The notes under the pieces are model-generated. The model was not told where the DNA came from. It ran no database searches and was given only the letters and a program-made list of their open reading frames with translations. Source: an uncultured Roseovarius sp. (GTDB taxonomy: Bacteria; Pseudomonadota; Alphaproteobacteria; Rhodobacterales; Rhodobacteraceae). Taken from it: DNA of 64,000 nt. The position numbers and the translations under genes were made by a program. Below, piece after piece: positions 1 to 64,000 of this stretch. The first letter of the stretch is position 1. Each line of letters begins with the position of its first letter. The DNA is taken from assembly GCA_947499555.1 (NCBI GenBank), contig CANMOU010000003.1, positions 508,979 through 572,978 of the forward strand, in the 5' to 3' direction.

Positions 1-1071
1 GAGCAACCAATCCAGACAGGCATGTATCTCGGCCCGGTTTTCACGTGCCTGTCGCGTCAGCATGTCTTCCTGCGCTTGCGGGGCCATCGTGATTGCGCAA
101 AACGCCGTCAGCAGATTGATGACGTGCTGGTCCTGTTTTCGGCTCGCAATGTCACACAAGCCTTCGATAAAGAACTCCACATCGAGAAGTTCGAGCGATC
201 CCCGCTTCAATGCGAGTGCATCGAAATAGACCCAGGTATAGGCCCCAGCCCCCCAACTATCCTGGGTCATGGCCGCTACCCGGCGTGCCCCGACTTCAAG
301 CGCCTGCAGCCCTCCGGCATAGTCCGGCAAGATATGCCGTCCAAGCGCACGCATGTGGCGCGGCGTGCCGGGGTCGAGCGCGATGAGTTTTTCGTATTCC
401 TCGCAAACCCGGCTGCCGCGCTTGTCAGATGCGGCGAAAAGCGCGCAACGAGCCGCAACAAGCGAGGGCGCGTTCAGCTCTGTGCCGTCAAACGGGGCCA
501 GAATGTCGGCTGCACGCTCGATATGCTCCGAGGCCTGCTCGGCAGCGCGCATGGGATCACTTTGACCCGCAATGTTTCGCCACGACCAGGCGATGTCGAT
601 ATGCGCCAGCGCGACAACCAATGCTGCAGGATAGATGCCTGGATAATCGTCAAGCACCTCTTCCAGAGCAGCCAGACCTTCGGGATCTGGCGCAAACCCG
701 TCGTAAAGCGCGTCTTCTGCCGCTGCGACAAGGTCGCTCCTTGCCCCAAACGCCATGAGCAGGGATGCCGTTTCACCTCCGGGTGTGGGCAGACGCGTGG
801 CATCGGCAAACTGGATTTTCTCGGCAAGCTCGTCCCAGAGATCCTTCCGGGCAAGCTTTTGCCCGCGATCCTGATGCATGGCGCGCACAAGTTCCTCATC
901 TGTCACAATCTGGGACGGAAGGATAATGCGCCGGGCGAGAACATCGATCTCTTCCTCATGCCGCTTGTTGGCCACAGAAAGCCGGGCCTCTTCGGGCGTC
1001 GGGTGACGTGGTGCGAAAAGGCGCGACAAGCCCTTGAATGGGCGTGCTTTCTGGCGCGGGCGTTGTGGCAT
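1..1071 (-). CDS. hypothetical protein, 3' end beyond the window
   Basis: An open frame runs from an ATG at 1071 to the first base of the window without a stop, giving 357 visible residues; the C-terminus is missing. The product is soluble-looking, rich in Ala, Leu and Glu, with no signal peptide and no membrane segment. The N-terminus is basic (MPQRPRQKARPFKG). Residues from about 115 on look like paired amphipathic helices, compatible with a TPR-like helical repeat, but I recognise no named family. The plus-strand open frame over the same DNA is Arg/Cys/His-rich and looks like its shadow. It is divergent from the lytic transglycosylase gene at 1211. Confidence 0.75.
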   Translation of the reverse strand, partial: MPQRPRQKARPFKGLSRLFAPRHPTPEEARLSVANKRHEEEIDVLARRIILPSQIVTDEELVRAMHQDRGQKLARKDLWDELAEKIQFADATRLPTPGGETASLLMAFGARSDLVAAAEDALYDGFAPDPEGLAALEEVLDDYPGIYPAALVVALAHIDIAWSWRNIAGQSDPMRAAEQASEHIERAADILAPFDGTELNAPSLVAARCALFAASDKRGSRVCEEYEKLIALDPGTPRHMRALGRHILPDYAGGLQALEVGARRVAAMTQDSWGAGAYTWVYFDALALKRGSLELLDVEFFIEGLCDIASRKQDQHVINLLTAFCAITMAPQAQEDMLTRQARENRAEIHACLDWLL

Positions 1072-1210
1072 CTGGTGTCTGCTCAGTCTCTTATATGTCC
1101 CTGCGTGCCACATCAATTCGGCCAAAAATGGGCAAGCACGCGGAAAATAAGAGGAAAAGCGCATTTGTGATGCTGTTGATTTAGCTTAAAATTTACGGCA
1201 CGATGCCCTG

Positions 1211-1879
1211 ATGTTGCGCCTATTTGCCTGTTGCTTTGCCCTGCTCTTGGCAGCCCCACCCGTTCTTGCGGAAACGCCCGATATCGCGCCAAGATTTTCG
1301 CCGCCCGCGCGTGAGGGCAATATCCCGCGCACGCGCTGGGAAACGATCTCTGGAACGGCGCTTTGGACACGCTCGGCGCTGGCCGCGCTGAAAGATCACG
1401 GTGCCCCTCTTGCCTCGATGGTTCCAGGTGACATCCAAGAGTGGTGCCCGGCCTACACCACCGCCAATGAGAAAGCGCGCCGCGCCTTTTGGGTGGGCTT
1501 TGTTTCGACCTTGGTCAAACATGAAAGCACCTATCGGCCTCATGCAGTTGGCGGGGGCGGGCGCTGGTTTGGCCTGACGCAGATTTCTCCCTCTACCGCA
1601 AGGCTTTACGGCTGCAATGCGCGCTCAGGGACGGCTTTGAAAGACCCTGTTGCCAATCTTAGCTGTGCGATCCGCATCATGGCCCGCACGGTGCCGCGCG
1701 ACGGGGTGGTCTCGAAAGGGATGCGCGGCGTGGCCGCCGATTGGGGGCCCTTGCACAGCCGCAAGAAACGCACGGATATGATGGCCTGGACCAAGAGGCA
1801 GCCGTATTGCAAACCCCTCAACGCCACGCGCCCCCGTCTTCGCCCGCAAACCGTGGCTGCGGTTCGCATCACCGACTAG
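1211..1879 (+). CDS. secreted lytic transglycosylase (SLT domain)
   Basis: 222 residues. Residues 1-20 are a clear Sec signal peptide ending in VLA before Glu21, so the product acts in the periplasm. The SLT-type core is visible: catalytic Glu105 in KHESTYRP, followed by the GLTQISPSTARLYG motif typical of soluble lytic transglycosylases (glycoside hydrolase family 23). The likely role is non-hydrolytic cleavage of peptidoglycan strands to 1,6-anhydromuropeptides. It is short for the family, with only the catalytic domain plus a short basic C-terminal tail. It faces the next gene (1889) tail to tail, separated by 9 bp. No specialised secretion genes lie nearby, so a housekeeping or envelope-remodelling role is inferred. 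Confidence 0.85.
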   Translation: MLRLFACCFALLLAAPPVLAETPDIAPRFSPPAREGNIPRTRWETISGTALWTRSALAALKDHGAPLASMVPGDIQEWCPAYTTANEKARRAFWVGFVSTLVKHESTYRPHAVGGGGRWFGLTQISPSTARLYGCNARSGTALKDPVANLSCAIRIMARTVPRDGVVSKGMRGVAADWGPLHSRKKRTDMMAWTKRQPYCKPLNATRPRLRPQTVAAVRITD

Positions 1880-1888
1880 CGCCGCGCG

Positions 1889-2419
1889 TCACGTCACGCG
1901 AAAAGCGCGCCTGATATCGTCAAGGGCCTCACGCTGCTTCGGGTTCAACTCACCCGAGCCCGCCACGACAGATGCATTCACCACGCTCAGAAGCGCTTCA
2001 AAGCTGTCTTTGCCGTTTAACTTGAATAGCTTGCGGGACAAGCGCGGCACGGCGGTTTCTGGTCCGTGACATTCCGAGACGAACCAATGCCCCAGGATCG
2101 TCGCCTCTTGTGAGGTGGCCGCATCCATGTCCAAATGATCGCGCAAAGCCTGATCAAGCGCGTCGCGCTGTTCTTTGGTGGGCAGATCATCCATTTCCAC
2201 AAATGCCGTCGCAATGGCCGCAATCGCCAGATTCGGCTCTTCGATGGTTTCCACCGGGTGCACATTGGTTTTGCGCTTGAACCCAAACCGTCGCGCGGCG
2301 GCCCTAACATCACCAGCCATCTCGACCACATCCTGGGCCACATGCGCCGCATTGCGCGCCCGGATCACGAAAAAATATATCGCCGCGGCGATGCCAAGAA
2401 TGCCAACTAAAATATGCAT
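1889..2419 (-). CDS. TerB-like membrane-anchored hypothetical protein
   Basis: 176 residues from the ATG at 2419; a TTG 30 bp upstream is possible but would put polar residues before the membrane segment. Residues 2-17 form one transmembrane helix (HILVGILGIAAAIYFFVI), then a basic cytosolic stretch and a helical domain of about 120 residues. The end of the protein, with an acidic/helical pattern VVAGSGELNPKQREALDDIRRAF, resembles the last helices of TerB-type domains (DGELsxxExxxLxxIA). This is pattern recognition, not a search result. The function is unknown. Confidence 0.6.
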   Translation of the reverse strand: MHILVGILGIAAAIYFFVIRARNAAHVAQDVVEMAGDVRAAARRFGFKRKTNVHPVETIEEPNLAIAAIATAFVEMDDLPTKEQRDALDQALRDHLDMDAATSQEATILGHWFVSECHGPETAVPRLSRKLFKLNGKDSFEALLSVVNASVVAGSGELNPKQREALDDIRRAFRVT

Positions 2420-2551
2420 TTCAAAAACCTTGCCTGCGCCCCGGTCCAACTAAAGGCCCGAAAGGCGGCTGGACAAAGGAAATTTTTAGGCAAAAACAGC
2501 CATTGACTGTTCTATTGCATTTCTGAGGACACAGCCCCGGCCCCGAGACGT

Positions 2552-5104
2552 TTAGGCCCCACGAATACGCGTGACCATTTCTGTCGTATCGCGGCTCAGT
2601 CCCGGCTCCGCCAGAATACGGTCAAGCGCTCGCGCAACCATCTCTTGGCGTCCCGCATCGTAACGTCGCCACGTCTCGAACGCCGAACACATGCGCGCCG
2701 TGGTCTGCGGGTTGAGCGGATCAAGCTTGATCAGCCAATCCGCCAGCAAGCCATAACCAACGCCCGAAACATGGTGGAAACCGGCCGTATTCATCGCAAA
2801 AGCCCCAAGCGTCGCGCGAAAGCGATTGGGGTTTTTCATCGTGAAATCAGGATGTTTGGTCAAAATCTCGGTCACTTCCGCCGCGTTATCCGGGTCGGCC
2901 TGTATGATTTGCAAGCTGAACCACTTGTCGATCACAAGACGGTCATGCTGCCACTGCTCGTAAAAGGCCTTCACCGCCGCATCGCCTTTGCCAGCCTTGA
3001 GCAGACAGGACAGCGCCGCCAGTTGTTGGGTCATATTGTCCGCCGTGTCATACTGTTTTTGCGCCTGCGCGCCGCCATCCACACGGCTGATAAGCCCAAG
3101 GGCCGCATTGGCCAGCGCCCGCGCGCCGGATTGCGCGGCATCGGGTTTGTATGGTGCATCCACCTGATATTGCGCATAAAGCCGGGTGCAGGCATCCTGC
3201 ATGCGAATGGCTTGCGCCTGGCGCAGCGTCTCAATCGCATCCCAGATCGCTTGCGGGTCAGGGATCTCTCCGGCTTCAAACAGCGATTGGGCCAGATCCT
3301 CCTGACTTGGCAGGCCAAGAGCCAGCGCGCGAAAGGCGGGATCAAGGCTGTCATCCCGTGCGACGGCATCCATCGCATCGAGATAGCCCTGATCAGGGCC
3401 CGAGCCATTCCGGATCATCGACAAAAGACCGTCGCGGGCCAGCGCGCGCCCCGCTTCCCATTTGTTGAACGGATCGGTGTCATGGGCCAGCAGAAAGGCG
3501 CGTGCAGCATTGTCAGTGTCGCGTTCCAGGATCACCGGAGCGGAAAACCCCCGCAGGATTGACGGAACAGGGTGGCTGGCCAGACCCTTAAAGGAGAAGC
3601 TCTGCTTTTTCTCTGTCATCTCAAGGATTTGTGTCGGCAGAATTTCGTCCCCGTTCGGAGAGAGAAGCCCCACGGCAATCGGGATCACGCGGGCGTCTTT
3701 CACCTCTTGCCCCGGTGTGGGCGGCGTGGATTGTTCAAAATGCAGCGTGAAGGTGCCGTCTTCGTAACTTTCGCCGACCTTGATGCGCGACGTGCCGGCC
3801 TGTTCATACCAGCGTTTGAACTGGCTCAGGTCACGGCCTGTGACATCCTCAAACACCTTTAGCCAATCCTCGATCGTGGCTGCGTCGCCGTCGTGGCGGT
3901 CGAAGTAAAGATCAAGCGCTTTGTAATAGGCCGCATCGCCGACAAGCGTCTTGAGCATGCCAATCAGCTCGGCACCTTTCTCATAGACGGTTGCGGTGTA
4001 GAAATTGTTGATTTCGACAAAGCTGTCGGGCCGCACCGGATGCGCCAGCGGGCCGTTATCTTCGCGAAACTGCCGCGCACGCAGGGCGATGACATCAGAG
4101 ATCCGTTTGACTGGTTCCGAGCGCATATCAGAGGTGAACTGCGCATCGCGGAACACCGTCAGACCTTCTTTGAGGCAAAGCTGAAACCAGTCTCGACAAG
4201 TGATGCGGTTGCCGGTCCAGTTGTGGAAATACTCATGTGCAATAATCGCCTCGATACGTTCGAAATTTGCATCTGTGCTGGTTTCCGGACTGGCCAAAAC
4301 CGCCGAAGAGTTGAAAATGTTCAACCCCTTGTTTTCCATCGCGCCCATGTTGAAATCATCGACAGCCACGATGTTGAAAAGGTCGAGATCATACTCGCGC
4401 CCATAGACATCTTCGTCCCATTTCATCGACGCCTTCAAAGCTTCCATGCCGAAGGCACATTTGTCCTCGTCTCCGGGGCGTACCCAAATATTGAGATCAA
4501 CATCCTTCCCGGACATGGTGGTGAAACGGTCAGGATGATTGACCAGATCGCCTGCGACCAGTGCAAAAAGATAGGCGGGTTTCGGCCAGGGATCGTGCCA
4601 TTCGGCAAAGCCTTCGCCCGCGTCCCCCGGATTACCGTTCGACAGCAAGACCGGCGCATCACCTTCGATCCGCACATCAAACTGCGCCATCACATCAGGC
4701 CGGTCGGGATAATAGGTGATCTTGCGAAACCCTTCGGCCTCGCATTGCGTGCAATACATGCCGTTTGACATGTAAAGCCCCTCAAGCGCCGTGTTGGCCG
4801 CAGGGTTGATCTCAACCTCGGCCTCCCACACAAACGGCGCATCCGGCACATCGCATTGCAACCCGCCCTCGGTCAGAACCGGGTCAACCTCTTGCCCGTC
4901 AATGGCGGCGCGTATCAGTTTCAGCTCTTCACCATGCAAGAAGAAATCGCGGGTCTTCGTCGCCGGGTTGGGCCGAAACGCTATGCGGCTGATGACGCGT
5001 GTCGCATCGGGATCAAGCCGAAAGGTCAGATGCACCGTGTCCACTTCGAAATCGAACGGCGCGTAGTCTTTCAAATAGATCGTCTGGGGGGCTGCATCTT
5101 TCAT
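2552..5104 (-). CDS. pepN: aminopeptidase N (alanyl aminopeptidase)
   Basis: 850 residues, normal for the bacterial PepN branch of the M1 metallopeptidases. The zinc motif HEYFHNW lies at about residue 290 with the downstream Glu in LKEGLTVFRD, and the substrate-binding GAMENKG motif precedes it. It removes N-terminal residues from peptides in the cytoplasm. The N-terminal beta domain, catalytic domain and the helical C-terminal domain of PepN (not found in all M1 enzymes) all appear complete. The start at 5104 has GGAGA shortly upstream and no signal peptide. It stands alone, divergent from the gene at 5364. Confidence 0.96.
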   Translation of the reverse strand: MKDAAPQTIYLKDYAPFDFEVDTVHLTFRLDPDATRVISRIAFRPNPATKTRDFFLHGEELKLIRAAIDGQEVDPVLTEGGLQCDVPDAPFVWEAEVEINPAANTALEGLYMSNGMYCTQCEAEGFRKITYYPDRPDVMAQFDVRIEGDAPVLLSNGNPGDAGEGFAEWHDPWPKPAYLFALVAGDLVNHPDRFTTMSGKDVDLNIWVRPGDEDKCAFGMEALKASMKWDEDVYGREYDLDLFNIVAVDDFNMGAMENKGLNIFNSSAVLASPETSTDANFERIEAIIAHEYFHNWTGNRITCRDWFQLCLKEGLTVFRDAQFTSDMRSEPVKRISDVIALRARQFREDNGPLAHPVRPDSFVEINNFYTATVYEKGAELIGMLKTLVGDAAYYKALDLYFDRHDGDAATIEDWLKVFEDVTGRDLSQFKRWYEQAGTSRIKVGESYEDGTFTLHFEQSTPPTPGQEVKDARVIPIAVGLLSPNGDEILPTQILEMTEKKQSFSFKGLASHPVPSILRGFSAPVILERDTDNAARAFLLAHDTDPFNKWEAGRALARDGLLSMIRNGSGPDQGYLDAMDAVARDDSLDPAFRALALGLPSQEDLAQSLFEAGEIPDPQAIWDAIETLRQAQAIRMQDACTRLYAQYQVDAPYKPDAAQSGARALANAALGLISRVDGGAQAQKQYDTADNMTQQLAALSCLLKAGKGDAAVKAFYEQWQHDRLVIDKWFSLQIIQADPDNAAEVTEILTKHPDFTMKNPNRFRATLGAFAMNTAGFHHVSGVGYGLLADWLIKLDPLNPQTTARMCSAFETWRRYDAGRQEMVARALDRILAEPGLSRDTTEMVTRIRGA

Positions 5105-5363
5105 GGCGCATGTCTCCGCTTGGGCGGGCTAAGGTGTAGCGCATCCAATGCCCGCCGCAAGGCCTGCGTGCAGTTGGCGACCCGCCATGCGCCGGGATGC
5201 GGTCGGCCCATGTGTCTGCGCGGATCCCCACCTGCCGCGCCACCCTATGGCCAGAGCGTTGTCATCGCGTTTCGCATATTTGCAGTGCTGCTTGTGCGCG
5301 GATTGAGGTTTTCTTATGTATTCGGCTGCACGATACTGCGCGAAACAGGAACGGGTTCTAGGT

Positions 5364-6140
5364 ATGTCACGCCCCATTGTCGGCATCATCGGCAACAAAT
5401 ATGAAATCGAAGAGCGCTATCCGGTCCATGCCGGTGGCACGATGAACTCTGCCGCGGTTGCGGAAGTGGCGGGATGCATGCCCTTGCTTGTGCCCTCCGA
5501 TCCCGCCTTTGTCAGTGTGGCGGAACTGCTGGAAACCTGTGACGGCTTTTTGCTCACCGGCGGGCGCCCCAACGTCCACCCGGAGGAATATGGCCATGAA
5601 GCGACAGAGGCGCATGGCGCCTTCGACCGCGCGCGCGATGCCATCACGCTGCCGCTTGTGCGCGCCTGCGTCGAACGGGGACAGCCTTTGTTCGGGGTCT
5701 GTCGGGGCTTTCAGGAGGTCAACGTCGCCATGGGCGGCACGCTGCATCCCGAGATTCGCGATTTGCCCGGTCGTGACAATCACCGCATGCCGCCCGACGG
5801 CACGTTGGAAGAACAATTTGCCCTGCGCCACACGGTGACGTTCTCTGACGGGGGGCTGTTTCACCGCCTGATGGGCGCGAAAGAGGTTTTGACCAACACC
5901 TTGCACGGGCAGGGGATCATCGAACTGGGTGAGGGCGTTGTCGTTGACGGCCATGCGCCCGATGGCACGCCCGAGGCCATCTATATCGAGGATGCACCGG
6001 GCTTTGCTCTGTCGGTGCAGTGGCACCCCGAGTGGAATGCGGCCAACGATCCGGTCAGCCGGACGCTCTTCTCCGCCTTCGGAGACGCGGCTCGCGCATG
6101 GCAGGCTGGCCGCCGCACACCAGCCTTAAAATCGGCCTGA
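5364..6140 (+). CDS. class I glutamine amidotransferase-like peptidase C26 (gamma-glutamyl-GABA hydrolase family)
   Basis: 258 residues from ATG 5364 (MSRPIVGIIGNKYE); a further upstream ATG would add 16 residues unlike the family. The nucleophile Cys113 sits in the elbow FGVCRGFQEVNVAMGG, and the His221/Glu223 pair in VQWHPEW completes the triad. The family includes PuuD, which hydrolyses gamma-glutamyl-GABA in putrescine breakdown, but no puu genes are adjacent, so the substrate is uncertain. It converges on the Hint gene with a gap of about 30 bp. Confidence 0.85.
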   Translation: MSRPIVGIIGNKYEIEERYPVHAGGTMNSAAVAEVAGCMPLLVPSDPAFVSVAELLETCDGFLLTGGRPNVHPEEYGHEATEAHGAFDRARDAITLPLVRACVERGQPLFGVCRGFQEVNVAMGGTLHPEIRDLPGRDNHRMPPDGTLEEQFALRHTVTFSDGGLFHRLMGAKEVLTNTLHGQGIIELGEGVVVDGHAPDGTPEAIYIEDAPGFALSVQWHPEWNAANDPVSRTLFSAFGDAARAWQAGRRTPALKSA

Positions 6141-6171
6141 TCACAGGTGCTCCGTCATAGTGATAGCAACC

Positions 6172-7020
6172 TCAGGCAGCGCTGCCGACCTTGAGCGCAC
6201 GCGCCTCTTGCTCGTCCAGACAGGTTCGTGCCGGTCTGGCATGCCGACCGGCTGCGACGCGCAAATCAGGAAAGATCGCAAACATAGCTTCGCGCGCGGG
6301 TTCCTCCAATCCGGTCAAAACCGCGTCCGTGGCATGAAAGCTCTCGGTTGCGATGCCGTTGGCATAAATCACTTCATGATGGTCAAACATCAGATGGGTA
6401 TAGGTGATTTCGCTCACCGGCTGGCGCGTCACGTTGCAACCATCGACAAGATCTTTTGCAGCGACCAGAACTTCGGACGTGCCAAAGCGCATGTAGACTT
6501 TCTGCCCGGTGAAGAGCACGCGGTGGCGTGGTGAAACAAGCAATCCGCTCTCTGCATCATCCGCGCGAAAGCGTATGGGCGCGAGCAGGTTATCGGCAGA
6601 CACGCGGCGGCGGCCAATCCATCGGATCGGGCGCTGGCCCTGGTCGCGTGTGACAACCAGATCGCCAATCTGAAGTGTCTCAATCGGGCGGTCGCCCAGA
6701 GCGGTCAGAATGCGGGTGCCGGGTGTGAAGCACACGATCTGGTCAAGTGCCTGCGCCGCAACATCCGCCGCTGTCTCTGGCTCAACCTGGCCAACCGTGT
6801 CGGTGTCCGGGGCGCAGACAGATGCCGCAACGGCCGGAGTGGCCAGCCGAGAGCGTGCCGCAACAACCTGCGCGCGGCCAAGCGGCGCCTCCACCCGGTC
6901 GCGAATATGGTCCGGAACGGCAATCTGCGGCATCGCATTCGATGAGGCACGCAACATGTCCGCACCTGTTGCCGCCAATCTGGCAGGTTCCCAATCCAGT
7001 TTGTCGTTAAAATATGTCAT
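6172..7020 (-). CDS. Hint (hedgehog/intein) domain protein
   Basis: 282 residues from ATG 7020, which follows AAGGGGGC at good spacing. The first 96 residues are a variable leader. Cys97 opens the Hint domain (CFTPGTRILT), followed by IETLQIGDLVVTRDQ, RPIRWIGRRRV and the late block SPRHRVLF ... FDHHEVIYANGIATESF. There is no C-terminal His-Asn-Cys/Ser/Thr junction, so true protein splicing is unlikely; autoprocessing of the bacterial hedgehog-like type at Cys97 is possible. Such Hint proteins are frequent in Rhodobacterales, and the role is not established. The leader has no obvious Sec signal. Confidence 0.85.
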   Translation of the reverse strand: MTYFNDKLDWEPARLAATGADMLRASSNAMPQIAVPDHIRDRVEAPLGRAQVVAARSRLATPAVAASVCAPDTDTVGQVEPETAADVAAQALDQIVCFTPGTRILTALGDRPIETLQIGDLVVTRDQGQRPIRWIGRRRVSADNLLAPIRFRADDAESGLLVSPRHRVLFTGQKVYMRFGTSEVLVAAKDLVDGCNVTRQPVSEITYTHLMFDHHEVIYANGIATESFHATDAVLTGLEEPAREAMFAIFPDLRVAAGRHARPARTCLDEQEARALKVGSAA

Positions 7021-7266
7021 GTCGCAGCCCCCTTGCCGGAAGCCGTGACAATCCGTTTCGCCCTTTGGCGCAGCCCACTCGTAAAACCTATTCGCACCAT
7101 GACACTGCTCGTTTGTGCATACGGATAACACGCAACCGTTTCGCTACGCTTAACAATCGCACATGGCGGGTCTGTGAGTGCATTAAGGCCTAAAAGAGGT
7201 AATTTTGGGCCTTTTCCCCCGAAAAGCCGAGCAAAATCTCACATTTTCGTGCGTGGGTTGCGTGGC

Positions 7267-7623
7267 TCAAAGCCCAAGATCGGCCCGTCTTTTACGGGTC
7301 AATTTGGCAACAACCATGTCATAGCTCATTTTGATATGATCCCGCAGTTCTTGATCCGAAAGGCCTGGATCATCGAAAACCTGCAGCCATTTCATGCCGC
7401 GCGATGCAAGATAGGGGGCAGGGCGAATGCCGGGGCAGGCCTGAAGCACCTCATAGGCAATATCTGAGGCTTTGAACGTGTAGGCATCATGCCCGTCATT
7501 CCACCCGGCAATGGCAAATACCTTATCGCCCACTTTCCAAACATCCGCATTGCCCCATTGCACCACATGCGTGCTGGCCTTCAGCGCCCCGCAATAGTCG
7601 TTGAAAGCGACCCGGCTCAGCAT
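7267..7623 (-). CDS. MmcQ/YjbR family protein
   Basis: 118 residues from ATG 7623, whose A is also the last base of the upstream gene's TAA stop (TAATG), so translation is probably coupled. The sequence shows YjbR-fold landmarks: an N-terminal helix (SRVAFNDYCGAL), the beta strands VWKVGDKVFAIAG and YTFKAS, and a C-terminal MKWLQVFDDPGLSDQELRDHIKMSYDMVVAKL. YjbR proteins have a CyaY-like fold and are often called DNA-binding, but a firm function is lacking. It is the second gene of a two-gene unit with the SDR gene. Confidence 0.85.
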   Translation of the reverse strand: MLSRVAFNDYCGALKASTHVVQWGNADVWKVGDKVFAIAGWNDGHDAYTFKASDIAYEVLQACPGIRPAPYLASRGMKWLQVFDDPGLSDQELRDHIKMSYDMVVAKLTRKRRADLGL

Positions 7624-8372
7624 TAGAACTGTCCACCGGCAATTTCGATGGCCTGACCGTTGACGCTTTCCGACCCCGGGCTGCAAAGCCAGAGCGCCGC
7701 GGCGGCAACCTCTTCCGGCGCGATCAGCCGTTTGTGCTTATTGGCCTCCACCATCATGGCCCGTGCGGTTTCTTCGTCGACCTTGGCACGTTGGCTGATC
7801 GCTTCGACATTTCGCGTCACGATATCGGTGTCCACATAGCCGGGACACAAGGCGTTAAACGTGATCTCGCTGCCCAGATAATCCTCGCTCAGCGCGCGAA
7901 TAAGCCCCATAAGCCCGTGCTTGCTTGCCGTATAGGCCGAGGCACCCCGAAGGCCTTTCAGACCTGCAATCGAAGACACCGCGATTACCCGCCCAAAACT
8001 GTCTCTTGGCATGGATTTCAACGCCTCGCGGATCGTCCAGAACGCGCCGTCAAGATTGGTTGCCATTATCTTGCGCCAGAACGCGGTATCGGTCTTGGGC
8101 AAAGCGCGACCTTCGGCAATGCCGGCATTCGGAACGACAATCGAAACCGGGCCGTGTATTTCAACAGCATCGGCAAACCCGGCCACGACGCTGGCTTCAT
8201 CGCTGACATCCATGACAAGGGGATGCAGACGATCTCCCGCGGCCTCCTGCAGCACTTCGGCGCGCCGTCCTGTAATGGTCACCTCGGCACCGGCTTCAGA
8301 CAGAGCGCGCGCAATGGCAAGCCCGATCCCCGTACCGCCACCAGTCACCAACGCGTGTTTTCCGTTTAGCAT
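7623..8372 (-). CDS. short-chain dehydrogenase/reductase (SDR)
   Basis: 249 residues from ATG 8372 with a strong AAAGGAGGA ribosome site. The cofactor motif TGGGTGIG is at the N-terminus, NAG in IVVPNAGIAEG, catalytic Ser in VIAVSSIAG, and the YTASK pair follows, so all classical SDR catalytic elements are present. The Arg at the end of strand 2 (ITGRR) suggests NADP(H) preference. The substrate cannot be told. It is transcribed leftward with the YjbR gene and divergently from the methyltransferase-like gene at 8490, across a spacer holding an 18-bp perfect palindrome. Confidence 0.9.
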   Translation of the reverse strand: MLNGKHALVTGGGTGIGLAIARALSEAGAEVTITGRRAEVLQEAAGDRLHPLVMDVSDEASVVAGFADAVEIHGPVSIVVPNAGIAEGRALPKTDTAFWRKIMATNLDGAFWTIREALKSMPRDSFGRVIAVSSIAGLKGLRGASAYTASKHGLMGLIRALSEDYLGSEITFNALCPGYVDTDIVTRNVEAISQRAKVDEETARAMMVEANKHKRLIAPEEVAAAALWLCSPGSESVNGQAIEIAGGQF

Positions 8373-8450
8373 GACCGATCCTCCTTTACTCACACTCGCC
8401 CGAACCACAGGCCTTGCCAAGCCTTGCATTTCAGGATGTGACAAGGACGT

Positions 8451-8468
8451 GGAATTTTGCAAAATTCC
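8451..8468. promoter_or_regulatory. 18-bp perfect palindrome, candidate operator
   Basis: GGAATTTTGCAAAATTCC is its own reverse complement over all 18 bases. It lies between the divergent SDR (start 8372) and ICMT-like (start 8490) genes, 22 bp before the latter's start. Position and symmetry fit a dimeric regulator site. No regulator gene is adjacent, so the binding protein is unknown. Confidence 0.5.
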
Positions 8469-8489
8469 AATGCTGGGAAAGGACGCCCG

Positions 8490-8942
8490 ATGCAAAAATG
8501 GATCGATATTCCGCCTGTTTGGCTGCTGGCCATGCTTATCCTGGCCTGGTTGCAGGCCACGCATGTGTCAATTGGACTGAGTTTCGGCGGTGTGTGGGCC
8601 GATTTTGTCGGTGGTCTTCTTGTCGGCGGTGGTCTTTTGTTCATGATCTTTGCGCTTTACGAGATGCGGCGTTTCAAAACCACGCCCATCCCCCATATGG
8701 ACGCCGATCATCTGGTGATAACCGGCATCTTCGCGCGGTCGCGCAACCCGATCTACCTTGGAGATGTGCTTATTCTGACCGGCCTCATCCTGCGCTGGGA
8801 CGCTGTTCTCGCCTTGCCACTCATCCCCATCTTTGTCTGGATCATCGAACGGCGTTTCATTATCCCCGAAGAAGACCGCCTGCGCCGTAAGTTCCGTGCC
8901 GACTTTGCGCGCTATTGCGAAAAAACGCGACGCTGGATTTGA
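8490..8942 (+). CDS. isoprenylcysteine carboxyl methyltransferase-like membrane protein
   Basis: 150 residues from ATG 8490, preceded by AAAGGA. There are four likely membrane helices (about residues 9-25, 35-55, 85-105 and 107-125). The ICMT/PEMT-type methyltransferase signature is visible: HLVITGIFARSRNPIYLGDV, then IERRFIIPEEDRLRRKF and a final YCEKTRRW. These small integral membrane enzymes methylate lipids or small molecules using S-adenosylmethionine; the substrate is unknown. An in-frame ATG 33 bp upstream falls within the palindrome region and is less likely. Confidence 0.8.
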   Translation: MQKWIDIPPVWLLAMLILAWLQATHVSIGLSFGGVWADFVGGLLVGGGLLFMIFALYEMRRFKTTPIPHMDADHLVITGIFARSRNPIYLGDVLILTGLILRWDAVLALPLIPIFVWIIERRFIIPEEDRLRRKFRADFARYCEKTRRWI

Positions 8943-9075
8943 CTCCCTGCGACAATCACAGCATTCCAACTTCCGAAAGAATGTGAAATACAACGCGCCT
9001 GACCTAGAATCCGTTCAGAGACACGTGTGCACCATGCGCTGACGTATCCGTAGCCAAGACACGGGGGATAAAGAA

Positions 9076-10650
9076 TTGAAGATCGGAACACCAAAAGAGG
9101 TTCTTGAGGGCGAAAACCGCGTCGCGATGACGCCGGACTCGGCCCTTCAACTGCAAAAACTCGGCCATGACTGCACGATTGAGTCTGGTGCGGGCCTTGC
9201 CGCAGGCTTCTCTGATGCTGACTACAAGGAAGCAGGCGTTAAGGTGGTCAAATCCGCCGCGTCTCTTTGGAAGTCCAGCGATATCATCGCCAAAGTCCGC
9301 GTCCCGACCGATACAGAGGTCAAGCGCTTGACTAAAGGGCAGACGCTCATCTCCTTCTTCAACCCCGGTGGGAATGAGAAACAGATGCAGATGGCCGCTG
9401 AGAAAGGCGCCACGGTCGTCGCCATGGAAATGGTGCCGCGCATCTCGCGCGCCCAGAAGATGGACGCGCTCAGCTCGATGGCCAACATCGCGGGCTACCG
9501 GGCTGTCATCGAGGCTGGTAACAATTTCGGCCGCTTCTTCACGGGTCAGGTGACGGCGGCAGGCAAAGTGCCGCCTGCAAAGGTTCTGGTGGTCGGTGCG
9601 GGTGTGGCAGGCTTGGCCGCCATTGGCACCTCGACCAGCCTTGGCGCGATCACCTACGCTTTTGACGTGCGCCCCGAAGTGGCCGAGCAGATCGAATCCA
9701 TGGGCGCCGAGTTTGTCTTCCTCGACTTTGACGACGCCCAGCAAGACGGCGCCGAAACAGGCGGATACGCCGCGCCCTCTAGCCCGGAATTCCAGGCCAA
9801 GCAGCTTGAGAAATTCCGCGAGATGGCCCCCGATATCGACATCGTCATCACGACCGCGCTGATCCCCAATCGCGATGCACCTGTGCTCTGGACCAAGGAC
9901 ATGGTCGAGATGATGAAGCCGGGATCGGTGATCGTTGACCTTGCGGCTGAGCGCGGCGGAAACTGCGAACTCACTGAGAAAGATAAGAAAATCGTCACCG
10001 ACAATGGCGTAACCATCGTCGGCTACACGGATTTCCCGTCTCGCATGGCGGCGCAATCCTCGACGCTTTACGCCACCAATATCCGTCACATGATGACCGA
10101 CCTGACGCCCGAGAAAGACGGCACGGTCGTGCATGACATGGAAGATGACGTGATCCGTGGCGCAACCGTCACGCATGGCGGCGAGATCACCTATCCACCG
10201 CCACCACCCAAAGTGCAGGCCATTGCGGCACAGCCCAAAAAAGAACCCCCGCGCGAGCTCACGCCGGAAGAGAAGCGCGCCGAGGAACTGGCCGCGTTCA
10301 AAAAACAGACGGTGCAGCAGGTGTCGCTTCTGGCCCTCGGTGGTCTGCTGATCCTGCTTGTGGGCCTCGTGGCCCCGGCAAGCTTCATGCAGCACTTTAT
10401 CGTCTTCGTTCTGTCGGTCTTTGTTGGCTTCCAGGTGATCTGGAACGTGTCACACTCGCTGCACACGCCGCTCATGGCCGTCACCAACGCCATTTCGTCA
10501 ATCATCATCCTGGGCGCGCTGATCCAGATCGGATCAAGCTCGTTCCTGATCACGCTTCTGGCGGCTTTGGCGGTCTTCATGGCGGCGATCAACATTTTTG
10601 GCGGCTTCCTGGTGACACGGCGCATGCTCGCCATGTTCCAGAAATCGTAA
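9076..10650 (+). CDS. pntA: NAD(P) transhydrogenase subunit alpha
   Basis: 524 residues. Translation starts at TTG 9076, preceded by GGGGGATAAAGAA; the resulting N-terminus MKIGTPKEVLEGENRVAMTP is exactly that of the family. Residues 1 to about 385 form the soluble NAD(H)-binding domain I, with VVGAGVAGLAAIGTSTSLGA as the dinucleotide motif, followed by a proline-rich linker and four C-terminal membrane helices. Domain I and the membrane part are fused in one chain, as in E. coli, whereas Rhodospirillum and Rhodobacter have split PntAA and PntAB. The complex uses the proton gradient to drive hydride transfer from NADH to NADP+. pntB follows 12 bp later. Confidence 0.97.
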   Translation: MKIGTPKEVLEGENRVAMTPDSALQLQKLGHDCTIESGAGLAAGFSDADYKEAGVKVVKSAASLWKSSDIIAKVRVPTDTEVKRLTKGQTLISFFNPGGNEKQMQMAAEKGATVVAMEMVPRISRAQKMDALSSMANIAGYRAVIEAGNNFGRFFTGQVTAAGKVPPAKVLVVGAGVAGLAAIGTSTSLGAITYAFDVRPEVAEQIESMGAEFVFLDFDDAQQDGAETGGYAAPSSPEFQAKQLEKFREMAPDIDIVITTALIPNRDAPVLWTKDMVEMMKPGSVIVDLAAERGGNCELTEKDKKIVTDNGVTIVGYTDFPSRMAAQSSTLYATNIRHMMTDLTPEKDGTVVHDMEDDVIRGATVTHGGEITYPPPPPKVQAIAAQPKKEPPRELTPEEKRAEELAAFKKQTVQQVSLLALGGLLILLVGLVAPASFMQHFIVFVLSVFVGFQVIWNVSHSLHTPLMAVTNAISSIIILGALIQIGSSSFLITLLAALAVFMAAINIFGGFLVTRRMLAMFQKS

Positions 10651-10662
10651 GGGGACAGGGTT

Positions 10663-12159
10663 ATGGAATTCGGATTTACCACTGCCGCCTACGTTGTTGC
10701 TGCGGTCTTGTTCATCTTCTCGCTGGGCGGCCTTTCAGGGCAGGAAAGCGCGAAACGCGCCGTCTGGTACGGCATCGTCGGCATGGCCATCGCCGTGCTC
10801 GCAACTCTGATCGGGCCGGGGCAGGGGCTCTGGCTTCTGTCGCTCATCCTGATCGCCGGTGGCGCGGCTGTGGGCTATCAACTCGCCACGCGGGTGCAAA
10901 TGACCCAGATGCCCGAGCTTGTGGCCATCATGCACTCTCTCGTGGGGCTCGCGGCGGTCTTCGTTGGCTTTAACGCCGACATCATGATCAACACCATGAG
11001 CAACCTTTTTGCCGAGAATAACCTCGTGCTGGGTGCCGCAAAGGACGGCGGTTATGTTGCTATCGGCCTGCCGGCAGCGATCTACAACGAACTGTCCTCT
11101 TTCGGACAGCTCATTGCCAAGAAGACATCCGTCGAGATCACCATCCTGCGCGTCGAACTGGTGCTGGGCATCTGGATTGGTGCCGTGACCTTCACCGGCT
11201 CGGTCATCGCCTATGGCAAGCTAGCTGGCAAAGTCGATACCGCGGCCAAACAGCTTCCTGGTGGGCATATGCTCAACGCTGCTGCCGCAGGTGGCTCGCT
11301 GCTTCTGGCCATCATGTATCTGGGCGGTTCGGGCAGCTGGACGCTGGTTCTTCTGACGCTTCTGGCGCTCTTTATCGGCTACCACCTGATCATGGGCATC
11401 GGTGGCGCGGATATGCCCGTCGTGGTCTCGATGCTCAACTCCTACTCGGGCTGGGCGGCTGCGGCGATTGGTTTCTCCCTTGGCAACGACCTTCTGATCG
11501 TTGTGGGCGCCCTTGTGGGCTCGTCCGGTGCGATCCTGAGCTACATCATGTGTAAAGCGATGAACCGATCCTTCATCAGCGTGATCCTGGGTGGCTTTGG
11601 CGGTGCGTCTGGCGAACAGATGGCTGTGGAAGGCGAACAAGTGGCGATTGACGCCGACGGTGTCGCAGCGGCCCTGAATGACGCCTCCAGCGTCATTATC
11701 GTCCCGGGCTATGGTATGGCGGTCGCACAAGCGCAGCAGGCGGTGAGTGAACTGACCAACAAGATGCGCGCGGCAGGCAAGACTGTACGCTTCGCCATCC
11801 ACCCCGTCGCGGGCCGCTTGCCTGGGCACATGAACGTGCTTCTGGCGGAGGCCAAGGTGCCTTATGACATCGTGCTGGAAATGGACGAGATCAACGACGA
11901 CTTCCCCGACACCGACGTGGTCATCGTCATCGGCTCGAATGACATCGTGAACCCGGCCGCACAGGATGATCCGAACTCTCCGATTGCCGGGATGCCGGTT
12001 CTGGAGGTCTGGAAAGCCAAGCAGGTGTTTGTTTCCAAACGCGGGCAGGGCACGGGCTATTCGGGCATCGAAAACCCGCTCTTCTACAAGGAAAACACCC
12101 GCATGTTCTATGGCGATGCCAAAGACAGCGTGAGTACGCTCTTGCCGAAAGTGGGATAG
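10663..12159 (+). CDS. pntB: NAD(P) transhydrogenase subunit beta
   Basis: 498 residues. There are nine or so membrane helices in the first 290 residues, then the NADP(H)-binding domain III, recognisable from [50 protein letters not shown] and the final [18 protein letters not shown]. It partners PntA in the proton-translocating transhydrogenase of the inner membrane, supplying NADPH. It is 12 bp after pntA with GGGGAC before the ATG. The operon closes with a strong intrinsic terminator 25 bp downstream. Confidence 0.97.
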
Positions 12160-12184
12160 GCAGAGTGCTTTAGGAAACTGGAAG

Positions 12185-12216
12185 AGGCCCGCCAATCTGG
12201 CGGGCCTTTTTTGTTA
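12185..12216 (+). terminator. intrinsic terminator of pntAB
   Basis: AGGCCCGCC, a 5-base loop, GGCGGGCCT and then TTTTTTGTT form a 9-bp GC-rich stem with a U tract, 25 bp after the pntB stop. Confidence 0.9.
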
Positions 12217-12341
12217 TTCGTGGCGGCAGCTGGCCGTGCATGACGGCTCGTCCGATTAAGCAATGTGAGCTAAGACAGGAAGGTCAGCTTTGAGCGCAAA
12301 GCAGTCATTGTTTGAGCATTATCGGGACTTTGCGCGTTACG

Positions 12342-13145
12342 TTAACGTTCGCGCACACAAAGCGCTCCTGAAATCTGAAACCCTCTGTCGCAGCGCCAAG
12401 TGTTTCCATCACGATCAAGGTGCGAATTTGCAGGCAAAACAATTTCGATACAGGTGTTGCCCTGGGGCTCAAAACCTCGCTCGCAACGCCACCCTGGTCC
12501 ATAAGCTCTTGTATCTAGAAAGGCGTTTTCAGGAACAACAATCGCTTCACAGCGCCCACGATCTTCCACGTAGCCTCGCTCGCAGGCCCAGGCAGCGCCA
12601 AATTTGGCATTTGTCAGGTAGCCATTCTCGGGGACAGCGATTGGACTACACCGACCGCTATCTTCGATAAAACCACGGTTGCACTTCCAACCCTTTTCCG
12701 ATGCTTCTTCGGACAAGTAGGCCTGATCAGGCAACACGATTTTGACACAGGAGTCCTGATCCACGCGATAGCCTCGCTTACATTTCCAATCATATCCTGA
12801 AGATCTCAAAAATCCGTTCTCGGGGACAAAAATTGCGGCACAAGATTCACCGCCTAACTCGAAAAACCCGCGACGACACGCCCATCCTGACCCATAGGAT
12901 CGCCCTGTTGCATAGGAGTCTTCAGGAAGGTCAATCTGAATGCAGGCACCATCTTTCAACCGAAATCCAGCATCGCACTCCCACCCGCTGCCATAACTTC
13001 GCTCATGGGCATTCTCGGGTAGTGATCCGATACCACTCTGCGCAAAAGCAGATTGGGCAAGCAAAATCATAAGTGCTATCACTAGACTTGCAGTGGAAAA
13101 TAGCCCGGACACCAGTCGATTGCGATCGGTATGATAGAATGTCAT
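12342..13145 (-). CDS. secreted protein with seven two-cysteine repeats
   Basis: 267 residues from ATG 13145 (AGAGGACAGAAAA upstream). Residues 1-35 are a signal peptide (LVIALMILLAQSAFA). The rest is seven tandem repeats of 31-35 residues with the pattern [LV]PEN.[YF]L ... W.C.RG[FY] ... G..C..I. Each has two Cys, giving 14 in all, presumably disulfide-bonded in the periplasm or outside the cell. I have no named domain for this repeat, although similar Trp-Cys-Arg-Gly-Tyr repeats occur in scattered bacterial secreted proteins. The gene is AT-richer than its neighbours and sits at the start of the accessory stretch. Role unknown; a binding or surface function is a guess. Confidence 0.85.
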   Translation of the reverse strand: MTFYHTDRNRLVSGLFSTASLVIALMILLAQSAFAQSGIGSLPENAHERSYGSGWECDAGFRLKDGACIQIDLPEDSYATGRSYGSGWACRRGFFELGGESCAAIFVPENGFLRSSGYDWKCKRGYRVDQDSCVKIVLPDQAYLSEEASEKGWKCNRGFIEDSGRCSPIAVPENGYLTNAKFGAAWACERGYVEDRGRCEAIVVPENAFLDTRAYGPGWRCERGFEPQGNTCIEIVLPANSHLDRDGNTWRCDRGFQISGALCVRER

Positions 13146-13351
13146 TTTTCTGTCCTCTAGGCTGTTAGCCTTTGTTTGGTGTTTAATATTTCGATCTTTA
13201 CTCGGTTAGGTACCGAGCACCGTCTGCGCTCGTCTCTGAACAAAGCGCATTGCAAGTGCCCGTCTTGCCTTCAAAGGTGAATTTCGGTTGGTAATTCCGA
13301 CCTCTTGGGAATGCGATTTGGGCTAGTTCTTTTTTAGCTTTATCGCGGAGC

Positions 13352-13600
13352 TCAATTTAATCGGGCTCGGACGAGGTACCCCACCACCATCTCTTCTCCC
13401 AAAGCCCGCAGCGCTTCCAACCTATGAAAACCTTCAATCAATACAAACCGTTGCCCATCCGCTCGTAGACGTATTGGAGTCTTTTGCCCGTGTTCCAGCA
13501 TGTCATGAGCAAGCGCGAGCACCTTATCTTGATCGATATTCTTCGCTCGCTTCGTTGGCACGTAAATCATGCTAATCGGAAATCTTCGTTTTTCGAGCAT
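13352..13600 (-). CDS. ParB/sulfiredoxin-like N-terminal domain protein
   Basis: 82 residues. The pattern ISMIYVPTKRAKNIDQDKV, then LAHDMLEHGQKTPIRLR and VLIEGFHRLEALRALGEEMVVGYLVRAR, matches the ParB N-terminal/Srx fold, with EGFHR where ParB has GERR. Only this one domain is present, so it is not a chromosome-partition ParB, which would also have an HTH. Stand-alone versions are common in Rhodobacterales genomes; whether it has the CTPase or nuclease activity of larger relatives is unknown. It lies in the AT-richer accessory stretch, 51 bp downstream of the next gene and on the same strand. Confidence 0.75.
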   Translation of the reverse strand: MLEKRRFPISMIYVPTKRAKNIDQDKVLALAHDMLEHGQKTPIRLRADGQRFVLIEGFHRLEALRALGEEMVVGYLVRARLN

Positions 13601-13652
13601 CTAATCTTGTACCAAAGTTCGAAAGATCATGACGTGACTCAGAGATGATTGC

Positions 13653-14291
13653 TTAAAGCGCCGATTTGACCGCATTGCGTAGTTCCTCGTGTAAGATCCA
13701 AACTGTCGGAGAGTCCGGCTCTTCCTGTTCACAATTTGCGAGAACACGCATTGAATTGACGTGGGCTTTTCTATGATTTGACGTCAACTCAACACCAAGG
13801 AAATGGGCAACCAATGAGCCGGCTTTCCCCAAAACTTTCAATGCGGTTTCTTGCGACTTGTAGCCAGCCGCTCTCATCAGTTCGGTGGTGGTCAGTCCTT
13901 TCTGACCAGCAATAGCATCGGCTTTCAACATGGACCGTTGTTGCAACGATAGTCGGATTTGCAGCAATGCTTCGATGTATTCGTCCTTGCTGGGTACAGA
14001 TAGTTCTGCACTTTGATCCCAACGTCGTGCTCTTGTTCTCTCTACGTCTCTCTGACCCAAGATCATCTTCAATTCCCAGATTGCGTCATTCTCAGAAGAA
14101 CCAATTGCTTCGGCTATCAAGCCCTGCGCACCTGTCTCCAATCTGGGAAAAGCTCTGGCAACAAATTTACCGTTCAACCATGCGGCTCTAATCCTGTAGT
14201 TGCCAAACTCATCTTCAACGATATCAGAAGCGTCGACCTTCTTGGTTTGAACACTTAACGCAGTCTGTTTCACATTCTTTGATTTCGCCAC
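13653..14291 (-). CDS. hypothetical protein with probable C-terminal winged-helix-like region
   Basis: 212 residues from a GTG at 14291 with GAAGG upstream. The N-terminal third looks like a small alpha/beta unit (DEFGNYRIRAAWLNGKFVARAF). Residues of about 95-150 contain a helix set (ADAIAGQKGLTTTELMRAAGYKSQETALKVLGKAGSLVAHF) that reads like a winged-helix or HTH followed by an interaction helix. No catalytic motif was recognised. AT-richer base composition and isolation from pathway genes suggest an acquired gene. Confidence 0.6.
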   Translation of the reverse strand: MAKSKNVKQTALSVQTKKVDASDIVEDEFGNYRIRAAWLNGKFVARAFPRLETGAQGLIAEAIGSSENDAIWELKMILGQRDVERTRARRWDQSAELSVPSKDEYIEALLQIRLSLQQRSMLKADAIAGQKGLTTTELMRAAGYKSQETALKVLGKAGSLVAHFLGVELTSNHRKAHVNSMRVLANCEQEEPDSPTVWILHEELRNAVKSAL

Positions 14292-14305
14292 GAACGACCT
14301 TCAAT

Positions 14306-14455
14306 CTAGCTTTTCTCGAGAGCCACGAAAAATAGTGCGAAAATTACGAGGCCGATTGCTAACAGCAACGAAGCCGCTGCAAGAACACGTCGCATGACTG
14401 ACCACTGGCGCTCAGATTTCTCGGATCTCAGGTTGGTTCCAAGCCGGGAATTCAT
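14306..14455 (-). CDS. small single-pass membrane protein
   Basis: 49 residues from ATG 14455, with AGGTGAC at suitable distance; a GTG 51 bp further upstream would add a basic leader. A cytosolic, basic N-terminus (residues 1-22) is followed by one membrane helix (VLAAASLLLAIGLVIFALFFVAL) and the two-charge end EKS. It ends 14 bp before the gene at 14291 and may be co-transcribed with it. No family recognised; coding status is inferred from the clean helix and ribosome site. Confidence 0.4.
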   Translation of the reverse strand: MNSRLGTNLRSEKSERQWSVMRRVLAAASLLLAIGLVIFALFFVALEKS

Positions 14456-14978
14456 CGTAAGGTCACCAGGCGAACTGTTCTTCTTTCTGGTTGAACGCTT
14501 CACCACTGAAGGGCTCTATTCCGCGCACTGACATCGCTTAAAAAAAAATAGCAGATAGCAAGGCCTCCAAACTGAACTCATCAAGAGATCAGCGGCTGGT
14601 TTTCTTCGATATACTGGAAGCCAAATTAAGATCGCAGCTTACGATCTTTGGAAAAAATGACCAACTTAAGGAAGATAGTCATTTTGACGAGTCCTTTCAA
14701 GGCCGCGCTGTATTTACATGGCGCGCTTTGGTCAGCCAGTACCTATTCCTTTGGCTGCAGTCTGCTGGTTCCTTCGCCGCCCACCCAAGAACGCTGCGAA
14801 AGATCGTTTCGAACGCGGACCTGGCATGTTGCTTGCAATTGACTAACTGTGTCGTCTGATGTGAGCTGTTAGTCCAAAACAGACATTCGATCTGGCTTAC
14901 GCAAAAGAAGTTTTTGGAAAAAGGCTGAAAGTTGCATCGGAGAATACGGACACCCGCAGTTCGAATAGTTCGAGCATC
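14456..14978. other. 523-bp stretch without a convincing gene
   Basis: This is AT-rich DNA with a run of nine A near 14540. A 64-codon plus-strand frame at 14648-14842 exists, but its product has no recognisable features and uses codons unlike the neighbours. I see no RNA gene or clear terminator. It may hold the promoter of the leftward small membrane gene. Confidence 0.5.
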
Positions 14979-15752
14979 TCATTTGGAGTTAAAAACCTCA
15001 ATCATGGATGCACGTAACCGCGCGACATCTTCATCGACAGTATCATTCAGTTGGCAAGAAAAAAGTGGCAGAACCTCAATTTTGATGGTTCCGCTTTTTG
15101 GAATGATCTCTCCTCTAGCTAGCAATCGATCAGAATCGTGAATGACAATCGGGCGTATCGCCCGGCCGGTTTCGCGGGCGACCACAACTGCGCCTGCCTT
15201 GAAAGCGCCCAGTGACTGGGTGCGCGCGCGGGTGCCCTCGGGAAATAGTACGACAGAGCGCCGCGTCGGCATGGCCCGTACCGCCGCAGTCAATGTTTCC
15301 ATAGCCAACTTTCCGCTCTTGCGGTCAACCTCCACCAACCCCGCGCCAGAAAATCCACAACGTAACAATGCAGCATCGCATAGCTCTTTTTTGGCGGCGA
15401 AGGTGATCCATTTTCTATCCGGCACGACATCCATCAACACAAACCCATCCAAATGGCTTCGATGGTTAATCACTATGATGCTGTTGGTGTCGTCGCCTAG
15501 TGTTTGTTGATCTTCGTCGGAAATTTCGGTCCGTATGCTCAACAACCATAAAAGTCGTGAACAGGCTCGCTTTACGATACGCCAGTACCAACCGCGAAAC
15601 CCTGCTCGTCTTGACATAAGAAGCGGCACAAACGCGACGACCAGAAAGTAGAAAGGCCCGATAAGAACCAATACCGCGCGCTTCACAATCCGAAGGGAAA
15701 AGGGGTCAGTTGCAAGAGGCGGTGTGCCGAGAGGAACCTGAGCATTTTTCAT
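14979..15752 (-). CDS. 1-acyl-sn-glycerol-3-phosphate acyltransferase family (PlsC-like)
   Basis: 257 residues. An N-terminal hydrophobic segment (about residues 26-46) probably anchors it to the inner membrane. Acyltransferase block I is NHRSHLD (His97, Asp102) and block III is FPEGTRAR (170-177), with a GAFKAG block after it, so the catalytic elements are intact. The family transfers an acyl chain to lysophosphatidic acid or related acceptors in phospholipid synthesis. Lack of adjacent lipid genes and its place in the accessory stretch suggest an extra, possibly specialised, PlsC copy. Confidence 0.85.
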   Translation of the reverse strand: MKNAQVPLGTPPLATDPFSLRIVKRAVLVLIGPFYFLVVAFVPLLMSRRAGFRGWYWRIVKRACSRLLWLLSIRTEISDEDQQTLGDDTNSIIVINHRSHLDGFVLMDVVPDRKWITFAAKKELCDAALLRCGFSGAGLVEVDRKSGKLAMETLTAAVRAMPTRRSVVLFPEGTRARTQSLGAFKAGAVVVARETGRAIRPIVIHDSDRLLARGEIIPKSGTIKIEVLPLFSCQLNDTVDEDVARLRASMIEVFNSK

Positions 15753-15825
15753 GAAACCTTAGCTTTCGACCAAGGCGTCGGCGGTGCCATATCCTGCAGC
15801 CTCCGGCGAGAAAAGCGCATCGTAT

Positions 15826-16050
15826 CTATATTTCCGCCTCAAGGTTTTCTGCTTCCATCCAGTCCTTAAAAGCAGAAAGAGCCGTGTCTAAGTCACTGTA
15901 GGTACCGATCACTTTCTCACCTTTGTCACGAAGCTCATGGGCTTTGCCAATGATCACAATTGAGCCCGCGACAGAGCCTCCGGAGATCAGCTTAAGGGTG
16001 TCAGATAGTTGAGCAGTTTTTACGACGCTAATTTCGAATGGTTTCGGCAT
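15826..16050 (-). CDS. small hypothetical protein
   Basis: 74 residues from ATG 16050 with GGAGGC 4 bp upstream, a good ribosome site. It is predicted mixed alpha/beta and acidic, with VVKTAQLSDTLKLISGG ... SIVIIGKAHELRDKGEKVIGTYSDLDTALSAFKDWMEAENLEAEI. No family recognised. It begins 21 bp after the helicase gene ends and on the same strand, so it is probably the second gene of the helicase transcript. Confidence 0.6.
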   Translation of the reverse strand: MPKPFEISVVKTAQLSDTLKLISGGSVAGSIVIIGKAHELRDKGEKVIGTYSDLDTALSAFKDWMEAENLEAEI

Positions 16051-16071
16051 TTGTGCCTCCAGCGAGAAGTC

Positions 16072-17304
16072 TCAGGCAGCCTTTTGAACGCCTCTGCGAT
16101 GCTTGCGGCGGCTGCGCCGTTTGGAGCGAGACGGCTTTCGGTTCTCGTTGCTGCGAGCGAGTTCGCCATTGGCCCGGGCCCAAGGGGCGTCATTTTCTGA
16201 AGGAATTTCACGTCCCATCGTTTTATGGATCGCCTTGAGCTCTGCCATTTCCTCGGCGGAACAATAGGCGACAGCTCGACCATCACGTCCTGCGCGCGCG
16301 GTGCGCCCGATCCGATGCACGTAGTTTTCGGGGACATTCGGCAAATCATAATTGTAAACATGCCGGACACCTGGAATATCCAGCCCGCGCGCGGCTACAT
16401 CCGTTGCCACCAAGACCTTTAATTTACCAGATTTGAAAGCTTTGATCGCGCGTTCACGCTGGCCCTGAGACTTGTTGCCGTGGATGGCGCCCGCAGCAAA
16501 GCCTTCGTTCTCTAACGCTTTTGTGAGCCGATCAGCCCCATGCTTGGTACGCGTGAAAACTAGTGAAAGATCGGCAGGATATTCACTCAGGTGCTCAATA
16601 AGCAACTTTGTTTTCCCTGATTTTTCAACGAAATGCAGGGATTGCGATACCTTATCTGCGGGTTTGCCAGGCGGGCTTACTTCGACGCGGATCGGATCGA
16701 GCAGATACGCACCTGCAAGCTCTGCCATTAACTTGGGCATTGTCGCCGAGAACAACATCGTCTGACGCTTTTTGGGCAGCAGGGGAGCAATACGGCGAAG
16801 CGCGTTTATGAACCCCATGTCCAGCATTTGGTCGGCTTCGTCGAGCACCAGGTAATGGGTTACGTCGAGCCTGATCGCCTTGCGTTCAATAAGATCGATC
16901 AATCGTCCAGGTGTCGCGACCAGCAAATCAGTTCCGCGCTGCAGGCGGTTCACTTGCGCATTGATCGAAGCCCCACCAACCACAAGATTGACTTTGAGAT
17001 GTGTTTCACGGGTATAGGCCGCAAGATTGTCGGCGATTTGTTTTGCCAACTCACGGGTTGGCGCCAGGATCAAACCCCGTGCCGTCTTGGGGTCTGGCTT
17101 GCCGTTTGCCTTAAGCAGGTTATGCACGATCGGCAGGCCAAATGCGGCGGTTTTGCCAGTACCGGTTTGAGCAATACCCATGACATCACGCCCTCCGAGC
17201 GCGTGCGGAATCGCTTTGGTCTGAATCGGGGTTGGTTGAGTTATGCCTTGATCGGCAAGTTTGCGGACAAGGCGCGGGGCCAATCCGAGATTATCGAAAT
17301 TCAT
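16072..17304 (-). CDS. DEAD-box RNA helicase, RhlE-like
   Basis: 410 residues from ATG 17304 (MNFDNLGLAPRLVRKLADQG). All motifs are visible: Q motif (TQPTPIQ), motif I AQTGTGKT, Ia PTRELAKQI, Ib TPGR, motif II DEAD, motif III SAT, and motif VI HRIGRTARAG. The C-terminus is a short basic Arg/Lys-rich tail (SRSKRRSRRKHRRG), typical of RhlE-type enzymes that remodel rRNA or degradosome RNA. The 300-bp leader upstream would fit post-transcriptional or cold-shock control as in many rhlE/deaD genes, but no motif proves it. Confidence 0.92.
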   Translation of the reverse strand: MNFDNLGLAPRLVRKLADQGITQPTPIQTKAIPHALGGRDVMGIAQTGTGKTAAFGLPIVHNLLKANGKPDPKTARGLILAPTRELAKQIADNLAAYTRETHLKVNLVVGGASINAQVNRLQRGTDLLVATPGRLIDLIERKAIRLDVTHYLVLDEADQMLDMGFINALRRIAPLLPKKRQTMLFSATMPKLMAELAGAYLLDPIRVEVSPPGKPADKVSQSLHFVEKSGKTKLLIEHLSEYPADLSLVFTRTKHGADRLTKALENEGFAAGAIHGNKSQGQRERAIKAFKSGKLKVLVATDVAARGLDIPGVRHVYNYDLPNVPENYVHRIGRTARAGRDGRAVAYCSAEEMAELKAIHKTMGREIPSENDAPWARANGELARSNENRKPSRSKRRSRRKHRRGVQKAA

Positions 17305-17610
17305 AGATACTTTCCGTGTTTGGCCCGGACGCGTGCCCGGGCAGAGATCAGTCCACCATCCGGAATGGATGGCGGTTGCAGTCGGGTTACGCGATGTTCT
17401 GACCTCAAAGCCGAATTGCCTCGCCGGTCGCCATGGCGCTGGACCCCCGCGTGATCTGGGAACCTGAAATAGAAGCAACGTTCTGCGTCATCCGTTCTGG
17501 GAGACAGCTGTCTGTTCACGCAGCAGAGAACGTTTGAGCCTCACATGAAGGCTATGGGACGGCAAGTCAACTATGTGAGTTATTTATCTAAACGATGTTT
17601 CGAATAAGTC
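17305..17610. other. 306-bp leader region before the helicase
   Basis: No gene is supported here. It contains the presumed promoter and 5' untranslated region of the leftward helicase gene. An in-frame extension of the helicase exists to 17478, but the extra residues (Pro/Arg/Gly-rich) are unlike the family. Confidence 0.5.
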
Positions 17611-17769
17611 TCACGGCTTATCTCGTTTAAGTCGCGCTGCCCGCAGCCGCTCCGTTTTGGCGCGTCGAGCTTTTTCTTCGGCGCGAAGGATGTCGCGTGC
17701 AGCGCGGTTCGTTCGGTCTGCTCTCGATTCCAGCCTGGTAGGGCGAAATTGCGTTTCTTTGGGTTGCAT
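17611..17769 (-). CDS. small basic helical protein, 52 residues
   Basis: ATG 17769 to TGA 17611 gives 52 residues beginning MQPKETQFRPTRLESRADRT and ending in a Lys/Arg/Ala/Glu-rich helix (RAEEKARRAKTERLRAARLKRDKP). The even heptad-like alternation of basic, acidic and Ala residues is typical of real small helical proteins that follow or precede RNA-related genes in Rhodobacterales. A competing frame (17580-17786) reads as Cys/Thr-rich noise. It precedes the helicase on the same strand. Function unknown; RNA or ribosome binding is a guess from its charge. Confidence 0.55.
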   Translation of the reverse strand: MQPKETQFRPTRLESRADRTNRAARDILRAEEKARRAKTERLRAARLKRDKP

Positions 17770-18166
17770 TCAGTACACCCTTTCATGGAACGGGATCATG
17801 AAGTTAGACGACAGGCACTTTTCTTTATGAGAGTTTGACCCATTGCGAACCAGCAACGCGGCAACATGTACACATTGGGTTTCGTTTTGAAGGCTGCATC
17901 CCTACCGCCTAAACTAGCGCTTTGACCTGGAATGACAAATTGCGGAGCTGGTTGCATTCCGAGCATTTGCCAAGGACCGTAGAAAATCTTGCCTTCGCTC
18001 GCAGAAAACCAATATCGGCATTGTCCGCATGTACGACCTTCTCGCTCCAAGACCTACGAGTTTGCCTGACTGTTTTCGTCGATGTCTGCTTTGAGCCCAA
18101 AGTGAAGGATGCTGCGCAACGCACGGAGGTCAGCTTTGACAAGTCACCGGGCAACTTGTGTATTAG
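17770..18166. other. gene-poor stretch, possible decayed coding remnant
   Basis: No intact gene is supported. Two overlapping minus-strand frames (17796-18050 and 17909-18154) contain short protein-like blocks (TCGQCRYWFSASEGK; VVHADNADIGFLRAK; KCSECNQLR) that do not join into one product. This suggests either a decayed gene or a recurring non-coding element. Composition is less GC-rich than the flanks. Confidence 0.35.
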
Positions 18167-19834
18167 CTACGTCAACACCGCTTGCATTGCGGCTTGCGCA
18201 CAATGACAAGAAGCACCCACCGGCAGATCGGACCGCGCGGCTGCCAACATCAAACGTTGACGGATCAGTTTGGCTTCTGCCGTGTCTCCGGCACCCCGTC
18301 GCTCTAGGCACGCGTCCAACCCTTTAAGGCTCCAGATATTATCCGGGTGGATACAGGCGCGCGGCAGATTGCCCGCGAGGCCCAGATCTTCCCGGTAGGC
18401 CTTTTCCGCCACATCGATCAAGCCCTGTTCCAGGGCAAGCGCGCCGAGCGCGTGGCGCACGGGTTGCATCCAGCCCCAAGGTTCATCGTAGGGCAGTGCA
18501 TCCTCCAGAGCGATTGCCTCCCGAAAATGGGCGAATGCGACGTCGTAGTTTTCCTTTCGGTACTCGATCTCGCCATCCAGCATCTGCTGCGCCACGGCCA
18601 GCAAGTCGATGCATTGATTGTTGTGCTGGTAACGGCTTTCAGGGACGCGGGCACGGGCGGCCATGAACTCTTCGCGCGCTAGCTCCGCCTCAGCGACGCT
18701 CCCAATCGCGGCATGCGCCACGCCCTTTGCATAGAGCAGGATCGCGGTCGTATAGCTGTAGAGTGTCTGATCTTCGGGCAACGGTTCGGCAATGATGTCG
18801 TGCCAGCGTCCGAAGCGAATCTGCACATGAGTCTTCATCGACAGATTGCTTTCCATATAGTCCGCCATGGGCGGGCTTTCGATGCGCAGCAACTCCTCCG
18901 GCACCTCTCTCAAAATCTCTTCGGCTGCCGCTATTGCCGGTTCGTATTGCCCAAGAAACATCGCGCCATAGATGGCAAAACGATAATTGTGAATCCGATA
19001 GGCGGTATAGAAATTTACGCGACCCTGTTGCTCGGCGACGCGCAAATCGGCTTCTACGCCTTTGAGGTTCCAATACACCACATCCCGGTAAGCCCCGCAT
19101 TGGATATCAATATGCGTGGGCATATGAATAAGATGTCCCGCGTCGGGGACAAGCTCTCGTAGATGGTCGCAGGCAACGAGCGCTTTTTCGGGCGTTGACG
19201 ACATTTCCATGAGATGAATGTAAAGATGCAAGATGCCGGGATGTGCCTGACCCACTGGCGTCTCTATGAAACTCTCCAGCACCCGCTGCGCCTCAAGCGT
19301 GTTGGCACCATCGGCAACGCCGCCGCTGTGAATGTCCCACATTTTCCAGGGTGTCTGGTTCAGGATCGACTCTGCATAAACAGTGGCCACGTCGGCATCG
19401 TCCGGAAATCTCGCAAAGACATCCGCCATCGATGCGGCGAAGGCATCGTTCCATGGTTTCTGATCTTTGACTGGGGTTCGTTGCGGATATCTCGACGGCA
19501 GCGCTTGGATCAAGGCGCGTTCAACATCGGAGACTTTGTCGATGAGGCTGATCGCCGATTGCGTATGACTATAGGCCGTTGCAAGTGTATCTTGCTTCGT
19601 AGTGGCATCCATCATCCACCATTCGTAATTGTAATTTGGGCCGGCGGCAAAAGCGATCCCCCAATGGGCCATCGCGCAGTCTGGATCATGTTCCAGTGCG
19701 TTCTGGAAGCATTCAATGGCCAATTCATGATTGTACGCATAGGTCCAAACCAAGCCCCGATCAAACCATAGCTGAGCCTTGTTCGACGCAGTTGTGACTG
19801 GCCGAGAAAACGGCCCCAAATCAAAGTCTGTCAT
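18167..19834 (-). CDS. large tetratricopeptide-repeat protein
   Basis: 555 residues from ATG 19834 (MTDFDLGPFSRPVTT). The opening block QLWFDRGLVWTYAYNHELAIECFQNALEHDPDCAMAHWGIAFAAGPNYN is a hallmark of a conserved family of about 550-residue TPR proteins of unknown function. Further helical pairs run to the end (FAHFREAIALEDALPYDE; EQGLIDVAEKAYREDLGLAGNLPRACIHPDNIWSLKGLDACLERRG). A conserved HLYIHLMEMS block with nearby His residues (HLIHMPTHI) hints at a metal- or ligand-binding centre, which is an inference. No signal peptide. Confidence 0.85.
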   Translation of the reverse strand: MTDFDLGPFSRPVTTASNKAQLWFDRGLVWTYAYNHELAIECFQNALEHDPDCAMAHWGIAFAAGPNYNYEWWMMDATTKQDTLATAYSHTQSAISLIDKVSDVERALIQALPSRYPQRTPVKDQKPWNDAFAASMADVFARFPDDADVATVYAESILNQTPWKMWDIHSGGVADGANTLEAQRVLESFIETPVGQAHPGILHLYIHLMEMSSTPEKALVACDHLRELVPDAGHLIHMPTHIDIQCGAYRDVVYWNLKGVEADLRVAEQQGRVNFYTAYRIHNYRFAIYGAMFLGQYEPAIAAAEEILREVPEELLRIESPPMADYMESNLSMKTHVQIRFGRWHDIIAEPLPEDQTLYSYTTAILLYAKGVAHAAIGSVAEAELAREEFMAARARVPESRYQHNNQCIDLLAVAQQMLDGEIEYRKENYDVAFAHFREAIALEDALPYDEPWGWMQPVRHALGALALEQGLIDVAEKAYREDLGLAGNLPRACIHPDNIWSLKGLDACLERRGAGDTAEAKLIRQRLMLAAARSDLPVGASCHCAQAAMQAVLT

Positions 19835-20028
19835 GGGCACCCTCACAGAAAAACCGTGAGCAGAATAGGTTAAAGCGCCCCAAAAAAGAAACAGCGGACA
19901 TTGCCATCTCAAAGATAATTGTCTCCTTTGTCCCGCAAAGCCGAGCTAAATCCACCGGACCAAACTTTGGAATAGAGGGTCAACCGCTCGCACGGTTCCC
20001 AAGGTTCAACCGGCCTCAGGAGCCATGC

Positions 20029-20493
20029 CTACAGCACCTTTCGAAACACGATCTTATCATCGCCCTTGTCCCAGAAATCGCGGATCTGCGCCTCTTCCTC
20101 ATATCCCTGCGATACATAGAATCTCCGGGCCGTTGAATAGGCCTGCGCCCCGGACGTTTCCACGATTACCAAGCGCTGCCTCATCAGTCGCAAATGCGCT
20201 TCAACACCCGCGATAAGCACAGAACCACAGCCTTGCCCCTGCAGCTCTGGCAGCACGGCAAGGGCAAGCATGTTCCAGGTGCCCTGGGTAAGCTCTTCCG
20301 GCCTCGTGCAGACGAAGCCCACGGCCACACCCTTGTGGTGGCAACTCAGCCAGAAGGCCGCGCTTTGTCCGGTCAGGTAAGGCGCCATTAGGTCCGGCAG
20401 CAGGTTACTTGGGAAAAGCCCGGTGCCATTGAGCACGGTTTGCAGCGCCGGTATATCGGCGGCAGTGGTTGGCTTCACAAAGGTTTGCCGCAT
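20029..20493 (-). CDS. GNAT N-acetyltransferase, YjhQ-like
   Basis: 154 residues from ATG 20493 with AGGAGAGGA upstream. GNAT motif A is visible (ALAVLPELQGQGCGSVLIAG, with the Q/R-x-x-G-x-G/A acetyl-CoA loop), then motif B (ARRFYVSQGYEEEAQ). It starts 10 bp after the YjhX-like gene on the same strand. In E. coli the gene after yjhX is yjhQ, a GNAT-type protein described as the antitoxin of YjhX (TopAI). The same order here supports that role, but the GNAT family is broad and the assignment rests on context. Confidence 0.85.
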   Translation of the reverse strand: MRQTFVKPTTAADIPALQTVLNGTGLFPSNLLPDLMAPYLTGQSAAFWLSCHHKGVAVGFVCTRPEELTQGTWNMLALAVLPELQGQGCGSVLIAGVEAHLRLMRQRLVIVETSGAQAYSTARRFYVSQGYEEEAQIRDFWDKGDDKIVFRKVL

Positions 20494-20503
20494 GGGTCCT
20501 CTC

Positions 20504-20761
20504 CTATCTGTTATCAAGCTGCGCATTGACCGATCTCAGCCCCAGCCGGGTGATCCGATACGGCGCGCTATGGCGGGATTGGATGAGTTTGCGTTTTCGC
20601 AGACGGTCAAATAGGGGCAGGGTGCAATCAGACAGCACATGTCCGTCGCGGGTGAAACAGATTACGCTGTCGACCTTGCCGTTCTCCTGACGGTCAAAAT
20701 GGATCGCGCCGCCCTGCGCAAGCACATGCAGCACGCGTTGTTCGTGTCTTGAGATATTCAC
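20504..20761 (-). CDS. yjhX: YjhX family toxin (UPF0386; TopAI-like)
   Basis: 85 residues from a GTG at 20761, giving MNISRHEQRVLHVLAQGG, the exact family N-terminus and length; an in-frame upstream extension is not family-like. It continues with the characteristic blocks ICFTRDGHVLSDCTLPLFDRLRKRKLI, PYRITRLGLRSVNAQLDNR. E. coli YjhX inhibits topoisomerase I and is neutralised by YjhQ. The GNAT gene follows after 10 bp, so the two are probably one transcript. No experimental evidence exists for toxicity of alphaproteobacterial members that I know of. Confidence 0.9.
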   Translation of the reverse strand: MNISRHEQRVLHVLAQGGAIHFDRQENGKVDSVICFTRDGHVLSDCTLPLFDRLRKRKLIQSRHSAPYRITRLGLRSVNAQLDNR

Positions 20762-21242
20762 TGGTTTGTCTCGTAGATTCAGGTCAGCCCAAAAGGCACC
20801 CGGCGTCCCGCGCGGGTGTCTTTGAAATGGAATTGGCCCGGGTCGGTTGGGCCTAGCGGCTGACCGCAATCGTAGACATAAACTCTCCGTCGTTCGCGTT
20901 TTGCGATACGTAAGCCGGACCTAGGCTCTTGACGGAGGGGATACAAGGGCATGCCGCGGCGCCTGTCTGTTTGAGATGCATTTGCCGCACCGCACCGACG
21001 TAATACCGACGCAATACCGACGTGATACCGACGTGGCGATTTGGGCCTTTTGGGATCACGCCGAGGTGGAAATTGACTATGGAACGCAGGCCGCTTGGCA
21101 TTTGCGCACTGCACAGGGACATTCCGCCCGGTTTTTCAGCATGTATACAGTTGCATTCCTCTAACCTCTTGATGCGACAAATAAATCTGTTCCCATCCGC
21201 TGCCCGGGCCGCTAGATTGCCACCAGTCACAGAGTACAGAAC
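20762..21242. other. 481-bp intergenic region between yjhX and the DUF3422 gene
   Basis: No gene is supported; minus-strand open frames here are extensions or shadows of neighbours. The region must carry the divergent promoters of the yjhX-GNAT pair and the DUF3422 gene. Its one structural feature is the short tandem repeat at 21001-21033. Confidence 0.5.
21001..21033. repeat. 11-bp tandem repeat, three copies
   Basis: The units TAATACCGACG, CAATACCGACG and TGATACCGACG are adjacent, with a partial CACCGACG copy just before. Only the first two bases vary. Such direct repeats in a divergent promoter region can be regulator half-sites or replication slippage; nothing decides between them. Confidence 0.7.
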
Positions 21243-22523
21243 ATGCCCCCGATCCAAGACCACCCCCTCCGCTACCAGCTCGCCAACGAACTCCACGCGC
21301 GCCCCTTTCCCACCGTCAAGGCCCCCGCCACCGCCGTCTTCCTCGCGGTCAAACGCCTCGACAGCGCCGCCGCACGCGACCGGAATGCGGATCTGGAGCA
21401 TTTGCTGGCGCTCTTGGATCGCTATGGCGCGCCGCATCCGCAGCCGGACGCTTCGCACTATTCTGGCGATCTGGGGCATTACAGCCTGAAATGGGAAAGC
21501 CATACGGAATTCGTGACCTACACCGCTTTCCGCGATGGTGTCAGCGACCGGCCTTTTGATCCTGCGGATTTTGAAGTTTTTCCAACAGATTGGCTCGACA
21601 GTTTGCCGGGGCACAGAGTGACATCGGCGCTGATACGGATCGAGACCTCCAAAGAGGACGCGGCGGTTCGCACCGATGTTGCAGAACATTTCGTATCTGA
21701 AAGCGTCGCCGTCGCACGTGTGCTTGACGACACCGCCATTGTGGCTGGTGATTTTCGCATCGATGCGGCCGGTCACCTGCGCTTTCTGATCAATGCGTCA
21801 GAAGATACCGGCGCGCGCCGGATCGGCCGGATTGTCCAGCGCCTGTGCGAAATCGAAACCTACAAAGCGATGTCCATGCTTGGCCTGGCCCGCGTGCGGG
21901 ATATGGGGCCGGAACTGGGTGCGCTTGACCAGCGCCTGACACAACTCATCAGCCATATGCCCGGCGGTGCCGTGAATGCAGAGGACACGCTGGATGACCT
22001 TCTGGCCATTTCAGCAGAGCTTGAGGGCATGGTCGCGCGGTCTTCCTACCGATTTGGCGCCACCGCCGCCTACGAGCAGATCGTCAAGCAGCGCATCGAT
22101 GTTCTGCGAGAAGAGCGGTTTCTGGGCCGTCAGACCTTTGGCGAGTTCATGATGCGTCGCTACGATCCTGCGATGCGCACGGTCCGGTCCACCAAAGAGC
22201 GGCTGGATGCCATGGCGGACCGCGCGATGCGCGCGGGCGAGCTGTTGCGCACGCGCGTGGATGTTGAGCGCAGTGCACAGAACCAGGATGTGCTCGAAAG
22301 CATGAACCGCCGCGCCGACCTGCAACTGCGCCTGCAGCGCACTGTTGAGGGCCTGAGCGTAGTGGCAATCAGCTACTACGCGGTGTCGCTTGCGGGCTAC
22401 GTGCTTTATCCTCTGGCCGAGCCGACCGGATTAAGCAAAGACATGTTGACCGCGCTGGTCGCATTTCCGATCCTGCTTCTCGTCTGGTGGCTGGTGCGCC
22501 GTATCCGGCGAAAACTGGAGTGA
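21243..22523 (+). CDS. DUF3422 family membrane protein
   Basis: 426 residues. The N-terminal block HPLRYQLANELHARPFPTVKAPATAVFLA is diagnostic of DUF3422, a proteobacterial family of unknown function. Most of the protein is soluble and helical, with a coiled-coil-like stretch at about 285-365 (TVRSTKERLDAMADRAMRAGELLRTRVDVERSAQNQDVLESMNRR). Two membrane helices end it (VVAISYYAVSLAGYVLYPLA; MLTALVAFPILLLVWWLV). The overall look (cytosolic sensor-like head, stalk, hairpin in membrane) recalls CorA-like topology, but no GMN motif is present. It is monocistronic and converges on the next gene. Confidence 0.88.
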   Translation: MPPIQDHPLRYQLANELHARPFPTVKAPATAVFLAVKRLDSAAARDRNADLEHLLALLDRYGAPHPQPDASHYSGDLGHYSLKWESHTEFVTYTAFRDGVSDRPFDPADFEVFPTDWLDSLPGHRVTSALIRIETSKEDAAVRTDVAEHFVSESVAVARVLDDTAIVAGDFRIDAAGHLRFLINASEDTGARRIGRIVQRLCEIETYKAMSMLGLARVRDMGPELGALDQRLTQLISHMPGGAVNAEDTLDDLLAISAELEGMVARSSYRFGATAAYEQIVKQRIDVLREERFLGRQTFGEFMMRRYDPAMRTVRSTKERLDAMADRAMRAGELLRTRVDVERSAQNQDVLESMNRRADLQLRLQRTVEGLSVVAISYYAVSLAGYVLYPLAEPTGLSKDMLTALVAFPILLLVWWLVRRIRRKLE

Positions 22524-22547
22524 AGAAAGGGCCCCGTTGCGGTACGA

Positions 22548-23306
22548 CTACTCTGCCGCAACAATCCCGTATCTCCGAAGCTCTTGTGGCAAAAGAACAT
22601 AGATTTCATCCGGCGGCGTGGTCAAAGCGGGAACCATGACCAGTGGATCAATGCCCATCTCATCAAGAAAAAGCATCACTTCGCCCTGTCCGGCCTGAAT
22701 ATCTTCCACGGCAAAAGAGGCGGGGAGGATCGAGCTTTCACCGAAGTAATGCTGGTGCACGCCCACTTGCGCCTTTTCATCCACCTCCCGTTCCACTCCG
22801 CCCATCAGGATATAGGGGCAGGCGGAATAGCAGTACTCCCCGGCCAGCATACGGGTATTGATGCCGGTTTGCCGAATGTAGCGGCCAAGCTCCAATGCGT
22901 CGCCCACAACCCCGCCGGGGGATTGCAGGATCAGCCACTCTGGGGCAGGCTGGGTGTCTTGCAGAAGCTTGATGATCCGCTCCGCATCGCCTTCGCTGAC
23001 GCCACCTTCAAGGCGATAGGTGGTCCCATCGGATTTCGTAAGCACAAGCCGGTCCGGAAGTTGCCCAGGATCACGGGCAGGGCGCGTTGCGGGGCGGTCT
23101 CGACCGGGGTTGAAAACCCTCCGCTGGTCACCGGGACGCACCGGCTCGGTCAGGCGCGGGGCATCGGGGCCAAAGCCGGGCAGGGCAAACCGCGCTTGCT
23201 GCACATCGCCCAGCACAAGAAACGCGCCAATCGCCAGCTGGAACACCAATACTGCCGTCAGAACACGCGCCACAAGCGGGCCTCTGGGCTTTTGAGGTTT
23301 GCTCAT
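22548..23306 (-). CDS. ClpP-like periplasmic protein
   Basis: 252 residues. One N-terminal hydrophobic helix (residues 11-31) serves as signal or anchor; residues 35-90 are a Pro/Arg-rich linker. The rest is a ClpP/crotonase-type fold: LILQSPGGVVGDALELGRYIR, then YCYSACPYILMGGVEREVDEKAQVGVHQHYF, with a Ser in CYSAC and a His in VGVHQHYF as candidate catalytic residues. This matches the predicted periplasmic ClpP-like family (COG3904-like). Its ATG overlaps the TGA of the upstream coiled-coil membrane gene by 4 bp (ATGA), so the two are translationally coupled and may act together. Confidence 0.78.
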   Translation of the reverse strand: MSKPQKPRGPLVARVLTAVLVFQLAIGAFLVLGDVQQARFALPGFGPDAPRLTEPVRPGDQRRVFNPGRDRPATRPARDPGQLPDRLVLTKSDGTTYRLEGGVSEGDAERIIKLLQDTQPAPEWLILQSPGGVVGDALELGRYIRQTGINTRMLAGEYCYSACPYILMGGVEREVDEKAQVGVHQHYFGESSILPASFAVEDIQAGQGEVMLFLDEMGIDPLVMVPALTTPPDEIYVLLPQELRRYGIVAAE

Positions 23307-24595
23307 GACTTGGTGCCTGTGATGGGACTTATCTTGCCGTCCTTCGGGGCGTCGGGTCTTGGCTGCGCCGTCTTTGGCGCGCTGCCTTCGATCTCTTGCG
23401 AGACAGCAAGAGCGGCGCGCAATTCGGCAATCGTCATCGTATCTTCAATGACCGTGCCGTCGCGCAAATAGCGGATCACGCCTTGGGTGATCGCAAGGAT
23501 CAGGACGAGAACAGCCGGCAAAAGATCAATCGCGATGGCCCCGGCCCAGGAGGGCACGAAGTTGCGCGCATAAAGGATGACCGCGTCGGCAGAGGAAATG
23601 GGCGTGTAGACCACCTCGGGCGCCGGTTCGAGCGCCGCGACGGTCTGGGCGGCGTTTTCAAGCGTCGAGGCACGTTGCCCCAGCACTTCAAGCACCGAGG
23701 TGATCGTGGCGGCCTGATCGCTGCGGCCTTCGGCGGTCCGGCTGTCCAGTTCCGGCAAGACCACGGATGCCGCCAGATCCTGAGCCGCCCGTTCCACAAG
23801 CGGGGCAACGGTCAACTGCCGCATCTGAGTGATGAGGCCCTGCAGACGCACGGCGGCCTCGGAAAACTCAACTGATCGCGCCTCGACAGGGCCGGGCTCA
23901 ACAGTGAGCGCGCGCATCCTGCTGAGGATCGCGTTGCCTTCGGCAAAGGCGGTTTCCACGAGAGGCGTCTGTTGTGCAATCTGCGTCTCCAGCGCGCTCA
24001 GCTCTGATGATTTCTGGCGCAGCACACGAAACACCGCGCCGCGTCCGGCGAGACCGGAAAGATTACCAGTTGCCTCTTGTTCGCTGAGATCCTCAAACGA
24101 TTGCCGCACGCGTGCCACGTCACGTTCCAGCGCCTGACCTGTCAGCGCGATCTCATGCGCGCGTTCCAGGCTTTGCTGATAATCCTGCACGGTTTTTGCC
24201 AGATGCTGCTCGACCGCTGCCGATCCTGCCAAAGCGGCCGCATTGAGCCAGCTCGACATCGCCACAATCGCGAGCGAACCCAGACCCATAGCACCCAACA
24301 ACGCCACCCGCGCGCGTGCCGTGGTCACCGCTGGATAGAGCCTCAGAAGGTAAGACCAGAAGACGAAAATTCCGACAGAGACCGCCACGGAATACGCCAG
24401 CGCCGCAAAGGTCGAAAGCGCACCGGTGTCATCGAGAAGGGATGACACGCCAAGATAGGTGTAGATACCCGAGGCAACCGCCAGCACGCCAAGCGCCGTA
24501 CCAGAGAACGTGTTGAGCCAGTCAACATGGCCTTCGAGTTCCTGCGCATAACGCACGGAGCGCGACGTCGCGCTGTCTTTGGACTTATCGGTCAT
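23303..24595 (-). CDS. coiled-coil membrane protein
   Basis: 430 residues, four likely membrane helices: about 31-50, 60-82, 97-118 near the N-terminus and 342-364 near the C-terminus. Between them is a periplasmic (inferred) helical region of about 220 residues with Gln/Glu/Ala-rich coiled coil (EQHLAKTVQDYQQSLERAHE; VLRQKSSELSALETQIAQQT). No named domain recognised. It is the first gene of a coupled pair with the ClpP-like protein, suggesting a membrane partner or regulator of that protease-like product. Confidence 0.75.
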   Translation of the reverse strand: MTDKSKDSATSRSVRYAQELEGHVDWLNTFSGTALGVLAVASGIYTYLGVSSLLDDTGALSTFAALAYSVAVSVGIFVFWSYLLRLYPAVTTARARVALLGAMGLGSLAIVAMSSWLNAAALAGSAAVEQHLAKTVQDYQQSLERAHEIALTGQALERDVARVRQSFEDLSEQEATGNLSGLAGRGAVFRVLRQKSSELSALETQIAQQTPLVETAFAEGNAILSRMRALTVEPGPVEARSVEFSEAAVRLQGLITQMRQLTVAPLVERAAQDLAASVVLPELDSRTAEGRSDQAATITSVLEVLGQRASTLENAAQTVAALEPAPEVVYTPISSADAVILYARNFVPSWAGAIAIDLLPAVLVLILAITQGVIRYLRDGTVIEDTMTIAELRAALAVSQEIEGSAPKTAQPRPDAPKDGKISPITGTKS

Positions 24596-24728
24596 ACTTC
24601 ACACCTCTCCCGCAGAACGGGGCCTCGTTGGGCCAACTTGCGGAGTATGGAAGCCCTGCGCGAAACATCAAGTCAGGCTCTTGTGATCGGCAGGACTTGC
24701 ACGAAAAATGCGGGAAAGTCTTGTCAAT

Positions 24729-24743
24729 GTTCTTGAAATGTTC
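24729..24743. promoter_or_regulatory. SOS box (LexA site), alphaproteobacterial type
   Basis: GTTCTTGAAATGTTC is an exact GTTC-N7-GTTC, the LexA-binding direct repeat of alphaproteobacteria. It ends 2 bp before the first possible start of mmcB and 14 bp before the second, so LexA bound here would block transcription or early elongation. Confidence 0.85.
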
Positions 24744-24745
24744 GT

Positions 24746-25207
24746 ATGATGCGGCGCATGCAAGACGCAGTTTCTACGATCATCTCGCTTAAGCCCGGTC
24801 AGCTTCTGGCACGGGGTGTCTGCCGTCATTTGCTCAGCTATGATTTTGTGAGCGTGGAAGAATTCACGCCTGAGCGGGGCAAACGCGTGGACGTGATGGC
24901 AATTGGTCCAAAAGGCGAGATCTGGGTCGTGGAATGCAAGTCCAGCCGGGCAGATTTCACGTCTGATGCGAAATGGGACGGGTATCTGGAATGGTGTGAC
25001 CGCTATTTCTGGGCCGTGGATGAGGCGTTTCCCACCGATCTTTTGCCCGAAGGCACGGGGCTCATGATCGCGGATGCCTATGATGCGCAGATCATCCGCA
25101 TGGCGCCCGAGACAAAACTGCCAACCGCACGGCGCACGGCCCTGACCCGGCGATTTGCGCGGCAGGCGGCCCTCAGGTTGCAGAGCGCACGGGACCCAGG
25201 TCTTTAG
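24746..25207 (+). CDS. mmcB: MmcB family DNA repair protein
   Basis: 153 residues from ATG 24746; ATG 24758 (MQDAVSTIISLKPG) is equally possible, and neither has a good ribosome site, so a leaderless or short-leader mRNA is plausible. The PD-(D/E)XK core is visible: KRVDVMAIGPKGEIWVVECKSSRADF (Asp, then Glu-Cys-Lys). The name comes from Caulobacter, where mmcB is LexA-regulated and linked to mitomycin C tolerance. The exact SOS box in front of the gene supports the same regulation here. Confidence 0.88.
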   Translation: MMRRMQDAVSTIISLKPGQLLARGVCRHLLSYDFVSVEEFTPERGKRVDVMAIGPKGEIWVVECKSSRADFTSDAKWDGYLEWCDRYFWAVDEAFPTDLLPEGTGLMIADAYDAQIIRMAPETKLPTARRTALTRRFARQAALRLQSARDPGL

Positions 25208-25213
25208 AGAAAA

Positions 25214-25402
25214 TCAGCCTTTACGCGCCTCGGCGGCGTTGGCGGCGGCAAGGATTTCGTCGGCAATCTCGCGCGCCTCTTCGGGATCGAAATCCATCGG
25301 GATTTCCATTTTTCCCGCCTCGATGAACAGCCGCACCATACCTTGATCGGTAGGCCCGATTTGCAGGTTGGCTTCAATGTCGCGTTCTTCGTTGATGCCC
25401 AT
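25214..25402 (-). CDS. small acidic protein, DUF6324-like
   Basis: 62 residues from ATG 25402 with GGAGGTCACC upstream. It is acidic (MGINEERDIEANLQIGPTDQ, EIPMDFDPEEAREIADEI). From memory it resembles the Rhodobacterales family DUF6324; I cannot verify this. The repeated beta-like segment followed by an Asp/Glu-rich helix suggests a compact alpha/beta protein. It faces mmcB tail to tail with a 6-bp gap. Function unknown. Confidence 0.75.
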   Translation of the reverse strand: MGINEERDIEANLQIGPTDQGMVRLFIEAGKMEIPMDFDPEEAREIADEILAAANAAEARKG

Positions 25403-25519
25403 GGTGACCTCCGAAAGTGCAGACCGGGCTTAGCGTCTCAGCGCGTGCCGTGCAAGTCGCCCGGGCCTGCGCAAAGAGTCTTGCATTCGCGCGGCGGGAA
25501 AGTTACATCGCCGGGCAGT

Positions 25520-25596
25520 GCCGCCTTAGCTCAGTTGGTTAGAGCGCTGGATTGTGGATCCAGAGGTCCCCTGTTCAAGCCAGGGAGGCGGTACCA
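25520..25596 (+). tRNA. tRNA-His (GTG), without G-1
   Basis: The 77-nt cloverleaf is complete with encoded CCA: acceptor GCCGCCT/AGGCGGT, D arm GCTC/GAGC, anticodon stem CTGGA/TCCAG with loop TTGTGGA (anticodon GTG at 25554-25556), and T arm CCCTG TTCAAGC CAGGG. The discriminator is A73, the first pair is G1-U72, and no G-1:C73 pair is available. This is the known unusual tRNA-His type of many alphaproteobacteria. Confidence 0.95.
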
Positions 25597-25598
25597 CC

Positions 25599-25910
25599 TC
25601 ACTCTCCCACCTCAATCGCGATCTCCTGCCGTAACTCGCCGGTCTTGGCGTTAAAGATCAGAATCTTGTTGTCGCCCGTCACCACCGCGTACCAGCCATC
25701 GCCGCGCGTATAGGCCGTGGGCACCGTGCCGTCGGGCAGGGTGATCTCATCAGGTATCTCGGGGCCGAACGCGTCCGAGAACTTGGTGACAAAAAGCGCC
25801 ACGATCACTATGAACCCCACAACCATCACGGCGGTCAGAACCGTCACCAGAAGGCGCAGGTATTTCACCAGCCCGGGGTCGATGGGGTTTGGATCTGGAG
25901 TGTCATTCAT
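25599..25910 (-). CDS. small membrane protein, DUF6476-like
   Basis: 103 residues from ATG 25910 with GGAAGGGG upstream. A polar N-terminus (MNDTPDPNPIDPGLVKYLR) is followed by one membrane helix (LLVTVLTAVMVVGFIVIVALFV) and a periplasmic domain of about 60 residues with beta strands (EITLPDGTVPTAYTRGDGWYAVVTGDNKILIFNAKTG). It resembles, from memory, family DUF6476. The start codon overlaps the divergent rluA-type start codon through the palindrome CATG. The gene begins where tRNA-His sequence ends on the other strand at its 3' side. Confidence 0.75.
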   Translation of the reverse strand: MNDTPDPNPIDPGLVKYLRLLVTVLTAVMVVGFIVIVALFVTKFSDAFGPEIPDEITLPDGTVPTAYTRGDGWYAVVTGDNKILIFNAKTGELRQEIAIEVGE

Positions 25911-26949
25911 GGGCGAGGCCCCTTCCAAGACGATATCGGTGCGCATCGCGGCCGATCCGCCGCCTCGCCTTGATAAGGCGCTTGCGCGCGATGTGCCAGA
26001 GGCGGCGGCCTTGTCGCGCACGCGGCTGGCCAGGCTTATTGCAGACGGCCTTGTGGTGATGAAGGGGCAGGCGATCACCGATCCCAAACGAAAGGTGGAT
26101 GAGGGCGACATCATCGAGATCACGGTCCCGCAAGCTCAAGAGCTAGACACCGTGGCGCAGGATATTGCGCTCGACGTGGTGCATGAAGATGCCGACCTCA
26201 TCGTGGTGAACAAACCGGCGGGGCTGGTGGTGCATCCGGCACCGGGAAGCCCGGATGGCACGCTGGTAAATGCGCTCTTGCATCATTGCGGCGCCAGCCT
26301 GTCGGGGATTGGCGGGGAAAAACGGCCCGGGATCGTGCACCGGATCGACAAGGATACCTCGGGCCTTCTCGTCGTGGCGAAAACCGACGCGGCCCATCAC
26401 GGGTTGGCCGCTCAGTTTGAGGCCCACAGCGTTGAGCGCAAGTATCTCGCGCTCGTGCATGGCAGGCCTGATGCGGCGGATCCGCGTCTGCGTGGCATCA
26501 AGGGCGCAAGTTTTGAGCCGGGCAATATCCTCAAACTCACCACGCAGCTCACGCGCCACAAGACGGACCGGCAGAAACAGGCGGTGGTGTTTCAGGGCGG
26601 GCGGCACGCGGTGACGCGCGCACGGCGGATCGAGACATTTGGGACGCCACCGCAGCTTTCCATGCTGGAATGCTGGCTCGAGACGGGCCGGACGCATCAG
26701 ATCCGAGTGCATATGGCCCATGCCGGGCATGGATTGGTTGGTGATCCGGTCTATGGCGGACGACGCAAATTGAATGCCGGGGCATTGAATGCAGAGGCTT
26801 TCGCCGCTGTAAACGCCTTTGCCCGTCAGGCGCTTCACGCAGCGGTTTTGGGCTTTGAGCACCCGGTTTCGAAGGAAATCCTACAGTTTGAAGCGCCATT
26901 ACCCTCTGATTTTGAGGAACTTGTGGGAAAATTGCGTCGTTGCGCCTGA
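25909..26949 (+). CDS. RluA/RluD family 23S rRNA pseudouridine synthase
   Basis: 346 residues from ATG 25909 (MGEAPSKTISVRIAADPPPR), with GGAG upstream. Residues 20-80 are an S4-type RNA-binding domain (RLDKALARDV ... LIADGLVVMKG). The catalytic motif HRIDKDTSGLLVVAKT carries the conserved Asp, followed by YLALVHG and GRTHQIRVHMAHAGHGLVGDPVYGG. Members isomerise uridines in large-subunit rRNA; the S4 domain and length fit RluD/RluC rather than RluA. The gene is divergent from and start-overlapping with the small membrane protein, and rpoH follows on the same strand. Confidence 0.9.
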   Translation: MGEAPSKTISVRIAADPPPRLDKALARDVPEAAALSRTRLARLIADGLVVMKGQAITDPKRKVDEGDIIEITVPQAQELDTVAQDIALDVVHEDADLIVVNKPAGLVVHPAPGSPDGTLVNALLHHCGASLSGIGGEKRPGIVHRIDKDTSGLLVVAKTDAAHHGLAAQFEAHSVERKYLALVHGRPDAADPRLRGIKGASFEPGNILKLTTQLTRHKTDRQKQAVVFQGGRHAVTRARRIETFGTPPQLSMLECWLETGRTHQIRVHMAHAGHGLVGDPVYGGRRKLNAGALNAEAFAAVNAFARQALHAAVLGFEHPVSKEILQFEAPLPSDFEELVGKLRRCA

Positions 26950-27087
26950 TTTGAAACATTTCCGCATGGCTGTGCACCTTCTCGTGAAAACCCTGTCACA
27001 CCACTGGCAGGCATCCGGCTGAGCATTCATATTCTGTTAAACAATTCGGTTCATCTGATCTTGAAAACAGGCCAGCTGTGCTTAAAT

Positions 27088-27110
27088 CAATGTTAACTCC
27101 TTAAACATTG
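27088..27110. promoter_or_regulatory. inverted repeat upstream of rpoH
   Basis: CAATGTT (27088-27094) and AACATTG (27104-27110) are exact inverted arms separated by 9 bases, ending just before the GGAGG ribosome site of rpoH. The symmetry could form an mRNA hairpin that covers the ribosome site or serve as an operator. Confidence 0.4.
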
Positions 27111-27123
27111 GAGGAACGAGGAC

Positions 27124-28020
27124 ATGAGTAACTACGCAAATCTTCCAGCACCGTCGCCAGAGGCCGGTCTGAACCGATATCTACAGGAAATCCGCAAATT
27201 TCCGCTATTAGAGCCGGAACAGGAATACATGCTGGCCAAAGCCTGGGTCGAAAAAGAAGACACAGATGCCGCCCATCAAATGGTCACGAGCCACCTGCGC
27301 TTGGCAGCCAAGATCGCCATGGGCTATCGCGGCTATGGTCTGCCGCAGGCCGAGGTGATTTCCGAGGCCAATGTTGGCCTGATGCAGGCCGTCAAACGCT
27401 TTGACCCGGAAAAGGGCTTTCGCCTCGCCACCTATGCGATGTGGTGGATCCGCGCCAGCATTCAGGAATACATCCTGCGCAGCTGGTCGATGGTCAAACT
27501 GGGCACGACAAGCGCGCAGAAAAAGCTCTTCTTCAACCTGCGCAAGGCCAAGGCCCGTATCGGCGCGCTCGAAGAAGGCGATATGCACCCCGATAATGTG
27601 GCGCGAATTGCCCATGATCTAGGCGTCACCGAGGATGAAGTGATTTCCATGAACCGGCGGATGTCGGGCGGAGATGCCTCTCTGAATGCCACCGTGGGCA
27701 CTGAAGGCGAAGGCGCCATGCAGTGGCAGGATTGGCTGGAAGACGAGGATGCCGATCAGGCCGGGGATTATGAAGCCAAGGATGAGCTTGAGGCGCGGCG
27801 CGAGTTGCTGGCCGAGGCGATGTCGGTGCTCAATGACCGTGAGAAAGATATTCTCACGCAGCGTCGCCTGAGCGACCAGACCATCACGCTTGAGGATCTG
27901 AGCGAGCAATATGATGTAAGCCGTGAACGCATCCGTCAGATCGAGGTGCGCGCCTTTGAAAAACTTCAAAAGCGCATGCGCTCTTTGGCGCAGGAAAAGG
28001 GTATGCTGAGCTCAGTCTAG
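27124..28020 (+). CDS. rpoH: RNA polymerase heat-shock sigma factor RpoH (sigma-32)
   Basis: 298 residues with GGAGG upstream. Region 2 contains FRLATYAMWWIRASIQEYILRSWSMVKLGTT, followed by the RpoH box QKKLFFNLRK that separates RpoH from other sigma factors. Region 4 ends with ITLEDLSEQYDVSRERIRQIEVRAFEKLQKRM. It directs RNA polymerase to heat-shock and oxidative-stress promoters; many Rhodobacterales carry two copies and this window cannot tell which this is. It is monocistronic with a terminator 24 bp downstream. The inverted repeat before the start may matter for translational control. Confidence 0.96.
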   Translation: MSNYANLPAPSPEAGLNRYLQEIRKFPLLEPEQEYMLAKAWVEKEDTDAAHQMVTSHLRLAAKIAMGYRGYGLPQAEVISEANVGLMQAVKRFDPEKGFRLATYAMWWIRASIQEYILRSWSMVKLGTTSAQKKLFFNLRKAKARIGALEEGDMHPDNVARIAHDLGVTEDEVISMNRRMSGGDASLNATVGTEGEGAMQWQDWLEDEDADQAGDYEAKDELEARRELLAEAMSVLNDREKDILTQRRLSDQTITLEDLSEQYDVSRERIRQIEVRAFEKLQKRMRSLAQEKGMLSSV

Positions 28021-28043
28021 ATTTTTCTGCAAACATTCTTCCG

Positions 28044-28080
28044 ATGGCCCCTTCCAGATGTGGAGAGGGGCCATTATTTT
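28044..28080 (+). terminator. intrinsic terminator of rpoH
   Basis: ATGGCCCCT pairs with AGGGGCCAT, with an inner TCCA/TGGA extension and a GATG loop, followed by TATTTT. It begins 24 bp after the rpoH stop. Confidence 0.85.
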
Positions 28081-28114
28081 GCGCATAGATTTCGCTTAGT
28101 AAGTTGATCCGATC

Positions 28115-29152
28115 TTGCGCGCCTTTTTCATCATCTGTTTCCTGGCCCTCACCGCCTGTGCCCCACGCGAGGCGGCGCAATATGCCGTCGCCGTTCCCGA
28201 GGCGCAGATTGAGCAAGTCTATGTGGCAACACAAAAGGCGCTCGACAATAACGGACAAACATTTGGCGAGCGCCGGACCGGCGAAATGCAATACTTCCGG
28301 GCGGCGGTGTCAATCCCGCCGACACATGAGCCCGGCTCGATCCAGTGGCCGGAGGGCCCGCCAGATGCCGCCACGGATTTCGTTGTCACCGAGACCGAAG
28401 TCTATGGGTCTGCCTCGCCGTTCATTGGAACGGTCAAGTTAAATCGCCCGGGGCGAGAGACGCAGGTGTTTGTCCACGGGTACAATTCGACATTGTCCGA
28501 CGGCATGTTTCGCACCGCTCAGATGCGTAAGGATTTCGGTGTTGAGGCGCCGACGGTTCTCTTTTCCTGGGCGTCTGCGGGTGATCCGCGGGGCTACATC
28601 TATGACCGCGACAGCGTGCTTTACGCCCGTGACGATCTTGAAGCTCTGTTGAAACAGCTGACAAGCGGGGCAAATGACCGTGTCGTCATTATGGCCCACT
28701 CGATGGGCTCGCAGCTTGTCATGGAAGTGATGCGTCAGGCGGCTTTGCGTGGCGACCGAACGCTCTTGCGCCGGATCAGCGCCGTGGTGCTGATGTCTCC
28801 TGATATCGATCCTGACGTGTTTCGCAGACAGGCCGAGGCGGTTGGCGATCTTCCGGACCCGTTCCTGATCTTCGTCTCGCAACAAGACCGCGCACTGGGT
28901 CTGGCAAGCTTCATCACCGGACGCAAACCCCGCCTTGGCGTGATTGATAACCCTGACGCGGTCGAGGGTCTCCCGGTGCGTGTCATTGATTTCACCGCGC
29001 TGGCAAATGGCGAAGGTCTTGATCATGCCGTGGCCACGACCTCTCCGGCCGCGATATCTGTGCTCAGGGGGATGATCTCTCAGGCCGGGTCGGGGCAACC
29101 GGCGTTCCAGCGTTACATGGTTCTTACGACATTGCCCGCGCTTGGCCCTTAG
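28115..29152 (+). CDS. lipoprotein alpha/beta hydrolase (DUF900-type)
   Basis: 345 residues. The start is TTG 28115; an in-frame TAA at 28100 excludes anything further upstream, and this start yields a lipoprotein signal MRAFFIICFLALTAC with Cys15 in the LTAC lipobox. The hydrolase core shows VFVHGYNSTLSDGMFR, VLFSWASAGDPRGYIYDRDSV, nucleophile Ser in MAHSMGSQLVMEV, and later Asp (SPDIDPDVF) and His (LDHAVATTS) candidates, as in the DUF900 alpha/beta hydrolase family. Substrate unknown. Likely tethered to the envelope. Confidence 0.85.
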   Translation: MRAFFIICFLALTACAPREAAQYAVAVPEAQIEQVYVATQKALDNNGQTFGERRTGEMQYFRAAVSIPPTHEPGSIQWPEGPPDAATDFVVTETEVYGSASPFIGTVKLNRPGRETQVFVHGYNSTLSDGMFRTAQMRKDFGVEAPTVLFSWASAGDPRGYIYDRDSVLYARDDLEALLKQLTSGANDRVVIMAHSMGSQLVMEVMRQAALRGDRTLLRRISAVVLMSPDIDPDVFRRQAEAVGDLPDPFLIFVSQQDRALGLASFITGRKPRLGVIDNPDAVEGLPVRVIDFTALANGEGLDHAVATTSPAAISVLRGMISQAGSGQPAFQRYMVLTTLPALGP

Positions 29153-29274
29153 AGCCCTATTTCGTCAAGCCAGAGCCAAATATTTGCCCCTTTCTTGTGC
29201 GCATATAGCGCCAAGGAAACTTGGCCCAAGCTGTGGAAACGCCTTAAAAACAGGGCTTGGGAAAGGGCAAACAG

Positions 29275-30582
29275 GTGAAAAAGCTCGATACTGTCGCAAG
29301 CAATTGGACGGCGCTTATCGGATGCGCCTGCCTTGGCTTGGGCCTTGTCTATTGCGCCATGGTGCCTGCGGAGAACCCGGTTTCAGGAGCGCTCTTCCTG
29401 CTCATGTGCTACCTCATCCCCGTCGCTCTTTTCGAAATTCTGGGTCGCAAGATTCATCGCCGCGCCTCGACCGGTCTTGATTGGGAAACCTCTCGGAGCC
29501 CGAATTTGCAGCGCGTGGTTGTCAAGCTGGTTGGCTTCTTCGGGATCATGGCGGCGATGATCGCCATCCATGCTGTTTTCCGGATCTACGCGGTGGAGCG
29601 GCTGATCCTGCCACTTGCCGCGCTGCAGTTGCTCTTGCCTGTCTGTCTGCCTTTGGTGATTGCCTACTTCTATTTTGTTGACCGGCGCATGCGCGAGCCG
29701 CATGACGGCTATTATGAGTTCGGTCAACTGCTCCTGCGGCGCAACACGGATCCGGATTGGGCGCTTCTGAGAGACTTCGCGCTGGGCTGGATGATCAAGG
29801 GGTTCTTCCTGCCTGTGATGTTCGCCTATCTCGCGCTGCAGATGCCGCGCCTGCACCTTGATCTGAACCAATTGATGCAAGGGCCGGTTGCGGCGGCGGT
29901 CTATCTCACCACGGCTTTGGTGATTGTCGAACTTACAATTGTCGTTGTTGGCTACGCCATGACACTCCGGCTTTTTGATGCGCATATCCGCTCGCCAAAT
30001 GGACTTCTTGGCGCCTGGGTTGTCACGCTGATCTGCTACGAGCCTTTCAACAAGATCGCCTCTGGCCAAATCTATCCTTATCGTACTGAACAGGACTGGT
30101 CTGCGGTCGCAGGTGATTATGCACTTCTGATGTGGCCCTGGATTATCCTTGTCCTTTCGGCGTTCCTGCTGTGGGTCTGGGCCACGGCGATTTTTGGATT
30201 GCGCTGGTCCAATCTCACCCATCGTGGGATCATAACCAACGGGCCTTACGCCTTCACCAAGCACCCTGATTACGTTGCAAAGAGCCTTTTCTTCTGGCTC
30301 ACCGCCGCGCCTTTCCTGACAGCCGCCACGCCCTGGCAGGCGGTGACCGGCACGCTGTCGCTCTTTGTCATCAACGCTGTCTATTTCGGGCGTGCCCGGA
30401 TGGAGGAAAAGCATCTGTCCGAGGACCCCGATTATGTCGAATATGCGCTGGCAATGAACGAGCGCAGCATCTTCCGTGGAATGGCCAGGTATCTTCCGTT
30501 TCTGACCTACCATGCGCCGGACCGGCAGGGGTCTGACACAGGGCGGAAGAGTGACGCGCCACAAGGCCTGCCTGCCGAGTAA
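29275..30582 (+). CDS. polytopic membrane protein with ICMT-like C-terminal domain
   Basis: 435 residues from GTG 29275, which follows GAAAGGG at ribosome-site distance; TTG 29257 is an alternative. About ten membrane helices. The C-terminal part has the isoprenylcysteine methyltransferase-like motif GIITNGPYAFTKHPDYVAKS, then FGRARMEEKHLSEDPDYVEYA, so S-adenosylmethionine-dependent lipid or small-molecule methylation is suggested. The first 250 residues are a separate hydrophobic module I do not recognise. It is a larger relative of the 150-residue ICMT-like protein at 8490. Confidence 0.8.
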   Translation: MKKLDTVASNWTALIGCACLGLGLVYCAMVPAENPVSGALFLLMCYLIPVALFEILGRKIHRRASTGLDWETSRSPNLQRVVVKLVGFFGIMAAMIAIHAVFRIYAVERLILPLAALQLLLPVCLPLVIAYFYFVDRRMREPHDGYYEFGQLLLRRNTDPDWALLRDFALGWMIKGFFLPVMFAYLALQMPRLHLDLNQLMQGPVAAAVYLTTALVIVELTIVVVGYAMTLRLFDAHIRSPNGLLGAWVVTLICYEPFNKIASGQIYPYRTEQDWSAVAGDYALLMWPWIILVLSAFLLWVWATAIFGLRWSNLTHRGIITNGPYAFTKHPDYVAKSLFFWLTAAPFLTAATPWQAVTGTLSLFVINAVYFGRARMEEKHLSEDPDYVEYALAMNERSIFRGMARYLPFLTYHAPDRQGSDTGRKSDAPQGLPAE

Positions 30583-30651
30583 TTCCGCCACGGTCCGGCG
30601 ATTGCAGCCTGCCGAGAAGCGTCTTACATTTATCTTCCAAAGGAGATGGAC

Positions 30652-30922
30652 ATGGCTGGCGGCTGGGCGCGCGATGGCGCGGTAAACGAACAGATTGAGG
30701 CCTCGATTGAGGATGAGCTACAGCGCCTGAAAGCGACAATCGCGCCCCATGGGCGAGAGCCTCACGCATTGCGCGGAATGCGAAGAACCCATCCCCGAGG
30801 CGCGGCGTCAGGCGATCCCGGGTGTGAAGCTTTGCATTGACTGCATGCAGGAGCGTGACAGCGCCTATCAGGTACGCTCCGGGATCAACAGGCGGGGGTC
30901 TAAGGACAGTCAGTTGAAGTGA
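30652..30922 (+). pseudogene. DksA/TraR C4-type zinc-finger protein with a frameshift
   Basis: ATG 30652 has a perfect AAAGGAG site 6 bp upstream and opens MAGGWARDGAVNEQIEASIE, a typical N-terminus of the short DksA/TraR family. The expected zinc finger (HCAECEEPIPEARRQAIPGV, then KLCIDCMQERD) is present only in another frame, ending at TGA 30922. The frames meet at the CCCC run 30745-30748; removing one base would give an intact protein of 89 residues with all four cysteines. As written, the first frame continues to a nonsense tail ending at 30840. This is either a real pseudogene or a homopolymer sequencing error. Confidence 0.85.
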
Positions 30923-31173
30923 GGGGGTAGGTGGGTGTCCGCTGAAAGCCCTTAGTCGATACTCTATTACGGTCGCAACACAGGGCCGTGCCCGACCTCG
31001 GGCGGGCGCCGTAACATCAGAACGAGTGCGATTTATCGTTGAGATTTGCCCACATGCGTCTTTCTAAATTCAAACGTAGAAATGCGCCCTCTCGGGGGGA
31101 GATCGGGCGCGGCCCGGCGGCGCTTCGCGCCTTTGTTCCGGGCCAAATATGCAAACAGTGGATTTAGTTCAAG
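30923..31173. other. gene-free stretch with GC-rich inverted repeats
   Basis: No gene is supported. GCCCGACCTCGGGCGGGC near 30992 and the arms GGCCCGG (31111-31117) and CCGGGCC (31138-31144) can form hairpins. They sit between the end of the DksA-like remnant and the end of the leftward gene at 31174, so they may terminate transcription, but no clear U tract follows them. Confidence 0.45.
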
Positions 31174-31590
31174 TTAACCAAACAATGCGATCGGAATATC
31201 GCCTGCGTTTTGTACCTGTAGTGGCTCGCCTATCGCCTGTGCCATGTCCTCTGGCATATCAGCTCTTACTTCCGGGCGAACGAAAACAGGGGATATGCTT
31301 CCCGGTGTGAAGGCCGCATAGGGACCAATCTTCAGGAGTTCAAAGATACTCAGGTATAAATCTGCGTGAGCGCAAGGGCGAAAAATACAAACACCTGTTA
31401 CAAGACCATTTTCCTCCGACAGCGTAAAATCGCAGCTGTTGAGATCGTCATATACCAGGCCGAAGAAGCCACCTTTTTGATCGCTCGCTTGTTTCCCAAA
31501 GGCATCAAGTACTCGACTTGCTTCAATCCCGTGGCCCTTGCCGTTTTTGAAACCTTGAATGTAGATTTCGGTGCTCACGCGCTGATACAT
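31174..31590 (-). CDS. hypothetical protein
   Basis: 138 residues from ATG 31590; a TTG 6 bp upstream is possible. No signal peptide or membrane helix. The sequence looks like a globular alpha/beta protein (EIYIQGFKNGKGHGIEASRVLDAFG; DLNSCDFTLSEENGLVTGVCIFRPCAHADLYLSIFELLK) and recalls the size and style of immunity or contact-system accessory proteins, though no toxin gene is nearby. It is AT-richer than the flanking pepF and is probably a recent arrival. Function unknown. Confidence 0.65.
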   Translation of the reverse strand: MYQRVSTEIYIQGFKNGKGHGIEASRVLDAFGKQASDQKGGFFGLVYDDLNSCDFTLSEENGLVTGVCIFRPCAHADLYLSIFELLKIGPYAAFTPGSISPVFVRPEVRADMPEDMAQAIGEPLQVQNAGDIPIALFG

Positions 31591-31665
31591 TCCCAAGTCG
31601 GAGATGAGGGATCATACTTTCTTTCCCCAATCACCGAAAGGCAAAGTCGTCATACTTTGCAAACC

Positions 31666-33486
31666 TCACCCCTCCATCGCCTCAAGCTCATCAATAAAGC
31701 CCGAGATCATGCTAAGACCCTTATCCCAGAAGGCCGGGTCTGAGGCGTCCAACCCAAAGGGCGCCAGAAGCTCTTTGTGGTGCATCGACCCGCCTGCCTT
31801 GAGCATATCGAAATACTTGTCCTGAAACCCGTCTGGGTTTTCTTCATAGACCGCATAAAGCGCGTTCACCAACCCGTCACCAAAGGCATAGGCATAGACG
31901 TAGAAGGGTGAGTGCACGAAATGCGGGATATAGGCCCAGAAACTCTCGTAGCCGTTCATGAACTCAAACGCAGGCCCAAGGCTTTCCCACTGCACCGACA
32001 TCCAGAGCGCGCCAATGTCTTCGGGCGTCAGCTCGCCCTCGCGTCGTGCGGCGTGCAGTTTGCATTCAAAATCATAAAACGCGATCTGGCGGACGACCGT
32101 GTTGATCATGTCCTCAACCTTGCCCGCCAAAAGCACCTTGCGCTCGGCCTGATCTTTGGCTCCGTCAAGCATTTTGCGGAAGGTGAGCATTTCACCAAAG
32201 ACCGATGCTGTTTCGGCCAGCGTGAGAGGCGTTGACGACAAAAGCTCTCCCTGCTCAGCCGCCAGCACCTGATGCACGCCGTGGCCCAGCTCATGCGCCA
32301 AAGTCATGACATCACGTGGTTTTCCAAGGTAGTTTAGCATCACATAGGGATGCACATTCGTCACCGTGGGATGGGCAAAAGCACCCGGCGCCTTGCCCGG
32401 CTTCACGCCCGCATCAATCCAGCCCTTGTTAAAGAACGGATCGGCCAGATCGCCCATGCGTGGATCAAATGCACTATAGGCCTCCATCACCATTTTCTGC
32501 GCCTGCGGCCAGTCGATGACCTTGGTGTCATCCATCGGTAGGGGTGCGTTGCGGTCCCAGACCTGCATCTTATCCAGCCCCAGCCATTTGCGCTTGAGCT
32601 CGTAGTAACGATGGCTGAGCTTGGGATAGGCCGCCACAACCGCATTGCGCAGCGCCTCGACCACCTCGGCCTCAACATCGTTGGACAGGTGCCGCCCGGT
32701 CTGTGCCGTGGGCATGTTGCGCCAGCGGTCGAGCACCTCTTTTTCCTTGGCCGACGTGTTGTGCACGCGGGCGAAGATCTTAATGTTTTCCTGAAACACA
32801 CGCGCCAACTCAAGGCTGGCGGCCTCGCGTTTGCTACGGTCCTGTTCGGTCAGCAGGTTGAGCGTGCTCTCAATGCCCATCTCTTCGCCATCTACATCAA
32901 AGCTGAGTCCCGCGATGGTTTCGTCAAAAAGCCGCTCCCATGCGTCGCCGACAACACCCAGATCATGCAGAAATTTCTCAAGCTCATCAGAGAGTTGATG
33001 TGGCTTCATTGCTTGGATGCGACGGATGACCGGCGCGTAGCGGGCAAGGCCTGCATTCTCGGCATACATCGCCTTCAATGCATCTGCATCCAAGCGGTTC
33101 AGTTCCAGCGTGAAGAACACCAGCGGCGTGGTGAAGTTGGTGATTTTCTCCTGACAATCGGACATGAATTTTGCCCGCGCGCCATCGGTTGTCTGCTGGT
33201 AATAGCGCAGCCCCGCATAGGACATGATGCGCCCGGCGATGTTTGAGATTTTCTCGTTCCGCTCAATGCAGGTGAGCAGGCCGGCCGCGTCAAGATCATC
33301 AAGCTTGCCCTCGTAATCGGCGGCAAAGGCGGCGCAGTTCTCCTCAAGCCATTCCAGATCGCGGGCCAGTTCCGGTGCGTCCTCTCCGGTGTAAAGATCA
33401 TCCAGGTTCCATTCCGGCAAATCGCCAAGGTTCTCTGCGCCAGAGGCGGCATTGGCGTCACGGACGGGGAAGGGAAGATGGATCAT
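31666..33486 (-). CDS. pepF: oligoendopeptidase F (M3 family)
   Basis: 606 residues, the usual length of PepF. The zinc motif HELGHGVHQ is present with the downstream Glu in TLAETASVFGE. N-terminal helical domain, central and catalytic domains all appear complete (YLGKPRDVMTLAHELGHG; YAYAFGDGLVNALYAVYE). It cleaves short peptides in the cytoplasm. No upstream partner; two perfect hairpins separate it from the DNA ligase gene, which ends 111 bp before its start. Confidence 0.95.
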   Translation of the reverse strand: MIHLPFPVRDANAASGAENLGDLPEWNLDDLYTGEDAPELARDLEWLEENCAAFAADYEGKLDDLDAAGLLTCIERNEKISNIAGRIMSYAGLRYYQQTTDGARAKFMSDCQEKITNFTTPLVFFTLELNRLDADALKAMYAENAGLARYAPVIRRIQAMKPHQLSDELEKFLHDLGVVGDAWERLFDETIAGLSFDVDGEEMGIESTLNLLTEQDRSKREAASLELARVFQENIKIFARVHNTSAKEKEVLDRWRNMPTAQTGRHLSNDVEAEVVEALRNAVVAAYPKLSHRYYELKRKWLGLDKMQVWDRNAPLPMDDTKVIDWPQAQKMVMEAYSAFDPRMGDLADPFFNKGWIDAGVKPGKAPGAFAHPTVTNVHPYVMLNYLGKPRDVMTLAHELGHGVHQVLAAEQGELLSSTPLTLAETASVFGEMLTFRKMLDGAKDQAERKVLLAGKVEDMINTVVRQIAFYDFECKLHAARREGELTPEDIGALWMSVQWESLGPAFEFMNGYESFWAYIPHFVHSPFYVYAYAFGDGLVNALYAVYEENPDGFQDKYFDMLKAGGSMHHKELLAPFGLDASDPAFWDKGLSMISGFIDELEAMEG

Positions 33487-33543
33487 GGTACACTCCGAAA
33501 TTGGTTTCGTCTGACATAGGCGGGGCGGGGCGGGGCCTCAACC

Positions 33544-33569
33544 CCAAGTCTTTTGACAAAAAGACTTGG
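33544..33569. terminator. perfect hairpin, bidirectional terminator candidate
   Basis: CCAAGTCTTTT (33544-33554) and AAAAGACTTGG (33559-33569) form an 11-bp stem with a 4-base loop. It lies between the end of the ligase gene and the start of pepF. The T/A-rich stem ends could serve as U tracts in both directions. Confidence 0.5.
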
Positions 33570-33593
33570 CAAAAGCCTTTTGAAGGCTTTTGC
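33569..33593 (-). terminator. intrinsic terminator after the DNA ligase gene
   Basis: GCAAAAGCCTT and AAGGCTTTTGC form an 11-bp stem with loop TTG, directly after the TAA of the ligase gene (33599-33597). On the transcribed strand it is followed by CAAGTCTTTTTGTC, giving a T-rich tail. Confidence 0.7.
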
Positions 33594-33596
33594 TCC

Positions 33597-35189
33597 TTAG
33601 CCGTATTGCGCCAGCATCTGGCGCAGGTCCTCAATCGTGTTGGCCTCTTGCACCGGTTTGTCATGCCGCCAGCGTTTCATGCGGGGAAAGCGCAAGGAGA
33701 CACCGGATTTGTGGCGCGTCGATTCCGCGATGCCTTCAAAAGCGATTTCAAACACATGTTCGGCACGCACCTGCCGCACCGGGCCAAACCGCTGAAGCGT
33801 GTTCTTGCGCACCCAGGCCGTGATCTTGCGAAACTCCGCATCGGTCAACCCGGAATACGCCTTGGTAAAGGGGACAAGCTCATTGCCGTCGCGCACCGCA
33901 AAGGTGAAATCCGTGAAAAGATTGGCGCGCCGCCCATGGCCCTGCTGCGCATAGATCATCACCGCGTCAATCGTGAGCGGATCAAGCTTCCACTTCCACC
34001 AATCCCCTTTCTTGCGGCCGGTGTGATAGGGGCTAGATGCGCGCTTGATCATCAGCCCTTCGGCGCGTTCTTCGCGGGCTGTGTCGCGTAGATCGGCTAG
34101 TGTTTTCCATGACTTGAACGGCAGCACTGAAGACGCGCGCAGCGGTGCATCCTCTGGCAGGGTGCCCAATATGGTATCAAGCCTGGCACGTCGTTCAGCG
34201 AACGGCATTTCGCGCAGATCAACTCCATTTTCCTCCAGAAGATCATAGGCCAGCACGATCACAGGGGCATCTTTCAAGAGCGTTTTCGGCACGGTCTTGC
34301 GCCCAATCCGCTTTTGAAGCGCGTTAAACGGCATTGGCGCGGATCCGTCCCACGCGACGATCTCGCCATCGATCACCGTGCCATCCGGCACGAAATCCCG
34401 CGCGCGCGCCAGTTCGGGGAACCTGTCCGTCATCAGCTCTTCACCGCGTGACCACACGAAATGGTCTGCGCCGCGCAGGATCAATTGCCCGCGAATGCCG
34501 TCCCATTTCCATTCCGCGAGCCAGTCTGATGGATCGCCCAAGGTCTCGGGCGCATCCTCCAGCCCGTAGGCGAGACAAAACGGGTACGGTCGCGACAGAT
34601 CGGCACCGGCATCCTCGGCTTCGATCAAGGTCTCCCAACTTACCGTATCGGGTGTCCAATCCCCCATCAGCCGGTGCGCCAGTTCTGCCTCGTCCCGACC
34701 GGTGGCTTGCGCCAGAGCGCGGGTCATCAGCTTGCGGCTGATGCCAATACGAAACCCGCCGGTCAGAAGCTTGTTGAAGACAAGCCGTTCCTGCGCGCTC
34801 ATCTGGTCCCAGGCCTCCAGCACGGCGGCCTTGCGCGCCGCGTCGTCCTCGACCCCAAGCGCGCGCAGGCGGGCTATCCATGTGCTTAGGTCTTCATCTT
34901 GATCCCGGCTGGCCTCGGGCAGTACCAGCGCGATGGTTTCGGCCAGATCTCCCACGATGGGATAGCTTTCCTCAAACAGCCAAAGCGGAATGCCCGCCCG
35001 TTCTGCCGCCCATTCGCGCAGTTTCGTTGTGGTGACCGCCCGCTTGGGCCTGCGTCCGGAAAACAGCGCCACGCACCAAAGCTTGTCTTCTTCCGGCGCG
35101 ATGCCGAAGTAACGGGCCAGTTCGGTCACCTTGACGCTGGTTTTGGTGGTCTGATCAAGGGCGGTATAGAGCGCTGTGAACTGTTTCAT
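33597..35189 (-). CDS. ATP-dependent DNA ligase
   Basis: 530 residues. The adenylation motif EWKWDGIRGQ carries the nucleophile Lys228. The other nucleotidyltransferase motifs follow (LARARDFVPDGTVIDGEIVAWDGS; EGLMIKRASSPYHTGRKKGDWWKWK), as does a C-terminal OB domain; residues 1-170 are the helical DNA-binding domain of this bacterial ligase type. Its ATG overlaps the TGA of the exonuclease gene (ATGA). In many bacteria the pair belongs to a four-gene DNA-damage set with an Lhr-type helicase and an MPE phosphoesterase; neither of these is within the window. Replication ligase LigA is a different, NAD-dependent enzyme. Confidence 0.93.
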   Translation of the reverse strand: MKQFTALYTALDQTTKTSVKVTELARYFGIAPEEDKLWCVALFSGRRPKRAVTTTKLREWAAERAGIPLWLFEESYPIVGDLAETIALVLPEASRDQDEDLSTWIARLRALGVEDDAARKAAVLEAWDQMSAQERLVFNKLLTGGFRIGISRKLMTRALAQATGRDEAELAHRLMGDWTPDTVSWETLIEAEDAGADLSRPYPFCLAYGLEDAPETLGDPSDWLAEWKWDGIRGQLILRGADHFVWSRGEELMTDRFPELARARDFVPDGTVIDGEIVAWDGSAPMPFNALQKRIGRKTVPKTLLKDAPVIVLAYDLLEENGVDLREMPFAERRARLDTILGTLPEDAPLRASSVLPFKSWKTLADLRDTAREERAEGLMIKRASSPYHTGRKKGDWWKWKLDPLTIDAVMIYAQQGHGRRANLFTDFTFAVRDGNELVPFTKAYSGLTDAEFRKITAWVRKNTLQRFGPVRQVRAEHVFEIAFEGIAESTRHKSGVSLRFPRMKRWRHDKPVQEANTIEDLRQMLAQYG

Positions 35190-36199
35190 TCCGGCCCGTC
35201 CGTCATAGGCTCGTCATCCAGCGTTTCGCCCGTAAACTCGGTTGGAACAACCTGCGCGTTATACCCGCTTTCGTTCAGCCGTCGCGCAAAGATATCCGTA
35301 TAACCGTGCGTGACAAATACATTTTCCGCACCTGTTTCCTTGATTGCCGCATTCAGCCCGGGCCAGTCGGCATGATCAGAAATCACAAACCCCCGGTCGA
35401 CCGCGCGCCGCCGCCGAACGCCGCGCAGGCGCATCCAGCCACTGGCAAATCCCGTGGTGCCGGGGCGAAACCGCCGGGCCCAGCTGCTGCCCAACGCGCC
35501 GGGCGGAGCGAGCACCAGCGCACCGGGAAAAACCTTGGGATCAAGATCCGGGCTGACATGGACCGTGTCGGGTAGTTCAAGCCCCTGCGCGCGCAGCACC
35601 GCATTGGTGTTCTCCACCGCGCCATGGGTCAGGATCGGGCCAATCGACGGGTCCAGCAAGGACATCACCCGCTGCGCCTTGCCCAGCGAATAGGCCCCCA
35701 GAAGGCTGAAGATGCCATTGGCTGCGTTTTCCGCCCACCACGCGTTGATTTGGGCTGCAACCGCATCTTCGTCGGCCCAGGTGAAGACAGGCAATCCGAA
35801 GGTGCATTCGGAAATGAAGCTGTGACAGCGCACCGGTTCAAAAGGTTCGGATAGCCTGTCTGGCGCGGTCTTAAAATCGCCCGAAACGACCCAGACCTCG
35901 CCGCCAACCTCAACCCGGATCTGCGCCGAGCCCGGCACATGCCCTGCAGGATGAAATGACACGCTTGCATCGCCAATGCGGCGCGTTTCGCCATAGGCCA
36001 CGGTTTCCAGCGTGATATCGCCCAGCCTGTGGTGCATCACCGGTGCGGCGGGGCCTGTCGCCAGATAGCGCGCGTGCCCCGGTCTTGCATGATCCGCGTG
36101 TCCATGGGTGATCAGCGCACGATCCACGGGTTTCCATGGATCGATAAAGAAATCCCCGGCCTCGCAGTAAATGCCCTGTGGTCTGAACGATAATACCAT
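35186..36199 (-). CDS. ligase-associated DNA exonuclease (metallo-beta-lactamase fold)
   Basis: 337 residues from ATG 36199 (MVLSFRPQGIYCEAGDFFID); upstream in-frame codons to 36355 add an unlike leader. The metal motif HGHADHARPGH is at residues 32-42, followed by HPAGHVPGSAQI and SGDFKTA, and later GFVISDHADWPGL and FVTHGYTD, the beta-CASP-like pattern of Exo-type nucleases. It processes DNA ends ahead of the co-encoded ligase. Translation is coupled to the ligase by a 4-bp overlap. It is divergent from the FAH gene at 36299. Confidence 0.92.
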   Translation of the reverse strand: MVLSFRPQGIYCEAGDFFIDPWKPVDRALITHGHADHARPGHARYLATGPAAPVMHHRLGDITLETVAYGETRRIGDASVSFHPAGHVPGSAQIRVEVGGEVWVVSGDFKTAPDRLSEPFEPVRCHSFISECTFGLPVFTWADEDAVAAQINAWWAENAANGIFSLLGAYSLGKAQRVMSLLDPSIGPILTHGAVENTNAVLRAQGLELPDTVHVSPDLDPKVFPGALVLAPPGALGSSWARRFRPGTTGFASGWMRLRGVRRRRAVDRGFVISDHADWPGLNAAIKETGAENVFVTHGYTDIFARRLNESGYNAQVVPTEFTGETLDDEPMTDGPE

Positions 36200-36298
36200 G
36201 GCCTCAAGATAGGGTGCCGATGCGCCGCGACCATAGTCCTGTCTTGCACCTGACAGCCCGCTCTTTATCGTGATGCAAAGAGAAACAGGGGGATAGCT

Positions 36299-37129
36299 AT
36301 GCGGTTTGTGCGCTATGGCGCGCCGGGGCAGGAAAAACCCGGTGTTTTGGACCAAGACGGAAAAGTCCGTGATCTGGGCGGCATTCTCCCCGATTTATCA
36401 GGTGTCTATTTGTCTGACCTGCCAAAGGTGGACCCCGCAACCCTGCCTTTGGTTGACGGCACGCCACGTCTCGGACCACCGGTGGGGCAGGTGGGTAAGC
36501 TCATCTGCATCGGTCTCAATTACACAGATCACGCCGCTGAGTTGAACATGCCCTTTCCCGACCACCCGGTTGTGTTCATGAAAGCCACCTCCGCCATCAT
36601 CGGTGCCAATGACACGGTGCGCCTGCCACGAGGATCGACCCATGGGGATTGGGAAATCGAGTTGGGCGTGGTGATCGGCAAAGCCGCCTCTTATGTGAGC
36701 GAACAAGAGGCTTTGAGCCATGTGGCAGGCTACACCATCGTCAACGATGTCTCGGAACGCCGCTTTCAGCTGGAGCTGTCGGGCCAATGGACCAAGGGCA
36801 AAAGCTGCGACACCTTCGCGCCCATCGGCCCCTGGCTGGTGACACCGGATGAGATCGCGGACGCGCAAGACCTTGCGATGACCTTGGATGTAAACGGCGC
36901 GCGGATGCAGACCGGGCACACGTCAAAGATGATTTTCCCGGTGGCCGAGATCATTTCGCATTTAAGCGAATTGATGACGCTTCATCCCGGCGACGTGATC
37001 GCCACAGGCACGCCACCGGGCGTGGGCATGGGGCAGACGCCTAAGCGTTTCCTTGCTGAAGGCGATGTGATGGAGCTTGAGATTGGTGGTCTGGGCAGAC
37101 AAAACTTGCCTGTGGCCCGGACGCCTTAG
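36299..37129 (+). CDS. fumarylacetoacetate hydrolase (FAH) family protein
   Basis: 276 residues from ATG 36299 with GGGGGATAGCT upstream. The family core is visible: KLICIGLNYTDHAAELN, HPVVFMKATSAIIG, the metal ligands in GDWEIELGVVIGKAA and TIVNDVSER, and HPGDVIATGTPPGVGMG. Small members such as this are acylpyruvate hydrolases, isomerases or decarboxylases of catabolic pathways rather than tyrosine-pathway FAH; hppD at 47847 is too distant to link. Its 3' end overlaps the convergent hydrolase gene by 89 bp. Confidence 0.9.
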   Translation: MRFVRYGAPGQEKPGVLDQDGKVRDLGGILPDLSGVYLSDLPKVDPATLPLVDGTPRLGPPVGQVGKLICIGLNYTDHAAELNMPFPDHPVVFMKATSAIIGANDTVRLPRGSTHGDWEIELGVVIGKAASYVSEQEALSHVAGYTIVNDVSERRFQLELSGQWTKGKSCDTFAPIGPWLVTPDEIADAQDLAMTLDVNGARMQTGHTSKMIFPVAEIISHLSELMTLHPGDVIATGTPPGVGMGQTPKRFLAEGDVMELEIGGLGRQNLPVARTP

Positions 37130-38072
37130 GGAACTGATAGGTTTGGAAAAAATGCGTCAGGCATGCGGTAATATGGCCTCGCGTTTGCGCGTCTTCCATC
37201 AAGACCTCGTGCCGGGCACCTTCGCTGATCTCCAGAACACCGCCCGGCCATCGCGCCATGCGGTCATGGACGCGTCGGGGGTCAACCACGTCTTCATCGG
37301 TGCCCAAAACCGTCAGGCAGGGCACATCAGGTGAGGGGAGCCGCGAAAGCCGCCGTGTCTCTGACAGGGCCTCATAAAGCCAGCGCAGGCTTGGTCCGCC
37401 AAGCTTCAGTCCCGGCTGGGCCTCTACCTGCCGGATCATGTACTCGTACATTTCCGGGTCGCGGGTCAGGCGGTTGGTCTTGAATGGTTCAGAGATGACA
37501 TAGGCCTCGGGCAGCGTGCTAGGCGCGTACCCTTTGTCGAAGCCCAGGATCCGGCTTGTCCAGGACAGCCCCCAGGCGAATGGGCGTGTCAGCGCAGACA
37601 TATCGATCCCCCACATCGGCGCCGAAAATGCCGCGGCGGTCACCGGAAGTCCTTCCATCAGGGCGCGAAGGCCGATTGAGCCTCCCATGGAATGCGCCAG
37701 AAGGAACCACGGCTTGGGCAGCCCAAGCTCATCTGCCGCTTTGACCACGGCGGCGACGTCCAGTTGATATTCAGAAAAATCACCGACATGACCCAGCATC
37801 GGGTCGTCTGTGGGTCGATCGGCCAGACCTTGTCCACGCCAATCGACGGCCGCAACATGCAGACCGGAACCGCAAAGATCGGCTGCATTTATCCCATATT
37901 TTTCAATATATTCGGTGCGCCCTGGAAAAAGCAGGACAGTGCCGGAAAGTCCTGAACCCTGTCCGGGCCACACCCCAATGCGGATGCGCACACCGTCTTC
38001 TGCCACGATCCAATAGGCCTTTCCCCCTTCGGGTCCTTCGGCCAGATCGGCATAGAACGGCGCGCTCTGCAT
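37041..38072 (-). CDS. alpha/beta hydrolase, lysophospholipase-like
   Basis: 343 residues from ATG 38072 (a GTG lies immediately before it). Motifs: LFPGRTEYIEKYG, the oxyanion DWRGQG block, nucleophile Ser in LLAHSMGGSIGLRAL, later Asp (LTVLGTDEDVVDP) and His (EGARHEVLMED). It matches the monoacylglycerol lipase/PldB-like group. The last ~30 residues (FPKASGPQASFVCPDHQSQA ...) lie antisense to the FAH gene and extend past the usual end of the fold. The SCP2 gene upstream on the same strand ends 1-5 bp before, so the two form an operon. Confidence 0.88.
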   Translation of the reverse strand: MQSAPFYADLAEGPEGGKAYWIVAEDGVRIRIGVWPGQGSGLSGTVLLFPGRTEYIEKYGINAADLCGSGLHVAAVDWRGQGLADRPTDDPMLGHVGDFSEYQLDVAAVVKAADELGLPKPWFLLAHSMGGSIGLRALMEGLPVTAAAFSAPMWGIDMSALTRPFAWGLSWTSRILGFDKGYAPSTLPEAYVISEPFKTNRLTRDPEMYEYMIRQVEAQPGLKLGGPSLRWLYEALSETRRLSRLPSPDVPCLTVLGTDEDVVDPRRVHDRMARWPGGVLEISEGARHEVLMEDAQTRGHITACLTHFFQTYQFPKASGPQASFVCPDHQSQAPSHRLQQGNA

Positions 38073-38076
38073 CACG

Positions 38077-38364
38077 TCAGCTCAGGACACTGCCAAGCTT
38101 CATGGCCATACCCATGTCGCCATCAACGGCCAGCTTGCCGGACATAAACGCCGCTGTCGGGTCAAGATCGCCATCGAGAATGGATTGAAACGTGTCTACA
38201 TCCGCGGTGAGCGTGACATCTGTGTCGTCATCGCCGGCGCGCACGCCATCGTCGTCGATCACGATAGAGCCTTCGCCCTCGATCACGAATTTTGCGCTGC
38301 CATCCAGGCCGCCGCTCATCTTGCTGCTCAGCGCCTCTACGGCAGCTGCAACCACGTCGCTCAT
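38077..38364 (-). CDS. SCP2 sterol-binding domain protein
   Basis: 95 residues, a single SCP2 domain: acidic FVIEGEGSIVIDDDGVRAGDDD, then DVTLTADVDTFQSILDGDLDPTAAFMSGKLAVDGDMGMAMKLGSVLS, the diagnostic end of SCP2-like lipid-carrier proteins. They bind hydrophobic acyl or sterol-like ligands in the cytoplasm. Its TGA at 38079-38077 is followed almost directly by the hydrolase start, suggesting a lipid-handling operon. Confidence 0.92.
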   Translation of the reverse strand: MSDVVAAAVEALSSKMSGGLDGSAKFVIEGEGSIVIDDDGVRAGDDDTDVTLTADVDTFQSILDGDLDPTAAFMSGKLAVDGDMGMAMKLGSVLS

Positions 38365-38434
38365 CTTTTGTCCTCCAAATTGTGAAAAGGCAGGACTATG
38401 AATCCCGCCATCGCGCGCTAAACTGAGTCTTACT

Positions 38435-38995
38435 ATGAGCGTTCAAAACACTTTTCTCAATTCTATCGTCGCGGCACTTTTCGTGACAGTCATGTTTTCC
38501 TTACCTGCAGCGGCGCAGGAGACACGTCTTGATGAGCTTTTTGTGCAGCTCTCAGAGGCCGAGCCGAAAGAGGCGCGGCGCGTGGCGAAGGAAATCGAGC
38601 TGGAACTGACCAAATCGGGGTCTCCATCGGCTGATCTGTTGCTCAAACGTGGCACAGATGCGCTTGACGCCGGCGATGTGTCCGGTGCGATTGACCATCT
38701 GACGGCGCTGACCGACCATGCGCCGAATTTTGCCGAAGGCTGGCATATGCGTGCCGTGGCCTATTCCGAAGCAGAGCTTTTTGGACCGGCCTTGGAAGAT
38801 ATCGAACGGGCGCTCGCGCTCGAACCTCGTCATTACAATGCAATCGCAAGCCTTGGCGGCATCCTGTCGCGAATTGACCGGCCTGAAATGGCAAGGGACG
38901 CTTTTGAACTTGCACTGGCTATACATCCCCACCACGAGGACGTATCCGAAGCTCTGAAACATGTTGAACGCCAGATCGGCGGTTCGGAACTCTGA
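38435..38995 (+). CDS. periplasmic TPR protein
   Basis: 186 residues. Residues 1-28 are a Sec signal peptide (MSVQNTFLNSIVAALFVTVM, then FSLPAAAQE). Two to three TPR units follow (LLLKRGTDALDAGDVSGAIDHLTALTDHAP; GWHMRAVAYSEAELFGPALEDIERALALEPRHY; SLGGILSRIDRPEMARDAFELALAIHP). It lies 20 bp upstream of the helicase gene and on the same strand, so it may be co-transcribed with it despite the different cell compartment. Function unknown; protein-protein scaffold is the default reading. Confidence 0.8.
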   Translation: MSVQNTFLNSIVAALFVTVMFSLPAAAQETRLDELFVQLSEAEPKEARRVAKEIELELTKSGSPSADLLLKRGTDALDAGDVSGAIDHLTALTDHAPNFAEGWHMRAVAYSEAELFGPALEDIERALALEPRHYNAIASLGGILSRIDRPEMARDAFELALAIHPHHEDVSEALKHVERQIGGSEL

Positions 38996-39015
38996 AATCA
39001 AGAAGGGGACGGCCG

Positions 39016-41826
39016 ATGGCCGAGCAGTCCAGGACCCTGGCGGTCCTTGGCCCGACAAATACCGGAAAAACGCATTACGCAATTGAGCGGATGCTAGGCT
39101 ACCGCACTGGAATCATTGGACTTCCTTTGCGCCTTCTGGCGCGAGAGGTCTATGACAAGATTGTCGCCGTGCGCGGGCCGTCCGTGGTTGCGCTTGTGAC
39201 TGGTGAGGAACGTATTGTGCCGCCGCGCACGCAATATTGGGTTTGCACGGTCGAGGCGATGCCCGAAGGTATCGGCGCTGATTTCGTTGCGGTGGATGAG
39301 ATTCAGCTCTGCGCCGATCCCGAGCGGGGCCACGTCTTCACCGACCGGCTTTTGCGCATGCGAGGCCTGCGCGAGACCCAGTTTCTTGGTGCACACACCA
39401 TGCGCGGCGTGATTTCAGAGCTTGTACCAGGCGTTGAATTCCTGGGCCGAAGCCGGATGTCGAATTTGACCTATTCGGGTTCGAAAAAGATAAGCAAGAT
39501 GCCGTCCCGAAGTGCAATAGTCGGCTTTTCGGTCGATAATGTGTATGCAATGGCAGAGTTGTTGCGCCGTCAGAAAGGCGGTGCAGCAGTTGTTATGGGC
39601 GCGTTGAGCCCGCGCACACGCAATGCACAGGTCGATCTTTATCAAAATGGCGATGTTGACTACCTGGTGGCGACCGATGCGATCGGCATGGGACTTAATC
39701 TTGATATCAATCACGTCGCCTTTTCATCGCTCACAAAGTTCGACGGTCGGCGGATGCGAACACTGGCGCCGAATGAGTTGGCCCAGATCGCCGGGCGTGC
39801 GGGTCGCGGGATGAGCCATGGCACCTTTGGCGTCACCGGTGAAGCACCTGAGCTGCCCGACGATATGGCGCAGGCCATCATGGATCATCGCTTTGCGCCC
39901 ATTCGCAGACTGGAATGGCGCAATGCCGACCTGCGCTTTGGCACGGTAGAGACGCTGATCGCGTCATTAGAGGAAAAACCCAGCAATGACCGGCTGAAAC
40001 GCGCAAGAGACGCGGATGACATTATTGCTCTGAAAGCACTTGCCGCAGAGGCCGAGGTGCAGGCCCGCGCCAGTGATGCAAAGTCTGTCCGCCTGCTTTG
40101 GGATGTGTGTCGTGTCCCCGATTTCCGGGGCATCAGCCATTCCGAACATGCTAGCCTTTTAGAGCGTATTTTCAGCGACTTGCACGAAAACGGCCAAGTT
40201 TCCGAGGACTGGTTTGCCAGCCAGGTGCAGCGTATTGATCGTACCGATGGCGATATTGATACGCTTTCCAAGCGATTGGCATTTATCCGCACATGGACCT
40301 ATGTGGCGCAACGAAATGGCTGGATTGCGGATGAAAGCCATTGGCGCGAGGCGACACGCGCTGTAGAAGACCGCTTGTCAGACGCGCTGCATGACGCGCT
40401 GACACAAAGATTTGTGGATCGGCGTACATCTGTGCTTTTGCGCCGACTCAAGCAGAAGGAGGCCATAGTGGCCGAAGTGAACGACAAAGGTGACGTGACG
40501 GTCGAGGACGAATTTGTTGGCCGTCTGGATGGGTTCCGTTTTATTCAGGACAAGACGGCGGGTGGACAAGAGGCGAAGGCCCTGAGCCAGGCCAGCCTGC
40601 AGGCGCTGACGCCACATTTCCATCTGCGCGCGGACAAATTCTATAACGCGCCGGACACCGAGATTGATTTTACCGAACAGGGCGGCCTGATGTGGGGGGA
40701 ATATGCCGTCGGCAAGCTTGTCGCCGGAGCTGACCCCCTGAAGCCACAAGTCTCTGCATTTGTCGATGAAGCGGCAGGAGATGATGTCGCGCAAAAGGTG
40801 CAACGCCGCCTGCAACATTTCATTGACCGCAAGATTGCGACGCTTTTCGAGCCACTTTTGAATATCCAGCGGGATGAGGCACTGGCCGGGTTGGCGCGGG
40901 GATTTGGGTTCCAACTTGTTGAAAACTTTGGAATCATTCCGCGCGGCGACGTGGCAGATGAAGTCAAGGCGCTCGATCAGGATTCACGCGGCCAGTTGCG
41001 CAAGCACGGTGTGCGATTTGGCCAGTTCACAATCTTCATGCCCTTGCTTCTAAAACCTGCGCCAACGCGGTTGCGGCTTGTGCTGTGGTCGCTGGCGCAA
41101 AATCTGGACGAATTCCCCGAAGCGCCGCCGCCGGGTCTTGTCACGGTCCCGTCCGGGTCCGCGCATCCCCGGGGGTATCATTCCATGTCCGGCTATCGGG
41201 CCGCAGGCGAACGGGCTGTGCGCATTGATATGCTGGAGCGCCTTGCTGATATGCTGCGTGCCGAAGACAGCCGCAGCGGGTTCGAGGCTAATCCCGATAT
41301 GCTGTCGATCACGGGCATGACGCTTGAGCAATTTGCCGATCTGATGCAGGGGCTTGGCTACAAGGCCGAGCGAGGCGAACGTGAAAAAGCAAAGGCCGCG
41401 GCGGTGGCAAACCCCGCCGGAGCGGTGGTTGTCGAAGGTGAAGAGATAACGGCGACAACGGGTGAGGTGCCGGAAACTGGCGCTGAGATGATAGAGGCCG
41501 CCGAGGCCGCAGCCGAAGAAGTCAAGGCCGAGGCTGCCGCAGAGGAAACAGTCGAGACGGCAAAACCTGACGACGCGGAGGCCCCTGAAAGTGAAGTCTT
41601 TTTCACATTCACCTGGGCTGGCCGCGCAAATCGCGGTCGCAATGAGCAGCGTCGCCCCGGCGGCGGCAAACCCAAGCCGAAAGGTGGCAAGCCGAACCGG
41701 GGCAAAGGCAAATCCAACCGCGATAACGGGCCGAAATCCTTCTCGGCCAAGCCCGCCAAGAAAGACAAGATCGATCCTGATAACCCGTTCGCAGCGGCGC
41801 TCATGGGGCTGAAGGACAAAGGCTAG
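39016..41826 (+). CDS. SUV3-like helicase
   Basis: 936 residues. Motif I LGPTNTGKTHYA, motif II DEIQLC (DEIQ), and motif VI QIAGRAGRG, with GIIGLPLRLLAREVYDK and TVEAMP, match the SUV3 family of mitochondrial and alphaproteobacterial RNA/DNA helicases. A Suv3 C-terminal-like region follows. The last ~150 residues are a low-complexity acidic (Ala/Glu) stretch then a Gly/Lys/Arg-rich tail (GGGKPKPKGGKPNRGKGKSN), probably for RNA binding or partner docking. It is followed 3 bp later by the S4 gene. Confidence 0.93.
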   Translation: MAEQSRTLAVLGPTNTGKTHYAIERMLGYRTGIIGLPLRLLAREVYDKIVAVRGPSVVALVTGEERIVPPRTQYWVCTVEAMPEGIGADFVAVDEIQLCADPERGHVFTDRLLRMRGLRETQFLGAHTMRGVISELVPGVEFLGRSRMSNLTYSGSKKISKMPSRSAIVGFSVDNVYAMAELLRRQKGGAAVVMGALSPRTRNAQVDLYQNGDVDYLVATDAIGMGLNLDINHVAFSSLTKFDGRRMRTLAPNELAQIAGRAGRGMSHGTFGVTGEAPELPDDMAQAIMDHRFAPIRRLEWRNADLRFGTVETLIASLEEKPSNDRLKRARDADDIIALKALAAEAEVQARASDAKSVRLLWDVCRVPDFRGISHSEHASLLERIFSDLHENGQVSEDWFASQVQRIDRTDGDIDTLSKRLAFIRTWTYVAQRNGWIADESHWREATRAVEDRLSDALHDALTQRFVDRRTSVLLRRLKQKEAIVAEVNDKGDVTVEDEFVGRLDGFRFIQDKTAGGQEAKALSQASLQALTPHFHLRADKFYNAPDTEIDFTEQGGLMWGEYAVGKLVAGADPLKPQVSAFVDEAAGDDVAQKVQRRLQHFIDRKIATLFEPLLNIQRDEALAGLARGFGFQLVENFGIIPRGDVADEVKALDQDSRGQLRKHGVRFGQFTIFMPLLLKPAPTRLRLVLWSLAQNLDEFPEAPPPGLVTVPSGSAHPRGYHSMSGYRAAGERAVRIDMLERLADMLRAEDSRSGFEANPDMLSITGMTLEQFADLMQGLGYKAERGEREKAKAAAVANPAGAVVVEGEEITATTGEVPETGAEMIEAAEAAAEEVKAEAAAEETVETAKPDDAEAPESEVFFTFTWAGRANRGRNEQRRPGGGKPKPKGGKPNRGKGKSNRDNGPKSFSAKPAKKDKIDPDNPFAAALMGLKDKG

Positions 41827-41829
41827 GAT

Positions 41830-42219
41830 GTGAGCGACGCCTCCCAGCCGAAAATTCGGCTCGACAAGTGGCTCTGGCATGCCCGCTTCTTCAAAACTCG
41901 GGGCTTGTCGGCAAAGACCGTTTCGGCAGGCCATGTGAGGGTCAACAAGATCAAGGTTTCAAAGCCGTCGCATGGCGTCGGTCTGGGCGATGTGCTGACC
42001 TTCGCGCAGGCCCGAGACATTCGGGTGATCCGTATCCAGGCCTTGGGCACACGTCGCGGACCGGCCTCCGAGGCGCAGACGCTATATGAGGATCTTGATC
42101 CTCCAAAACCCCGATCCGAGACCCTCGTTCCGCAATCTCCACAGTTTGAGGGAAAAGGGCGTCCGACAAAGCGTGATCGTCGCAAACTCGATCTTAACCG
42201 ATCAGATACGCTTGAATGA
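41830..42219 (+). CDS. S4-domain RNA-binding protein, HslR-like
   Basis: 129 residues from GTG 41830, three bases after the helicase stop. The S4 domain is at the N-terminus: IRLDKWLWHARFFKTRGLSAKTVSAGHVRVN, with the Arg/Lys and Gly positions of Hsp15 (HslR). The C-terminal half is charged and probably disordered (KGRPTKRDRRKLDLNR). Hsp15 in E. coli rescues stalled 50S-peptidyl-tRNA complexes; a similar role is inferred. Very tight spacing to the helicase suggests translational coupling. Confidence 0.9.
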   Translation: MSDASQPKIRLDKWLWHARFFKTRGLSAKTVSAGHVRVNKIKVSKPSHGVGLGDVLTFAQARDIRVIRIQALGTRRGPASEAQTLYEDLDPPKPRSETLVPQSPQFEGKGRPTKRDRRKLDLNRSDTLE

Positions 42220-42270
42220 TGCTGGCCCTTGAATTAGGTGAGGCCCAGACCGGATGAACAAGAGACGACC

Positions 42271-42609
42271 ATGACCTATATCGTCAACGACAGCTGCATC
42301 GAGTGCAAATATACCGATTGTGTCGAAGTCTGCCCCGTGGACTGCTTCTACGAAGGCGAGAACATGCTTGTTATCCATCCGGATGAATGCATCGATTGTG
42401 GGGTCTGCGAACCTGAATGCCCTGCCGATGCGATCCGCCCGGACACAGAACCCGACATGGAAAAATGGGTCGAGTTCAATCGCAAATATTCTGAGATGTG
42501 GCCGGTGATCATCACTAAGAAAGACCCGTTGCCAAATGCGGATGAGCGTGACGGCGAAGAAGGCAAGCTGGAAAAGTATTTCTCCGAAAACCCCGGCGAA
42601 GGCGGCTGA
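42271..42609 (+). CDS. fdxA: 7Fe ferredoxin FdxA
   Basis: 112 residues from ATG 42271 ([20 protein letters not shown]). The two clusters are marked by [17 protein letters not shown] and [16 protein letters not shown], the pattern of a [3Fe-4S][4Fe-4S] ferredoxin of the Azotobacter FdI type, with the long C-terminal extension ([20 protein letters not shown]) typical of FdxA. It serves as a low-potential electron carrier. It sits between the S4 gene and CarD, an order I recognise from other alphaproteobacteria. An intrinsic terminator follows at 42723. Confidence 0.95.
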
Positions 42610-42722
42610 ACTGATTCGTTTGGAACCATGTCTTGGGGCCGGGCGTGGCAACAGCTAAATGCAGACGCATATAAGGCCTACCTGTCTGTAACTTAACGTC
42701 ATTTCAACCCAATGCTGCGGCT

Positions 42723-42745
42723 GCACTTCCGCGAAGTGCTTTTTT
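42723..42745 (+). terminator. intrinsic terminator after fdxA
   Basis: GCACTTC, loop CGC, GAAGTGC and then TTTTTT: a 7-bp perfect stem with a six-T tract, 114 bp after the fdxA stop. It probably ends the helicase-S4-fdxA run before carD. Confidence 0.85.
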
Positions 42746-42897
42746 ATGATATGATCTTGGCAGCAATGTAGTTTATCGCACGATATCCATGTCACCCGCG
42801 CTGCCGCCTGGGGATGGGTATTTTTGCGCTCTGGGCTAGGGACCAAGCCGTCGGAGAACAGGCCGACGCATTATGAAACGCGATAAGGAAAATCTGA

Positions 42898-43407
42898 ATG
42901 AGCAAATCAAAAAAGTCCGAATTCCGGCCTGATGATTATGTGGTCTACCCTGCGCATGGTGTGGGCCAGATCCTGTCCATCGAAAAGCAAGAGATCGCAG
43001 GCATCGAATTGGAACTCTTTGTGATTTCTTTTGAGAAAGACAAGATGACGCTTCGGGTTCCGACGCACAAAGCAGCCGAGATCGGCATGCGCAGCCTGTC
43101 GAGCCCGGACGTCGTGTCCAAGGCGATGACAACGCTTAAAGGCAAGGCCAAAGTGAAGCGGGCCATGTGGTCGCGCCGGGCGCAGGAGTATGAGCAAAAG
43201 ATCAACTCCGGTGACCTTATTGCCATTGCCGAAGTCGTCCGCGATTTGCACCGGACCGATGACCAGCGTGAGCAAAGCTATTCCGAACGTCAGCTTTACG
43301 AGGCCGCACTTGAGCGTCTGACACGTGAGGTTGCCGCCGTCAGCGGTGGCGATGAGGTTTCCGCCGCCAAGCAGGTGGATGACGTCTTGATCTCGCGCGC
43401 CGCGTGA
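42898..43407 (+). CDS. carD: CarD family transcriptional regulator (CdnL-like)
   Basis: 169 residues. The N-terminal RNA-polymerase interaction domain starts KSEFRPDDYVVYPAHGVGQI, followed by IELELFVISFEKDKMTLRVPTHKAAEIGMR. The helical C-terminal part has WSRRAQEYEQKINSGDLIAIAEVVRDLHR, the block that contacts the promoter bubble in CarD/CdnL proteins. It stabilises open complexes, chiefly at rRNA and growth promoters. The terminator just after the stop closes the transcript; cobS faces it on the other strand. Confidence 0.95.
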   Translation: MSKSKKSEFRPDDYVVYPAHGVGQILSIEKQEIAGIELELFVISFEKDKMTLRVPTHKAAEIGMRSLSSPDVVSKAMTTLKGKAKVKRAMWSRRAQEYEQKINSGDLIAIAEVVRDLHRTDDQREQSYSERQLYEAALERLTREVAAVSGGDEVSAAKQVDDVLISRAA

Positions 43408-43426
43408 TCTGATCGAAACGAACGGA

Positions 43427-43454
43427 AAGCCGCGCCTCCAAGCGCGGCTTTTTT
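43427..43454 (+). terminator. intrinsic terminator of carD
   Basis: AAGCCGCGC (43427-43435), loop CTCCAA, GCGCGGCTT (43442-43450) and a T tract follow the carD stop within 20 bp. The convergent cobS gene ends at its foot. Confidence 0.9.
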
Positions 43455-44209
43455 CATGGCAGAAGGCAAAGCAGCACGGCGATTTCCACCACTTGCTGTG
43501 TCGCGCCAAGGATATCGCCTGTCTGCCCGCCGATTTTGGCCATGGCAAGGCGGCGCATGCCCCATGTCACAAGCGCCGCGCACAGCCCGGCAATGATGAT
43601 CTGCCCACCAAGCAGGAAAATCCCCAGAACGATTGCAATCAGCACGGCCATTGTCGCGGCATTCTCGGGCACGGTGCCAACGCCATGTGACATGCCGCTG
43701 CTTCGCGCATGCGGCAAGCTCGTCATCAGGACAGGCATTGCGGCCCGCGACAAGAGCGCAACCGCCAAGAGGGCCGGAACGGCAATCTGTGGCCCAGCCG
43801 CAAACAAGGCGGAGAGTGCCACCCATCTTGCTGCGAGCGAAAGGACCAGCGCAATAACGCCATAAGCGCCAATTCGGCTGTCTTTCATGATCTCAAGGCG
43901 CCGTTCCGCCGTCCAACCGCCCCAAAGGCCATCTGCGGTATCCGACAAGCCGTCTTCGTGCATGGCGCCGGTCGAGATAACGAGAATGCTGAGCGAGACC
44001 AAAGCGCTTACCGGTGCGCCCCAGCCAATCCAAATCGCGACTAATCCACCGATCGCGGCCAGACCAGCGGGGATCAAGCCGACAAGGGGATAAGCCCACG
44101 CTGCGCGCGAGGCGCGAGAGGCGTCTCGCACCTTCACCGGGACACGTGTCAGAAGGCTCAGGGCAAGCGGCAGATCCTGCCAATGCATAAGCTCTTGGTC
44201 GTTTTTCAT
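43454..44209 (-). CDS. cobS: adenosylcobinamide-GDP ribazoletransferase (cobalamin synthase)
   Basis: 251 residues from ATG 44209; ATG 44188 ([18 protein letters not shown]) is an alternative. About seven membrane helices. The CobS signature [15 protein letters not shown] and KDSRIGAYG are present. It joins adenosylcobinamide-GDP and alpha-ribazole in the inner membrane, the last step of B12 nucleotide-loop assembly. cobT lies divergently 82 bp away, together supplying the two final branches. I see no cobalamin riboswitch in the short spacer. Confidence 0.95.
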
Positions 44210-44291
44210 GCCAAACGCGGCCTTTTTCATCTGTGCCCTGACTTTAGCCTGCGATACACGAAGAGATGCCATACATGCAAATGGGGACCAC

Positions 44292-45308
44292 ATGATCGCC
44301 AATTTCGCCACGAAAGCGGCTGTGAAAGAAGCTTTGGACCACCTCCCAGAGATAGATGCAGCTGCATTTGAACTGGCTGCTGCCCGCAATTCCGAATTGA
44401 CCAAGCCACCCGGCGCGTTGGGGCGACTGGAAGATCTGGCAATCTGGTATTGTGGCTGGCGCGGAACCGAAAAAGCGACGGTGGAGAAACCGCAAATCAT
44501 TGTTTTTGCGGGAAACCACGGTGTCATGGCCCAAGGTGTTTCGACCTTTCCTGCTGATGTCACGGCGCAGATGGTCGCGAATTTCAATTCCGGTGGTGCC
44601 GCGATCAACCAATTGGCCAAGGCGGCAGGTGCAACACTGAGCGTGAAGGCCCTGCAACTGGAGAGGCCAACCAAAGATTTCACCAAAGGGCCCGCGCTTG
44701 GCGAGGCAGAGTTTCTTGCCGCCATGCAGGAAGGGGCAGAGGCCGTTGACCCGGCTGCGGATGTGCTTGTTGTTGGCGAAATGGGGATCGGAAACACCAC
44801 ATGCGCTGCCGCAATGGCATTGGCGCTTTTTGGCGGTGATGCAAAGGACTGGACCGGGGCAGGGACGGGCGTCAGCGGCCCCGCGTTACAAAACAAGGTC
44901 ACGGTCGTGGCCCAGGGTGTGGCCGCGAACGAAACCTGCAAGGGGGACGGTCTGGAGACCTTGCGATGCCTCGGCGGGCGCGAGATTGCGGCCATGGCAG
45001 GGGCGATCATGGCAGCGCGGCTTTTGCGGATACCGGTCATTCTGGATGGCTTTATCTGCACCGCCGCGGCTGCGGCTCTGCAGGTCGAACATCCGGATGC
45101 CCTTGATCATACAGTCGCCGGTCATGTCAGTGCCGAAACTGCCCATTCAAGGCTTCTGAGCCATATTCAAAAAGACCCGATCTTATCGCTCGGCATGCGC
45201 CTTGGCGAAGCCTCCGGCGGGGCCTTGGCCATCACTATCCTCAAATCCGCGCTGGCCTGCCATTCCGGAATGGCGACCTTTGCCGAAGCGGGCGTCAGTG
45301 ACGGCTGA
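44292..45308 (+). CDS. cobT: nicotinate-nucleotide--dimethylbenzimidazole phosphoribosyltransferase
   Basis: 338 residues from ATG 44292 ([20 protein letters not shown]); an in-frame ATG at 44208 would add a Cys-rich leader inside the cobS start and is rejected. Family blocks: [66 protein letters not shown], and the final [13 protein letters not shown] with the catalytic Glu. It makes alpha-ribazole phosphate for B12. It converges on the antiporter gene, whose stop is the next base. Confidence 0.95.
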
Positions 45309-47246
45309 TCACGCCTCCGAACGGTCCGTGTCCTCTTCGATACCGGCGGCCTCTTCTTCTTCCCGACGAGAGAGAAGCATGGTCTGCAACTCGGTTTCCA
45401 GTTCCTTGGCCCGCGCGATATAGGCTTTGTTTTCAATGGTCGGGATGTTTGGGTCCCAAAGAGCGGCAAGTTCACGCACCGAGCGGCGATCATAATGATA
45501 GAATGTCTTGTGCAACTCTGCCGATTCAAATTCTGATAGACCAATGTTTTCAAGTACATAACGGCCTGCGCGCAAGGCGCTGTCAAAGACCTCTCGCACG
45601 ATGTCATCCGCCCCCGCCTGGTACAGGCGGAACACATGCGTCCGGTCTCTGGCCCGGGCCACGATATGTAGATCAGGCCGTTCGCGCCGCGCAAAGGCAA
45701 CAAGTCGCGTGGTCGCTTCGGGATCATCCAAAGCGGCCACCAGAACCGATGCCGTGCCCAATCCGGCGGCATGCAGAAGCTCGGGCCGTCCCGGGTCACC
45801 CAGGAACCCCTTGATCCCAAATCTGCGCATACGCTGGATCGCCTCAAGGTCATGGTCCAGCACAACGGTATCAAACCCGCTTGAACGCACCATACGATTG
45901 ACCACCTGACCAAACCGGCCGATCCCGGCAATGATGACCGGACCCTGGCTGTCGATCTCGTCGGCTTGCGGCACATCGCTGGTCTCGGTCATGCGATGCG
46001 AAAGCCAATCGTAAAGAATAAACAAAAGCGGTGTGATCAGCATTGAGATCGCAATCACAAGAAGCAGCGTTTCGCGCAGCTCGGTCGGGATCACATTGTG
46101 CTGACCTGAGAAATTGATCAGCACGAAGCCAAACTCTCCGGCCTGCGCAAGGCTTAGGGTAAAAAGCCACAGGTCACGTCCGTGAAGGCCGAAGAAGCGT
46201 CCAAGGACAAAAAGGATGCCCCCCTTGATCAGAATAAGCGAAAAGGTAAGCGCCAGAATTGTGAAGAATGACGCAAAGAGCAGCGAAAAGTTGATACCCG
46301 CGCCGACTGCGATGAAAAACAGGCCAAGCAGCAAACCCTTGAACGGTGCGATGTCGCTTTCAAGCTCGTGCCGAAACTCTGACGACGCCAAAACCAGACC
46401 GGCCAGGAAAGCGCCCAAAGCCGGGGAAAGACCCACAAGGCTCATGACAAAGGCGATACCAACCACAATCAGAAGGGCCAGCGCCGTGTACATCTCGCGC
46501 AGACGCGATGTATGGATAAAGCGAAAGACCGGGCGCGTCAGATAGACACCGGCGAGGATAATTCCGACAATCGCGCCTAGCGTGACAAGTGTCACGCCCC
46601 AGCCCGGTAGGCTTTGGATAAAGGATTGTGCCGCCTCGATATTTGCGCCGCCGTGGTCGTCTCCGTGGGTGGCGTCGCTGGCCTCTGAGAGACGCTGCAA
46701 CGTCTCGCCAAGGATCATGTCCGGGGTCTTGGGAAGCGCCAGCAGCGGCAAAAGCGCGAGCATTGGGATGACCGCGATATCCTGTGTCAGAAGCGTGGAA
46801 AAAGTCGACCGCCCGCCGCCGGTTTGCATCAACCCTTTTTCAGAAAGGGTTTGCAGCACAATGGCGGTCGAGGAGAGGGAAAAAACCAGCCCGATCGCCA
46901 ACGCGACGCTCCAGCTGAGCCCCAGAAGCATGCAGGCCGCCATCACCGCAAGGGCAGTGATCGTGACCTGCAGACCGCCCAGACCCAGCAATTTGTGGCG
47001 CATTTCCCAAAGCGCCTTGGGTTCAAGCTCCAGTCCGATGAGAAAGAGCATCATCACCACGCCGAATTCAGCAAAATGCTGCAGCTCTTCTGCGGCATGC
47101 CCGCCTAGAAAACCCGGTATCTGGCCGATCACGATGCCCGCCGCCAGATAGCCCAGAACCGATCCAAGGCCCATGCGTGCGGCGATGGGCACCGCGATCA
47201 CAGCGGCGGCTAGAAAGATTGTCGCCTGAAAGAAGAAGCCTTCCAT
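45309..47246 (-). CDS. monovalent cation:proton antiporter-2, Kef-type, with TrkA-N domain
   Basis: 645 residues. About 12 membrane helices with typical CPA2 blocks (GSVLGYLAAGIVIGQIPGFLG; LIGLELEPKALWEMR; FSLSSTAIVLQTLSEKG; LGAFLAGLVLASSEFRHELESDIAPFKGLLLGLFFIAVG), then a RCK/TrkA-N nucleotide-binding domain from about residue 435 (VIIAGIGRFGQVVNRMVRSSGFDTVVLDHD). Such KefB/KefC-like proteins export K+ in exchange for protons; no KefG/KefF partner is adjacent. Tail ends in an acidic coiled segment. It precedes the Lrp gene on the same strand (9-bp gap). Confidence 0.92.
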   Translation of the reverse strand: MEGFFFQATIFLAAAVIAVPIAARMGLGSVLGYLAAGIVIGQIPGFLGGHAAEELQHFAEFGVVMMLFLIGLELEPKALWEMRHKLLGLGGLQVTITALAVMAACMLLGLSWSVALAIGLVFSLSSTAIVLQTLSEKGLMQTGGGRSTFSTLLTQDIAVIPMLALLPLLALPKTPDMILGETLQRLSEASDATHGDDHGGANIEAAQSFIQSLPGWGVTLVTLGAIVGIILAGVYLTRPVFRFIHTSRLREMYTALALLIVVGIAFVMSLVGLSPALGAFLAGLVLASSEFRHELESDIAPFKGLLLGLFFIAVGAGINFSLLFASFFTILALTFSLILIKGGILFVLGRFFGLHGRDLWLFTLSLAQAGEFGFVLINFSGQHNVIPTELRETLLLVIAISMLITPLLFILYDWLSHRMTETSDVPQADEIDSQGPVIIAGIGRFGQVVNRMVRSSGFDTVVLDHDLEAIQRMRRFGIKGFLGDPGRPELLHAAGLGTASVLVAALDDPEATTRLVAFARRERPDLHIVARARDRTHVFRLYQAGADDIVREVFDSALRAGRYVLENIGLSEFESAELHKTFYHYDRRSVRELAALWDPNIPTIENKAYIARAKELETELQTMLLSRREEEEAAGIEEDTDRSEA

Positions 47247-47255
47247 GAAACCCCG

Positions 47256-47711
47256 TCAGAGAGGCAAGGGCGCATCCGCCTTGCATTGATCCATCACGAT
47301 CTGCGACTGAACCTTGGCCACAGCAGGGTGCGGTAGCAGCACCTCGTGAATGAGCCGGTTAAGATCACGCAAATCCGTACAATACACACGTAACAGGTAA
47401 TCCGAGCTTCCCGTCAACGTCCAGCCGCTCACAATCTCGGGCCGTGTTGACACAAGTCGTGTGAAACCTTTCGCCTGCTCCGGTCGGTGGCTTTCCAGTT
47501 GCACCTGCACGAAGGCCTGAACGTGAAGCCCAAGCTTATCTGCATTCAGCTTTGCCGTGTAAGACCGGATGAGCCCATCCTTTTCAAGCCGCGCCCGTCG
47601 GCGACCGATCTGGCTTGGCGATAGTCCAAGCGTCTCGCCAAGCTCTTGTGTTGTAAGCTGCGCGTCTTTCTGCAACTCGGATAGAAGCCTGATATCAGTG
47701 TCGTCAAACAT
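47256..47711 (-). CDS. Lrp/AsnC family transcriptional regulator
   Basis: 151 residues. N-terminal winged HTH (LTTQELGETLGLSPSQIGRRRARLEKDGLIRSY) and a C-terminal RAM ligand domain (VSGWTLTGSSDYLLRVYCTDLRDLNRLIHEVLLPHPAVAKVQSQIV). It is divergent from hppD and probably controls it in response to an aromatic amino acid, by analogy with other Lrp-type regulators beside hppD; the effector is inferred. A 17-bp dyad with half-sites TTGCA and TGCAA lies in the shared promoter region. Confidence 0.92.
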   Translation of the reverse strand: MFDDTDIRLLSELQKDAQLTTQELGETLGLSPSQIGRRRARLEKDGLIRSYTAKLNADKLGLHVQAFVQVQLESHRPEQAKGFTRLVSTRPEIVSGWTLTGSSDYLLRVYCTDLRDLNRLIHEVLLPHPAVAKVQSQIVMDQCKADAPLPL

Positions 47712-47742
47712 ATGCGGAAATTATGCATAGATAGATACTTTC

Positions 47743-47759
47743 TTGCAAGTTTTGTGCAA
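47743..47759. promoter_or_regulatory. candidate Lrp/AsnC operator
   Basis: TTGCA-AGTTTTG-TGCAA is a dyad with 5-bp arms and a 7-bp AT-rich centre. It lies 31 bp from the regulator start and 88 bp from hppD. Wider arms GGAAATT (47716-47722) and AATTTCC (47761-47767) embrace it. Size and AT-rich centre match Lrp-family sites. Confidence 0.45.
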
Positions 47760-47846
47760 AAATTTCCACGATCTGGCCGAAGAATGCGCAAAAACTGTGC
47801 GCTATAGGACCTATTTTCAAAAGGTAGCCTCAGTAGGAGCTGACCA

Positions 47847-48938
47847 ATGGGTCCTTTTCCACATGACCGCCCGCAATCGATCATCACGCCCGAGAACCCC
47901 GCGGGAACCGATGGTTTTGAATTTGTCGAGTTTGCACATCAAGATCCCCAGGAATTGCGGGATTTGTTCGCACAGATGGGCTACGAGCACGTGGCCAATC
48001 ACAAGACGCGGTCGATCGAGCTTTGGCAGCAAGGCGACATCACTTATGTGCTCAACGCCGATGAAGACAGCTTTGGCGGTCAGTTCGCGAAAGAACACGG
48101 GCCCTGCGCACCCGCGATGGGTTGGCGCGTGGTGGATGCCGAGCACGCATTTAAGCGTGCCGTCTCATTGGGTGCCACTCCGTATGATGGGCAAGGCAAG
48201 GTTCTCGACGTTCCGGCCATCTCCGGGATTGGCGGCAGCCTGATCTACTTCATTGATCAGTATCACGCGACATCGCCCTATAATGAAGAATACACTTGGC
48301 TTAAGACATCAAAGCCCGAAGGTGTCGGGTTCTACTATCTCGATCACCTGACCCACAACGTCTATCGCGGCAACATGGACAAGTGGTTTGCCTTCTACAG
48401 CAAACTGTTCAATTTCCGCGAAATCCGGTTTTTCGATATCGAGGGCAAGTTCACCGGGCTGTTTTCCCGCGCACTGACCTCGCCCTGCGGGCGCATCCGC
48501 ATTCCGATCAACGAGGATCGTGGCGAGACCGGTCAGATCGTCAGCTATCTCAAGAAATACAAGGGCGAGGGCATCCAGCACATCGCCGTGGGCGCGCATG
48601 ACATCTATGACGCCACAGACGAGATCGCGGCGCGCGGTCTGCGCTTCATGCCGGGGCCCAACGATGCCTATTACGAGATGTCCAAGACCCGCGTGCAGGG
48701 CCATGAAGAGCCGCTGGACAGAATGAAGAAACACGGCATCCTGATCGACGGCGAAGGCGTCGTCGATGGCGGCGAGACGCGCATCCTGTTGCAGGTCTTC
48801 TCGAAAACCGTGATCGGGCCGATTTTCTTCGAGTTCATCCAGCGCAAGGGCGATGACGGGTTTGGCGAGGGCAATTTCAAGGCACTTTTCGAGTCGATCG
48901 AGCGCGAGCAGATTGAAAGCGGCGAGATCGCAGCTTAG
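47847..48938 (+). CDS. hppD: 4-hydroxyphenylpyruvate dioxygenase
   Basis: 363 residues. Iron ligands of HPPD: His in DHLTHNVYRGNM, His in IQHIAVGAHDIYDA, and Glu in FFEFIQRKGDDGFGEGNF. Other family blocks are FVEFAHQDPQEL, INEDRGETGQIVSYL. It converts 4-hydroxyphenylpyruvate to homogentisate in tyrosine breakdown, also feeding pyomelanin and tocopherol-like pathways. The homogentisate dioxygenase and FAH genes of this path are not adjacent. Probably controlled by the divergent Lrp/AsnC regulator. Confidence 0.96.
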   Translation: MGPFPHDRPQSIITPENPAGTDGFEFVEFAHQDPQELRDLFAQMGYEHVANHKTRSIELWQQGDITYVLNADEDSFGGQFAKEHGPCAPAMGWRVVDAEHAFKRAVSLGATPYDGQGKVLDVPAISGIGGSLIYFIDQYHATSPYNEEYTWLKTSKPEGVGFYYLDHLTHNVYRGNMDKWFAFYSKLFNFREIRFFDIEGKFTGLFSRALTSPCGRIRIPINEDRGETGQIVSYLKKYKGEGIQHIAVGAHDIYDATDEIAARGLRFMPGPNDAYYEMSKTRVQGHEEPLDRMKKHGILIDGEGVVDGGETRILLQVFSKTVIGPIFFEFIQRKGDDGFGEGNFKALFESIEREQIESGEIAA

Positions 48939-48940
48939 TG

Positions 48941-48966
48941 ACGCGGCCCCCTTGTGAGGGCCGCGT
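48941..48966. terminator. GC-rich hairpin after hppD
   Basis: ACGCGGCCC (48941-48949) and GGGCCGCGT (48958-48966) form a 9-bp stem, 3 bp after the hppD stop. The tail is GTTGGGTT, a weak U tract. It lies between two convergent genes. Confidence 0.55.
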
Positions 48967-48972
48967 GTTGGG

Positions 48973-50697
48973 TTATTGCTGCGTAAGGAGGTGCAGCACT
49001 TCTTTGTCATCATGGCCTTCGGCGAGCGTGGCGAGTGTTGTGCCCTTGCCATCTGTCACGGTGGTGTCGGCACCATGATCTAGCAGCGCTTGCACCGCGT
49101 TCGGGTGATTGTTGCCCACGGCCACAGCGAGGGGTGTGAGCCAATCGGTTTGGGCCGGTGCGTCGCCGGGGCGGATGTCGGCAAAGCGCATATTTAGGCG
49201 GGCAGGGTCCTCGGACAGGCGCTTTTCCAGTTGCACGGTGTTGCCGCGCGCGGCGGCGGTGAAGATGTCCATTTCCTGGGTGTCGAGCAGGGCAATGATG
49301 TCGGCGTGACCTGCGTGGATAGCCCAGCCGATGGGCGGCTGGTGGTAACTGTCGTCGCGGATCGTCGGATTAGCGCCTGCGTCCAGCAACAAATCGACCA
49401 TCACCAGATCACCGCGCAGCGCGGCTTCGTGCAGCGGGGTGCGTCCAGGTCGCAGGTTCAAGTCGAATCCCAATGAAATCATGGTCTTGAGCGCGGGAAG
49501 ATTGCCCAGTTTGACCGCATCGCACAGCATGTCGCGCGGCCGGACGTGCATCTTCAGGTCGGGCGCATCCGCCAGCAAAGCCTGCGCTTTTTCCAGCTCA
49601 CCAGCCATGCAGGCCATTTCGAACGCATCCTTCGCACTGCCAGGATCGGTATCCGCCCCGGCCTCGGCCAGCAGCGTGGCAATCCCGGTCTGGCCCAGAA
49701 GCAGAGCCGCCTGATAGGGCGTCTTGCCGTGCGTGCGGTTGTCATAGCTGTCATCGGGCGTGTCCAGATCCGCGCCATGATCGATCAGCAGGCGCACCCG
49801 GTCGGCAAAGCCGCGATGAATGGCCTGGAACATCTGAAAGCGCATCGTCGCGGACGGGTGCGGCACAAGCTGGTCGCCGACCTGCAGATACCAGTTGTTC
49901 TTGTCCGCCGCGGTCAGCCCGTGATCCAGAAGCAGTTTCAGCCAAGCATTGTCGGACTCGAAACACCGGTTATAGGCGGCCTGACTGTCATTGGGGTTGG
50001 CCCCGGCCGCCAGAAGGGCGCGGGCAAAGGGGAACATGTCGGGATGCTCGGGCTGGTTGACGGGGCCGCCTTCGCCCTGGCCAAAGACGCCGGTCAGCGC
50101 GGTAAAACGATATTGCCCGCCCCACATGTAATACGCGTTGGGATCCGCGCCCCGGTCCAGCAGAACCTGCCCGGCGGGCCAGGACGAGCGGCCCGGCATG
50201 CGAGCATAGGAGGCATACATCAGAGGCGGCCACATGAAAAAACCGCCGGGCTTGTTCAGCAGGGCCGGGTCACGGTCGAGCCACGCCGCCACCCGCGCCG
50301 CGTCCCCGATCGCAGCGGCGGTGTAGATGCTGGCCTGGGCAATCTCTGGCTGTTCTGCCAGCAGGTCCGCGGCCATCTGAAACCGCTTTGGTCCGAAATC
50401 CGGCACATCGCCATAGGCCACGGTCACCAGGTCGAGAAAGCGGTTGGCATTCTGGTCGCCGGAATGATCGTGCGTGCCGTCGATATGGGCCTTGAGGCGG
50501 GTCCAGCTTGAAAACCCGTGGCTGCGGGCGACGACCAGCTGCGCCTGCTGCAGGGAAATCGCGGCGGGATCGCCGAAATAGGGTCCGACCTGTTTCAGTG
50601 CATCGTGGCTATGTGCGCGCACGGCTTTCAGCAGCGTCTTGGCACGTTTCTTGAGGTTTTCAAGATTGTGTGAGGGCGGAAGGGGCGTAAACGCCAT
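48973..50697 (-). CDS. ankyrin-repeat protein
   Basis: 574 residues from ATG 50697 with AAAGGAGGC upstream; an upstream in-frame leader rich in Pro, Glu and Arg is rejected. Residues 1-75 contain a small helical domain (NLENLKKRAKTLLKAVRAHSHDALKQ, SLQQAQLVVARSHGFSSW) seen in front of ankyrins in other bacterial proteins. At least ten ankyrin units follow (DLDTPDDSYDNRTHGKTPYQAALLLGQTGIATLLAEAG; RPGRTPLHEAALRGDLVMVDLLLDAGANPTIRDD; LAVAVGNNHPNAVQALLDHGADTTVTDGKGTTLATLA). Cytosolic; partner unknown. Converges on hppD. Confidence 0.88.
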   Translation of the reverse strand: MAFTPLPPSHNLENLKKRAKTLLKAVRAHSHDALKQVGPYFGDPAAISLQQAQLVVARSHGFSSWTRLKAHIDGTHDHSGDQNANRFLDLVTVAYGDVPDFGPKRFQMAADLLAEQPEIAQASIYTAAAIGDAARVAAWLDRDPALLNKPGGFFMWPPLMYASYARMPGRSSWPAGQVLLDRGADPNAYYMWGGQYRFTALTGVFGQGEGGPVNQPEHPDMFPFARALLAAGANPNDSQAAYNRCFESDNAWLKLLLDHGLTAADKNNWYLQVGDQLVPHPSATMRFQMFQAIHRGFADRVRLLIDHGADLDTPDDSYDNRTHGKTPYQAALLLGQTGIATLLAEAGADTDPGSAKDAFEMACMAGELEKAQALLADAPDLKMHVRPRDMLCDAVKLGNLPALKTMISLGFDLNLRPGRTPLHEAALRGDLVMVDLLLDAGANPTIRDDSYHQPPIGWAIHAGHADIIALLDTQEMDIFTAAARGNTVQLEKRLSEDPARLNMRFADIRPGDAPAQTDWLTPLAVAVGNNHPNAVQALLDHGADTTVTDGKGTTLATLAEGHDDKEVLHLLTQQ

Positions 50698-50884
50698 CCT
50701 GGGCCTCCTTTCGTAACGTCCGGTACCCGCGCCCTCGGACCTGAAAAGAGGTTCGAAAGTTGTCTTGGTCTTCTCAACAGATGGGCTTGGCCCTTCCCGC
50801 GGATCAGGCGCCGTCTGCACGGCAACCCTAATCTCTCACGAAACCGGTTCGATTCAAAGCGGAAATCTTGGCAAAATCCTTGGG

Positions 50885-53671
50885 TCAGCCGCTCGGCATT
50901 TTCAGAACAACGTTCCGGCCGCCCTTCACATAGCGAATTTCGCTGTCGCCGATTGCGGCAACCCGACCGCCATCAAGCCTGTCGCCGATCTTCACCTTCT
51001 TGTAACGACCGTTGGGCATGCGCACCAAGGCACGACGGTTCGAAGGAGAGCCATAAACCCCGATCAGGTTGACCCGACGCAGCTTCAGCACGTTTTGCTC
51101 TGTGGCCGCGCGCGCCACTGTTGTTGCGGTGGGGGCGCTGGGCGTGACACGCTGATTGGAAGGCACAACCGCCGCTGTCTGCACCGCCTGCGTTTGCTGC
51201 TGCTGACTTCGTTGAACAATCTGCGCCATGTTTTGCGGACGGGTCTGCGGCTTGAGCGAAGCCTGAACGGCCTGCGATGTCGCCCCGGCAAAGGGATCAG
51301 GTTGCTGCTGCACAGCGGCAGCAATTGCAGCTTCCACCGATGCGGTGTCCGCCGAGGGTAACGCAGCCGCAGTCGTCGATGCCGCCGCAGCTTGCTCTGC
51401 TAGCTCCTGCGCGCTTTGAGGCCGCAGTTTCGGGCGCAGACCGGCCAGTTCACTGCGCGTGCGGCCACCAAGATTGCTCCGCTCATTCTGTTCGGACAGA
51501 TCGCCGGGGCGTGGCCTTGGCCGGATTTCTGCCAGACGCGCCAGTGCCGGGTCGGTGGGCACCACTTCCTCGCCCTCGACCACAAGCTGTGCCGGAGGAT
51601 CAGGACGCTCGCCCGGCACAAGACGTGGCTGACCGGCAAAGACACGGATGCCGCTCGGCGTGACGGCACCATTCGGCGTAGCCTGAACAAGGCCGCGTCC
51701 ATCAAGCGCAAACACCGTATCGGCGGCAGGCGGATCAAGCTGTGTCTGCGGGCGCAGATCGCTTTGAAGCGTTGCCAGGTCTGGCAGGGCAACGGCATCC
51801 TGCTCACTGACCTTGGGATCGATCGATGTCAGGTAAAAATCTTCAAGCGCAATGCTCTCTGGCGCAACTGGCGCTTCCGGGGCACGCTGCCAAACGCCGG
51901 TCACGGCATAGCGGGCGCGGGCCTCTTCCTGGGTAAGCTGCGCCGGGCGCGCATCTGGCTGGGCTTCTTGTGGGGGTGTCTCATGATCAAGGGATGTTCC
52001 GGGCAGTGACGCAACCGTTGCGCCAAACTCACCCGTCTCGAGAGTGAAATCCGGCTCCTCTTCGGCAAGTTCCTCGGCGGTCGCATCCTCGACGTCCGGA
52101 ACCGACGCAACAGTCGTGTCGTCCGGCCCACCACGCAACATGCGCGAGATCCCGTCATCCAGGAAGATCGAGGCCCAGGCGGCAACGCCCACCAGGAAAA
52201 TCAGCAAGGCCGCCGTGAGCACGACGCCCAGGAAACGTGGTTTCCCTCCGACGCGCACCGGTTCGCGCGCGCCAAAGATCGTCATGCGCTGGCGCTCATC
52301 CTGATCAGGTTCAAAGGCGTTTTCGGTTTCTTTGGCCGTATATCGGGCTGTGGCCTTCGCAATCAGCGCGTCACGCCGGGAGGCAAAGGACGGCGCATCA
52401 TCCGAAACGTCCGGCGCCACGGCAGAGGGAACCGATGCCATCAGCCTTTCGTCATCGGAGGCACTAAGCGATGCGCCCAGACGTATGGCCGTGTCCTGAG
52501 AGACAACCGTCTCTGGCAACACCTGCTCAATAGGTGGCACCTCGGGTGGCGCGGCACTGATCGCAGGCTCGGTCCGAAGCGGTGGTTCAGTGCGCTCTTC
52601 CGGCTCAGTTTCTGCCTCAGGTTCGAGGCCGGTGTTGTCGGGCTGCCTTGTCGCACCGGACAACTTGGGTGCCGATGTCGCGGGCGCATCGCGCATTGCG
52701 CGGATGGATGTGAAGGCGACCGCCGCCTCAGGAACATCGTCTGGTTCAGCTTCCGTTACGCTTTCGGCATCTTCGCCCGGATCGGCTGTGTCGTCATCGG
52801 TCCCGGAGGCTTCGACAGCGTCCGTGTCATCAACTGCGCTCTCCGCGTTGTTCGAAGATGCAAACAGGAAAGGATCCGAATCGTCATCTGGGATCAGCGG
52901 GTCATCCAGAACACTCACGCGGGGCTGCGGCACCGCCTCTTCGGTGGTGGGTTGGACATCCTGATCCCTGTCGCCATCTGACAGATCGTCAAATCCTGAC
53001 CTGACCGCGTCAGAGGTTTCTGGCTGGGCCTTCTCCTCGGCAGCGTCGATATCCTTGAAAAGGTTGTCTTCAGGCTCTGGCTCCGGCTCGGTTTTGATGT
53101 CTGGCTCTTGCGCGGGTAGTCGTGCATCGCCGATGACCCGGATCGCGGCCGTGTCGCGGACCACATGGCTGCCGTCTGCCAGCAGCTCAGCCGCTGTTTT
53201 CGTCTGGCCGAACCATGGCTCGCCGACAAAGTCCATGCTTTCGGGAATGGCAACGAAGCACAGCGGGTTAAACCCGTGATCCTTCGCGAACGCTTCTGCC
53301 TCGTTCAAGGTGTCCGCCGCCACTGCGGCGATGTAAACCTGCCCTGCGCTGATGGACCAGTCATAGACCAGATCATCAATTGCGTAAGGCGTCGCGCCAT
53401 CCAAAGCCCGCGCCACGGCGTCTGCTATTTCGTCTGGTCCCAGCCCTTCGGCATCGACCTGGAGGTACCGAATTTGATCATTCGGCAAAACAAGCTTTGT
53501 ATGAACGCTTGCGGACTCAAACAGCTTTGCCTTCTCAAGAAGCGCCGCCAAGTCACCAGAAAGATTACCAGAGTCGAGGCTGACCTCGCCGACCATATGC
53601 CAGCCGGGAAAGGCCCGGTGCAAAAGGCCGATGCCATCAAAGGACAGGGTTAAGGCAAAATTCGGTTTCAT
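50885..53671 (-). CDS. large single-pass protein with pilus/type II secretion-like end domains
   Basis: 928 residues. Residues 1-155 look like the N-terminal lobe of PilM/GspL-type actin-fold proteins (TLSFDGIGLLHRAFPGWHMVGEVSLDS; VYIAAVAADTLNEAEAFAKDHG). Residues 170-470 are acidic, Pro/Glu/Asp-rich, likely disordered. One membrane helix lies at about 479-500 (FLGVVLTAALLIFLVGVAAWA). A periplasmic Pro/Gln/Ala linker leads to the end (RALVRMPNGRYKKVKIGDRLDG ... VLKMPSG), which resembles the PilP/GspC homology region. The organisation suggests a single-chain inner-membrane platform; no pilin, secretin or ATPase gene is nearby. Confidence 0.7.
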   Translation of the reverse strand: MKPNFALTLSFDGIGLLHRAFPGWHMVGEVSLDSGNLSGDLAALLEKAKLFESASVHTKLVLPNDQIRYLQVDAEGLGPDEIADAVARALDGATPYAIDDLVYDWSISAGQVYIAAVAADTLNEAEAFAKDHGFNPLCFVAIPESMDFVGEPWFGQTKTAAELLADGSHVVRDTAAIRVIGDARLPAQEPDIKTEPEPEPEDNLFKDIDAAEEKAQPETSDAVRSGFDDLSDGDRDQDVQPTTEEAVPQPRVSVLDDPLIPDDDSDPFLFASSNNAESAVDDTDAVEASGTDDDTADPGEDAESVTEAEPDDVPEAAVAFTSIRAMRDAPATSAPKLSGATRQPDNTGLEPEAETEPEERTEPPLRTEPAISAAPPEVPPIEQVLPETVVSQDTAIRLGASLSASDDERLMASVPSAVAPDVSDDAPSFASRRDALIAKATARYTAKETENAFEPDQDERQRMTIFGAREPVRVGGKPRFLGVVLTAALLIFLVGVAAWASIFLDDGISRMLRGGPDDTTVASVPDVEDATAEELAEEEPDFTLETGEFGATVASLPGTSLDHETPPQEAQPDARPAQLTQEEARARYAVTGVWQRAPEAPVAPESIALEDFYLTSIDPKVSEQDAVALPDLATLQSDLRPQTQLDPPAADTVFALDGRGLVQATPNGAVTPSGIRVFAGQPRLVPGERPDPPAQLVVEGEEVVPTDPALARLAEIRPRPRPGDLSEQNERSNLGGRTRSELAGLRPKLRPQSAQELAEQAAAASTTAAALPSADTASVEAAIAAAVQQQPDPFAGATSQAVQASLKPQTRPQNMAQIVQRSQQQQTQAVQTAAVVPSNQRVTPSAPTATTVARAATEQNVLKLRRVNLIGVYGSPSNRRALVRMPNGRYKKVKIGDRLDGGRVAAIGDSEIRYVKGGRNVVLKMPSG

Positions 53672-53801
53672 CGACAGGGCTCTAGCACCAGTACATTCGC
53701 GGTCAAACTCCGCTACAAGACGACACCATTTTACAGCAGCTTCTCGCCGAGGAAAAGGTTAACGCGGTGGCGCGAATGGCCGCGCCACGCAATTTTGTTG
53801 A

Positions 53802-55103
53802 TCAGGCGCTGGCTTTGGCGAGTGCCTGGTCGAGATCGGCAATAATATCGTCGGGGTCTTCGATCCCGATCGAGATGCGCACCACGTTGGGCGCCGCGCC
53901 AGCCGCCTCCTGTTGTGCCGGCGTCAACTGCCGGTGCGTTGTGGAGGCTGAGTGGATGATCAAAGAGCGCGCATCGCCAAGATTCGCGACATGGCTGAAA
54001 AGCTCGAGGTTATCAACAAGCTTCACACAACCCTCATAGCCCGATTTCAACGCGACCGTGAAGAGCGCGCCCGCGCCTTTCGGGCAGACCTTCGCCACGC
54101 GCTTGTAATATGGCGACGATTTCAGACCAGCATAGGTCACCGCCTCAACCCGGTCGTCCTTTTCAAGCCATTCCGCCACGATCTGCGCATTCTCAACATG
54201 CTTTTGCATCCGCAGGCTCAGCGTTTCGATCCCCATCAGCGTGTAATGCGCCGCCTGTGGGTTGAGTGTCATGCCCAGATCGCGCAGGCCTACAGCAATA
54301 CTATGGAAAGTATAGGCCAGCGGGCCGAATGTTTCGTGGAATTTCAGCCCGTGATAGGCCGGTTCCGGTTCGCTGAGCGAGGGAAACTTGTCAGAGGCAG
54401 ACCAGTCAAACTTACCGGAATCCACAACGATACCGCCCGTAACCGTTCCATTGCCGGTCAGGTACTTGGTCAGCGAGTGCACCACCAGCGTCGCCCCATG
54501 TTCAATCGGGCGGCAGAGGTAGGGCGAGGCGGATGTGTTGTCGACAATAAGCGGCAGGCCCGCGTCATCGGCCACTTTGGCCACCGCTTTGAGATCGGTG
54601 ATATAGCCGCCAGGATTGGCGATGGATTCGCAGAACACTGCACGCGTGTCGTCATCGATGGCCGCCTTGATCGCATCCAGATCGTCGAAATCGACAAAGG
54701 TCGCTGACCAGCCGAACCGCTTGATTGTCTGGCTGAACTGCGTGACCGAACCACCGTAAAGCCTTGTAGAGACAACAACATTCTTTCCCGGACCCATGAG
54801 CGGGAAGAGCGCCATGATCTGTGCGGCATGGCCTGAAGAACAACAGACCGCGCCAACGCCACCTTCCAGCGTCGCGACACGTTCCTGCAACACCGCCACA
54901 GTTGGGTTGGTCAGGCGGGAATAGATGTACCCCACTTCCTGCAGGTTAAAAAGCGCCGCGGCATGCTCTGCATCGCGAAACACGAAGGCCGTGGTCTGAT
55001 AAATCGGCGTTTGTCGTGCCCCCGTCGCCGGGTCAGGTCGCGCGCCGGCATGGATTTGCAGCGTGTCAAAACCGAAGGAATGAATGCGATCATCATCAGA
55101 CAT
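53802..55103 (-). CDS. metY: O-acetylhomoserine aminocarboxypropyltransferase/cysteine synthase-type PLP enzyme
   Basis: 433 residues, the length of MetY. The PLP lysine is in VHSLTKYLTGNGTVTGG (about Lys211). Other Cys/Met-metabolism blocks: YSRLTNPTVAVLQERVATLEGGVGAVCCSSGHAAQ, SIANPGGYITDLKAVAKVADDAGLPLIVDNTSASP, and the end VRISIGIEDPDDIIADLDQAL. It sulfhydrylates O-acetylhomoserine to homocysteine. SAM-II riboswitches often precede metY in this class, but I found no clear match in 55104-55238. Confidence 0.93.
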   Translation of the reverse strand: MSDDDRIHSFGFDTLQIHAGARPDPATGARQTPIYQTTAFVFRDAEHAAALFNLQEVGYIYSRLTNPTVAVLQERVATLEGGVGAVCCSSGHAAQIMALFPLMGPGKNVVVSTRLYGGSVTQFSQTIKRFGWSATFVDFDDLDAIKAAIDDDTRAVFCESIANPGGYITDLKAVAKVADDAGLPLIVDNTSASPYLCRPIEHGATLVVHSLTKYLTGNGTVTGGIVVDSGKFDWSASDKFPSLSEPEPAYHGLKFHETFGPLAYTFHSIAVGLRDLGMTLNPQAAHYTLMGIETLSLRMQKHVENAQIVAEWLEKDDRVEAVTYAGLKSSPYYKRVAKVCPKGAGALFTVALKSGYEGCVKLVDNLELFSHVANLGDARSLIIHSASTTHRQLTPAQQEAAGAAPNVVRISIGIEDPDDIIADLDQALAKASA

Positions 55104-55238
55104 GTAAGCCTCCCAAATTCGTTCCCAAAAGGGTTAGGGGAAAGGCGGCGTCAGGACAACTCAATTCCCGATGCGCATATCTCTGTTCGCGGCATTTGGG
55201 TATTTGGAAACAAGAAAGAAGCCAGAGGGATTTTTGTC

Positions 55239-56240
55239 CTACCGCATCCAGAACCCATGTCGTTTGATCGTGTTGCGGATGGCCTGTTCCCGGCGGGGCA
55301 GGTTCTCGCGGTCAAAAAGCTCGCGCACTTTGCGCCCGCGCCCGTGGAAGACCATGAACTTAATCGGATCGTAGGACTTGAGCACTTTCTTGATCGGATT
55401 GGGCGCGGTGATTTCTTCAAGCACCTCCACCACGCGATCCGCCTCCCGTGCATAGAGCAGCGGAAGCAGGCGATAGTGGCAGGTCACATCCCCATCGAGC
55501 AGCCCCTCGGGCAGCGTATCGCGGCCACCGCCGAGCGAATGGATCACAAGCGGCAGCGCAACCTGGTCCAGCCAGGGATCAAGCGACTGACAGACAAGCT
55601 CTTTTGGCGGGTCGTCCCGGATTGCCAGCGCATATTCGAGAAACCGCTGACCAAACACATGAGGGCACCGGTAGAAGAAGTACCCGGCGTTAAAATAGAG
55701 ATAGCGTTTCCAGTATTCGTCCGGATAGGCCGGGTCGAGCGAAGTTGCGAAATCCAGTCCGAACTTGTCATAAAGCGCGCCCCAAGTGTCGTGATACCCC
55801 GGTCCATAAAGCTGAATTTCCGGCCAGGTGCCCTCGCGCCGCAGCGAGGCGGAGGGCCGGTCAAAATCGAACGGCACCTGCAACAGATCCCCCGTCACAA
55901 GCGTGTCGGTATCGAAGAACACGAACGGTTCGCCCTCGGGCAAGACAGAGAGCGCCTCGATCTTGTTGCCATAGGGATAGCTCTGCCCGAAATGGCGGCT
56001 TTCAAAGGGGATGATCTTTGCCCCAAGCTCTTCCAGAAGCTTGCGCACATCTCCCCGCAATGTCGGATCGTTCTTCCAAAGAGCGCCGGGTTGTGGTTCG
56101 GCAATGTAGAGCTGTCCGGCAAAATCCGGGCTGCTGGCCTGCAAACTGGCGGCAAAAAGCACGGCCTCGAACTGAAGCCTGCCAGACTGCCCCACGATGA
56201 GGATGTTAAATGGCTGTTTTGTCTGCTCTTTGCCGGCCAT
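55239..56240 (-). CDS. glycosyltransferase-like protein
   Basis: 333 residues from ATG 56240 (MAGKEQTKQPFNILIVGQSG). A nucleotide-sugar binding DxD motif is visible (FVFFDTDTLVTG) after a Rossmann-like start (ILIVGQSGRLQFEAVLFAASLQASSP), and SFKSIxFN-like acceptor blocks follow (KRYLYFNAGYFFYRCPHVFG; YHDTWGALYDKFG). I assign a GT-A-type fold by eye, without a firm CAZy family. No membrane helix. It lies on the same strand as metY, 135 bp upstream of it. Confidence 0.6.
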   Translation of the reverse strand: MAGKEQTKQPFNILIVGQSGRLQFEAVLFAASLQASSPDFAGQLYIAEPQPGALWKNDPTLRGDVRKLLEELGAKIIPFESRHFGQSYPYGNKIEALSVLPEGEPFVFFDTDTLVTGDLLQVPFDFDRPSASLRREGTWPEIQLYGPGYHDTWGALYDKFGLDFATSLDPAYPDEYWKRYLYFNAGYFFYRCPHVFGQRFLEYALAIRDDPPKELVCQSLDPWLDQVALPLVIHSLGGGRDTLPEGLLDGDVTCHYRLLPLLYAREADRVVEVLEEITAPNPIKKVLKSYDPIKFMVFHGRGRKVRELFDRENLPRREQAIRNTIKRHGFWMR

Positions 56241-56503
56241 GTTCGCCCCGGTTGGCCTGTTTGTCTTTTGTCGCACTATAGGGGGCGTTTGCGATTTGCG
56301 CGAGAGGCCGATTACCCGAAAGTCACATCAAACCGCGCCCGTCACAAAAACAGGATTGTCTGCGCGCGCGCGGGGCGTCATGATTTGGCCATCTGCCGGG
56401 TGTAAATCGCGTCTTTCAGGCGCGTGCTGCCACCCCAAAGCTTAAAAAAACGGAATTAGACCCCATATATATCAATGGGATAGGTCAAAAGAGGGAGATT
56501 TGA

Positions 56504-57580
56504 ATGGCGAATTTGGATGCGCAGGTCCGCGAAAGCCAAGCTCAGGTTGAAGAGGCGCAAGCCAAGATTCAGGAGCTGACAAGCCGCATTGAAGAGGCGC
56601 GGAGCAAGATCAAGGGCGGCGAAGATGCAACACTAGACATCGAGAATGCCTCATTGGACGAGGTGCATGCGCATACCGAGATCATGAACGCCAATATTGC
56701 CGAGCTCATTATGGGGCTCGATGATATCACCGCAGGATTTTCCAAGGATTTCGACGAAATGCGCGGCAAGACCGGCTGGGAAAGCTTGGTTGGGATCTTC
56801 AGCAGCGCGAAATCCGACAGCATGCGGCAGGATCGTATTCGCACCGCGAGCATTGATGACAAGCTGCAGGATCTGATTTCCAAGTCCGACGTGATCGTGA
56901 GCCTTCTGGAAGGCCAGTTGCGCACGCTGGAAGAGCATAAGGTAAAGGTTGAGGGCAACCTGACCGAAACATTGGACGAGCGCGAATTGACCGTGGGAGA
57001 GCTGGAGACGCTGCGCACCGATATTCAGGGTATGGACCCCAAGATCATCGAGTTGGAAAACAAGATCGCCAATGAAACGGATGCTGCTGCCCGCACCAAG
57101 CTGGAAACTGAACTGGCTGAGATGAACGCCAAATACAACGAAATGGTCCAGCAAGAGCAGGTCAAGCTCGCCAAATCCCAGACGCTGGAGCGTTACATCG
57201 AGAAGGGCAAGACCTGGGTCGACAGCCTGCAGAACCAGGCCGCCACGCAGATGGTGCTCATCAACAAGCTGCAGACCGACACCAAGCAGCGCGTGGTGCT
57301 GTATGACGCGCTGACCAAATCGCTGAAGACGGCGCAGCAACAGGATGTCGCCCACCGCATCAACGAAATCGGCGTGCAAACCGACCAAGAGGCACAGTCG
57401 GCCATGGCCGGCATTGGGGCGGCGACCAACAAGCGGATGGCCGATATGCTCGAGGCGCATGAAGATCACATGGTCTTTGCCCGCGAGGTCTTGGAAGCCA
57501 AGGCCAAGGCGGATGAACGCTTTGCCCGGCGCTTTGCCAAGATCATCGAGAAACACGACGCCAACGCGTATGGAGGCTAG
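56504..57580 (+). CDS. coiled-coil helical protein, first gene of the unknown AAA+ cluster
   Basis: 358 residues from ATG 56504 after GGGAGATTTGA. Almost entirely helical and Gln/Glu/Lys-rich: coiled coil at 1-40 (AQVEEAQAKIQELTSRIEEARSK) and about 125-225 (LEEHKVKVEGNLTETLDERE; ENKIANETDAAARTKLETELAEMNAKYNE), then a helical bundle to residue 345. No membrane segment or signal. The overall layout, with alternating helices and the block SLQNQAATQMVLINKLQTDTKQRVVLYDALTKSL, is reminiscent of TelA-type toxic-anion resistance proteins, but this is a weak resemblance. An AT-rich promoter-like spacer (CATATATATC) precedes it. 3 bp separate it from the next gene. Confidence 0.75.
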   Translation: MANLDAQVRESQAQVEEAQAKIQELTSRIEEARSKIKGGEDATLDIENASLDEVHAHTEIMNANIAELIMGLDDITAGFSKDFDEMRGKTGWESLVGIFSSAKSDSMRQDRIRTASIDDKLQDLISKSDVIVSLLEGQLRTLEEHKVKVEGNLTETLDERELTVGELETLRTDIQGMDPKIIELENKIANETDAAARTKLETELAEMNAKYNEMVQQEQVKLAKSQTLERYIEKGKTWVDSLQNQAATQMVLINKLQTDTKQRVVLYDALTKSLKTAQQQDVAHRINEIGVQTDQEAQSAMAGIGAATNKRMADMLEAHEDHMVFAREVLEAKAKADERFARRFAKIIEKHDANAYGG

Positions 57581-57583
57581 GCC

Positions 57584-57745
57584 ATGGGATTGGGAGTAGC
57601 CCTGATTGCACTTTGCGTGCTCTGCCTCATCGTGTCCTTTGTCTTTACCGTCCCGGCTTGGATCAACCTGATGGGCATTCTGTTTGGCATTGCGGGCCTC
57701 GTGATGATCGGCAAGGGCCGGAAGGGTGGCGGGGACAGCGCGTGA
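57584..57745 (+). CDS. 53-residue membrane peptide
   Basis: ATG 57584 to TGA 57745 gives 53 residues, two tightly packed membrane helices (residues 2-20 LGVALIALCVLCLIVSFVFT; 25-42 INLMGILFGIAGLVMIG) and the basic tail KGRKGGGDSA. It starts 3 bp after the coiled-coil gene stop, and the following gene overlaps its 3' end, so it belongs to the same transcript. No family recognised. Small hydrophobic partners are often anchors for cytosolic AAA+ machines, which is an inference. Confidence 0.75.
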   Translation: MGLGVALIALCVLCLIVSFVFTVPAWINLMGILFGIAGLVMIGKGRKGGGDSA

Positions 57746-58892
57746 CTTCGGACTTTATGACGCGATGATGGAAACCGCATCTTCGACCCACGATCGTGCG
57801 GCCCTTACCGATCTTTTCGCCTCACGCCGCTACTTTGCCAAGTTCGAGAAGATCACCGCGCATCTGAACCGTGTCGCCGCCGTGATGCAGGCCGAAGGCG
57901 CGCTCACCAAGCAAGAGGTTGAGGTGCTGACGGCCTATGTGCAGGCCATCGCCTACACGTTCAAGGCGCTGGCGATGAAATACCTACTGGTGGGGCGCGA
58001 CACCGGGCAATTCTTCGGCTCTCTGCAGATGGATGTCGAGGAAAGCGGCTTTCCGATGTTCTCCGAACTGATGGTCATGGCCAATGACGCAGCTCAGGCC
58101 TGGCAGCACCTCGATGGCCAGCCGGGGGTCGAGACACTCAAGCGTCAGATGGTCGAGCAGATCATCTCTGATCGTGAGATACCCACACGACTGCAATTTG
58201 CCCTGTCGCAAAGGCTTTATTACGAAGAGCTGGTCAAAGGGCACCTCTTCTGGGCGCAGAATGATCCGAAGATCATCTGGCTGGAAGGGCTCAAAGACCG
58301 CCGCCGCTACTTGCTGCACTGGGCCAGTTATGACAGCCAGGTCAACCTGCCGACCATTTACCTGATGGAGCTCGAGGATACGGGCCGTCGCAGTTTGGGC
58401 AAGGATGAACGTCGCTGGCCCGAAGTGCAGGCGCATCTAATGGCCCAAGCCTTGGGTGGTCTGAAACTTCTGACCATCGCCAAGGGGTTCGACGAAAGCT
58501 TTGACGATCTGCACCCCAAACGCCTGCGCCGCCTTCATGTGGGGCCGATGTACAGCCATGCCTTCACGCGCCAGACCGGGCCGATGCGCGACGTGCTGGC
58601 CGAAGCGCAGGCGCCCAAAGGTCAGGACTGGGCGCTGGCCTGGACCGATGAGGTGTTGGAAAGCGAACGGGTGATTGAAGAGAAATCCGGCTGGTTCGGC
58701 ACGGTGGAACGAGAGGTCTTTGCGCTCGATCCGTTCTCGGGCAAGGGCGCGGAAACCGGGGCGACGCGCATGGAGCGTGCCATCATCCTGCCCGAACGCC
58801 CCTATCAGGTTCTGGCCGAAAAGAACCCGCCGGGTTTTGGCAGCGTGACCAAATACGTGGTCAGCCCGGGCGGGCGGGTGTTGAGGTATTGA
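57726..58892 (+). CDS. hypothetical protein of the AAA+ cluster
   Basis: 388 residues from GTG 57726, overlapping the membrane peptide gene by 20 bp; ATG 57765 (MMETASSTHD) is an alternative start with a weaker context. Soluble. Residues 25-200 look helical (ALTKQEVEVLTAYVQAIAYTFKALAMKYLLVG; GFPMFSELMVMANDAAQAW) with conserved-looking aromatic/charged blocks HLFWAQNDPKIIWLEGLKDRRRYLLHWASYD. A C-terminal segment has Gly/Pro turns (EKNPPGFGSVTKYVVSPGGRVLRY). I recognise no family. It ends 21 bp before the nuclease-like gene. Confidence 0.8.
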   Translation: MAGTARDFGLYDAMMETASSTHDRAALTDLFASRRYFAKFEKITAHLNRVAAVMQAEGALTKQEVEVLTAYVQAIAYTFKALAMKYLLVGRDTGQFFGSLQMDVEESGFPMFSELMVMANDAAQAWQHLDGQPGVETLKRQMVEQIISDREIPTRLQFALSQRLYYEELVKGHLFWAQNDPKIIWLEGLKDRRRYLLHWASYDSQVNLPTIYLMELEDTGRRSLGKDERRWPEVQAHLMAQALGGLKLLTIAKGFDESFDDLHPKRLRRLHVGPMYSHAFTRQTGPMRDVLAEAQAPKGQDWALAWTDEVLESERVIEEKSGWFGTVEREVFALDPFSGKGAETGATRMERAIILPERPYQVLAEKNPPGFGSVTKYVVSPGGRVLRY

Positions 58893-58913
58893 AGATAATG
58901 GATTGAAGCAAGA

Positions 58914-59789
58914 ATGGTTGAATACACAAAACTCAAACAAGTTTCGTTAAAAGATCACCCGGAAATTCGTGAAGAATGGGTGCAGAATGTCATCGCCGAG
59001 GATCCAAGTATCTTAGGCCTTGGAGAGGTTTACCTCAGAGACCGCGAAAGGATCCAACCGAAGGCGGGCAGGCTTGATCTGCTTCTGCAAGATCCAGAAA
59101 CAAGTCGCCGGTACGAGGTCGAAATTCAACTTGGTGCGACGGACCCGTCGCATATAATTCGAGCTTTGGAATATTGGGACATAGAGCGCAGGCGTTACCC
59201 GCAATACGACCATTGTGCGGTCATTGTGGCCGAGGAGATAACGGCACGTTTTCTAAATGTGATTTCTTTGTTTAATGGCCAAATTCCACTGATTGCAATT
59301 CAGATGAAGGCCGTCGAAACCGAAGGCCATGTGTCTCTGTTCTTCACGAAGGTGCTTGACGAAATTGCTTTGGGACTTGTCGATGAGGACGAAGACGCAG
59401 CATCGGCTCCAGCAGATAGAGCGTATTGGGAAAGCAAGTCCAACCCAAAGATCGTTAAGCTCGCAGATCATCTCCTTTCTGAGTTGAAAGAGTTAGAGCC
59501 GACGCTGGAGCTGAATTACAATAAGCACTATATCGGCCTGTCTAGGAATGGACAGGCCTTCAATTTCGTCACTTTTCGACCCAAAAAACAGAGATTTAAC
59601 TTAGAAGTTAAGTTGCCCAGAACTGACGCGATTGATGAACTCATCGAGGGCTCGGGGATCGACACTCTTGAATACAACAGCCGGTGGTCGATGTATCGGT
59701 TGTCGCTTCGGCCAGAAGACCTACAGAAAAGTCGAGACGTTGTTGAACGCTTGTGCCGGGATGCCTACACTCGGCGAGTTTCCCAATGA
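58914..59789 (+). CDS. PD-(D/E)XK-type nuclease-like protein with DUF5655-like C-terminus
   Basis: 291 residues. A nuclease-type core is visible: GRLDLLLQDPETSRRYEVEI and QLG, with Asp55 and Glu68/Glu70 and Gln72 in the place of the usual E-x-K. The C-terminal part (about 190-285) resembles DUF5655-type modules (NYNKHYIGLSRNGQAFNFVTFRPKKQRFNLEVKLP). The gene is AT-richer than both neighbours and uses codons such as AAA, TTA and TCT more often, so I infer it was inserted into the cluster. The substituted Lys would weaken or alter catalysis; a DNA-binding, non-cutting role is possible. Confidence 0.65.
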   Translation: MVEYTKLKQVSLKDHPEIREEWVQNVIAEDPSILGLGEVYLRDRERIQPKAGRLDLLLQDPETSRRYEVEIQLGATDPSHIIRALEYWDIERRRYPQYDHCAVIVAEEITARFLNVISLFNGQIPLIAIQMKAVETEGHVSLFFTKVLDEIALGLVDEDEDAASAPADRAYWESKSNPKIVKLADHLLSELKELEPTLELNYNKHYIGLSRNGQAFNFVTFRPKKQRFNLEVKLPRTDAIDELIEGSGIDTLEYNSRWSMYRLSLRPEDLQKSRDVVERLCRDAYTRRVSQ

Positions 59790-59847
59790 ACTTTGTTAAC
59801 TGCGTACCCAAGGGTTTGGGTCTGCACACCCTAAATAGGATATCCAG

Positions 59848-61782
59848 ATGAGTTTGACGGCCGATACGATGGAGCTTCGCGAAGAAGACATCACCAAGCA
59901 TTACGAGGCGGCCGCGGCGATGTTGGCGGGGTTTGATCACACCCCGCGTATTGCAAAGCCTGTCGAGGGCGAGGCGCAGGAGAAATCGGCCGGTCTGGGC
60001 ACGCGGCGGCGGTTTCGCACCACGACGCCTGGGCTGGTGACCCGCTCAACCGCGCGGCCTGAGGGCGTTCAACTGACCGCGCGTATCGAGGGCGCGGATG
60101 ATGGCGACCCGCTGGTCAGCCCTCTGCAGGCGACGGTCCTGCACGGGCTGCGCCGGGCCTTGGCCATCGCGTTGGCGGTGGGTGAGCAGTTTGCCGAAGC
60201 CACAGGGCTTGCCGATCTGCGCCGCGCCAATCTGGCGGGGTCTCTGGCCGAGGCGCGAAAATCCGAATTTACCGCGCTTCTGGGGGCCGAGGCGCTGGCC
60301 GTGGGGCACGTGTTTGGCAATGCCACCGCCTTTCTCATGGGTCCACATAGCTCTGAGGTGAGCGTCGAGGTGGGCGATGTTGAGGAGGTGCTTAGCGACA
60401 ACGCGCAACTGATGCTGCACGGCGCATTGTGGGAGCTGGACCAGGATATTGCGGCCCATGCGGGCGATGATGCGCGGCTCGTTGCGACCGTCGCGGCCTT
60501 TGCCGAGCAGTTGATGGAAAAGATCACCCTGCGCGCCCAAAACGCCGGAAGGCTCGAGGCCTTTACCGGCGCAAGCTGGCGCGTGGAGGCGGATGACTTC
60601 ACCATTCGCGGCTTTGAGCCTGCGGCCAAGGGCAAATCGACAACCCTGACCATGACTTTCAAAAAACCCCATGAGGTCGTGGGCAACCACATCGCCAAGT
60701 ATCAGGCTTTGAAGCTTTCCAAGATGCTCATGGCCTATGATTTCGACCGGCGTCTTAACCCGTTTGCCGAACTGGGCGGGTTCATTTTCACCTTCATGGG
60801 CGATGGCAAACCGGGGACGGGGAAGACCACGCTCATTCAGATGATGGCGGGCTTGATCAACGAGTATTGCCAGAACGCAGGCTACGCCTTTCGCTACCAG
60901 AACCTCAGCACGGACAGCATCGACAGCTATCAGGGCAAGTCGGCACAAAATGCCAAGGCGTTTATCAACAACGTGCTTGATCCGGGCGTCATCGGCTTTG
61001 GCACGATTGATGACATAGACCAATTGGCGGGTAAGCGCGGCGACCGGCAATCAAGCGCCGGGCAGCTCGAGATCACTGCCGTGCTGATGGAAAGCTTTGC
61101 GGGCGCCAACACCGTGGTGCGCGGCAATTGCACCTTTGGCATGTTCTCGAACTATCCCGAGAATGTGGATGACGCCCTGCGCCAACGCGCTGGGGCGCGG
61201 TTTCTTGTCGACGGGCCCCAGACGCGCGAGGATTACATCGACATCCTTTACCTTCTGATGGGCAAGAACCACGACATCCCGCTGGGCGAGCATGAGGTCT
61301 ATGCCGCCCAGGAAATCAAAAAGGCCGTCGCGGCGAGTTTTGAGTCTCACAGCCGCCCGCATGAGGACGGGCTTTTGAAAGTCTATGACCGGGTATCCAA
61401 AGACATCGGCGCGCTCGACACGATTGCCAAGATGGGTACGTATCTCAAGGGCATTCAGGAGGCCGATGAGCGCTTTACCGGACGGGCGATCAAGAACATC
61501 ACCGATGCGGTGAAGGTGCGGGCCATGGACTTTGAACTGCCCGATGAATGGATGGAAAACCCCGATCTGTTCCTGTTCAAGGATTACGACACCAAGAAAG
61601 CCATGATCGAAGAGCTGCGCCAGCCCATCACCATCGAAATGGTGATACAGGAAATCAACCGCTACGCGGATTCAGAGTTCCGCTATGCGGATAAATCCGA
61701 CGAGGTGGCCATTGAGACCGCCGTGCGTGAGATGGGGCGCATGGAAGAAGCCAAGCGGCGGTATCTGGAGGGGAAGGGGTGA
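59848..61782 (+). CDS. AAA+ ATPase of the unknown cluster
   Basis: 644 residues from ATG 59848. Residues 1-300 are a novel Ala/Glu-rich N-terminal region with no recognised domain. The AAA+ core is complete: Walker A GDGKPGTGKTT (318-328), a Walker B-type TIDDID (386-391, with Asp where the catalytic Glu is expected), sensor 1 Asn in MFSNYPENVDDALRQR, and a following arginine-finger candidate. The C-terminal part is helical (EELRQPITIEMVIQEINRYADSEF). It probably drives remodelling of the helical or membrane partners encoded beside it. The function of the whole set is unknown. Confidence 0.85.
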   Translation: MSLTADTMELREEDITKHYEAAAAMLAGFDHTPRIAKPVEGEAQEKSAGLGTRRRFRTTTPGLVTRSTARPEGVQLTARIEGADDGDPLVSPLQATVLHGLRRALAIALAVGEQFAEATGLADLRRANLAGSLAEARKSEFTALLGAEALAVGHVFGNATAFLMGPHSSEVSVEVGDVEEVLSDNAQLMLHGALWELDQDIAAHAGDDARLVATVAAFAEQLMEKITLRAQNAGRLEAFTGASWRVEADDFTIRGFEPAAKGKSTTLTMTFKKPHEVVGNHIAKYQALKLSKMLMAYDFDRRLNPFAELGGFIFTFMGDGKPGTGKTTLIQMMAGLINEYCQNAGYAFRYQNLSTDSIDSYQGKSAQNAKAFINNVLDPGVIGFGTIDDIDQLAGKRGDRQSSAGQLEITAVLMESFAGANTVVRGNCTFGMFSNYPENVDDALRQRAGARFLVDGPQTREDYIDILYLLMGKNHDIPLGEHEVYAAQEIKKAVAASFESHSRPHEDGLLKVYDRVSKDIGALDTIAKMGTYLKGIQEADERFTGRAIKNITDAVKVRAMDFELPDEWMENPDLFLFKDYDTKKAMIEELRQPITIEMVIQEINRYADSEFRYADKSDEVAIETAVREMGRMEEAKRRYLEGKG

Positions 61783-61870
61783 GCGGTCTGTTTCCTGCAG
61801 TCCCGCAAGTGATAAGGGACCTTATGGTCGGCTGGGAGACCCCGGTTTATGCCCGGGGCGGCGCAAACAT

Positions 61871-62173
61871 ATGACCGCCCTCATCCTCACATCACTTGCA
61901 GCTCTTGGTCTCGGTGCTGTGCTACCTCTCAAATCACTTCTGGTGCTCTTCCTCGGTGGGGTCCTTCTGCTCTTCGTGATCCATTTCGGCACAATTGCTC
62001 TGACCGGTTTCGGTGGGCTTCCGGCCAGTGACGCGCTTTTGCTTTTTGAAGGGCAGTGGAGCTATTACCTGGCCTATTCCGCAGAACATGCGCTGCGCCG
62101 GTTTGCCATACCTGTGATCCTGTTCGGGGCCGTGCTGATGTGGCGTCTGAGCCGAAAGGAGGATGTGGTTTGA
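61871..62173 (+). CDS. small three-helix membrane protein
   Basis: 100 residues from ATG 61871 (MTALILTSLAALGLGAVLPL). Membrane helices at about 3-18, 20-47 (SLLVLFLGGVLLLFVIHFGTIAL) and 76-92 (AIPVILFGAVLMWRL). Ends KEDVV. Its stop TGA overlaps the next gene's TTG start (TTGA), so translation is coupled. An 88-bp gap separates it from the ATPase gene. No family recognised. Confidence 0.75.
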   Translation: MTALILTSLAALGLGAVLPLKSLLVLFLGGVLLLFVIHFGTIALTGFGGLPASDALLLFEGQWSYYLAYSAEHALRRFAIPVILFGAVLMWRLSRKEDVV

Positions 62174-62805
62174 GCCTGCTGGAGTCAAAACCATGGAGCG
62201 TCGCCTTGGGCCTCGGGGCGGTCCTCATCGCCCTGGCCTTCTGGGCGGCCTCTGTTTTTGAAGGCTCCGGGTTGCTGAGCACCACACCCCCCGCCACTGA
62301 GGCAAACCCGACCCCACAACCAGACACCGACGAGAGCACCATCCTCGCTCTTTACCAATCCGCCTTCACCGCCTGGGCTGCGCTGGTCCTGTTGATCCCG
62401 GCCTATGCCTATTACCTTTCGCAAGGGGCAAATCGTGGCTGGATGGCTTTCTGGACGGCGTCTTACCTGGCTTATCTGGTGCATCTTTATGTCTCGGCGT
62501 TTCTCTTTTTTGGCGGCGATTTTGCCTGGATGACCAGTTCCTCGCGGGTCAGCGCCTTTTGGCCCGGAATGCTGCTTATCCCGTGGTGGGGATTGGACAT
62601 CGTCTTGGCGTTCAAATCCATCGATGCCGCATGGGTCCGCATTCAGCGCGGGGTTTTGCATCTGGGCACATTTGTGCTTTTCTTTGGCGGCTCAGTGATC
62701 AAAGGGGAAACGATGACGATCAAAGCGCTGGGTATCGTGTTTGCACTCGTGGCATTGGCCTGCCTGATCAAACCCCGCCTCACCGCCTCCGGAAAGGAAG
62801 CCTGA
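62170..62805 (+). CDS. polytopic membrane protein
   Basis: 211 residues from TTG 62170 (MSLLESKPWSVALGLGAVLI), with AAAGGAGG a few bases upstream, overlapping the previous stop by 4 bp. Six likely membrane helices (about 12-32, 62-82, 90-110, 125-145, 160-180, 185-203), and a Pro/Thr-rich loop (STTPPATEANPTPQPDTDES) after the first. No enzyme motif. The next gene starts 1 bp after its TGA. Confidence 0.75.
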   Translation: MSLLESKPWSVALGLGAVLIALAFWAASVFEGSGLLSTTPPATEANPTPQPDTDESTILALYQSAFTAWAALVLLIPAYAYYLSQGANRGWMAFWTASYLAYLVHLYVSAFLFFGGDFAWMTSSSRVSAFWPGMLLIPWWGLDIVLAFKSIDAAWVRIQRGVLHLGTFVLFFGGSVIKGETMTIKALGIVFALVALACLIKPRLTASGKEA

Positions 62806-62806
62806 C

Positions 62807-64000
62807 ATGCACCGCCTGATCCAATCCGGCCTCATGTTTGGCAATCTGGTCCACGTGGCCAGCCCCGCACTGGTTGAGCGGTACAACCGGGCGCTCAAGT
62901 CGCTGACGGGCAAGACGACCAAGCTGACGGATTTCTACATCGACATTTCGGGCTACTCCCCCGAGATCGGCCATGAATTGGGCGATGACCTGTACCTCAA
63001 CCATGCAGGCGTGAACCGACAGTTCATCCTGCTCACCACGGATCAGAAAACAGCGCCTTTGCTCAACGCCAAATTCTCCACCGCGCGCGGCATTCTGCGG
63101 CAGTTCATCGAGGAAAACGAGTCTGCGCTTTTTGCTCTCACGGCCCGCGACGCGGTGGCCGGGGAGTTGGTGAATTCGGTCTATGACATGTCCTCGCCCG
63201 CGCGGCTTTTTGATATTCGCAAGATCACGGTCGAGGCCGATACGACCAACGGCGCGCTGGGGCAGGCGGATGAACTGGCCCAGAAGGTTGATCGCTTCAT
63301 GTCCGAAGAGGATGCGTGGTTTGATGATGTACTCATCGCCGAGATGATCGAACTGGCCGGCCAGACCGGTAACGTGCTGCGAAACCCCATTGAGCTCAAG
63401 CAGATGAGCTTTGAGCAGCGCAATTACTGGACCGACCATTTCGGCGGCGTCTACCTTTTTCAGGATCTCGATTTACCCGGCGTGATTTGTTCCGCTGACA
63501 GCGCACTTTTCGAAGGCGGTCCGATTGAGTATGTCTTTGATCTCAGGCATAGAAATCGTATTGCCGGGTTCCTCGAACTCAACGGTCTGGTGGAGCCCAT
63601 TGTCAAAGCGCGCGGCATCGACGCCGCGGCGATCCTGCGCCAGAAGATGGATTTCATCCTGGTCGATGCCCTGGCTGGTGAAGGGCTTGATCTGGCGGGG
63701 CGCTCTCCTTCCGAAATGCGCCGCCTCGCGCGCCGCTATGCCAGCCACCTGCCGCGAGAATTCCATACGCTGAACGCGCTGCTGAACTGGGCGGAAAATG
63801 GCGGGCCCTGGCCAGTGATCAGCTCGGATGATCCGGCGTTTTTCTACACGCTGCGCGCGGCTGCACATAAGGATGCCGATCTGGTCAATATGCTTCTGAG
63901 CGAACTTGCCCCGAAAGACATCCGACAGCTTTTCATCTGCCACAAGACGCTTTTCTACCGCCAATACGCGACCTGGTCGGACGCCAAAAAGAACTATGTC
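62807..64000 (+). CDS. large unknown protein, 3' end beyond the window
   Basis: 398 visible residues from ATG 62807 with GGAAAGGAAG upstream; no stop before the right edge. It starts HRLIQSGLMFGNLVHVASPALVERYNRALKSLTGKTTKLTDFYIDISGYS, which I recall, unverified, as like a Rhodobacterales family (DUF6638). Soluble, mixed alpha/beta, with no signal or membrane helix in the visible part. Repeated motifs were not found. It is the last visible gene of the AAA+ cluster. Confidence 0.8.
   Translation, partial: MHRLIQSGLMFGNLVHVASPALVERYNRALKSLTGKTTKLTDFYIDISGYSPEIGHELGDDLYLNHAGVNRQFILLTTDQKTAPLLNAKFSTARGILRQFIEENESALFALTARDAVAGELVNSVYDMSSPARLFDIRKITVEADTTNGALGQADELAQKVDRFMSEEDAWFDDVLIAEMIELAGQTGNVLRNPIELKQMSFEQRNYWTDHFGGVYLFQDLDLPGVICSADSALFEGGPIEYVFDLRHRNRIAGFLELNGLVEPIVKARGIDAAAILRQKMDFILVDALAGEGLDLAGRSPSEMRRLARRYASHLPREFHTLNALLNWAENGGPWPVISSDDPAFFYTLRAAAHKDADLVNMLLSELAPKDIRQLFICHKTLFYRQYATWSDAKKNYV

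Follow-up and report, generated by a model that had tools for sequence, protein, structure and literature searches.

Gene content of the locus

The 3′ end of the window, a 64,000-nt stretch of DNA from an uncultured Roseovarius sp., carries the following features:

56437–56469, + strand: palindrome position, 67 bp before the coil gene; the window sequence has diverged here
56504–57580, + strand: coil, core gene 1; 358 aa, soluble helical
57584–57745, + strand: slot 1 accessory gene; 53-aa two-TM peptide, detected in few relatives by tblastn
57726–58892, + strand: unk388, core gene 2; 388 aa, GTG start
58914–59789, + strand: slot 2 gene; 291 aa, putatively nuclease-like, with DUF5655
59848–61782, + strand: AAA+, core gene 3; 644 aa, classic-clade AAA
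about 61871–62173, + strand: slot 3 accessory gene; 100-aa small membrane protein with weak matches in some relatives
62170–62805, + strand: slot 3 accessory gene; 211-aa membrane protein of a family found in 3 loci
62807–64000 (cut by the window edge), + strand: DUF6638 (PF20343), core gene 4; Pfam E 1e-203

The initial annotation described a tight same-strand cluster, and we recover its open reading frames, their strand, the gaps of 3 bp and 1 bp and the overlap of 4 bp, but it missed the 291-aa gene, which lies in the 955 bp between the unk388 and AAA+ genes, and the unit defined below differs from the cluster that it drew. The 20-bp overlap between the 53-aa and unk388 genes holds with the GTG start at 57726, but translation of unk388 might instead begin at the in-frame ATG at 57765, in which case the two genes would not overlap. 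The large gene at the edge, listed as an unknown, is indeed cut and on the same strand, but belongs to a known family, DUF6638, with a PF20343 match of 677.5 bits over positions 1–389 of 439 inside the window and 1–438 in the whole gene, which encodes 468 aa (L002:8786–10192, L002 being the window locus). The name DUF6638 was not found in the literature searched. The protein ends in a C-terminal tail with a GPWG motif, which is absent from 16 of 110 DUF6638 copies, including the proteins from Sinorhizobium, Shinella, Vibrio, L152 and L171 as well as some genes that are truncated or decayed. Beyond the window edge, the genes after DUF6638 encode an 88-aa protein with two TM stretches and then DUF1523, the constant membrane partners in Rhodobacterales; DUF2333 follows the block in Sinorhizobium/Shinella-type loci, and in Vibrio mfd stands in place of the membrane genes.

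The four core proteins

The AAA+ protein matches PF00004 (46.2 bits against a cut-off of 21.2) and carries a Walker A at residues ~318–327 (GDGxPGTGKT), a pore loop at Y361-Q362-G363, sensor 1 at N435 and arginine fingers at R447 and R451. Walker A, the pore loop, R447 and R451 are invariant at the checked columns, in 30/30 rows of A1 and 14/14 rows of A6. Of the complete Walker A/B and sensor set given in the initial annotation, Walker A and sensor 1 are present, alongside classic-clade motifs, but Walker B reads D388-D389 in 30/30 rows of A1 and 14/14 rows of A6, with Asp in place of the catalytic Glu of the expected DE. The protein nonetheless belongs to the superfamily by its domain match and remaining motifs. 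Its structure model is poor (pLDDT 66) and has its own N-terminal helical region of ~260 residues and a long C-terminal helical part.

Coil is the slowest evolving of the four core genes (median distance 0.21), and the window protein has zero Pfam matches over the cut-off. The initial annotation had suggested a TelA-like helical protein and a link to toxic ions; this finds no support, as a profile of the coil family shows no alignment to the genome's own TelA, a genuine separate gene elsewhere (hhalign probability 1.7% over 25 columns), and PF05816 (TelA) is absent from the six matches of the window coil protein and from the 25 of 49 families listed for 30 coil members. The unk388 protein has a predicted helical N-terminal half and a beta-rich C-terminal half; its structure model reaches pLDDT 87 and pTM 0.85, and fold comparison gives no confident match.

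Conservation of the core unit

We find that coil, unk388, AAA+ and DUF6638 almost certainly form one core unit, kept or lost jointly and passed on as a block. All four genes are present in 108 of 114 loci, one of these copies being decayed, in a set picked by AAA similarity for having the AAA gene, with no dereplication, possibly with the same genome entered twice in some cases, and with genes called by a simple ORF rule; order and strand are identical in 108/108. The six incomplete loci comprise L051, L084 and L112, which sit on short contigs or at the ends of contigs, L106, where a MAG contig shows AAA alone within the available stretch, and L053 and L139, which have no DUF6638 within the available stretch. 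DUF6638 is present in 110/114 loci and unk388 in 113/114. Genome-wide counts, which cover AAA+, coil and DUF6638, place each of the three in one identical set of 137 genomes, out of 244 in the order, the AAA+ and coil lists having been compared directly and the DUF6638 list by eye.

The block recurs outside Rhodobacterales in Sinorhizobium, Shinella and Vibrio, the Vibrio coil homologue being 37% identical, and this retention of the same order in distant genera bears out the earlier proposal of a single conserved unit. Comparison of the loci shows that the core block spans Alpha- and Gammaproteobacteria, usually in single copy, and that it has moved horizontally between genomes; one copy that groups within those of Leisingera comes from a different bacterial class. 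Upstream neighbours fall into 60 distinct families over 108 loci, and decay of the block is seen in G010. In agreement with the initial view that the cluster resembles no named system, no named system matched in the libraries searched, and the four-gene set appears to be previously undescribed.

Accessory genes in fixed junctions

The 53-aa, 100-aa and 211-aa proteins, originally counted as membrane partners, are slot genes present in few relatives, and together with the nuclease-like gene they lie outside the core, in slots of variable content. The C-terminal half of the 291-aa protein matches DUF5655 (PF18899, E 8.7e-7), the protein matches PDC-S18 in PADLOC (E 3.4e-5), and its N-terminal half may be nuclease-like, as read from G-R-L-D and E-V-E-I-Q; by tblastn the gene is found in no locus except the genome's own, and it is absent from the close relatives L143 and L144. 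Under lenient clustering, slots 1, 2 and 3 hold 32, 18 and 53 families, respectively. Slots 1 and 3 contain mostly small membrane proteins, and slot 2 has no TM excess (5/16 vs 300 draws that averaged 19% and reached 50%). Slot ORFs are on the same strand and start ≤25 nt from the upstream stop in 36/47 cases in slot 1 and 52/84 in slot 3; these spacing counts and the TM counts come from unselected sets. The two last junctions are nearly free of insertions (1/94 and 0/94).

Slot genes include an Mrr restriction enzyme, DUF559, Fic, PIN_10, DUF433, AbiJ_NTD4 and DUF2971, as well as a DNA polymerase III alpha-type gene in one slot, and they differ between relatives with 95–97% identical AAA. The cargo set A7 comprises 64 proteins, namely 63 of 96 slot representatives picked by eye plus L051:3197–3904, and this selection dropped likely wrong-frame ORFs, so that the figures that follow are selected ones: in 19/104 loci all slots are free of cargo-like ORFs, the GC3 median is 0.53 in slot ORFs of at least 90 aa vs 0.76 in core genes, and PADLOC matches 24 families and 6–12 proteins of the cargo set. 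A size-matched flank set gives 10 families and 2–11 proteins, mostly of regulator-type models, with cargo and flank matches tabulated per family by member number and the assignment of proteins to families partly inferred. The cargo excess over the flanks lies in kind more than in number.

An upstream palindrome

In other lineages the position ~67 bp before coil carries the palindrome GGGGATGTAAATN5TAACAT, which marks roughly half of the loci. The window locus scores −10.9 vs a control 99th percentile of −4.7, with a position-weight matrix trained on the same upstreams that it scores; independent k-mer enrichment finds GATGTAA in 50/108 upstreams vs 3/654. The specificity of the site is a second, independent line of support, the 20 genomes in one such check being hand-chosen among operon carriers.

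A proposed membrane-linked remodelling machine and competing readings

We favour, with a probability of about 0.5, a four-gene, membrane-linked remodelling machine that moves as one block and carries exchangeable accessory genes. The AAA protein would form a ring whose pore loop threads or pulls a protein substrate, a threading-motor mechanism that we consider somewhat more probable than not; the Walker B Asp found throughout suggests that hydrolysis may be slow or regulated, unlike that of a fast motor. Coil, as the most conserved partner, would be the likeliest substrate or scaffold, and DUF6638 and unk388 may act as adaptors, with Rhodobacterales DUF6638 perhaps docking through its GPWG tail, which cannot be a universal docking signal since not every copy has it. 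The membrane proteins would anchor this work at the cytoplasmic membrane, a location that seems reasonably likely; no TM stretches are detected in the four core proteins by a hydropathy rule, so the membrane link comes entirely from the neighbours. Such anchoring would place at the envelope the assembly and disassembly of a coil-containing complex upon stress or attack, with phage, a rival or envelope stress as candidate triggers, and the accessory genes would use the operon promoter and add lineage-specific functions.

Several of these observations are also consistent with a modular anti-phage or anti-competitor defence, in which the core senses attack and the slot genes are exchangeable, CBASS-like effectors. 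The patchy presence of the whole block, its transfer as a block, its many upstream neighbours, its decay in G010, the Mrr-to-DUF2971 slot families and the turnover of slot genes beside a near-identical AAA all point this way, but we regard this reading as less likely. Loci with empty slots imply that effectors are not obligatory, PADLOC sets cargo apart from flanks more in kind than in number, and the flanks hold largely ordinary metabolic Pfam families and no defence island (25 of 54 families listed for 64 flank genes). Most arms-race sensors are not known for strong conservation, whereas coil is strongly conserved. PADLOC matches of the core proteins in the window get no better than E 2e-5, the AAA+ protein reaching only E 2.1e-5 against TRIP13, and the ATPase has no match in the phage collection.

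The empty slots favour a third reading, a conserved operon that serves envelope or protein-quality stress, whose slots are tolerated insertion points that exploit the promoter and are functionally untied to the core. The lower GC3 of the slot ORFs, the polymerase-type gene and the distinct palindrome marking a promoter agree with this possibility, which we hold to be about as likely as the defence reading: random insertion leaves unexplained the small-membrane-protein bias of slots 1 and 3, the close same-strand starts and the near-empty last junctions. Resistance to toxic ions or tellurite through a TelA-like system, suggested earlier by a helical protein adjoining an ATPase and membrane proteins, is very improbable, being already contradicted by the profile comparison and the separate TelA gene. 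One may speculate, with considerable doubt, that the block is a new kind of immune or conflict machine of Proteobacteria, powered by ATP and spread by horizontal transfer, with a four-protein remodelling core, its own palindromic operator in many lineages, and lineage-specific membrane-acting or DNA-cutting effectors in fixed junctions.

More than half of the genomes sampled in the order contain the block, yet no function is known for three of the four core proteins, and coil and unk388 lack even a family name that could be searched for. The joint presence of three genes, with the order kept across two Proteobacteria classes, offers a ready-made genetic unit to test, and junctions that collect membrane, restriction-type and toxin-antitoxin-type genes may yield new effector families, whatever the core does.

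Comparison with known systems

Coil resembles TelA (PF05816) as a soluble helical protein with membrane neighbours, but has no detectable sequence kinship with it. The last window gene belongs to DUF6638 (PF20343), whose Pfam entry names no function. In BREX and related defence operons accessory genes are inserted, and the block is like them in having a conserved core whose fixed junctions take up varying restriction- or toxin-like genes; however, no BREX model matched the eight window proteins, the inserts in slots 1 and 3 are mostly small membrane proteins, and the flanks are not defence-like. As to type III CBASS (TRIP13), the eight window proteins give no match to its CD-NTase; a HORMA-domain partner was sought among them by profile, with no match, and by fold comparison of unk388, with no confident one. 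With Cdc48/p97, FtsH/Yme1, Vps4 and the 26S Rpt proteins the window AAA+ shares the AAA domain, Walker A, an aromatic-X-Gly pore loop, the sensor 1 Asn and paired arginine fingers, but differs in its own N- and C-terminal helical parts, the Walker B Asp for Glu, and a fixed three-gene retinue from families of no assigned function. For a disassembly pair of the Vps4/ESCRT-III kind, in which a hexameric ATPase would thread a helical filament protein, the feature seen here is the pore loop of the window AAA+.

Gene content of the locus

The window carries four core genes in the order coil (358 aa), unk388 (388 aa), AAA+ ATPase (644 aa) and DUF6638 (PF20343), and we refer to the coil/unk388, unk388/ATPase and ATPase/DUF6638 junctions as slots 1, 2 and 3. 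All open reading frames (ORFs) of the initial annotation are present, but one gene was overlooked:

58914-59789: slot 2 gene, 291 aa, C-terminal half DUF5655

At the sequence level, the N-terminal half of this protein resembles a PD-(D/E)XK nuclease. The gene cut by the window edge is DUF6638, 468 aa long when completed beyond the edge and followed 3′ by genes for an 88-aa protein with two transmembrane (TM) segments and for DUF1523. The closest named contigs are from Roseovarius.

The four core genes form a single unit

We compared 114 loci, each with the ATPase gene, comprising that of the window, 80 named genome contigs, other genome stretches, and plasmid records of Vibrio, Sinorhizobium and Shinella. 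Core-protein profiles find all four genes in 108 of these, one of them a decayed copy, with identical order and strand in 108/108; DUF1523 is also present in 95. In an even sample of Rhodobacterales, the ATPase, coil and DUF6638 each occur in 137/244 genomes, with identical genome lists for coil and ATPase and a DUF6638 list that matches by eye. These carriers include G010, with broken or partial copies, and G264, in which the operon is divided at slot 3 between two contigs (L139 and L209) and both halves are present, coil-unk388-ATPase on one and DUF6638 with DUF1523 on the other. The decayed locus, L177 (G010:C52:15000-34000, the window's genus), has broken coil, ATPase and DUF6638 genes and a partial unk388. 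The ATPase is matched in 15/36 genomes of the window's genus (one decayed), 26/398 of a phylum-wide sample, 5/289 of a class sample (DUF6638, 4/240) and 1/43 from the order of an outlier genome, G481.

Protein distances among the four genes correlate with r of 0.93-0.98 over 107 loci, and of 0.88-0.93 when only Rhodobacterales-type loci are considered. Sinorhizobium, Shinella and Vibrio replicons carry the same genes in unchanged order, with 39-40% identity for the Vibrio ATPase. DUF2333 lies 3′ of DUF6638 in 7/7 Sinorhizobium/Shinella-type loci (two from named records, five from genomes of a different family in the class), and mfd takes its place in Vibrio; the Vibrio replicons of L158 and L160, ~0.9 Mb and listed as plasmids, have a compact four-gene form without slot genes, then mfd. 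L171, from a genome of another class, groups with three copies from Leisingera and a further one from Rhodobacteraceae (support 0.96, or 0.997 for the clade enlarged by one more copy); L172 is from a different family of the class and forms a pair with a copy found in the window's family (support 0.99). Direct upstream neighbours fall into 60 families over 108 loci and downstream neighbours into 56 over 96, indicating that the block has moved often; some Roseovarius loci have neighbours in common.

Slots hold variable cargo, rich in membrane proteins in slots 1 and 3

Same-strand ORFs of at least 60 aa occupy slots 1, 2 and 3 in 41/109, 16/112 and 78/106 loci, respectively, and lenient clustering gives 32, 18 and 53 families; such ORFs are found at the DUF6638/88-aa junction in only 1/94 and at the 88-aa/DUF1523 junction in 0/94. 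As a strand control, the median longest ORF is 93 aa sense versus 51 aa antisense in slot 1 and 165 versus 73 aa in slot 3, and hydrophobic stretches occur in 40/47 versus 0/47 and 54/84 versus 5/84 of these ORFs. The start of the longest sense ORF lies within 25 nt of the preceding stop codon in 36/47 (slot 1) and 52/84 (slot 3) cases. Compared with size-matched flank ORFs (300 draws), TM segments are enriched in slot 1 (36/41 versus mean 11%, maximum 24%) and slot 3 (53/78 versus mean 23%, maximum 37%), with no excess found in slot 2 (5/16 versus mean 19%, maximum 50%).

Recognised slot genes include Mrr, DUF559, Fic, PIN_10, DUF433, AbiJ_NTD4 and DUF2971, with PIN_10 and DUF433 probably an adjacent pair in one locus (L092). 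One ~5.6-kb insert between unk388 and the ATPase (L147:10427-15823) contains a DNA polymerase III alpha-type gene. The ATPases of the window, L143 and L144 are 95-97% identical, yet their slot genes differ: the window has the DUF5655 nuclease-like gene and two membrane proteins; in L143 all three are missing and an Mrr-type gene is present; L144 shares the membrane proteins with the window but not the nuclease-like gene, and carries two additional small ORFs. No slot contains a cargo-like ORF in 19/104 loci, and the core therefore does not need cargo.

A palindrome precedes coil in many loci

The k-mer GATGTAA occurs in 50/108 coil upstreams versus 3/654 controls, and palindrome k-mers give the motif GGGGATGTAAATN5TAACATtCCCTATa, whose median distance 5′ of coil is 67 bp (quartiles 66 and 68). 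With a matrix trained on these same upstreams, 62/108 score above the controls' 99th percentile. The short pattern with one mismatch is found in 47/114 loci (58 matches, both strands), always before coil and nowhere else within the 114 loci. An exact-match search of 116 whole genomes gives seven with the pattern, six of them at the operon; a one-mismatch scan of 20 operon carriers gives 17 with the palindrome at the operon and five additional sites, four of which (in 4 of the 20 genomes) adjoin glnE homologues, two of them within the divergent glnE/DUF2852 intergenic region. In L070, L117 and others the palindrome is operon-specific and at a constant 66-68 bp 5′ of the start codon; it is absent from the window, whose own group has lost or replaced it.

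Predicted properties of the ATPase and its partners

The AAA domain spans approximately residues 270-455, between a helical N-terminal region (residues 91-260, block pLDDT 75-95 in the predicted model) and a helical C-terminus. Invariant in 30/30 and 14/14 aligned proteins are K326 (the Walker A lysine), Y361-Q362-G363 (the pore loop), D388-D389, N435, R447 and R451; the pore loop suggests that substrate may be threaded. Asp replaces the Walker B Glu in all aligned rows, Vibrio included, which is unusual.

Among Rhodobacterales-type loci coil is the most conserved protein (median distance 0.21), followed by the ATPase (0.23), unk388 (0.34) and DUF6638 (0.35). The unk388 model is confident (pLDDT 87, pTM 0.85), and fold comparison returned no confident match to a known fold. 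A GPWG motif is present in 94/110 DUF6638 copies (median start, 9 residues from the C-terminus); among the other 16 are those of Sinorhizobium, Shinella, Vibrio, L152 and L171, as well as some genes that are truncated or decayed. The genome also has a TelA gene of its own at a separate position (L157:1444-2637), adjoining same-strand ORFs of 299 and 317 aa.

Relation to known systems

The initial annotation had tentatively suggested a TelA-like helical protein and envelope-stress or toxic-ion defence; we find no kinship between coil and TelA, and regard TelA-like resistance as very improbable. A defence role, which overlaps with protein remodelling, is a less likely but serious alternative: patchy occurrence, horizontal transfer and part of the cargo all fit it, whereas the flanks are unlike defence islands, the PADLOC excess of cargo over flank genes is modest, and the cargo is dispensable. 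For these three reasons we place defence below the best-supported statement, with a probability of roughly 0.5, that the locus encodes a remodelling machine of four proteins, powered by ATP and transferable between genomes, which has membrane partners and exchangeable accessory genes.
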